Shown one piece after another: positions 1 to 25,733 of a stretch of 25,733 nucleotides of DNA. Both the position numbers and the translations under genes were made by a program. Origin of the DNA: Candidatus Aerophobota bacterium (GTDB lineage: Bacteria > Aerophobota > Aerophobia > Aerophobales > B3-G15); the NCBI GenBank assembly GCA_014859225.1, contig JACUUP010000012.1, positions 1 through 25,733 on the forward strand. Direction: 5' to 3'. The notes beneath the pieces are model-generated. The model made no database searches. It saw nothing but the letters and a program-made list of their open reading frames with translations, and had not been told where the DNA came from. The number at the start of each line of letters is the position of its first letter. Position 1 is the first letter of the stretch.

Positions 1-190
1 CTTCTTCTTTGGGCACATGCATTACTGAGGGAATAGCTCCGGGGAATTTTTTCCGTGCTATCTCATCCACTTCTTTTGGAGAATCTCCAACCGCTACCAG
101 CGTCTCTTTTACAACTGCAATGTACTTTCCCCCATATTCGTTAACGATTTCCTCAAAGTGGTTCACAATCCACTCTTGGTCCTTGGTCAT
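1..190 (-). CDS. DUF5678-type small protein (partial, 3' end outside window)
   Basis: The minus strand opens at an ATG (188-190) preceded by a strong GGAGG Shine-Dalgarno and reads 63 codons without a stop to the window edge. The product begins MTKDQEWIVNHFEEIVNEYG and continues GKYIAVVKETLVAVGDSPKE. This short W-x(n)-Y-x-GK(Y/W)-x-A/V pattern, followed by a V-A-x-G-D-S/T segment, is typical of the DUF5678 family, whose function is unknown. A consensus-like promoter lies just upstream at 214-241. The gene follows the GHKL ATPase on the same strand, but its own promoter suggests separate or additional expression. DUF5678 proteins are often small and encoded next to other tiny genes; what follows here is outside the window. 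The family assignment rests on pattern recognition only. Confidence 0.7.
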   Translation of the reverse strand, partial: MTKDQEWIVNHFEEIVNEYGGKYIAVVKETLVAVGDSPKEVDEIARKKFPGAIPSVMHVPKEE

Positions 191-213
191 TTTTTTCCTC
201 CGCCTGGTAGATA

Positions 214-241
214 ATTATATAAGAGGTTAGATAATTGACAA
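214..241 (-). promoter_or_regulatory. Predicted sigma70-type promoter for the DUF5678 gene
   Basis: On the minus strand TTGTCA (236-241) is separated by 16 nt from a perfect TATAAT (214-219). The ATG at 190 lies about 24 nt downstream of the -10 box. The -35 box is embedded in one arm of the inverted repeat at 233-265. Confidence 0.6.
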
Positions 242-265
242 CCTATGAACTCAGTTGTGTCAATT
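233..265 (-). repeat. Inverted repeat at the 3' end of the GHKL ATPase gene
   Basis: Arms AATTGACAAC (233-242) and GTTGTGTCAATT (254-265) can pair with a 2-nt bulge and an 11-nt loop, starting within the ATPase stop codon. No U-tract follows on the minus strand, so it is not a textbook intrinsic terminator. It could be an mRNA 3'-end stabiliser, or an operator, since it covers the -35 of the next gene's promoter. Confidence 0.4.
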
Positions 266-1796
266 AAATTTTAAATGGTCTGCGAAAGGCATCTCGCATA
301 AGCCTGCTCTGGTAAGTATAAGCAATGTGTGGGTCAGAAACTCTGGCAAGAAGAGATATCTCCTGGGTCAAAAGTCTTGCAAGATGCATTACATAAGAGG
401 AGCGGTTTTTGTAAGCCTCCCTGTAAACAGGATGGTCTCTATTTATGTGCACAACTGTTCCCTGAGTGAAACACTCAGGACCATCCTCTCCAAAATGGTC
501 AATAACACAGGTTACCCCAAACCTTTTAGCTTTAAGCTCTTTAACCAGGGCTGTAGTTGTTAGAGGCTTGATGGTGGGTCTTTTCTTTTTCCGGGGTTTT
601 TTCTTATCAGCCCCCTTGCCTACCTCTTTTTTATCCACTCCCTCCCTTTCCTCAATTGACTCACTCTCGACTCCTGCCTCCTCTTCATCCCCTTCAGTCT
701 CACCAATTTGATGCTTCTTTTTTAAAACACCACTTTGCTCACCCTCTTCATCTCCCACAGGTGTTAAACTGGAAGGACAAAGCTCTGGATTGTGTATCAG
801 GGCATCCTCTACTCTGCGCATAGCCTCTTTTAGTCTGCGATTTACCTTACGATTTTGTCTTTCATCGGATAAGACCTTTATTTCTTCTTTAACCCTAACT
901 ACAACATTTTTCATGACTTCCTGAAAAGCCCTGTACTCGGGACAGTCAATAATAAATCCCGTGCGGTCGCTTGTTACAGGAAGAAAATCAGCATTAACAA
1001 CTCCATAAATTTTTCTGGCTATCCCGCTTATACTCTCAAGACCAAAAAACTCTCTTTTAACCATAACATGTTTTACCTTACACTCTATTCCCGAAGGCTT
1101 ATCAGGAAAAGGACCTCTTGTTACAATAACTATTTCTCCATGAACCGCACCATATTTTGTCCCCTCCATAAAGGGAATACTTCTTCCCGCAACATAGTAA
1201 GGGGTAATTTTTTTCTCATTAAGATAAACAGAAAAATTATGCACAGAAAGTGGAACCGTTTCCCTGAGCCGACTTTTTATATCCTCAATTTTAAACTTTT
1301 TTGTAAGACCTGTTAGAGTTATTCTCGTTCCATCCACCCTGCCCGCAGAAGGAGTAAATAACCTTAAAGGAAGATACCAGTTTCTTTTACTCTTTTTCCA
1401 GTCATTCTTATCAAATGTTACTGCTCCACAAAAGTTTCCTTTTTTAGTCCATACCTCAAACCTTTTGCAGGCAGCAAGGCTTGCAAACTTGCCTATGCCA
1501 AACTGACCAATCATCTCCCGCTCAAATTTGGGAGATTTTTTCTGCCTTCTTTTATGGGATGAGCCAATATTAAAGTACTGCTTCAGCTCCTCAAGAGACA
1601 TTCCATTCCCATTATCCTCAACCACTATTTTTTTCCCATCCACAGTGATGTCTACCCGCGTAGCATCAGCATCGTAGGTATTGTTAACAAGCTCCCTTAC
1701 AAGCTCAATGCTCTCTCCATAAAGACGCTCACCAATTGTAACAATATGGTCCTTATCCACGGTTACGGGAATGGCTAAAATTTGCTCATTTTGCAT
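264..1796 (-). CDS. GHKL (HSP90/MutL-fold) ATPase-domain protein
   Basis: A 510-residue protein with an N-terminal GHKL ATP-binding fold: N-box E36-L-V-N39 with N-T-Y-D-A-D-A-T following, G1 motif DNGNGM at 61-66, and G2 glycine-rich lid GQFGIGKFA at 97-105. About 200 further residues resemble the second, transducer-like domain of HSP90/MutL proteins. A highly charged, low-complexity linker at about 350-405 (rich in E, K, D) leads to a C-terminal domain of about 100 residues containing VVHINRDHPVYREA. There is no histidine-kinase DHp domain, and no full HSP90 middle domain is recognisable. The start at ATG 1796 has a weak AAGG Shine-Dalgarno. The gene is transcribed away from rimO. The ATPase call is firm. 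The physiological role (chaperone-like, DNA-associated or defence) cannot be read from the sequence. Confidence 0.8.
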   Translation of the reverse strand: MQNEQILAIPVTVDKDHIVTIGERLYGESIELVRELVNNTYDADATRVDITVDGKKIVVEDNGNGMSLEELKQYFNIGSSHKRRQKKSPKFEREMIGQFGIGKFASLAACKRFEVWTKKGNFCGAVTFDKNDWKKSKRNWYLPLRLFTPSAGRVDGTRITLTGLTKKFKIEDIKSRLRETVPLSVHNFSVYLNEKKITPYYVAGRSIPFMEGTKYGAVHGEIVIVTRGPFPDKPSGIECKVKHVMVKREFFGLESISGIARKIYGVVNADFLPVTSDRTGFIIDCPEYRAFQEVMKNVVVRVKEEIKVLSDERQNRKVNRRLKEAMRRVEDALIHNPELCPSSLTPVGDEEGEQSGVLKKKHQIGETEGDEEEAGVESESIEEREGVDKKEVGKGADKKKPRKKKRPTIKPLTTTALVKELKAKRFGVTCVIDHFGEDGPECFTQGTVVHINRDHPVYREAYKNRSSYVMHLARLLTQEISLLARVSDPHIAYTYQSRLMRDAFRRPFKI

Positions 1797-1825
1797 GATA
1801 AACCTTTTTCTTTGAACTTTCTTAT

Positions 1826-1853
1826 TTTATACCATATTCTCTAAAATATTCAA
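1826..1853 (-). promoter_or_regulatory. Predicted promoter of the GHKL ATPase gene
   Basis: On the minus strand TTGAAT (1848-1853) and TATAAA (1826-1831) are spaced 16 nt, about 30 nt upstream of the ATG at 1796. An overlapping alternative pairs TTGACT with TATGGT, also at 16 nt. The intergenic strip is very AT-rich. Confidence 0.4.
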
Positions 1854-1864
1854 GTCAAAAACTG

Positions 1865-1892
1865 TTGACCGTCAGTGTTTATTTTGTATTGT
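1865..1892 (+). promoter_or_regulatory. Predicted promoter of the rimO operon
   Basis: TTGACC (1865-1870), a 16-nt spacer and TATTGT (1887-1892) lie directly ahead of the ATG at 1901. Transcription would begin about 1899-1901, so the rimO mRNA may be leaderless or nearly so. The upstream in-frame TTG at 1865 is then the -35 box, not a start codon. Confidence 0.45.
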
Positions 1893-1900
1893 TATTAAGT

Positions 1901-3241
1901 ATGCAAGATAAAAGAAAAATTAAAGAGAAAATTAAGATAAATCTTATTTCCCTTGGTTGCCCTAAAAACCTGGTTGATAGTGAAGTTATTCTGGGGAGAT
2001 TAGGGGAAAGAGGTTATATTCTAACCTCATTTTTTAGGGAAGCTGATGTTGTAATTATAAATACCTGCAGTTTTATTAAAGATGCAAGAGATGAGTCCTA
2101 TCGGATAATTTCTAAAATACTGAGACAAAAATCCCCCCGGCAAAAATTAATTGTCTGTGGCTGTCTTCCCCAACTGGAAAAAAGAAAACTTTTTTCAAAA
2201 TTTTCAGGAATTGATGCTCTCTTAGGCAGTGCAGATTTTTATAACATTGACAAAGTCGTGGATGATGTTTTATTTAAGGGGGAAAGAGTCTTTTCCATAT
2301 CAAAACCAGAATTTATCTATAATTCAAGTTTCTCAAGACTTATCTCCACTCCCCCTGGTTATACTTATCTAAAAATAGCTGAAGGCTGCTCAAATAGATG
2401 TTCTTACTGCCTTATTCCCACTTTAAGAGGAAATTTTAGAAGTAGGGATATAGATGATGTGGTGAAGGAGGCAAAGGAGCTTGCCCGCATGCACATTAAA
2501 GAACTTATATTAACCTCTCAGGATACAACCTTTTACGGGCATGACAGAGATGAGAAATCTTACCTGACAGTTTTGCTTAAAAAACTTGAGAAAATCAAGG
2601 GGATAGAATGGATAAGACTTTTATATCTTCATCCTGCTCATTTTGATTTTAAGTTAATCCCGCTTATAAAAAACTCTGCAAAAATATTAAGCTACATTGA
2701 CCTTCCTTTCCAGCACACTCAGGATGAGATTCTCAAACTAATGGGGCGTCCTCCCTTTAATACAGCGTTAAAGATTATAGAGAAAATAAGAGAGGTTATC
2801 CCCGATGCCACACTGCGCACAACCTTGATGGTAGGCTTTCCCGGGGAAAAAGAGCAGCATTTTGAAAAACTGCTAAAAGATGTAGAAAATCTACAATTTG
2901 ATTGGCTGGGAGTTTTCACCTATTCCAGGGAAAAGAAAACCCCTGCCTATGCTTTTCCCGACCAGGTTTCACCAAAAGTTAAAGAAAAAAGAAGAAAAGA
3001 GGTCTTTCGCCTGCAGGAAAAAATAACTTATGAAAAAAATAAAAATAGAGTGGGCAATATCTATCCATTAATGATTGACTTTACCTCTAACTTAAATGAA
3101 GCAGAGGGACATACCATTTTTCAGACGCCAGAAATTGACGGAAAAACATATCTTGATAAAAATTATCCTGCAGGCGTAATTATTCAAGCCAAAGTAACAG
3201 AAGTTAAAAATATCTTTGATGTTCTTGCAGATGAGGTTTAA
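1901..3241 (+). CDS. rimO: Ribosomal protein S12 methylthiotransferase RimO
   Basis: RimO is a radical-SAM enzyme that methylthiolates an aspartate of ribosomal protein S12 (Asp88 in E. coli). From the ATG at 1901 (446 residues) the N-terminal UPF0004 domain carries its three cluster cysteines: GCPKN (C20), NTC (C56) and CGC (C86/C88). The radical SAM motif is EGCSNRCSYC, with C163, C167 and C170. A C-terminal TRAM-like region follows from about 380. SLGCPKNLVDSE and LRTTLMVGFPGE-type strings are characteristic of RimO rather than MiaB. Length is normal for the family. An in-frame TTG at 1865 would add 12 residues but overlaps the predicted promoter, so ATG 1901 is preferred even though no good Shine-Dalgarno precedes it. 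It is the first gene of a three-gene plus-strand operon. Confidence 0.95.
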   Translation: MQDKRKIKEKIKINLISLGCPKNLVDSEVILGRLGERGYILTSFFREADVVIINTCSFIKDARDESYRIISKILRQKSPRQKLIVCGCLPQLEKRKLFSKFSGIDALLGSADFYNIDKVVDDVLFKGERVFSISKPEFIYNSSFSRLISTPPGYTYLKIAEGCSNRCSYCLIPTLRGNFRSRDIDDVVKEAKELARMHIKELILTSQDTTFYGHDRDEKSYLTVLLKKLEKIKGIEWIRLLYLHPAHFDFKLIPLIKNSAKILSYIDLPFQHTQDEILKLMGRPPFNTALKIIEKIREVIPDATLRTTLMVGFPGEKEQHFEKLLKDVENLQFDWLGVFTYSREKKTPAYAFPDQVSPKVKEKRRKEVFRLQEKITYEKNKNRVGNIYPLMIDFTSNLNEAEGHTIFQTPEIDGKTYLDKNYPAGVIIQAKVTEVKNIFDVLADEV

Positions 3242-3242
3242 G

Positions 3243-4403
3243 ATGGATTTTGTAGAAGTAAACGGAAAAAAGCTTAAGGTTATAAAAGAGCCTCAACCGC
3301 ACATCATCATCTCCACAAAAAAAGAGCTTCATGGATGGTGGCCAGGTAAAAGAGAGTGCACCTCAGAGCGCCTTTTAATAAATCCTTATAATGGATGCGG
3401 GATAGGATGCTTTTTCTGCTATGCCCTTTCTTTTCCCGGATATTTTCAACTTTTCAGGGAAAAGGGAATAATCACTGTTGCTAAAGATTTTGATAAGAGC
3501 ATTGCCAAACAGCTTGATTCTATTGATATTGTCTCCTGCGGCTATCTTTCGCCGGTTACTGAGCCTTTTCAGCCGTTGAATGAAAAATATAAATTATCGG
3601 AGAAAATTATCCAAGTTTTTGTGGAAAGAAACATCCCCGTAGAGTTTATAACCAAAGCAAAAATCCCGAATAAAGTTGTTGAAATTATAAAAAATCAACC
3701 TCACTCGTTTGGACAGGTCTCCATACTTACTCCCCGGGAAAATTTAAGAAAAATTTTAGTCCCAAATGGGGCAACAACTGATGAGCTTTTTCAAAATATA
3801 AACCTTTTATGGGAAAATAAAATATTTTCCGTATGCAGAATAGACCCTATTTTCCCTTATATAACTGACAATGTTAAAGATGCAGAAGAGATAATCCAGA
3901 GAGCAAAAGACTCAGGATGCAAACATATAATAGCAAGCTGCCTTGATATTCCGCGCAAGATATGGGAAGATGTGTTAAATAAAATTGATAAAAAATTTGG
4001 GACAGGGGTAAAAAGAAGTTATGAAAGGCTTTACCGGGAAAATACAGGTAGCTATGTGCATGCTGATATTAACTATAGAAAGAAAATATTTGATAAGCTG
4101 CGCAACATCTGTGAGCAGAAAAATGTAACCTTTGCCCTGTGCATGGAGTATGAACTTATTAATGGGAAGGTGCAGGGATTGAACAGAGAATTTATGAGTT
4201 CTGTTAACTGCGAGGGGATGGATATTCCCATCTATCAAAGAAATGGGAAAAAATTTTATCCGGCAACAAATTGTCAGGGAAACTGCCTTTTTTGCATCAA
4301 AGCTCGCTGCAGCATACCTGAGCTTGCCCTGGGAAAAAAAATAAGTAATCCCGGATGGAAGCTAAAGGATTATCGCAGATGGTCCAAAAATTTAAGAAAG
4401 TAA
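3243..4403 (+). CDS. Radical SAM protein, spore-photoproduct-lyase-like (COG1533 type)
   Basis: The product has 386 residues from ATG 3243, which lies 1 nt after the rimO stop and 6 nt after a GAGG Shine-Dalgarno; an upstream in-frame ATG inside rimO is less likely. The radical SAM cysteines are in NPYNGCGIGCFFCYA (C52, C56, C59), the context typical of the SplB/Rv2578c-like branch. A barrel follows (GYLSPVTEPFQP, FITKA, VSILT). The C-terminus carries extra cysteines in CQGNCLFCIKARC, which could hold a second Fe-S cluster or zinc. Substrate is unknown; true SPL DNA-repair activity should not be assumed. The neighbouring DUF488 gene starts 6 nt downstream, so the two are probably co-translated and functionally linked. 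Confidence 0.75.
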   Translation: MDFVEVNGKKLKVIKEPQPHIIISTKKELHGWWPGKRECTSERLLINPYNGCGIGCFFCYALSFPGYFQLFREKGIITVAKDFDKSIAKQLDSIDIVSCGYLSPVTEPFQPLNEKYKLSEKIIQVFVERNIPVEFITKAKIPNKVVEIIKNQPHSFGQVSILTPRENLRKILVPNGATTDELFQNINLLWENKIFSVCRIDPIFPYITDNVKDAEEIIQRAKDSGCKHIIASCLDIPRKIWEDVLNKIDKKFGTGVKRSYERLYRENTGSYVHADINYRKKIFDKLRNICEQKNVTFALCMEYELINGKVQGLNREFMSSVNCEGMDIPIYQRNGKKFYPATNCQGNCLFCIKARCSIPELALGKKISNPGWKLKDYRRWSKNLRK

Positions 4404-4409
4404 AATGTA

Positions 4410-4826
4410 ATGAATACTGAAAACAAAAAAATATACAGTTTTGGAACAAGTACAAGAGAAAAAGAGGAGTTTATAGAACTTGTAAAGCAATACAAAATTA
4501 AAGCTATAATTGATGTGCGCAGATTCCCCACCAGTAGATTTGAGCATTTTAAAAAAGATAATCTGCAAAGAATTGCTGAAAAAGAAAACATCAGGTACTT
4601 TTACCTTGGAAATGAGCTGGGAGGCTACAGAAAAGCTGGATACGAGGAACATACCCGGAGTGCATCTTTTCAAGCAGGCATGAAGAAGCTGGAAGATATA
4701 GCCATTCAGTTACCTTCGGCTTTTTTCTGTGCAGAGAAACTCCCCTGGAGATGTCACCGCCGATTTATAGCAGATGTTCTCAAAAAAGGGGGATGGAGAG
4801 TAATCCATATCATTGAGAAAGAATAG
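4410..4826 (+). CDS. DUF488 domain protein
   Basis: A 138-residue protein that matches DUF488 over its whole length: IYSFGTS at the N-terminus, DVRRFPTSR (35-43), YFYLGNELGGYRK (63-75), FCAEKLPWRCHRRFIAD (106-122) and a V-I-H-I end. The conserved Cys107 and Cys115 of the CAEKxxxxCHR motif are both present. The biochemical function of DUF488 is not established; the conserved Cys/His/Arg set suggests a catalytic or nucleotide-binding role. It is the last gene of the rimO operon, 6 nt after the radical SAM gene. It converges with the catabolic operon, leaving only 13 bp between stop codons, and no terminator is visible there. Confidence 0.85.
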   Translation: MNTENKKIYSFGTSTREKEEFIELVKQYKIKAIIDVRRFPTSRFEHFKKDNLQRIAEKENIRYFYLGNELGGYRKAGYEEHTRSASFQAGMKKLEDIAIQLPSAFFCAEKLPWRCHRRFIADVLKKGGWRVIHIIEKE

Positions 4827-4839
4827 CTCCCCTACTCTC

Positions 4840-5871
4840 TTAGCTCACCGGTTCCTTTGCTGCCTCCACAATTGCTTTTAAATTTTGTAAGCGTGTAGGC
4901 AAAGGCACAGCACACTCAGGGGCAATAATGTTAACCCCGGCTTCTATACTGTATCTTACTTGCTTATAAATATCTTCGGGTTTACCTTGATACAGAACTA
5001 TATTGCTAATATTACCTACAAGGGACATCCTTCCACTTACAGCCTTTACAGCTTTTTTAGCATCAATTTGCCACTCAAAGTGATAAGCATCAAAACCCGC
5101 TTCAGCGAAGTAGTCAAGACGGTCAGCGCAGTTACCACAGACATGCAGGATAACTGGTGAGCCTATCTTTTGGATGATTTCTTTGTGAACGGGTAGCAAA
5201 AACTCACGATACATCTCAGGACTTACAAGATCTCCTGTAGCATGGTCAGCCAGGGTAATAACATCTGCCCCGGCCTGGATTTGAGCCTTACCAAAGATAA
5301 TAGGGACTCTTTTTAGAACTTCCAGGAAACGGCGAACTTTGCCAGGATTTAAGATAGTCCAGGTCAAAAACTCCTCTGTTCCAGCTAAATGATAAGACAG
5401 GGTCCAGGGCCCCATTACTTTACCGAGAATAGCCACATGATCACCATAGTTTTTTCTCAGGTAGGAAATGGCATCTAAAACCACTTTAAGGGAGGGCTTC
5501 TCTAAAATATTTTCAGGAATAACTATATCTTTAAGCTCCTTTGCAGGGTGCACTTTAATATCTGGCATTCTATCTTCTGTTCCCCAGTCTACTTCACAAC
5601 CAAGTGCTGCGGCTTCCTGCTGGACACTAAATTCCGGCATTATGGTATCATAATCCAGTATTTCATGACCGGCAGCAGCGAGCTCTGCCATTGACCGGGA
5701 GTCAAGATGAGCCTCTGGAAAATGAATACCCACCTTCATCATAAGTTCCACGCACACAATAGAAGTAGGATTACCTACTGGGACACGGTGTCCTCTGCGT
5801 CCGCCAAAAAGAGAGGACAAAAAACGACGTTTTGGCGACATAGGTGTTCTGTTCTCAGTAAATACTGTCAT
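4840..5871 (-). CDS. MtaA/UroD-family methyltransferase (methylcobamide-type)
   Basis: A 343-residue uroporphyrinogen-decarboxylase-fold protein. The zinc ligand pattern of methylcobamide:CoM methyltransferases is present: LHVCGN (H243, C245) and APECAVP (C320). True UroD enzymes lack these ligands, so this is more likely a corrinoid-dependent methyltransferase that moves methyl groups between a corrinoid protein and a thiol or other acceptor. Typical MtaA-like segments include MGPWTLSYHLAG, GADVITLADHATGDLVSP and LVGNISN. No corrinoid protein gene lies in the window. The ATG at 5871 overlaps the upstream gene by 17 bp. The in-frame ATG at 5841 (MSPKRRFLSSL) matches the usual family start and is a reasonable alternative. 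It is the last gene of the ABC/aldolase operon. Confidence 0.8.
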   Translation of the reverse strand: MTVFTENRTPMSPKRRFLSSLFGGRRGHRVPVGNPTSIVCVELMMKVGIHFPEAHLDSRSMAELAAAGHEILDYDTIMPEFSVQQEAAALGCEVDWGTEDRMPDIKVHPAKELKDIVIPENILEKPSLKVVLDAISYLRKNYGDHVAILGKVMGPWTLSYHLAGTEEFLTWTILNPGKVRRFLEVLKRVPIIFGKAQIQAGADVITLADHATGDLVSPEMYREFLLPVHKEIIQKIGSPVILHVCGNCADRLDYFAEAGFDAYHFEWQIDAKKAVKAVSGRMSLVGNISNIVLYQGKPEDIYKQVRYSIEAGVNIIAPECAVPLPTRLQNLKAIVEAAKEPVS

Positions 5872-6571
5872 CTTCTTGAGATATCTCTTTTAATTTTTCA
5901 ATAGAAAAATGAGAAGATTTAACAAAATTAACTATTCTATTTTCCTGTGCCAATAGCTTTTTAGCAACTTCTGAAAGTTTGTCTACACAATCCCAGGGAA
6001 CTTTGAGCACTCCATTTTCATCTCCGTGAATTAAGTCCCCTGGCTGGATTTCTACTCCACTGAGATTAATCGATGCATTGATTTGTTCAATAGAGAAATT
6101 TCCATGCGAGGGAACAGCTCCCCGGGCAAAAAGATGAAACCCTATCTTTCTTATATTTTTTATATCTCTAACACCTCCATCAGTTACCAGACCTACAGCA
6201 CCCATATGTTTTGCTACCCTTGCCATGAGGTCTCCAAAAACACAAGTATGTTCTGGTCTGGGGCCAACTGCTTTGATAACCAGTATCACTGGTTTGGGTG
6301 TTTCTAATATGGCTTGCAACATTTCTGGCAAACCAAACTTTTTTTGTTTTTCTGCTGTAGTAGTATCCACTGTTAGGGTCAAAGCATGCCCTACCATTGT
6401 GCCAAGTTCCGGGAAAAAACAGCGGATATCCATTCCCATAAAACCTTCAACAAGAGAGCGAAGATGACACTTCTCAATGGCATTAGAAACAGTTGGGGTA
6501 TCAATAGTTTTTAGCTCATGGGTCTGTTTTTCAGCAAGCCCTCTTTTTAAAGTATCCTTGCTACGAAACAT
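5855..6571 (-). CDS. RraA-family (HMG/CHA-type) aldolase
   Basis: A 238-residue member of the RraA/methyltransferase-like fold. The metal-binding D-x20-R-D motif is complete: D114 in VFGDLMARVAKHMG and R135-D136 in TDGGVRD. Family members of this length split 4-hydroxy-4-methyl-2-oxoglutarate or related 2-oxoacids to pyruvate, or decarboxylate oxaloacetate. The short RraA RNase-E regulators share the fold but usually lack this catabolic context. A C-terminal helical extension (about 205-238) goes beyond the core. The ATG at 6571 follows an AGGGG Shine-Dalgarno. The neighbours, a dehydrogenase, a second aldolase and an importer, favour an enzymatic role in organic or sugar acid breakdown. The substrate is not identifiable. 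Confidence 0.85.
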   Translation of the reverse strand: MFRSKDTLKRGLAEKQTHELKTIDTPTVSNAIEKCHLRSLVEGFMGMDIRCFFPELGTMVGHALTLTVDTTTAEKQKKFGLPEMLQAILETPKPVILVIKAVGPRPEHTCVFGDLMARVAKHMGAVGLVTDGGVRDIKNIRKIGFHLFARGAVPSHGNFSIEQINASINLSGVEIQPGDLIHGDENGVLKVPWDCVDKLSEVAKKLLAQENRIVNFVKSSHFSIEKLKEISQEDDSIY

Positions 6572-6627
6572 TCAATATCCCCTGGCGGTAGAAATTGCTA
6601 AAGGATTATATCTTACCCTGATTTTTG

Positions 6628-7638
6628 TTACTTCTGCAGTGAAGCTCTAAGTCTTGGGCTATTCAAAACTTGTTGGTTAACAATATATTCAGGCTCTTTT
6701 CTTTGTAACACAAGGGCAATTTGTTTAGCGGCTTTTGTTTCAAGCTCAATTAATGACTCTACAGAACAAAATGCCGCATGTGGAGTTAATGAAATGTTCT
6801 CCTGACACAAAACAGGCTCATCTGTATCTGGTGGCTCCTTAGGAAGAACATCTAATCCTGCTCCTGCAATCCAACCTTCCTTTACCGCTCTAACCAGTGC
6901 GGTAGTATCCACTACCGCACCTCTGGATGTATTAATTACATATGCTGTATTTTTCATTTTCTTAAACGCAGTCTCATCAAGCAATTTATATGTTGAATTG
7001 GTTAAAGGCACATGTACAGATATAAAATCAGCGCTTTTGAGGAGTTCGTCAAACAAGGTCATCTTCACACCATATTTTTGAGCATCTTTCTCTGAGATAT
7101 ACGGATCAAAAGCAACAATATTTAACCCAAACGCCTGCGCTTTGGGAACAAGAGCTTGAGCTATTTTCCCGAAACCAATTAAGCCTAATATTTTCCCCCG
7201 AAGTCGAAACATTCTGTTTCCTGACTGAATATCCCATTCTCCCCTTTTTATGGTTCTGTCATAAAATGAAACTTTTCTGGCACAGTTAAGAAGCAAGGCC
7301 ATAGCGTGCTCTGAAACCTCATCTGTACAATAAGAGGGAACATTGGTTACAATGATTCCCAGCTTTGTAGCCTCCTCAACAGCAATATTATCTACCCCAA
7401 TCCCATAACGTCCAATAACCTGGCATTTTTTTGCTGCATTAACAACCCTGGGTGTTACCCTGGCCCAGCAGGTTAGAATTCCAACAACCTCTTTTGCGAG
7501 CTTCACCAGCTCTTCTTCTTTGCCAGAGGAGGCAACTACGAGATCTGCTCCAACTTTTGAGAGCACTTTCCTTTCCGGTTGAAGATTTTCCCATGCGTAG
7601 TCAGTAACAAGAACCTTTCTGTGTTCATAGTTGGCCAA
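6628..7638 (-). CDS. D-isomer-specific 2-hydroxyacid dehydrogenase
   Basis: A 336-residue NAD-dependent dehydrogenase of the phosphoglycerate dehydrogenase / C-terminal-binding-protein family. The NAD-binding motif is GLIGFGKIA (G152, G155, G157). The catalytic triad is visible: R239 in NTSRGAVVD, E268 in LPKEPPD and H287 in TPHAAF. There is no ACT domain, so it is not a full-length regulated SerA; a catabolic 2-oxoacid/2-hydroxyacid role fits the operon. The start codon is TTG (7636-7638), 7 nt after an AGGAGT Shine-Dalgarno; no in-frame ATG gives a complete N-terminal strand. The gene lies 17 bp after the aldolase gene and 56 bp before the RraA gene. Confidence 0.92.
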   Translation of the reverse strand: MANYEHRKVLVTDYAWENLQPERKVLSKVGADLVVASSGKEEELVKLAKEVVGILTCWARVTPRVVNAAKKCQVIGRYGIGVDNIAVEEATKLGIIVTNVPSYCTDEVSEHAMALLLNCARKVSFYDRTIKRGEWDIQSGNRMFRLRGKILGLIGFGKIAQALVPKAQAFGLNIVAFDPYISEKDAQKYGVKMTLFDELLKSADFISVHVPLTNSTYKLLDETAFKKMKNTAYVINTSRGAVVDTTALVRAVKEGWIAGAGLDVLPKEPPDTDEPVLCQENISLTPHAAFCSVESLIELETKAAKQIALVLQRKEPEYIVNQQVLNSPRLRASLQK

Positions 7639-7655
7639 CAGCTTACTCCTGAAAC

Positions 7656-8453
7656 TTAGCCTGTATTTCTTCTTATAAAATGTTTAAGTTTTTCAGTGTA
7701 TATACTACCTCCCTCTACAATTAATCCAACATCACTGGAAATCAAAATCATCTTTACACCTTCTTTTATCCAGTTTTTTGCCATATCAATATCATTGCCC
7801 ACGGCAATTCCGCATATAACACCATGATTCTTGCAAGCTCTAACGACACTGCTTATAATTTTCACAACTTTTGCATCTTTCACCTCCCCGGGTATTCCAA
7901 CAGATTGGGAAAGGTCCCAGGGTCCAATAAAAGCAAAATCCACCCCTTCTACAGATATGAGCTCATCTATCCTCTCTGCAGCTTCTATGCTCTCAATTTG
8001 AATCCCAACAAAAGTTTCTTGATTTGCACTCTCAGTGATGTTGGATGGCTTTTCAAAAATCTGAAAATCATTATGAGCCAGCTCGAAAGCTATTCCTCTT
8101 TTTCCTGAAGGGTAATATTTGGCTGCTTCTATAATCCTTGTTACATTCTGTTTTGTCTCAACATGAGGTACTACTATACCCTGAGTTCCTGAATCAAGGT
8201 AGCGGGTAATCCAGTATACGTGTTCTTTGCTCGGAACTCTAAATATAGAACCAATATCTGCCGCTTTGCAAGAAACAACAAAGCTGGCAATTGTTTCAAT
8301 TGAAAAACTGGAGTGTTCTGAGTCAATGAACAACCAATCAAACCCAGCTGCAGCAAACAACTGAGCTAAATTAGGAGATCTGCATTCCATTATAGCAGTT
8401 CCTATTAAAACATCACCTTTTTTGAGTTTTTCTTTGAGTTTATTTTTTCTCAA
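7656..8453 (-). CDS. HpcH/HpaI-family aldolase
   Basis: A 265-residue class II (metal-dependent) pyruvate aldolase. Active-site residues of the family are in place: D44 and H47 in FIDSEHSSFS, R72 in FRVPS, metal ligand E154 in IQIES and metal ligand D180 in FIGPWDLSQSVGIPG. Homologues cleave 4-hydroxy-2-oxoacids such as 2-keto-3-deoxyglucarate or 4-hydroxy-2-oxoheptanedioate into pyruvate plus an aldehyde. The start codon is TTG (8451-8453) placed 5 nt after a very strong GAGGAGG Shine-Dalgarno. It follows the second permease gene by 35 bp. A divergent paralogue with altered catalytic residues lies at 11922-12716; both begin MRKNKL. Confidence 0.92.
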   Translation of the reverse strand: MRKNKLKEKLKKGDVLIGTAIMECRSPNLAQLFAAAGFDWLFIDSEHSSFSIETIASFVVSCKAADIGSIFRVPSKEHVYWITRYLDSGTQGIVVPHVETKQNVTRIIEAAKYYPSGKRGIAFELAHNDFQIFEKPSNITESANQETFVGIQIESIEAAERIDELISVEGVDFAFIGPWDLSQSVGIPGEVKDAKVVKIISSVVRACKNHGVICGIAVGNDIDMAKNWIKEGVKMILISSDVGLIVEGGSIYTEKLKHFIRRNTG

Positions 8454-8488
8454 CTTTTCCTCCTCAACCTTACCTACGGCATTTTAAT

Positions 8489-9328
8489 TTATCCTTTAAT
8501 CGCTCCCAGGCTCAAGCCAGCAATCAGGTGCTTTGCAATAAAACAGGTCAAAATAAGCGCGGGCAAGGTAACCACTATAGCCGCTGCCGCTAACTCTCCC
8601 CAGATGATTTCCTCATAGTTCATAATATTGTAAACTGCCACGGGCAAAATGCGGGTTCTGGAACCACTTAGCACTACTGCAAATATGAAGATGTTCCAGG
8701 ATAAGATAAAACTGAGAATTGAAACCACCACAGTCCCTGGTTTGACTAAAGGCAAGACGACTCGATAAAACGTCCCATATAAAGAGCACCCATCAATTAG
8801 AGCAGCATCCTCCAGGTCCCGGGGAACACCTTCAAAGAAACTAATCATCACCCAGATAACAAGAGGTAAAGTTACTATCATGTGAGCCAGAACTAAAGCC
8901 AGGTGAGTATCTGTCAAATTGAGCGTCCGAAAGAAAATGAACCAGGGAAGAAGGAGACTTAAACCTGGAATCATCCGACTCACCAGCACGACTGTAGCCA
9001 GTTTGTTCTGTTTGTATCTGGCTATACTATAAGCTGCTGGCAGCCCAACGATCAAACTAATTATTGTTGAGCCACCTGCTACAATGAAGCTGTTAAGCGT
9101 GTAGTGAAGAAAAGGGCTTTTAGCGAATACTTTTGCGTAACTATCCAGAACTGGTTTTATGGGTAAAAGAGGTGGCGGATAAACTATATTCATCAACTGT
9201 TCTCTCAGGGAAATCAAGACCATCCAGTAGAAAAAAAGCACCGAAGGCATCACAATGATTATTAAAAGGAGGACGAAAGAAAACTTTCCTATGCCCCAGG
9301 TTAATCTTGATTTTATATCTGTCTTCAC
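8489..9328 (-). CDS. Carbohydrate ABC transporter permease, MalG-like
   Basis: A 279-residue inner-membrane permease with about six hydrophobic segments. The cytoplasmic EAA loop that docks the ATPase is at about 173-197 (EDAALIDGCSLYGTFYRVVLP). The architecture and the C-terminal L-x-x-G-A-x-K-G ending are typical of the MalG/UgpE branch. The start codon is GTG (9326-9328) in a 4-nt GTGA overlap with the stop of the first permease gene, so the two are translationally coupled. It forms a heterodimeric channel with the MalF-like partner. No ATP-binding subunit is encoded in the window, so a shared MsmX/UgpC-type ATPase elsewhere is probably used. Confidence 0.95.
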   Translation of the reverse strand: MKTDIKSRLTWGIGKFSFVLLLIIIVMPSVLFFYWMVLISLREQLMNIVYPPPLLPIKPVLDSYAKVFAKSPFLHYTLNSFIVAGGSTIISLIVGLPAAYSIARYKQNKLATVVLVSRMIPGLSLLLPWFIFFRTLNLTDTHLALVLAHMIVTLPLVIWVMISFFEGVPRDLEDAALIDGCSLYGTFYRVVLPLVKPGTVVVSILSFILSWNIFIFAVVLSGSRTRILPVAVYNIMNYEEIIWGELAAAAIVVTLPALILTCFIAKHLIAGLSLGAIKG

Positions 9329-10215
9329 TTAGCTCCCCGTGTTTTAATTAGAATTAGCGAAAATCCTAAGATTATAGCCAAAAAGATGACCACAATAGAT
9401 GAGGCATAACCCATGTGAAACCAGTAAAAAGCTGTATTGAAAAGATATATATTTATGGTTTCAGATGCCTCTCCTGGTCCTCCTTGAGTCATAATGTAGA
9501 TAATGTCGAAGGTTTTCAAACAATCAATCAGGCGGAAAAGAATAGCTACAAGAATGAATGGTCGCAAAAGGGGCAGTGTAATATAAATAAAACGCTGCCA
9601 TTTGGTAGCACCGTCCACCAGAGCTGCCTCAAAAGACTCCTGTGGAAGTGCTGCCAGACCTCCCAGAATAATAAGCATCATTATTGGTGTCCACTGCCAT
9701 GTATCAACCATTACAAGGCTTGGTATAACGGTTTTGGGAGAATGTATCCAGAGGGAGCTCAGGCCAGCCAAACTCATAACATATTTACCCAGACCAACCA
9801 TGGGGTGGAAAATCATTATCCAGATAAGAGCAATAGCCACTGGAGTTGCCATCATGGGAAGGATGAAAATGACTCTCAGCGTACCCCTGCCTAAAAATTG
9901 CTTGTTAAAAATAAGCGCGCAGGCAAGACCTAAAACAGTCTGAAGTGGTACAGCCAGGGCTACAAAATAAAAAGTGCGCACGACCGTATACAGGAATCTT
10001 GAATCTTCAAATAAGAGCCGATAGTAGTTCTTCATACCCACAAAGTATGGAAGAGCTCTACTCATCATGAACCAATCGTAAAGACTCATCCTAACAGTAT
10101 ATGTTAGAGGAAATGCTATAATCACTATTATAGCGATAACAGCAGGCATAGGGAATATATAGGGGGCGTATCTGTGAGAAAAACCACTTTTCACTGCAAT
10201 TTTTGTTTGAGACAT
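9325..10215 (-). CDS. Carbohydrate ABC transporter permease, MalF/UgpA-like
   Basis: A 296-residue permease with six predicted membrane helices and an EAA loop at 196-219 (FEAALVDGATKWQRFIYITL). It pairs with the MalG-like protein encoded immediately after it. The ATG at 10215 has a modest AGGA Shine-Dalgarno. The gene is separated from the solute-binding protein gene by 97 bp that contain a strong hairpin, which probably lowers permease expression relative to binding protein. Substrate cannot be told from permeases; the operon partners suggest a sugar, sugar acid or related organic acid. Confidence 0.95.
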   Translation of the reverse strand: MSQTKIAVKSGFSHRYAPYIFPMPAVIAIIVIIAFPLTYTVRMSLYDWFMMSRALPYFVGMKNYYRLLFEDSRFLYTVVRTFYFVALAVPLQTVLGLACALIFNKQFLGRGTLRVIFILPMMATPVAIALIWIMIFHPMVGLGKYVMSLAGLSSLWIHSPKTVIPSLVMVDTWQWTPIMMLIILGGLAALPQESFEAALVDGATKWQRFIYITLPLLRPFILVAILFRLIDCLKTFDIIYIMTQGGPGEASETINIYLFNTAFYWFHMGYASSIVVIFLAIILGFSLILIKTRGAK

Positions 10216-10242
10216 TAAGAATCCTTAAGCACTTAAGATTTG

Positions 10243-10287
10243 TCAGCACGTTTTCCAGAAAACTGTTAAGCCCGGAAAACGTGCTGA
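10243..10287 (-). terminator. Intercistronic hairpin between binding-protein and permease genes
   Basis: Perfect 14-bp arms TCAGCACGTTTTCC (10243-10256) and GGAAAACGTGCTGA (10274-10287) enclose a 17-nt loop. On the minus strand the stem is not followed by a long U-run, so it is probably a partial terminator or a 3'-end stabilising structure rather than a full stop. Its position, just after a binding-protein gene and before the permeases, is the classic one for setting an excess of binding protein over permease. Confidence 0.7.
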
Positions 10288-10312
10288 TTGTCTTAATTTC
10301 TATTTGAAAGCT

Positions 10313-11644
10313 TTATCTGTATCGCTCGGGTTCGGTTCTAAGCAGCAATTGTTTAAATTTCTTGTTAGCCTCGTCCATAAGAGCCTTAACATCACCACCC
10401 TCTATAGCGTTAACCAAAGCAATTCCTACAATATCACGAAACTCACCTACAGCTGCTATTTCCGGAAGTCCAAGACGGGCAATCTTCAGTGACTCAATAA
10501 AAGTCTCACGCCAATCTGAAGGCATGGGAGATTCTCTTATATAATCAGGATTTTGCAAAACAGATACGCGACCTGTACCTACACCGCTTAGAGCTACTCG
10601 CAAGGTATTTTCTTTATTGGTGGCCCAGGTTATAAATAAGTAGGCTGCTTCTTTGTTGGCACTGTAGCGAGATACAGAGTATCCTCCTCCAAACGTTCCA
10701 GCATAACGTCCTCCGGGTCCTGCTGGAAAGAGAGTGTAGCCAGTTTTCCCAACAACTTTTGATTTCTCTGGATCCTCAAATTGACCAGCAAATCCGATGC
10801 CATCAAAATACATAGCTGCTCTTTCAGCCATAAAAGTGGAACTACACTCATACCAGTTGAAGTTAACAACCCCTGGTGCTCCATAATTGCGAAGCATTCG
10901 AGCATACCAATCTGCAGCCTTTATTCCTGCTGGAGAGTTAATAGCCGGTTCACCTTCTTTGTCAAAAAAGTCTCCACCATATTTAAACAAAAGGATACAC
11001 CATACAGGAGTGTTAGCATATTTCAAGCCCCGATAAACAACACTATAAAAATCATTGGCTGGATCGTTGAGTTTCCTGGCTATCTCTTCCATCTCGTCCA
11101 GGGTTTGAGGTATAGCAATACCTCTCTGTCGGAAGATATCTTTACGGTAATAAAGGATCCATGGGTCTATCTGTTGCATAAGGAAAGTAACGCTATCATC
11201 CGGTTGGGTAGATATATCTCTGACCGCTGGCGTAAAATCTTCCCAGTCATAATCAGGTGCCGTAAGGGTTGGATCTTTTAAATAATTGTTGAGTGGCGTA
11301 ATCCAGCCAGCATCATAAAAACCTTTCTTTTCCACATGCCATGCTATTACAAAAGCATCAAGAGTGGCGGATCGAGATGCAAGTTCAACAACCTTCTTCT
11401 GGCGAGCCTGAATTTCAGGCAGAATCTCGTACTCAACCTTAATACCGGTGAGTTTCTCAAATTCTGGTATGTGAGGATAAACAGCATCGGCAGCAGGATG
11501 TTTGTCAGCTACAAGACGGATCCTGGTACCTGCAAATCTTTGCCAGTTAAACTCTTCAGCAGAGGCAGCTGCCATTGCACCTAATGCTCCAACTAACAGA
11601 GCTACCAGGAAAAGTACAATGCGTTTTTTACATTCTTTCTTCAT
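10313..11644 (-). CDS. Extracellular solute-binding protein, family 1
   Basis: A 443-residue periplasmic or extracellular binding protein of the sugar-binding (MalE/UgpB) superfamily. The N-terminus is a Sec signal peptide: a basic region (MKKECKKR), a hydrophobic core (IVLFLVALLVGALGAMAA) and a likely signal peptidase I site after ASA near residue 29. There is no lipobox cysteine. The mature part has family hallmarks such as FEKLTGIKVEYEI near the start, DPWILYYRKDIFRQRGI and a GGGYSVSRYSANKEAAYLFI region. The ATG at 11644 follows an AGGGAGGG Shine-Dalgarno. It is the first gene of the catabolic operon and is probably its most abundant product, given the hairpin behind it. The ligand is unknown. 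Confidence 0.93.
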   Translation of the reverse strand: MKKECKKRIVLFLVALLVGALGAMAAASAEEFNWQRFAGTRIRLVADKHPAADAVYPHIPEFEKLTGIKVEYEILPEIQARQKKVVELASRSATLDAFVIAWHVEKKGFYDAGWITPLNNYLKDPTLTAPDYDWEDFTPAVRDISTQPDDSVTFLMQQIDPWILYYRKDIFRQRGIAIPQTLDEMEEIARKLNDPANDFYSVVYRGLKYANTPVWCILLFKYGGDFFDKEGEPAINSPAGIKAADWYARMLRNYGAPGVVNFNWYECSSTFMAERAAMYFDGIGFAGQFEDPEKSKVVGKTGYTLFPAGPGGRYAGTFGGGYSVSRYSANKEAAYLFITWATNKENTLRVALSGVGTGRVSVLQNPDYIRESPMPSDWRETFIESLKIARLGLPEIAAVGEFRDIVGIALVNAIEGGDVKALMDEANKKFKQLLLRTEPERYR

Positions 11645-11772
11645 TTATCAGCCCTCCCTTGAAATTTTTTAACTTCAGATACCAAACTTTTAACTTTTCT
11701 CACCCTAATCTAACAGGCCTGCCTATTATCCACCACCTCCTTCCCGGCCTTAATCCTCAGCTTCCTGCTTTT

Positions 11773-11801
11773 ATTATAATCGCTTTTTTTTTCTTTTGCA
11801 A
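11773..11801 (-). promoter_or_regulatory. Predicted promoter of the ABC/aldolase operon
   Basis: On the minus strand TTGCAA (11796-11801) is 17 nt from a perfect TATAAT (11773-11778), with an A-rich spacer. Transcription should start near 11766, leaving a leader of about 120 nt before the ATG at 11644. I recognised no known riboswitch in that leader. Confidence 0.65.
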
Positions 11802-11822
11802 GGGGAGTGCGTTAAAAAACTA

Positions 11823-11839
11823 TTTGCCTCAAAGGCAAA
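11823..11839. promoter_or_regulatory. Palindromic candidate operator between divergent genes
   Basis: TTTGCCT (11823-11829) and AGGCAAA (11833-11839) form a perfect inverted repeat around a 3-nt centre. It lies about 20 bp upstream of the minus-strand -35 and overlaps a possible plus-strand -35 (TTGCCT with TAGCAT at 17 nt). It could bind a dimeric regulator of both transcription units. No regulator gene is in the window. Confidence 0.4.
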
Positions 11840-11921
11840 ATTATGGTAGCATTAAACAGGCAGACCAAGACGGGACCCACTGAATATTTACAATAAAAAA
11901 CATATAGGGGAGGCAATCAGG

Positions 11922-12716
11922 ATGAGAAAAAATAAGCTAAGAGAACTTATAAGAGAGGGCAAATCCACTATAGGAATACGCATTTTGAGTAGCTGGCCGG
12001 GTATGGTGGAGGTTATCGGGAGCACAGGTATTGTTGACTACATTGAGTTTGTGGGAGAGTATGCCCCTTACAACTTATATGACCTTGAAAATTTAGCCAG
12101 AGCAACTGAACTTTTTGGTATGTCATCTATGTTGAAGGTTGACCAGGAGCCTGCATGTTTTCTCGCACAAAGAGCTTTAAAATCAGGTATACAAAATATA
12201 CTGTTTACAGACACCCGCTGTGTTGAGGATGCAAAAAACTATGTCCAAATTGTCAAACCGGAAACACCAGAAATGAAAGGCATCAATGGCTGCCATGCGG
12301 CAAGATGTGTAGGATACGGATATGAAGCCGGTTCCTCAGATTATGTTAAGGCAATGGACGATGTTGTTATAGCTCTTATGATAGAGAAAAAAGGGGCCGT
12401 TGATAATTTAGAGGAAATTCTTTCCGTGAAAGGAATAGATATGGTTCAATTTGGTCCCTGTGATTACAGTCTCAGCATAGGCGCTATTGGACAGTTTCAG
12501 TCTCCAAAAGTAAAAGAGGCAGAACTTAAAACTATTAAAATAGCATTAAAAATGGGAGTGCGACCTCGATTAGAGCTTGGGTTCCCGCTGAACAAGGAGG
12601 TTGTTGAAAAATACATCAGCCTCGGGGTTCGTGATTTTTCCCTTCCCATGGATGTAACAATTATACGCGGGTGGGTGAAGAAAAATGGAGAGGATTTAAA
12701 AAAAATGCTCTCGTAA
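11922..12716 (+). CDS. HpcH/HpaI-family protein with altered active site
   Basis: A 264-residue paralogue of the aldolase at 7656-8453, with the same MRKNKL start and collinear blocks. The metal-ligand positions are kept: E155 in LMIEK and D181 in FGPCDYSLSIG. The catalytic histidine block DSEH is replaced by VGEY (Tyr at 47), and the substrate-carboxylate arginine (R72 in the other copy) becomes Lys in LKVDQE. The fold is therefore intact but classical retro-aldol chemistry is doubtful; a different substrate, a lyase variant or a binding role is possible. GGGGAGG at 11907-11913 is a strong Shine-Dalgarno for the ATG. The gene is divergent from the importer operon and probably shares its control region. 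Confidence 0.85.
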   Translation: MRKNKLRELIREGKSTIGIRILSSWPGMVEVIGSTGIVDYIEFVGEYAPYNLYDLENLARATELFGMSSMLKVDQEPACFLAQRALKSGIQNILFTDTRCVEDAKNYVQIVKPETPEMKGINGCHAARCVGYGYEAGSSDYVKAMDDVVIALMIEKKGAVDNLEEILSVKGIDMVQFGPCDYSLSIGAIGQFQSPKVKEAELKTIKIALKMGVRPRLELGFPLNKEVVEKYISLGVRDFSLPMDVTIIRGWVKKNGEDLKKMLS

Positions 12717-12734
12717 AAAAAATGGGCATAACAT

Positions 12735-12789
12735 GACAGGCGGGACGCCTGTCCTACGATGTATAGGCACCCCTGGCAAGACACAGGCG
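12735..12789. repeat. GC-rich palindromic intergenic repeat
   Basis: GACAGGCG (12735-12742) and CGCCTGTC (12746-12753) form an 8-bp perfect stem around GGA, and a further ACAGGCG copy sits at 12783-12789. The block from 12735 to about 12890 is noticeably more GC-rich than its surroundings and includes other small palindromes. Similar ACAGGCG...CGCCTGT elements occur as dispersed intergenic repeats in several bacterial groups (recalled, not checked). No U-run follows, so it is not a standard terminator. Confidence 0.5.
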
Positions 12790-12890
12790 AATCTACTGCT
12801 CTAACTCTAAAAGGTGGTTTCACGGCTCCATTTCTTCTCGCAGCCAACGCGGTTTACTGAGGACGTACGTGCAGGCTCTGAGCCTCGCGG

Positions 12891-14228
12891 CTATCTCTTT
12901 AAAGAGTGCGTTAAATCACGCAGGGTGACATTTATTTTGCTCACCAGGCGATGGCAAAGATTCTGGGAAATTTGAATTGCCCGATACAGAGTATAGATGA
13001 GTTTTACCTTTTTATCAGAAAAAAGATAATCAAAATTATGGAAAGACTTTTCTATAAGCTTTCCCTCTTTTCTTAAAATATCCTCAAGCGGAGTTCCGGC
13101 AACTACAGAAAGACGGGTTATATTAAAGGCAGTTGGACTTCCCATATCCCTTAAAAACTGTCCATTTTCCAAGAATTCTTCAAAACTCATCCAGGGGTCA
13201 GCCGGAATAAATCCAATTCTGCAATCTATACCAAGCTCTTTTAAAATCTGGATTGCTTTTTTGTTATCCTCTACGCTGACATTTTTTTGATATCTATCAA
13301 GTATCCTCTGAACACCTGACTCAATTCCTATTCTAACCTCGTAAAGTCCTGCCTTTTTCAAAAAAGAAAAAAGCTTTTTATCTATATTGTCTGCTCGGCA
13401 CTCTATGCTGAATTTAATGGGAAATTTTTGCCTCACTATACCCCTTGCAATATCCTCTGCCCTCTTTTTTCCTGCTTCCCCTGGTCCAAAGAAATTATCA
13501 TCCAGAAAATCAACAACTTTTACACTGTGGTCTTGATGTAGAAGTTTCAGCTCCTCTAAAACATTTTCCGCACTTCTTCCCCTCCATTTTCTTCCGGGTA
13601 ACTTCTCATAAAAGGCACGCGGACCACAAAAGATGCATCTTCCATAGCAACCCTTGCTGGTGATGAGCATGGCATTTCTTCCCCAGCGCAAAACAAGGGG
13701 AAGAGTATCCCTTGCGGGAAAAGGAAGCTCGTCCAGATTCTCAATTAGTGGTTGGGGAGGATTTATCTTCACATCATCCGCATCTCTATAGGCAATTCCT
13801 TTAATATCTTCCCAGCCATTTTTTTCCGAAATTTTTTCAACAAGATGGGGGAAACTGATATCTCCTTCCCCATAAACTACGCAGTCAACCAGAGGAAAAT
13901 TTTCCATAAGCTGGTTAGTTTTTAAGGTTGGCAGATGCCCCCCTAAACAGATGTGAGATTTTAACCCTTTTTCTCTTAAAAACTTCACTATAGAAAAGGT
14001 ATTTTTTAGCGCAGGCTGAACCACTGAGATTCCTAAAATATCAGGTGAGCTTTTTAAGATTTCCTTGCAGGTTTTTTTTACCGACCAGCGGTAAAGCCCT
14101 GCATCCATTATTTCTACTTCATATCTCCTGACCCTGAGTTCAGCTGCAAGATATCCAATTCCTAAATGTTCACTATGGGGCTCCCAGAGCCTGGAACCAC
14201 AGGGTGGGTTAACAAGCAAAATATTCAT
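12891..14228 (-). CDS. B12-binding-type radical SAM protein
   Basis: A 445-residue protein with an N-terminal cobalamin-binding-like domain (about 1-135; NILLVNPPCG, EHLGIGYLAAEL, GGHLPTL) followed by a radical SAM barrel with ITSKGCYGRCIFCGPR (C194, C198, C201). The N-terminal domain lacks the DxHxxG histidine of base-off/His-on proteins, as is usual in this class. Such enzymes carry out methylations and rearrangements in lipid, cofactor and natural-product pathways; the specific reaction is not recognisable. The ATG at 14228 lies 9 bp after the stop of the MEDS-GGDEF gene, so the two are probably one transcript. It converges with the plus-strand aldolase paralogue across the GC-rich repeat. 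Confidence 0.88.
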   Translation of the reverse strand: MNILLVNPPCGSRLWEPHSEHLGIGYLAAELRVRRYEVEIMDAGLYRWSVKKTCKEILKSSPDILGISVVQPALKNTFSIVKFLREKGLKSHICLGGHLPTLKTNQLMENFPLVDCVVYGEGDISFPHLVEKISEKNGWEDIKGIAYRDADDVKINPPQPLIENLDELPFPARDTLPLVLRWGRNAMLITSKGCYGRCIFCGPRAFYEKLPGRKWRGRSAENVLEELKLLHQDHSVKVVDFLDDNFFGPGEAGKKRAEDIARGIVRQKFPIKFSIECRADNIDKKLFSFLKKAGLYEVRIGIESGVQRILDRYQKNVSVEDNKKAIQILKELGIDCRIGFIPADPWMSFEEFLENGQFLRDMGSPTAFNITRLSVVAGTPLEDILRKEGKLIEKSFHNFDYLFSDKKVKLIYTLYRAIQISQNLCHRLVSKINVTLRDLTHSLKR

Positions 14229-14237
14229 ATAAAAAAG

Positions 14238-15575
14238 CTACTCCAAAATCGTATTCAGGGCAGGGTCGTAGCGCTGGTAATTGTTACGTCCACGCCTTTT
14301 AACCTGATACATGGCGATATCGGCATATCTTAATAGAGTATCGGCATCCTTACTATCCGTGGGATAGATGCTAAAACCAACACTTGTTGTAATGTTAAAT
14401 CTGTGCTCTCTAATCTCAAATGGTTCTGTAAATGTTTTCAGGATTTTTTGAGCAGATTTAACTGCATCTTCCTCTTTTTTGATATCTGACAGGATTATTA
14501 AAAACTCATCCCCTCCCACACGGGCAACAGTGTCACTCTTACGAAGAAAACCTTTTAATCTATTGGCAATACTTTGTAAGAGTCTATCTCCCATCCTGTG
14601 GCCTAACCGGTCATTAACCTCTTTAAAGTTATCTAAATCAAGCATCATTACAGCAAGTTTTTCCTGACGGCGCTCCGCGTGAGCGATTGCCAGATGCAGA
14701 CGGTCATTGAAAAGCAGTCGATTAGGAAGATCGGTTAGTGGGTCGTGAGTAACCATGTAAGCTAATTGCACATCTCTTTCAGCTTCCTGCTTAATGTTAT
14801 TTAACCAGTGCTCTAACTCATACTTTGCACGTTCTTTACTTAAGAATTTTTCCGGAGAGATATAGTAAAAATTACTGTAAATCCTACCGTCTAACACAAG
14901 AAGTGGGTGGGTCATAATCACCGCTTTCATAATCTCTGGAGGAAACTTTCGCTTATCATACTGACAGATAACAAGACAGGGATATTTAGGAAAAAAATCC
15001 TTGTTTAGTTTTACCTCATATTCTATGAGTTTTTCTGAGCCTGGGTTGCCATGTATTGCCCAGCTCATCTCACCCGTTATACGAAGAGCTGAATAGCCAG
15101 ATTTTATAGCTTTTTTGGTTTCATCAATTAGAAGAGAAACCATCCTTCCAGGGTCAAAAGAGCCTCCCTTAGTGTAAGAGTCTTTCTGATGCAAAATAAG
15201 TAGCTGTCCCGATGCCTCAAATTTATTCACATCTACATTTTCCTGACAAAGGTATGTGCGGAGCTCATCAGCGGTATGAGTATCTACAATATAGATGCAT
15301 TTTTCACCTTTTTTTAGCCCAATTTTTAAGAAAGGGATAATGGCAGAACGCCACTCCTTAGCTGATTCATAGATAAAACAGAGATGGTCACGGGCCTCAA
15401 GCTTTCCCCATGCCTCACTTAAGGTTAAAAGTTGCACATCTTGTATACGTGTATTATAAAAATCTCCTACTTTTTCCAACCGTATATGCCGGTATAAATT
15501 TTGCTTACCTTGAATAAGCTCATCTCCTATTTTGTTCCTGTTATCATTTTCTTGCTTATTTTCTTTGCTGTCCAT
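14238..15575 (-). CDS. MEDS-domain diguanylate cyclase (GGDEF)
   Basis: A 445-residue cytosolic protein. Residues about 57-240 match the MEDS (DcmR-like sensory) domain: DHLCFIYESAKEW, a KKGEKCIYIVD segment, RITGEMSWA and CLVICQYDKRKFP. A short coiled linker leads to a GGDEF domain (about 275-440) with HDPLTDLPNR, LDLDNFKEVND and an intact active site GGDEF at 354-358. The product-inhibition I-site RxxD (R345-D348) is present five residues upstream. It should synthesise c-di-GMP, with activity set by a ligand or partner of the MEDS domain. No transmembrane or signal sequence is seen. It heads a two-gene unit with the B12-type radical SAM gene. The HD-GYP gene further right would provide the opposing activity. 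Confidence 0.93.
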   Translation of the reverse strand: MDSKENKQENDNRNKIGDELIQGKQNLYRHIRLEKVGDFYNTRIQDVQLLTLSEAWGKLEARDHLCFIYESAKEWRSAIIPFLKIGLKKGEKCIYIVDTHTADELRTYLCQENVDVNKFEASGQLLILHQKDSYTKGGSFDPGRMVSLLIDETKKAIKSGYSALRITGEMSWAIHGNPGSEKLIEYEVKLNKDFFPKYPCLVICQYDKRKFPPEIMKAVIMTHPLLVLDGRIYSNFYYISPEKFLSKERAKYELEHWLNNIKQEAERDVQLAYMVTHDPLTDLPNRLLFNDRLHLAIAHAERRQEKLAVMMLDLDNFKEVNDRLGHRMGDRLLQSIANRLKGFLRKSDTVARVGGDEFLIILSDIKKEEDAVKSAQKILKTFTEPFEIREHRFNITTSVGFSIYPTDSKDADTLLRYADIAMYQVKRRGRNNYQRYDPALNTILE

Positions 15576-15602
15576 CTTGTCGCACCAGGTTTAGTTTCTT
15601 TG

Positions 15603-15644
15603 AGTTTAACTATTTTTCTTTTAACTGTCAATTTTTAATTGACA
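15603..15644 (-). promoter_or_regulatory. Predicted MEDS-GGDEF promoter with overlapping palindrome
   Basis: TGTCAATT (15626-15633) and AATTGACA (15637-15644) form a 19-bp palindrome with a TTT centre. Its left arm supplies a minus-strand TTGACA -35 (15626-15631), 17 nt from a weaker TAAACT -10 (15603-15608). A third ATTGACA box lies at 15660-15666. The arrangement could be an operator, although much of the symmetry is that of the -35 consensus itself. Confidence 0.4.
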
Positions 15645-15660
15645 TCTCACGCCTAATTTA

Positions 15661-15689
15661 TTGACATAATAACAAGTTGTATGTATTAT
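15661..15689 (+). promoter_or_regulatory. Strong predicted promoter of the double-NDK gene
   Basis: A perfect TTGACA (15661-15666) is followed after 17 nt by TATTAT (15684-15689), about 36 nt before the ATG at 15726. Confidence 0.65.
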
Positions 15690-15725
15690 TATAACCAAAA
15701 GTAAGCAAAGTAAAAGGTAAGATAA

Positions 15726-16895
15726 ATGGCAAAAGAGTTAGGTTACGTATTGATAAATCCTTACACCATTAGAAAATCACGCACAGGAGGAGTTATAAAT
15801 CGCCTCCTTTCCTGGGGAAGACTCAGTCTTGTAGCTGCCCGAATGTTTGCTCCAGGCAAAGAGCTGGTAGAAGAGTATGCGCAGGCTCTTATATCTTCCC
15901 ACCAACAGGATAAAAAAGAAAGAAAGATAGTAAAAGAAATTGAGAGGTATCTCTATAAAAATTATCTTCCTAAAGACAAAAATGGATTTCACCCAAGAGT
16001 GATGCTTCTTTTATTTGAAGGGGAGAACACGATTGAAGAGCTTAAAAGGATGGTTGGTCACATAACTAAGATTTCTATAGGAGAAACTATAAGAGGAACG
16101 TATGGAGATTATATAGAGGAGGAGGGTGAGATTAAATATTTTGAACCTGCTGTGCTTATCGGAACCAGCAAAGAGGAAGTGGAAAATGAACTGAAGGTAT
16201 GGGCAAAGTACGCATCCACGGACGGAGGGTTGCTGGAAAATGTCATCGCTTATCCTCCCCAGGTTGAACCAGAGAAAACTTTGGTTCTTATAAAACCGGA
16301 TAACTTTCAGGAATTAAGCTCCAGAGCAGGAAACATAATAGATAGATTTTCCCAAACTGGACTTTTCATTGTAGGAGCACGGGTCATACATATGGGAATT
16401 AACCAGGCTGAAGAATTTTATACTCCTATAAAAGAAAGATTGGCAGAAAAGATGAAAAAATCCTTAATGAAAGAACTTCGTTTTGCACTTCAGGAAAAGT
16501 TAGATTTTGAGTTTCCTGCAGGGATAGAAGAAAAAATGGCAGAAGGGCTAAAAATTTATAAGGCGGAAAATGAGTTCAATAAAATAATCCAGTTTATGAC
16601 AGGAAAAGACCCGAGGAAAGCCTCACCTGAGGAAAGAGAAAAACCCGCCCGGGAAAAATGTCTTGCTCTTGTTTATGAAGGAGAAAATGCCATCAGTAAA
16701 ATAAGGAAAGTATTAGGAGAAACTAACCCGGAAGAGGCTGCTCCGGGAACGGTACGAAAAGACTTCGGGCACGATGTAATAAAAAATGGAGCTCACGCCT
16801 CGGACTCACCAGAATCTGCTGAAAGAGAGATGAAAATCATTAATGTAGCACAAGATGACATAAACCCCTGGTTGAAAAAGTATTACCCGGATTGA
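15726..16895 (+). CDS. Tandem nucleoside-diphosphate-kinase-fold protein
   Basis: A 389-residue protein built from two NDK-like halves; ordinary NDKs have about 140 residues. The second half keeps the catalytic set: KTLVLIKPD (K190), APGTVRKDFG (R344) and NGAHASDSPESAERE with phosphoacceptor His357. It is interrupted by a Lys/Glu-rich insertion (about 240-310) where the compact Kpn-loop region normally lies. The first half has the matching framework (YVLINPYTIRKS, LLLFEGENTIEELKRMVG, GETIRGTYGDY, TSKEEVENE) but Leu144 occupies the catalytic His position, so it looks inactive. NTP:NDP phosphotransfer by the second domain is plausible but unproven. The gene stands alone on the plus strand between two minus-strand units. 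Confidence 0.8.
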   Translation: MAKELGYVLINPYTIRKSRTGGVINRLLSWGRLSLVAARMFAPGKELVEEYAQALISSHQQDKKERKIVKEIERYLYKNYLPKDKNGFHPRVMLLLFEGENTIEELKRMVGHITKISIGETIRGTYGDYIEEEGEIKYFEPAVLIGTSKEEVENELKVWAKYASTDGGLLENVIAYPPQVEPEKTLVLIKPDNFQELSSRAGNIIDRFSQTGLFIVGARVIHMGINQAEEFYTPIKERLAEKMKKSLMKELRFALQEKLDFEFPAGIEEKMAEGLKIYKAENEFNKIIQFMTGKDPRKASPEEREKPAREKCLALVYEGENAISKIRKVLGETNPEEAAPGTVRKDFGHDVIKNGAHASDSPESAEREMKIINVAQDDINPWLKKYYPD

Positions 16896-16914
16896 GATAT
16901 GGAATATAATATGA

Positions 16915-18189
16915 CTAATCTTTGTAAACAACTTTCCCTTTAAAAATGGTAAACTCAACTTTTGCCGGGAGAGTCCAGCCTATAAAAGGAGAATTTTTGC
17001 TTAAAGATAAAAAATCCTTTTCCTCAACACACCATTTTTTAGATAAATTCACAATGGCTACATTAGCTATACCTCCCTCCTTAATTTCACCTCTGTCAAT
17101 TCCTAAGATACGCGAAGGATTTATGGTTAACCTGGCAATAGCTTCTTTTAAGGTTAAAAGTCCTGGCTCTACAATTTCTTTAACCACCAGGCTAAGAGCG
17201 GTTTCAAGTCCTATAACTCCAGAGGCAGCCTCAGGATATTCAAGCTCTTTTTCCTCCTTTGAATGAGGAGCATGGTCAGTGGCAATTACATCTATCACGC
17301 CTTCTTTTAATCCCATTTTCAAAGCCTGGACATCTTCCCTGCTTCTTAAGGGAGGATTGACTTTGGTGTTCGTATCAAAGCTTTTTACCGCTTCATCAGA
17401 AAGGGTAAGATGGTGGGGGGTAACCTCTGATGTCACCCTTAGATTTTCTTTTTTTGCTTTTTTAACAAGCTCAAGCGAATCCCGGCAGGAGAGGTGAGCT
17501 ATGTGAAGCCTGCTATTGGTTAGCTCAAGTAAACTAATGTCTCTGAAGACTGCCACTTTTTCAGCTTCCCCGGGAATCCCGGAAAGACCAAGTATAGTAG
17601 AATAGTAACCTTCATTCATTACTCCATCTTCACTAAGGAAAGGGTCCTCGCAGTGAGATATAACAGGGATATTTAGCATTTTTGCATATTCAAAGGCTCT
17701 TCGCATAAGCTGAGAGTTAACCACCCACCTTCCATCATCGGAAAATCCTACAACTCCCGCTTTTTTTAACCTCCCCATCTCGGATAATCTTTTCCCTTTA
17801 CGAGCAACGCTGATAGCACCAATAGGAAAGACTTCTACTTTTGCATTTTTCATTGCCTCGCAAAATATATAACTTACAACAACCGGGTTATCTATACAAG
17901 GGACAGTATTTGGCATACAGCATACGGTAGTAAATCCCCCTTTAGCTGCAGCTAAGGTCCCGCTCTGAATGGTCTCCTCATCCTCTCTTCCCGGCTGACG
18001 CAGATGTGTATGCATATCAACCAGTCCAGGTATAACTATCCTGCCATCAGCATCTATAACCTTTGCCCCTTTAACTTTTATATTTTCACTTATTTTTTTT
18101 ATAATCTCACCTTCTATTAAGATATCCAGTATATCTTCACATCCTGATGCAGGGTCCACGAGTTTACCTTTTTTAATTAAAATTGCCAT
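16915..18189 (-). CDS. pyrC: Dihydroorotase
   Basis: A 424-residue class I dihydroorotase, which reversibly closes N-carbamoyl-aspartate to dihydroorotate in de novo pyrimidine synthesis. The first metal ligands are in DMHTHLRQPGRED (H60, H62). Other family blocks are CCMPNTVPC, GFSDDGRW, ISHCEDP, LHIAHLSC, EVTPHHLTLSD and the catalytic aspartate region IATDHAPHS. FSDDG contains the aspartate that replaces the carboxylated lysine in this type. Length is normal. The ATG at 18189 is 10 bp after the pyrB stop and follows AAGG sequences. It is the last gene of pyrRBC and converges with the double-NDK gene, whose stop is 19 bp away, with no terminator seen. Confidence 0.97.
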   Translation of the reverse strand: MAILIKKGKLVDPASGCEDILDILIEGEIIKKISENIKVKGAKVIDADGRIVIPGLVDMHTHLRQPGREDEETIQSGTLAAAKGGFTTVCCMPNTVPCIDNPVVVSYIFCEAMKNAKVEVFPIGAISVARKGKRLSEMGRLKKAGVVGFSDDGRWVVNSQLMRRAFEYAKMLNIPVISHCEDPFLSEDGVMNEGYYSTILGLSGIPGEAEKVAVFRDISLLELTNSRLHIAHLSCRDSLELVKKAKKENLRVTSEVTPHHLTLSDEAVKSFDTNTKVNPPLRSREDVQALKMGLKEGVIDVIATDHAPHSKEEKELEYPEAASGVIGLETALSLVVKEIVEPGLLTLKEAIARLTINPSRILGIDRGEIKEGGIANVAIVNLSKKWCVEEKDFLSLSKNSPFIGWTLPAKVEFTIFKGKVVYKD

Positions 18190-18199
18190 ACCTTTATCC

Positions 18200-19114
18200 T
18201 TACGTTAGCAAAAGATAAATAACAGCCATTCTTACAGCTATTCCATTAGTTACCTGTTCTAAGATAATACTTCTGGATGAATCTGCTAATGCTACTGGAA
18301 GCTCAACTCCGCGATTAACAGGTCCAGGATGCATAATTATAGCATCAGGTTTTGCTAACTTTAATTTCTCCTCACTTAAAGCAAAAAATTCGCGATACTC
18401 CTCAATCGTTGATATAAAAGCTGTTTTTTGTCTTTCTCGCTGGAGCCTTAACATAATTACAACATCACACCCCGAGAGAGCCTCTTCAATAAAATAAGTT
18501 ACCTTAACTCCCATTTTTTCAATATCTTTTGGTATAAGGGTAGGTGGCCCACAAACTTTCACTTTTGCTCCTAATTTACTAAGACCCCATATATCTGAGC
18601 GGGCTACACGGGAATGCATTATATCCCCAATAATAGCTACATTTAAAGAGGCTATTTTACCTTTTTTCTCCTTGATACTGTAGAGGTCAAGAAGTCCCTG
18701 GGTGGGATGCTCATGTGCTCCATCTCCAGCATTAATTACAGAAATTGGAAGCTCACGCGCTAAAATATGTGCTGCTCCTGCGGATGAGTGTCGCACTATT
18801 AAAGCATCAACTTTCATAGACATAATATTTCTTGCAGTGTCAATTAAACTTTCTCCCTTAAGGACACTACTTGTGGAAGAAGAAAAGTTTATAAGGTCAG
18901 CATTAAGTCTTTTAACCGAAAGCTCAAAAGAAAGTTTTGTTCTTGTGCTTGGCTCAAAAAAAAGATTAGCAACAGTTTTTCCTCGCAATGTGGGAACTTT
19001 CTTTATAGGACGCTCAAGAATCTCGTGAAATGATTTTGCTGTATCTAAAATTAAGTTAATCTCATCTACAGATAGACTCTTCAGGTCTAAAAGGTCTTTT
19101 TTCTCAAATTTCAT
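18200..19114 (-). CDS. pyrB: Aspartate carbamoyltransferase catalytic subunit
   Basis: A 304-residue ATCase catalytic chain that transfers the carbamoyl group from carbamoyl phosphate to aspartate. The carbamoyl-phosphate loop is FFEPSTRTKLSFE (S56-T-R-T59). Further hallmarks are VIRHSSAG-like text (LIVRHSSAGAAH), GDGAHEHPTQGLLDLY, MLRLQRER and HPGPVNRGVEL. The Lys after STRT is also found in Gram-positive-type PyrB. No pyrI regulatory-subunit gene is present, so control is more likely through PyrR than allosteric. It overlaps pyrR by 11 bp, implying translational coupling. Confidence 0.97.
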   Translation of the reverse strand: MKFEKKDLLDLKSLSVDEINLILDTAKSFHEILERPIKKVPTLRGKTVANLFFEPSTRTKLSFELSVKRLNADLINFSSSTSSVLKGESLIDTARNIMSMKVDALIVRHSSAGAAHILARELPISVINAGDGAHEHPTQGLLDLYSIKEKKGKIASLNVAIIGDIMHSRVARSDIWGLSKLGAKVKVCGPPTLIPKDIEKMGVKVTYFIEEALSGCDVVIMLRLQRERQKTAFISTIEEYREFFALSEEKLKLAKPDAIIMHPGPVNRGVELPVALADSSRSIILEQVTNGIAVRMAVIYLLLT

Positions 19115-19643
19115 CTTTTTTTTTCTCCAGAATCACAACCTCCTCCTTCTCATCCATCTCTTTTAATTTTACCTCCACTATCTGACCGGGTAAGCTCATA
19201 ATCTTTTTCCCTACATAATCTGCTTGAATGGGAAGCTCCCGATGGCTTCTATCTACAAAAACCAAAAGTTCTATCTTTTTGGGACGCCCATGGTCAAGCA
19301 GTGCATCAAGGGCAGCTCTTACTGTTCTTCCCGAATAAAGAACATCATCAACCAACAGGAGATGTTTATCATCTATAGAAAAAGGAATATCGGTACTTCT
19401 AATAATTGGCTGGTAGGATATCCGGGAAAGGTCATCTCTATAAAGGGTAATATCCAGAGTGCCCACAGGTAATTTTTTACCTTTTAAACTCTTGATAATC
19501 TCGCTTATTCTACTGGCAAGAGTTGCCCCTCTTCTTTGAATACCTATTATCACCACCTCATCCAGGCTTTTGTTTTTCTTTAAAAAATTAGATGTAAGTT
19601 TAAGAAGAGTCCTTTTAATTTCCTCTGAACCCATAATCTTCAT
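19104..19643 (-). CDS. pyrR: PyrR: pyrimidine operon regulator / uracil phosphoribosyltransferase
   Basis: A 179-residue type I phosphoribosyltransferase. The PRPP-binding motif is HLLLVDDVLYSGRTVRAAL (94-112). GIQRRGATLASRI and the PyrR-typical DITLYRDDLS and DRSHRELPIQADYVGK strings separate it from other PRTases. In many bacteria PyrR binds pyr leader RNA when UMP is high and causes attenuation; it also makes UMP from uracil and PRPP. Only 32 bp separate it from the upstream VWA gene, too little for the usual anti-terminator/terminator leader with a PyrR-binding loop, and I found none. A small hairpin plus T8 lies there instead. The ATG follows GAAGGG at 8 nt. Confidence 0.95.
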   Translation of the reverse strand: MKIMGSEEIKRTLLKLTSNFLKKNKSLDEVVIIGIQRRGATLASRISEIIKSLKGKKLPVGTLDITLYRDDLSRISYQPIIRSTDIPFSIDDKHLLLVDDVLYSGRTVRAALDALLDHGRPKKIELLVFVDRSHRELPIQADYVGKKIMSLPGQIVEVKLKEMDEKEEVVILEKKKDEI

Positions 19644-19657
19644 ACAAAATTCCCTTC

Positions 19658-19684
19658 AAAAAAAATCCTTCCTTTTTAAAAGGA
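19658..19684 (-). terminator. Weak intrinsic-terminator-like hairpin before pyrR
   Basis: On the minus strand a short stem (TCCTTTT / AAAAGGA, plus positions 19670-19684) overlapping the VWA stop codon is followed within 4 nt by eight T residues (19658-19665). The stem is weak (three G-C pairs), so partial termination between the VWA and pyrR genes is the most that can be proposed. Confidence 0.4.
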
Positions 19685-20797
19685 GTGCTTTACCTGTCTG
19701 GTTAAATCTACCATAAGTTCTGAAATGTCCTCATCTTGCTTAACAGCTAAAACTACTGCTCCAAAATCTTGCATATCTTTTCCTACTTTTGTTTCCTTTC
19801 TAATTTGAACAAAACAGGTGTAGTGAGGCTGGATAATCTCTCCCATATCAGTTTTAATTTTCTCCCAGTTGTATATCTCCCCATCGGAAAGAATAATAAC
19901 CAGGCAGCTCTCGTGAAAAAGCTCCTCTCTTAGAACTTCCACATCAATTTCTGTTCCTCCAAATTGGGGGGTAAGCGCATGCCTTTTTAACTCGGATATC
20001 TCGCTATACCCCTTCCATCCACTAGCACGAGTAGCATCAGAAAAATTTATGACATTCCACATTATAGAGGAGGCTGTGCCTTCTGCTTCAAGATACTTTA
20101 TTATCCCGTATAATCCTAAAAGAGCAAAGTGGTAGCTACTTTTATCTCCCCAGGGAATATTGGAATGATAACCACCGTTACGCATAGAGCCGGAGGTATC
20201 AAGCAAAAGACATATATCGGGAAAACTCCTCTTACCCACCCCACATGGAACATTCATGTAGTGGTGGTGCATGGGAACCTCAAAATTTATTAGCTTTCCT
20301 AATCTGTCTTTGAATGGGCTGTTGGGGTCAACTGTCAGTCGCTTGAAATTCACTCTACTTATTTTGTGTCTTTCCGGGTCGTAGTCTTCATATCCATATT
20401 CAACTACGGGAAAACTCAGTCCCTTTCTTTTCATATTAGTTTGAATACGTATCTGAGGGGCTAACTCGTTATAAATTGAATCCAGGTTATCATAAGTGGA
20501 AGGAGAGCTGAAAAGATTTCCCCTTCCTGCTTTTGTGGATAGTATGTATACGACTGAGGCACTTTTGCCCCGTTCTGAATCGTAATAATAGCGCTGTTGC
20601 ATAATCTTTAAAATCTGCAAAATAAGTTCCTGGTCAATTTTCCCTGAATCCTGTCCGATGGAAAATTTCATCTTCTCAGTCTGTAAGTTTTCTCTTTCGG
20701 TTTCTGACATGTTCTTTTTCTCTGTTTCTTTTTTCAAGGGAAGTTTCCAGGGGAGTTTATTTAGAGGAACCCGGAAGAAATTCTTGTACTTTCTCAT
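19676..20797 (-). CDS. VWA-domain protein, partner of the MoxR-like ATPase
   Basis: A 373-residue protein with a C-terminal von Willebrand A domain. The MIDAS metal site DxSxS is D200-T-S-G-S204 in ICLLLDTSGSM, with the distal threonine in FGGTEIDVE and the aspartate in VIILSDGEIYNW. The first 180 residues are charged and unlike a known domain. There is no signal peptide or membrane helix, so it should be cytosolic. Its ATG overlaps the stop of the AAA+ gene by 4 nt (ATGA). This pairing is the standard MoxR-VWA arrangement, in which the ATPase and VWA protein act together as a metal-inserting or protein-remodelling chaperone. The client is unknown. Confidence 0.88.
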   Translation of the reverse strand: MRKYKNFFRVPLNKLPWKLPLKKETEKKNMSETERENLQTEKMKFSIGQDSGKIDQELILQILKIMQQRYYYDSERGKSASVVYILSTKAGRGNLFSSPSTYDNLDSIYNELAPQIRIQTNMKRKGLSFPVVEYGYEDYDPERHKISRVNFKRLTVDPNSPFKDRLGKLINFEVPMHHHYMNVPCGVGKRSFPDICLLLDTSGSMRNGGYHSNIPWGDKSSYHFALLGLYGIIKYLEAEGTASSIMWNVINFSDATRASGWKGYSEISELKRHALTPQFGGTEIDVEVLREELFHESCLVIILSDGEIYNWEKIKTDMGEIIQPHYTCFVQIRKETKVGKDMQDFGAVVLAVKQDEDISELMVDLTRQVKHSF

Positions 20798-22101
20798 TTT
20801 AAAGCCCTCATAAATGGATATTTATGAATAACCTCTTCGTCTTGTACATATTCAAGCAAACGGGGATATTTTTTTCCCAGAGAATCTATCTCATCAAGCA
20901 GTTCCAGGAAAAAACTCCACTCCTCTGCGAAACGCTCCTTTATTCTATCATCAAGTTTACCTTTAAGGGCGAAATTTACCGCTACCTTGGCTTCTTCTTT
21001 TTTCTCCAGGAACTTGCTGTTAACTCTTTCAACGATTTTATCAAGAGCAAAATTAGGATTGCTGAAGTGAGAGTTCCTGACCCACACCAAATCTAATATC
21101 CCGGCATAAGGTGTAACAAGGCGAAAGCTCTCCAGTATTTCTCTATAGGTAACAGTTCCTTCTCCTTTCCCTTTTTTAGCATCAGCAATTAACCGAAGAG
21201 AAGGAGCTAAAGCAGCCACAGCCTCTACAGCTCGCTCAGAAAGCGGTCTAATATAACCACAGTCCTCCTCTTTTAATCTTGGACAATTTCTCTGTTTGCA
21301 AACAGTTGGAATAGCATAGGAGATGAAACGTTTGCTTTTCTTAATAAGACACCAATCAAGTCCTCTTTTAAGATAAAGAAGAGCAACATAAGCATCAAGG
21401 TCAAATTTTTCCTCCCTCATTGTCTTAAGGTGACTGCATATATCTTTTATGTTCGCTGTCCAGTCCTTTTCTTCAACTCTTGTGAGTTTTGGATTTTTAC
21501 CCCCGGGTGAAGTCATTATCTCAAGGTCGTCTTTCGTTTGAGTTGGATAATGGTCAATGTTTACCACTAAGGAAAAACGATCTAAAATAGCATCGTCCAT
21601 CTCAAAGGTGCCACCATATCTCTCATTTTTAACATTTGCTGATGCTACAGTAACATGAAAACCCTCTCCCAGAGAAACAGATTTTCCCTCATATTCTATA
21701 TATCCATCACACATATGGAAGAATTCATTTTGAATTATGGGAGGGGTGCGATTTATCTCATCAATCTGGGTAAGGGAAATTTTAACTTTTGGGGAAAGCT
21801 CTTTTTTAAGCGTGTTTAAATTAAAAAGTTCATAGAGCTCTTTAGTCTTCATATCAGGTCGTGCCCTGATATAAGTTCCCTTCCCTCCAAATAAACAGCC
21901 ATTTATATCCTGCATGAGCTGAGTTTTCCCCTCTCCTCTTTCCCCAATAAGCAGGATGTTCAATTCACTCAACAAAGCTGCCTTTACTACATCCTCTATA
22001 TTAAGAGAGGTCCCATTAAGGGTAATTACCGGCGTGGAATTTCTGTATACGGGAAAGCCTGGCAAAGCATTAACCATTTTTAAGAGGCTTTTATACTTCA
22101 T
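20794..22101 (-). CDS. MoxR-like AAA+ ATPase with four-cysteine patch
   Basis: A 435-residue AAA+ ATPase. Walker A is GERGEGKT (53-60), Walker B QIDEINR (D114, E115), the sensor-1 region TVASAN, and an arginine-finger-like block is DAILDRFS. EFFHMCDGYIEYEGKSVSL is typical of the MoxR/RavA/magnesium-chelatase clade. Unusually, the segment before the sensor-2-like RPLSERAVEA carries C251, C268, C273 and C281 (CKQRNCPRLKEEDCG), which could hold an Fe-S cluster or zinc. No such site is usual in MoxR proteins as far as I know. The ATG overlaps the Mut7-C gene by 11 bp, and the gene's stop overlaps the VWA start, so all three are coupled. Confidence 0.88.
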   Translation of the reverse strand: MKYKSLLKMVNALPGFPVYRNSTPVITLNGTSLNIEDVVKAALLSELNILLIGERGEGKTQLMQDINGCLFGGKGTYIRARPDMKTKELYELFNLNTLKKELSPKVKISLTQIDEINRTPPIIQNEFFHMCDGYIEYEGKSVSLGEGFHVTVASANVKNERYGGTFEMDDAILDRFSLVVNIDHYPTQTKDDLEIMTSPGGKNPKLTRVEEKDWTANIKDICSHLKTMREEKFDLDAYVALLYLKRGLDWCLIKKSKRFISYAIPTVCKQRNCPRLKEEDCGYIRPLSERAVEAVAALAPSLRLIADAKKGKGEGTVTYREILESFRLVTPYAGILDLVWVRNSHFSNPNFALDKIVERVNSKFLEKKEEAKVAVNFALKGKLDDRIKERFAEEWSFFLELLDEIDSLGKKYPRLLEYVQDEEVIHKYPFMRALK

Positions 22102-22567
22102 CTTTCCCTTCCAAGAAACTTTTTATTCTCATCTTTATCTTTTCATGATGAGAGCCTTCCCAGTAAATCCTTCCACAACCGCAACAGCGATAAAAGGGGA
22201 AATGATTACTGTAAGCGTAAAATGGAACTTTCTCTTTGATTCTTTCAGCATCATCAACCTTTTCTACAGGTTTGTTACAATGGACACATCGGGTAAATAG
22301 ATTTTCCCAGGGGTTTAAGTTAAAGGTCTTAATTACTGTCTTAATCTGCTCATAGGGGTCAGAGGAGGTTATATGGATCAAATTGTTATCCTTATTTCTG
22401 CGTGTAAGTTCTGTATCTTTGGTAAGGATTATCCTTTCCTCTTGCCGTGCTATTTTAAGAAGTTCCTCATCAGGTATTGAAGGATAATAGAGAGTGTCAA
22501 AACCCATCAATCTTAACCACCGGGCTAATTTTCCCAGCATTGAATCGGCAATAAACTTAACATCCAT
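22091..22567 (-). CDS. Mut7-C RNase-domain protein with zinc ribbon
   Basis: A 158-residue Mut7-C family protein (PIN-like nuclease fold plus zinc ribbon). The N-terminus KFIADSMLGKLARWLRLMGFD is diagnostic, with acidic residues D8 and D51 (ILTKDTEL) expected at the metal site. The C-terminal ribbon has CVHC (C94, C97) and CCGCGRIYW (C128/C129, C131). The family is predicted to act on RNA, but target and biological role are not established. It is the first gene of the unit continuing into the AAA+ ATPase and VWA genes. The Shine-Dalgarno is poor; the ATG is chosen because the conserved N-terminus begins there. Confidence 0.88.
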   Translation of the reverse strand: MDVKFIADSMLGKLARWLRLMGFDTLYYPSIPDEELLKIARQEERIILTKDTELTRRNKDNNLIHITSSDPYEQIKTVIKTFNLNPWENLFTRCVHCNKPVEKVDDAERIKEKVPFYAYSNHFPFYRCCGCGRIYWEGSHHEKIKMRIKSFLEGKDEV

Positions 22568-22588
22568 CTTAAGGACTTTGGCTATTTT

Positions 22589-22616
22589 ATGATAAAAGTT
22601 TATTAATAAAAATCAA
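22589..22616 (-). promoter_or_regulatory. Predicted promoter of the Mut7-C/AAA+/VWA unit
   Basis: On the minus strand TTGATT (22611-22616) and TATCAT (22589-22594) are spaced 16 nt within the 60-bp gap after pilT, about 22 nt before the ATG at 22567. Confidence 0.45.
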
Positions 22617-22627
22617 GACCTTCTTCC

Positions 22628-23689
22628 TTAGCTTAATCTCCCCAGGGACTCCTCTACATATTGACGGTCTCTTGCTCTAATCAGAACATTTTCTCTGGTA
22701 ATTAATCTCTTTCTTGCTAAATTCACCAGAGACTGGTCCATTGTCTGCATTCCTATATTAGCACCTGTTTGCATTATATTATAAAGTTGATGAGACTTAC
22801 CTGCACGTATCAAGTTAGCAACCGCCGGGGTTCCAATTAAAATCTCTACTGCTGGAACTCTCCCGCTTCCACTTTGTCTTGGAATTAAAGTTTGTGCAAC
22901 AACAGCCACCAAAGTTGTAGAAAGCTGTGTCCTTACCTGGGACTGCTGATAGGGAGGGAAAACATCAACTATTCTATCTGCTGCCGAAGGAGCATCAGGT
23001 GTATGCAAAGTAGCCATAACAAGGTGTCCTGTCTCGGCAGCGGTTATAGCAGTAGAGATTGTCTCTAAATCCCGCATTTCACCTATCATTATCACATCAG
23101 GGTCCTGCCTTAAACAGTACTTGAGAGACGAGGCAAAAGAGAGAGCATCTTCCCCCACCTCCCTTTGCTCTACCACACTCCTTTTGTGAGAGTGAAGATA
23201 TTCAATGGGGTCTTCTATAATTATGATATGCACAGCCCTTGCTTTATTTATAATATCAACCATACAGGCAAGGGTTGTTGATTTGCCACTGCCTGTTGGG
23301 CCTGTAACAAGTATCAGTCCTTTATCCTTAAGACAAAACTGTTCAATAACTAAAGGTAAATTTAATTCTTTTAAAGAGGGCACAACGTATGAAATTAGCC
23401 TGATGGCTGCTGCTACAGACCCCCTCTGGTAGTGAACATTTATGCGAAATCTTCCCATTCCAGAAACCCCGTAAGGAAAATCAAAATCCTTATTTTTTTC
23501 AAAAATAACTCGGTGGTCATCCTCCAGCAAAGCATATACAAGGGACCTGGTTTCCCCTGGAGTAAGAGGTTTCCCCTTCTCAAACCTCAGCTCTCCATCC
23601 ACGCGAAAAGCAGGAGTAAGCCCAGCTACAATATGCAAATCAGATGCACCTATTTCCCTCATTTTTTCTAACAATAACCTTATTTCCAT
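22628..23689 (-). CDS. pilT: Type IV pilus retraction ATPase PilT
   Basis: A 353-residue hexameric secretion ATPase that powers pilus retraction at the inner membrane. ASDLHIVAGLTPAFRVDG opens the N-terminal domain. Walker A is GPTGSGKST (130-138), the Asp box is around IIIIEDPIE, Walker B IMIGEMRD and the His box MATLHTPDA. The C-terminal VANLIRAGKSHQLYNIMQTG corresponds to the PilT-specific AIRNLIRE region and separates it from PilB. The ATG at 23689 follows AAAGGAGG by about 10 nt, so the gene truly starts inside the DUF5317 gene (50-bp overlap); an internal ATG at 23662 is less well supported. No other pilus gene is in the window. Confidence 0.95.
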   Translation of the reverse strand: MEIRLLLEKMREIGASDLHIVAGLTPAFRVDGELRFEKGKPLTPGETRSLVYALLEDDHRVIFEKNKDFDFPYGVSGMGRFRINVHYQRGSVAAAIRLISYVVPSLKELNLPLVIEQFCLKDKGLILVTGPTGSGKSTTLACMVDIINKARAVHIIIIEDPIEYLHSHKRSVVEQREVGEDALSFASSLKYCLRQDPDVIMIGEMRDLETISTAITAAETGHLVMATLHTPDAPSAADRIVDVFPPYQQSQVRTQLSTTLVAVVAQTLIPRQSGSGRVPAVEILIGTPAVANLIRAGKSHQLYNIMQTGANIGMQTMDQSLVNLARKRLITRENVLIRARDRQYVEESLGRLS

Positions 23690-24272
23690 TAGCTTTCTTC
23701 CTCCTTTGAAAAAATTTAAATAAGCGAATTTCCCCTACCATATAATTTTGAATAAGCAAAAAAACTCCCACTGCCATTATAACATCTCCTATACTTAAAA
23801 CTCTGGGGTTTGGATAAGGTGGGGGTAAGGGTATTATATCAGCTAAAAACTTGAGCTTTGTCTTTGCATCCATTATAGTATGAATCACGTAACTTTTACT
23901 CTCAAGCAAGGGTAACATATCTTGCATTTTCACTTTTTCCAGTGCCTCTAAACAAACAGGCATCTGACCTTTATTGAGCAAAATGACCAAAAAATTAAGC
24001 ACAATTCCCACACCAAAGATGCCTATCTCTTTTATATGTCTGTTATACCAGATACCTGTTAACAAAATAAGGTAAGAAAGAATATGCATGTAAATTCCCC
24101 ATCCTTCAAAAAAATTAACTCCCCTTTCTCCACCCTTAACTAATATATACTGAATTATAAAAGGAATGATTATTAAAACAATTTTATTAAATTCAATTTT
24201 TGCTAAATTCCCCAGTTTCCCTCCGCGCAGGAAGGCAATAATTATAGAAATAACCAAAACATCAAGTAGCAT
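23640..24272 (-). CDS. DUF5317 membrane protein
   Basis: A 210-residue multi-pass membrane protein with about five hydrophobic segments. The C-terminal half shows the DUF5317 signature: NKGQMPV, a KLKFLADIIPLPPP stretch and VLSIGDVIMAVGVFLLIQ, followed by a basic cytoplasmic tail. The function of the family is unknown. The start overlaps the HD-GYP gene by 11 bp and the end overlaps pilT by 50 bp, so translation of the three is tightly coupled. That context suggests a role linked to membrane c-di-GMP signalling or the pilus. The N-terminal MLLDVLVISIIIAF can serve as the first membrane helix. Confidence 0.75.
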   Translation of the reverse strand: MLLDVLVISIIIAFLRGGKLGNLAKIEFNKIVLIIIPFIIQYILVKGGERGVNFFEGWGIYMHILSYLILLTGIWYNRHIKEIGIFGVGIVLNFLVILLNKGQMPVCLEALEKVKMQDMLPLLESKSYVIHTIMDAKTKLKFLADIIPLPPPYPNPRVLSIGDVIMAVGVFLLIQNYMVGEIRLFKFFQRRKKANGNKVIVRKNEGNRCI

Positions 24273-25509
24273 CTCTTTTTAACACCTTAAGGAAAGCTTC
24301 CACGACCTTCCCATCAAATTGAGTCCCTGCATGTTTTTTAAGTTCTTTAATAGCTTTTTCCTTTGAGAGTGCCTCTCTGTAAGGTCTATGGGAAGTCATA
24401 GCGTCATAGGCATCAACAACAGCAATGATTCTACTGCCCAGAGGAATGCTCTCTCCCTGAATTTTTGCAGGATACCCGGAACCGTTATACCTTTCATGAT
24501 GATGGTAAACAATTCTTGAAACTTCCGTAAAAGAGCCCCCTACCTGAGAAAGTATTTCGCCTCCAATAGTAGAATGTCTTCTAATCTTATTCCAGTCTTC
24601 TTTGCTGAAAGAATCATCCTTGGAAAGAATTGTATCAGATACACCTATTTTACCTATATCATGCAAAATTGCCGCATATCTTATTACTTCCGCATTATAA
24701 ATGGAACAACCTAACTCTCTTGCCGTCTCCGTAGCATAATTTGCCATCCGCTGGGAATGTTTCTCGGTATAAGGGTCACGCGCTTCTACCGCAGTGGCTA
24801 AAGCTTGAATCACAGATAAATGCTCCTTTCTCATATCCATATATAGCTTATAGGCCCAGTAAACAACAAAAAGGGGGAACATTATAAAGGTTACCGCCCA
24901 CCAGCTTATCTGGTAGTAAACCATAGCCATTAAAAATCCAAGCGGGGTTTGAGCGAGGTAGTTTGGCATAGCCCAGCGAAAATTGTTTGACCACATATCA
25001 AAAACAGAGCTTTTTTTCTCCAGAGCAACAACTGTGGATACTATAAATGAATTAAGTACAAAATAAGATGTTGCAGCACAAATTAGGGGAACAATATGAG
25101 CAGCATCCGGACTTCTTATAACCATTCCTCCTGTATACTTATAAGCCAGCCAGGCTCCTGATACAGAGATAGTAAACTGTCCGCAGTTAAACAAAATTTT
25201 TTTTACATCTGCATTTTTGCCTTTTTTTAACTCGGTTAAAGCACCACAACTCACCACCCATACACCCATCACAGGACCCTGAGTTATTAGAGTTGCATAA
25301 ATAATAGGAAAAGCTAAGGTAACAGAGCCTCCATAGGGTAGGGAAACGGAGAAGAGCTCAGCTATAAAAACAAGCGTTGCCCAGAAAAGGAAAGCCTTCC
25401 CCGTTTCCCAGCTAATATCAATATTTACAGTCCATATTATTAGGAGTGCCAGACCAACTACCGTCACTAAGTAAATATATAGAGAAAGTTCATTCCTCTT
25501 AAATTTCAA
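24262..25509 (-). CDS. Membrane-bound HD-GYP c-di-GMP phosphodiesterase
   Basis: A 415-residue protein. The first 225 residues form about seven or eight membrane segments without a recognised ligand domain. Residues about 230-410 are an HD-GYP domain, which hydrolyses c-di-GMP: HDIGKIG (H283, D284), RHSTIGGEIL, and the signature HHERYNGSGYP (337-347), with Asn where many relatives have Asp. VEARDPYTEKHSQRMA is the usual first helix. The start codon is TTG (25507-25509), a few nt after AGGAGA. The N-terminal part is a good candidate for a membrane receptor. Two tandem short peptide genes end 39 bp upstream on the same strand, and DUF5317 and pilT follow with overlaps. Confidence 0.92.
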   Translation of the reverse strand: MKFKRNELSLYIYLVTVVGLALLIIWTVNIDISWETGKAFLFWATLVFIAELFSVSLPYGGSVTLAFPIIYATLITQGPVMGVWVVSCGALTELKKGKNADVKKILFNCGQFTISVSGAWLAYKYTGGMVIRSPDAAHIVPLICAATSYFVLNSFIVSTVVALEKKSSVFDMWSNNFRWAMPNYLAQTPLGFLMAMVYYQISWWAVTFIMFPLFVVYWAYKLYMDMRKEHLSVIQALATAVEARDPYTEKHSQRMANYATETARELGCSIYNAEVIRYAAILHDIGKIGVSDTILSKDDSFSKEDWNKIRRHSTIGGEILSQVGGSFTEVSRIVYHHHERYNGSGYPAKIQGESIPLGSRIIAVVDAYDAMTSHRPYREALSKEKAIKELKKHAGTQFDGKVVEAFLKVLKRDAT

Positions 25510-25548
25510 CTCTATCTCCTAAAATCCACTTAGATTAAACATTTTTTA

Positions 25549-25626
25549 TTACCAGCGAAAGTGAGCTCCTCCGGCTAAAAGAAGAGAAGCAAGCACAAAC
25601 AAAGCTTTGAGAACTTTAGCCTTCAT
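25549..25626 (-). CDS. Short signal-like peptide gene, copy 1 (25 aa)
   Basis: The minus strand encodes a 25-residue peptide from ATG (25624-25626) to TAA (25549-25551). The Shine-Dalgarno GAGGAGGTGA is essentially a perfect match to the 16S tail, 5 nt ahead of the ATG, which makes translation very likely. The peptide has a basic N-region MKAKVLK, a hydrophobic core ALFVLASLLLA and the polar-aromatic C-terminus GGAHFRW. It looks like a leader or signal peptide with a very short tail. Cleavage after Gly-Gly (residues 19-20) would release AHFRW, and after Ala21 HFRW; both are inference. It lies 39 bp upstream of the HD-GYP gene on the same strand. It matches no family I can name. Confidence 0.75.
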   Translation of the reverse strand: MKAKVLKALFVLASLLLAGGAHFRW

Positions 25627-25733
25627 CTATATCACCTCCTCGTTTGAGATTTTTAAATTGTCCAGGAAAACCACCACCTACCAGCGAAAGTGAGCTCCTC
25701 CGGCTAAAAGAAGAGAAGCAAGCACAAACAAAG
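25550..25733 (-). repeat. Tandem duplication carrying the short peptide genes
   Basis: Positions 25550-25604 and 25679-25733 are identical over 55 nt, offset by 129 bp. The repeated part covers the 3' two-thirds of each peptide gene, including all synonymous positions. The second copy is cut by the window end, so the true repeat length and copy number are unknown. Confidence 0.9.
25678..25733 (-). CDS. Short signal-like peptide gene, copy 2 (partial)
   Basis: The C-terminal 17 residues of a second peptide gene, ending LLLAGGAHFRW and then a TAG stop (25678-25680), instead of the TAA of copy 1. The coding sequence is identical to copy 1 up to the window edge. Its start lies outside the window. 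It is separated from copy 1 by 51 bp, which contain the copy 1 Shine-Dalgarno and no obvious promoter or terminator, so both copies are probably on one mRNA that continues into the HD-GYP gene. Confidence 0.7.
   Translation of the reverse strand, partial: LFVLASLLLAGGAHFRW

Follow-up and report, generated by a model that had tools for sequence, protein, structure and literature searches.

A short-peptide gene paired with a MASE9-HD-GYP membrane protein: a probable peptide signalling cassette in Aerophobota and other phyla

Closest described systems

In the Phr/Rap and other RRNPP systems, a peptide with a Sec-like leader carries a variable signal of about pentapeptide size at its C-terminus and is encoded beside the gene for its receptor. 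These features are shared by the locus described here, as, possibly, is sensing from inside the cell. Whereas the RRNPP receptor is a cytoplasmic TPR protein, the candidate receptor here is a membrane-bound HD-GYP enzyme with an S-component fold, and no TPR receptor is found in the cassette, which holds only the MASE9-HD-GYP and DUF5317 genes beside the peptide. The Agr (AgrD/AgrB/AgrC) and ComC/ComD systems also combine a peptide with two membrane proteins, one of them a multi-pass receptor, and show specificity-group behaviour in which the peptide and the sensor domain vary together. Unlike these, the present cassette has no Cys thiolactone core (most tails lack Cys), no match to the AgrB peptidase and no histidine kinase, and its output is a c-di-GMP phosphodiesterase. 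It is filed under peptide signalling, outside both Agr and RRNPP.

The S-component fold is shared by the 5TMR-LYT receptors BtsS and YpdA, in which the receptor domain is fused to signalling domains (PMC11109136). Both these receptors and the S-components of ECF transporters resemble the membrane domain of the cassette in their fold and in an extra N-terminal helix (PMC11109136). Their ligands, in contrast, are pyruvate or vitamins and metals, bound in a pocket that faces outward, whereas here the ligand is apparently a peptide, the topology is predicted to be inverted and an eighth helix precedes the HD-GYP domain. The HD-GYP phosphodiesterases PA4781, DvhD and PmGH have the same catalytic fold, with its HD..K and HHE..G.GYP motifs. 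We know of no peptide gene described as a partner for any of them. A literature search, with most subscription journals outside its scope, returned no relevant paper on the cassette, MASE9 or DUF5317.

The cassette in the Aerophobota window

The window is a 25,733-nucleotide stretch of a Candidatus Aerophobota contig (JACUUP010000012.1), and the peptide, HD-GYP and DUF5317 genes all lie on its minus strand near the right-hand end. Copy 1 of the peptide gene (25549-25626) is a complete open reading frame for 25 residues, MKAKVLKALFVLASLLLAGGAHFRW, which belongs to a conserved family and is preceded by the Shine-Dalgarno sequence AGGAGGTG (25633-25640, minus strand), identical in relatives. Its stop lies 39 nt from the TTG start, at 25509, of the HD-GYP gene. 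Copy 2 (25678-25733, minus strand) retains its last 17 residues and stop within a 55-nt exact repeat (25679-25733), inside which the window ends, so that its start is cut off. The missing start is found on contig C236 of the same assembly (L003, positions 1-68), which opens with the identical repeat. The sequence-only reading, which had reported tandem signal-like peptides ahead of the HD-GYP gene and advised extending the contig rightward to count them, was thus correct for this genome, which has at least two copies; the tandem layout is confined to some genomes and is not general. Pfam and NCBIfam searches with the peptide gave no match. Its architecture is that of a hydrophobic leader with an A-x-A-like end, followed by a short tail of the form x-x-[RKHQST]-W-(x).

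Transcription runs from the peptide copies through the MASE9-HD-GYP and DUF5317 genes to a PilT-like ATPase gene and others. The HD-GYP gene (24262-25509, minus strand) encodes 415 residues with Pfam matches to MASE9, HD_5 (E 2.5e-37) and HD. The MASE9 match (PF20972) scores 31.3 bits against a gathering cut-off of 24.3; elsewhere the score ranges from 82.9 bits in L014 to below the cut-off in L103. Residues 217-415 of the AF2 model superpose on the HD-GYP domain of DvhD (Z 25.7, rmsd 2.3). The window protein reads HHERYNGSGYP; in the home-phylum HD-GYP, N replaces the D of HHExxDGxGYP, and full HD-GYP activity in this phylum is therefore not certain; the D is present in other phyla.

The third gene of the cassette (23640-24272, minus strand) overlaps the HD-GYP gene and encodes an integral membrane protein whose sole Pfam match is PF17248 (DUF5317); this order is kept in other phyla. 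Two invariant Asp residues, 18 apart, prompted the idea of an LspA-like aspartyl peptidase. A confident model (pLDDT 87.6) resembled nothing among solved folds, LspA not being among the matches, and the only hhalign match to LspA spans 24 columns in which the catalytic motifs are not in register. The lspA gene itself (PF01252) was not found in six Aerophobota genomes (G000-G005) and is present in G013 of the same phylum. The gene after DUF5317, in the same direction (22628-23689), codes for a PilT-like ATPase of type IV pilus retraction, which may hint at the output.

Conservation within Aerophobota

The phylum was sampled with 17 genomes; its named records in the pattern scan described below are Candidatus Aerophobetes. 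In sister genomes the HD-GYP gene has seven orthologues whose upstream sequence is available, and the peptide precedes all seven, in one to three copies, with the consensus MKAKLIKxLFxxxxLLLAGGAN.[RHK]W(GG), and the peptide HMM has matches in 9 of the 17 genomes (E < 1e-9). Several orthologues are found close to the start of a contig, where a repeat that breaks the assembly would place them. Genome G006 has a related tandem peptide, and a full-length receptor was not found there. Conservation in relatives had been set beforehand as one point on which the proposal could fail, to be examined upstream of HD-GYP/DUF5317 genes; the search recovered the conserved peptide in 7/7 relatives with sequence ahead of the HD-GYP gene and also in other phyla.

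Occurrence and linkage in other phyla

Homologues of the receptor elsewhere are accompanied by peptides of the same plan, ending for example in LAAGAGFHWK or LTLAADFKWH. Independent searches of 386 genomes were made with the peptide HMM and with one for the receptor domain; outside the home phylum, the receptor domain was also present in seven of the eight genomes with a peptide match at E < 0.003. The eighth, a weak match in G252, was discarded as it falls inside a 233-residue open reading frame. By an objective open reading frame rule, 17 of 51 regions upstream of MASE9-type HD-GYP genes in other phyla held a candidate, against 0/51 on the opposite strand and about 10/590 control windows (594 are listed, one being itself a receptor locus). 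Since the HMM matches 9 of the 17 home-phylum genomes and the upstream candidates stand far above background, occurrence of the peptide by chance is excluded.

Once widened, the HMM had matches in the phylum of G035 (45 of 111 genomes) and in the class of G157 (19 of 25). At 51 of 53 loci in Bacillota and these two groups the receptor gene lies directly downstream of the peptide gene, usually followed by DUF5317; of the two exceptions, L219 is at a contig end and L212 (L259 as a wider stretch of the same locus) has its receptor interrupted by inserted DNA. A further 15 loci (L244-L258) have peptide, HD-GYP and DUF5317 genes except at contig ends. The receptor is interrupted just past the L1 region both in L259 (G436) and in L260 (G457), the latter with a transposase-like open reading frame.

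DUF5317 occurs in 27 of the 386 genomes, and the receptor domain is present in 24 of these 27. Among the 15 genomes outside the phylum with both receptor and DUF5317, 13 carry the present peptide type; in G341 a diverged peptide lies between the two genes and in G177 none was found. No peptide was found in the two genomes with DUF5317 and no receptor (G207, G210).

A DNA pattern for the peptide alone, run against the genomes of 84,980 species, gave six short-peptide matches besides Aerophobetes. Four are in records named as Bacillota (Symbiobacterium, Eubacteriales, Clostridia and Dethiobacter), all directly before MASE9-HD-GYP and then DUF5317. The other two are standalone peptide genes, LLLAGGANLKWW, at G061:C10:1308-1373 and G336:C60:3999-4064, away from the receptor and with a good promoter match (tested in G061). 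A peptide without an HD-GYP neighbour had been named at the outset as evidence against the pairing, and locally that is the case in G061 and G336; it does not refute the pairing because both genomes retain all three components, with the receptor and DUF5317 on other contigs. A plasmid of Natranaerobius thermophilus also has a peptide ending in LAGGASFTWGGGG before HD-GYP and DUF5317; the PLSDB gene table leaves this peptide unannotated, and the frames of the other two genes are broken.

Other peptide types (GGRNDW; GKTGWE/GRSGWGD; GRAGW; GGDTDW; GFWD), some shorter and acidic, lie before MASE9-like HD-GYP genes in genomes without DUF5317 (L087, L088, L097, L095, L096, L099, L125, L085, L090, L110 and L130). 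Where a genome holds two paralogous receptors, each can come with a short peptide of its own.

Evolution of the peptide and covariation with the receptor

A Thermus-like group, its genera inferred to be Thermus (g31) and Meiothermus (g286), allowed the two parts of the peptide to be compared. Over 21 genes the leader has a pN/pS of 0.27, a sign of purifying selection, and the tail 0.58; leader columns hold one to three residues each, whilst the tail follows [STG][AMTFLYV][HQRFN]W[KEQRD] with the Trp invariant. Comparison of the genes shows the peptide gene to evolve as a translated gene would, with a hypervariable tail built around the invariant Trp behind a near-fixed leader. In almost every Thermus-like locus (e.g. 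L199) the stop codon of the peptide gene is followed directly by a hairpin resembling an intrinsic terminator, and a terminator between the peptide and HD-GYP genes is absent in most other groups.

The membrane domain of the receptor diverges further than the HD domain (mean distance 0.30 versus 0.20), and with the HD domain controlled for, differences between tails still follow those between sensor domains (partial Mantel r 0.44, p 0.0002). Among the 18 discovery pairs, Arg at the receptor position equivalent to residue 54 of the window protein accompanies every acidic last residue, and Glu every basic or Gln one. The charges are complementary in 15/15 charged discovery pairs, in 7/8 later ones, drawn from loci outside the set used to find residue 54, and hence in 22/23 overall; the single exception is L223, whose HD-GYP gene is frameshifted, and the interrupted receptor of G436 gives another mismatch. 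Placed on the HD-domain tree, this amounts to five or six independent charge switches, essentially all matching (p 0.06 for the sign test alone), relatedness being accounted for only in those tail-receptor correlations where the tree was used. The earlier proposal that the HD-GYP protein is the receptor gains support from this covariation, which points to its membrane domain.

In the S-component fold the ligand-side loops are L1, L3 and L5. Residues 7-205 of the AF2 model (pLDDT 88) are predicted to adopt this six-helix fold, the model matching NikM (4m5b; Z 16.9, rmsd 2.9 over 187 residues) and, with Z of about 10-14, RibU (14.4), FolT, BioY and ThiT. The best charge-matched columns, 54, 100 and 171 (the last for tail position 3), map to L1, L3 and L5 of this model respectively, and no charge relation was found in the opposite-face loops or in the HD domain as a whole. 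In L204 the HD domain groups with one clade and the sensor region and tail come from another, as if sensor region and tail had been exchanged together. A tail-receptor correlation can also arise when neighbouring DNA is transferred jointly; as the sole cause this is disfavoured, because the loop nearest the peptide gene (residues 26-36) has no charge relation and L1 and L3 do.

Loop charges across phyla, by the positive-inside rule, and the parity of TM8 place the predicted pocket on the HD-GYP, cytoplasmic, side. With its fusion to HD-GYP and its pocket predicted inside, the domain falls outside the ECF transporter S-components. With a cytoplasmic pocket, the peptide would either return to the cell after export, as with Phr, or be read before it leaves, and the covariation, if it reflects contact, likewise implies that the peptide is met from inside. 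The initial idea of a pheromone system thus retains its pheromone-like layout and a pair conserved across phyla, but simple extracellular sensing fits poorly with such a pocket.

A probable mechanism and its alternatives

The recurrence of the matched pair in several phyla makes this look like an undescribed peptide signalling system, and it is probable that the cassette encodes a pheromone-like peptide together with a receptor of S-component fold that reads it and controls c-di-GMP. The precursor made from the small gene would consist of a fixed hydrophobic leader and a short variable tail, and the tail may be freed by cleavage after the leader, either by signal peptidase I or by DUF5317. Following export and Phr-like re-import, or before export, the tail would bind the pocket through loops L1, L3 and L5 and shift HD-GYP activity; c-di-GMP would change in turn, and perhaps also the behaviour of type IV pili or of the cell at surfaces. 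A fuller version is tentative, and we regard it as possible but somewhat doubtful: that these are widespread intercellular pheromones, in at least Aerophobota, Bacillota, Deinococcota-like bacteria and other phyla, with an inverted S-component-fold receptor directly controlling c-di-GMP breakdown, DUF5317 dedicated to processing or import, and agr-like specificity groups among related species.

The peptide might instead never be released and, anchored in the membrane, serve the HD-GYP protein as a small regulatory subunit that clamps the receptor loops with its tail. The fixed hydrophobic segment of 18-20 residues, which exceeds the need of a generic signal peptide, the tight pairing with a single partner, the predicted cytoplasmic pocket and the existence of one-helix regulators would all suit such a subunit. 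It is nevertheless unlikely, as the Lys-rich start predicts an N-in/C-out orientation with the tail away from L1, L3 and L5, and a tail that is hypervariable by species behind a fixed leader is typical of self/non-self signals rather than subunits; identical tandem copies and the Thermus-like terminator after the peptide gene also suggest separate, strong production. That same terminator before the HD-GYP gene, together with a short reading frame with a Trp codon near its end, is what a transcription attenuator sensing charged tRNA-Trp would offer. Such a leader peptide is very improbable here: the hydrophobic leader is kept at the protein level with synonymous change, the tail covaries with the receptor and usually has a single Trp, most other groups lack the terminator, and standalone copies have a promoter match of their own (G061, G336). 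Type I toxins, for their part, are short, hydrophobic and at times tandem, but the fixed partnership with HD-GYP and DUF5317 and the hypervariable polar tail matched to the receptor leave a toxin-like role hardly credible.

Implications

If the signalling interpretation is true, peptide signalling would be tied directly to c-di-GMP, with neither a histidine kinase nor a transcription factor in between. The S-component fold would gain a peptide ligand, the MASE9 and DUF5317 Pfam families would gain a common role, and peptide communication would reach uncultured and thermophilic phyla. Moreover, should the Thermus-like genus prove to be Thermus, the cassette would be available in a laboratory organism that is naturally transformable, and charge-swapped peptides give direct predictions.
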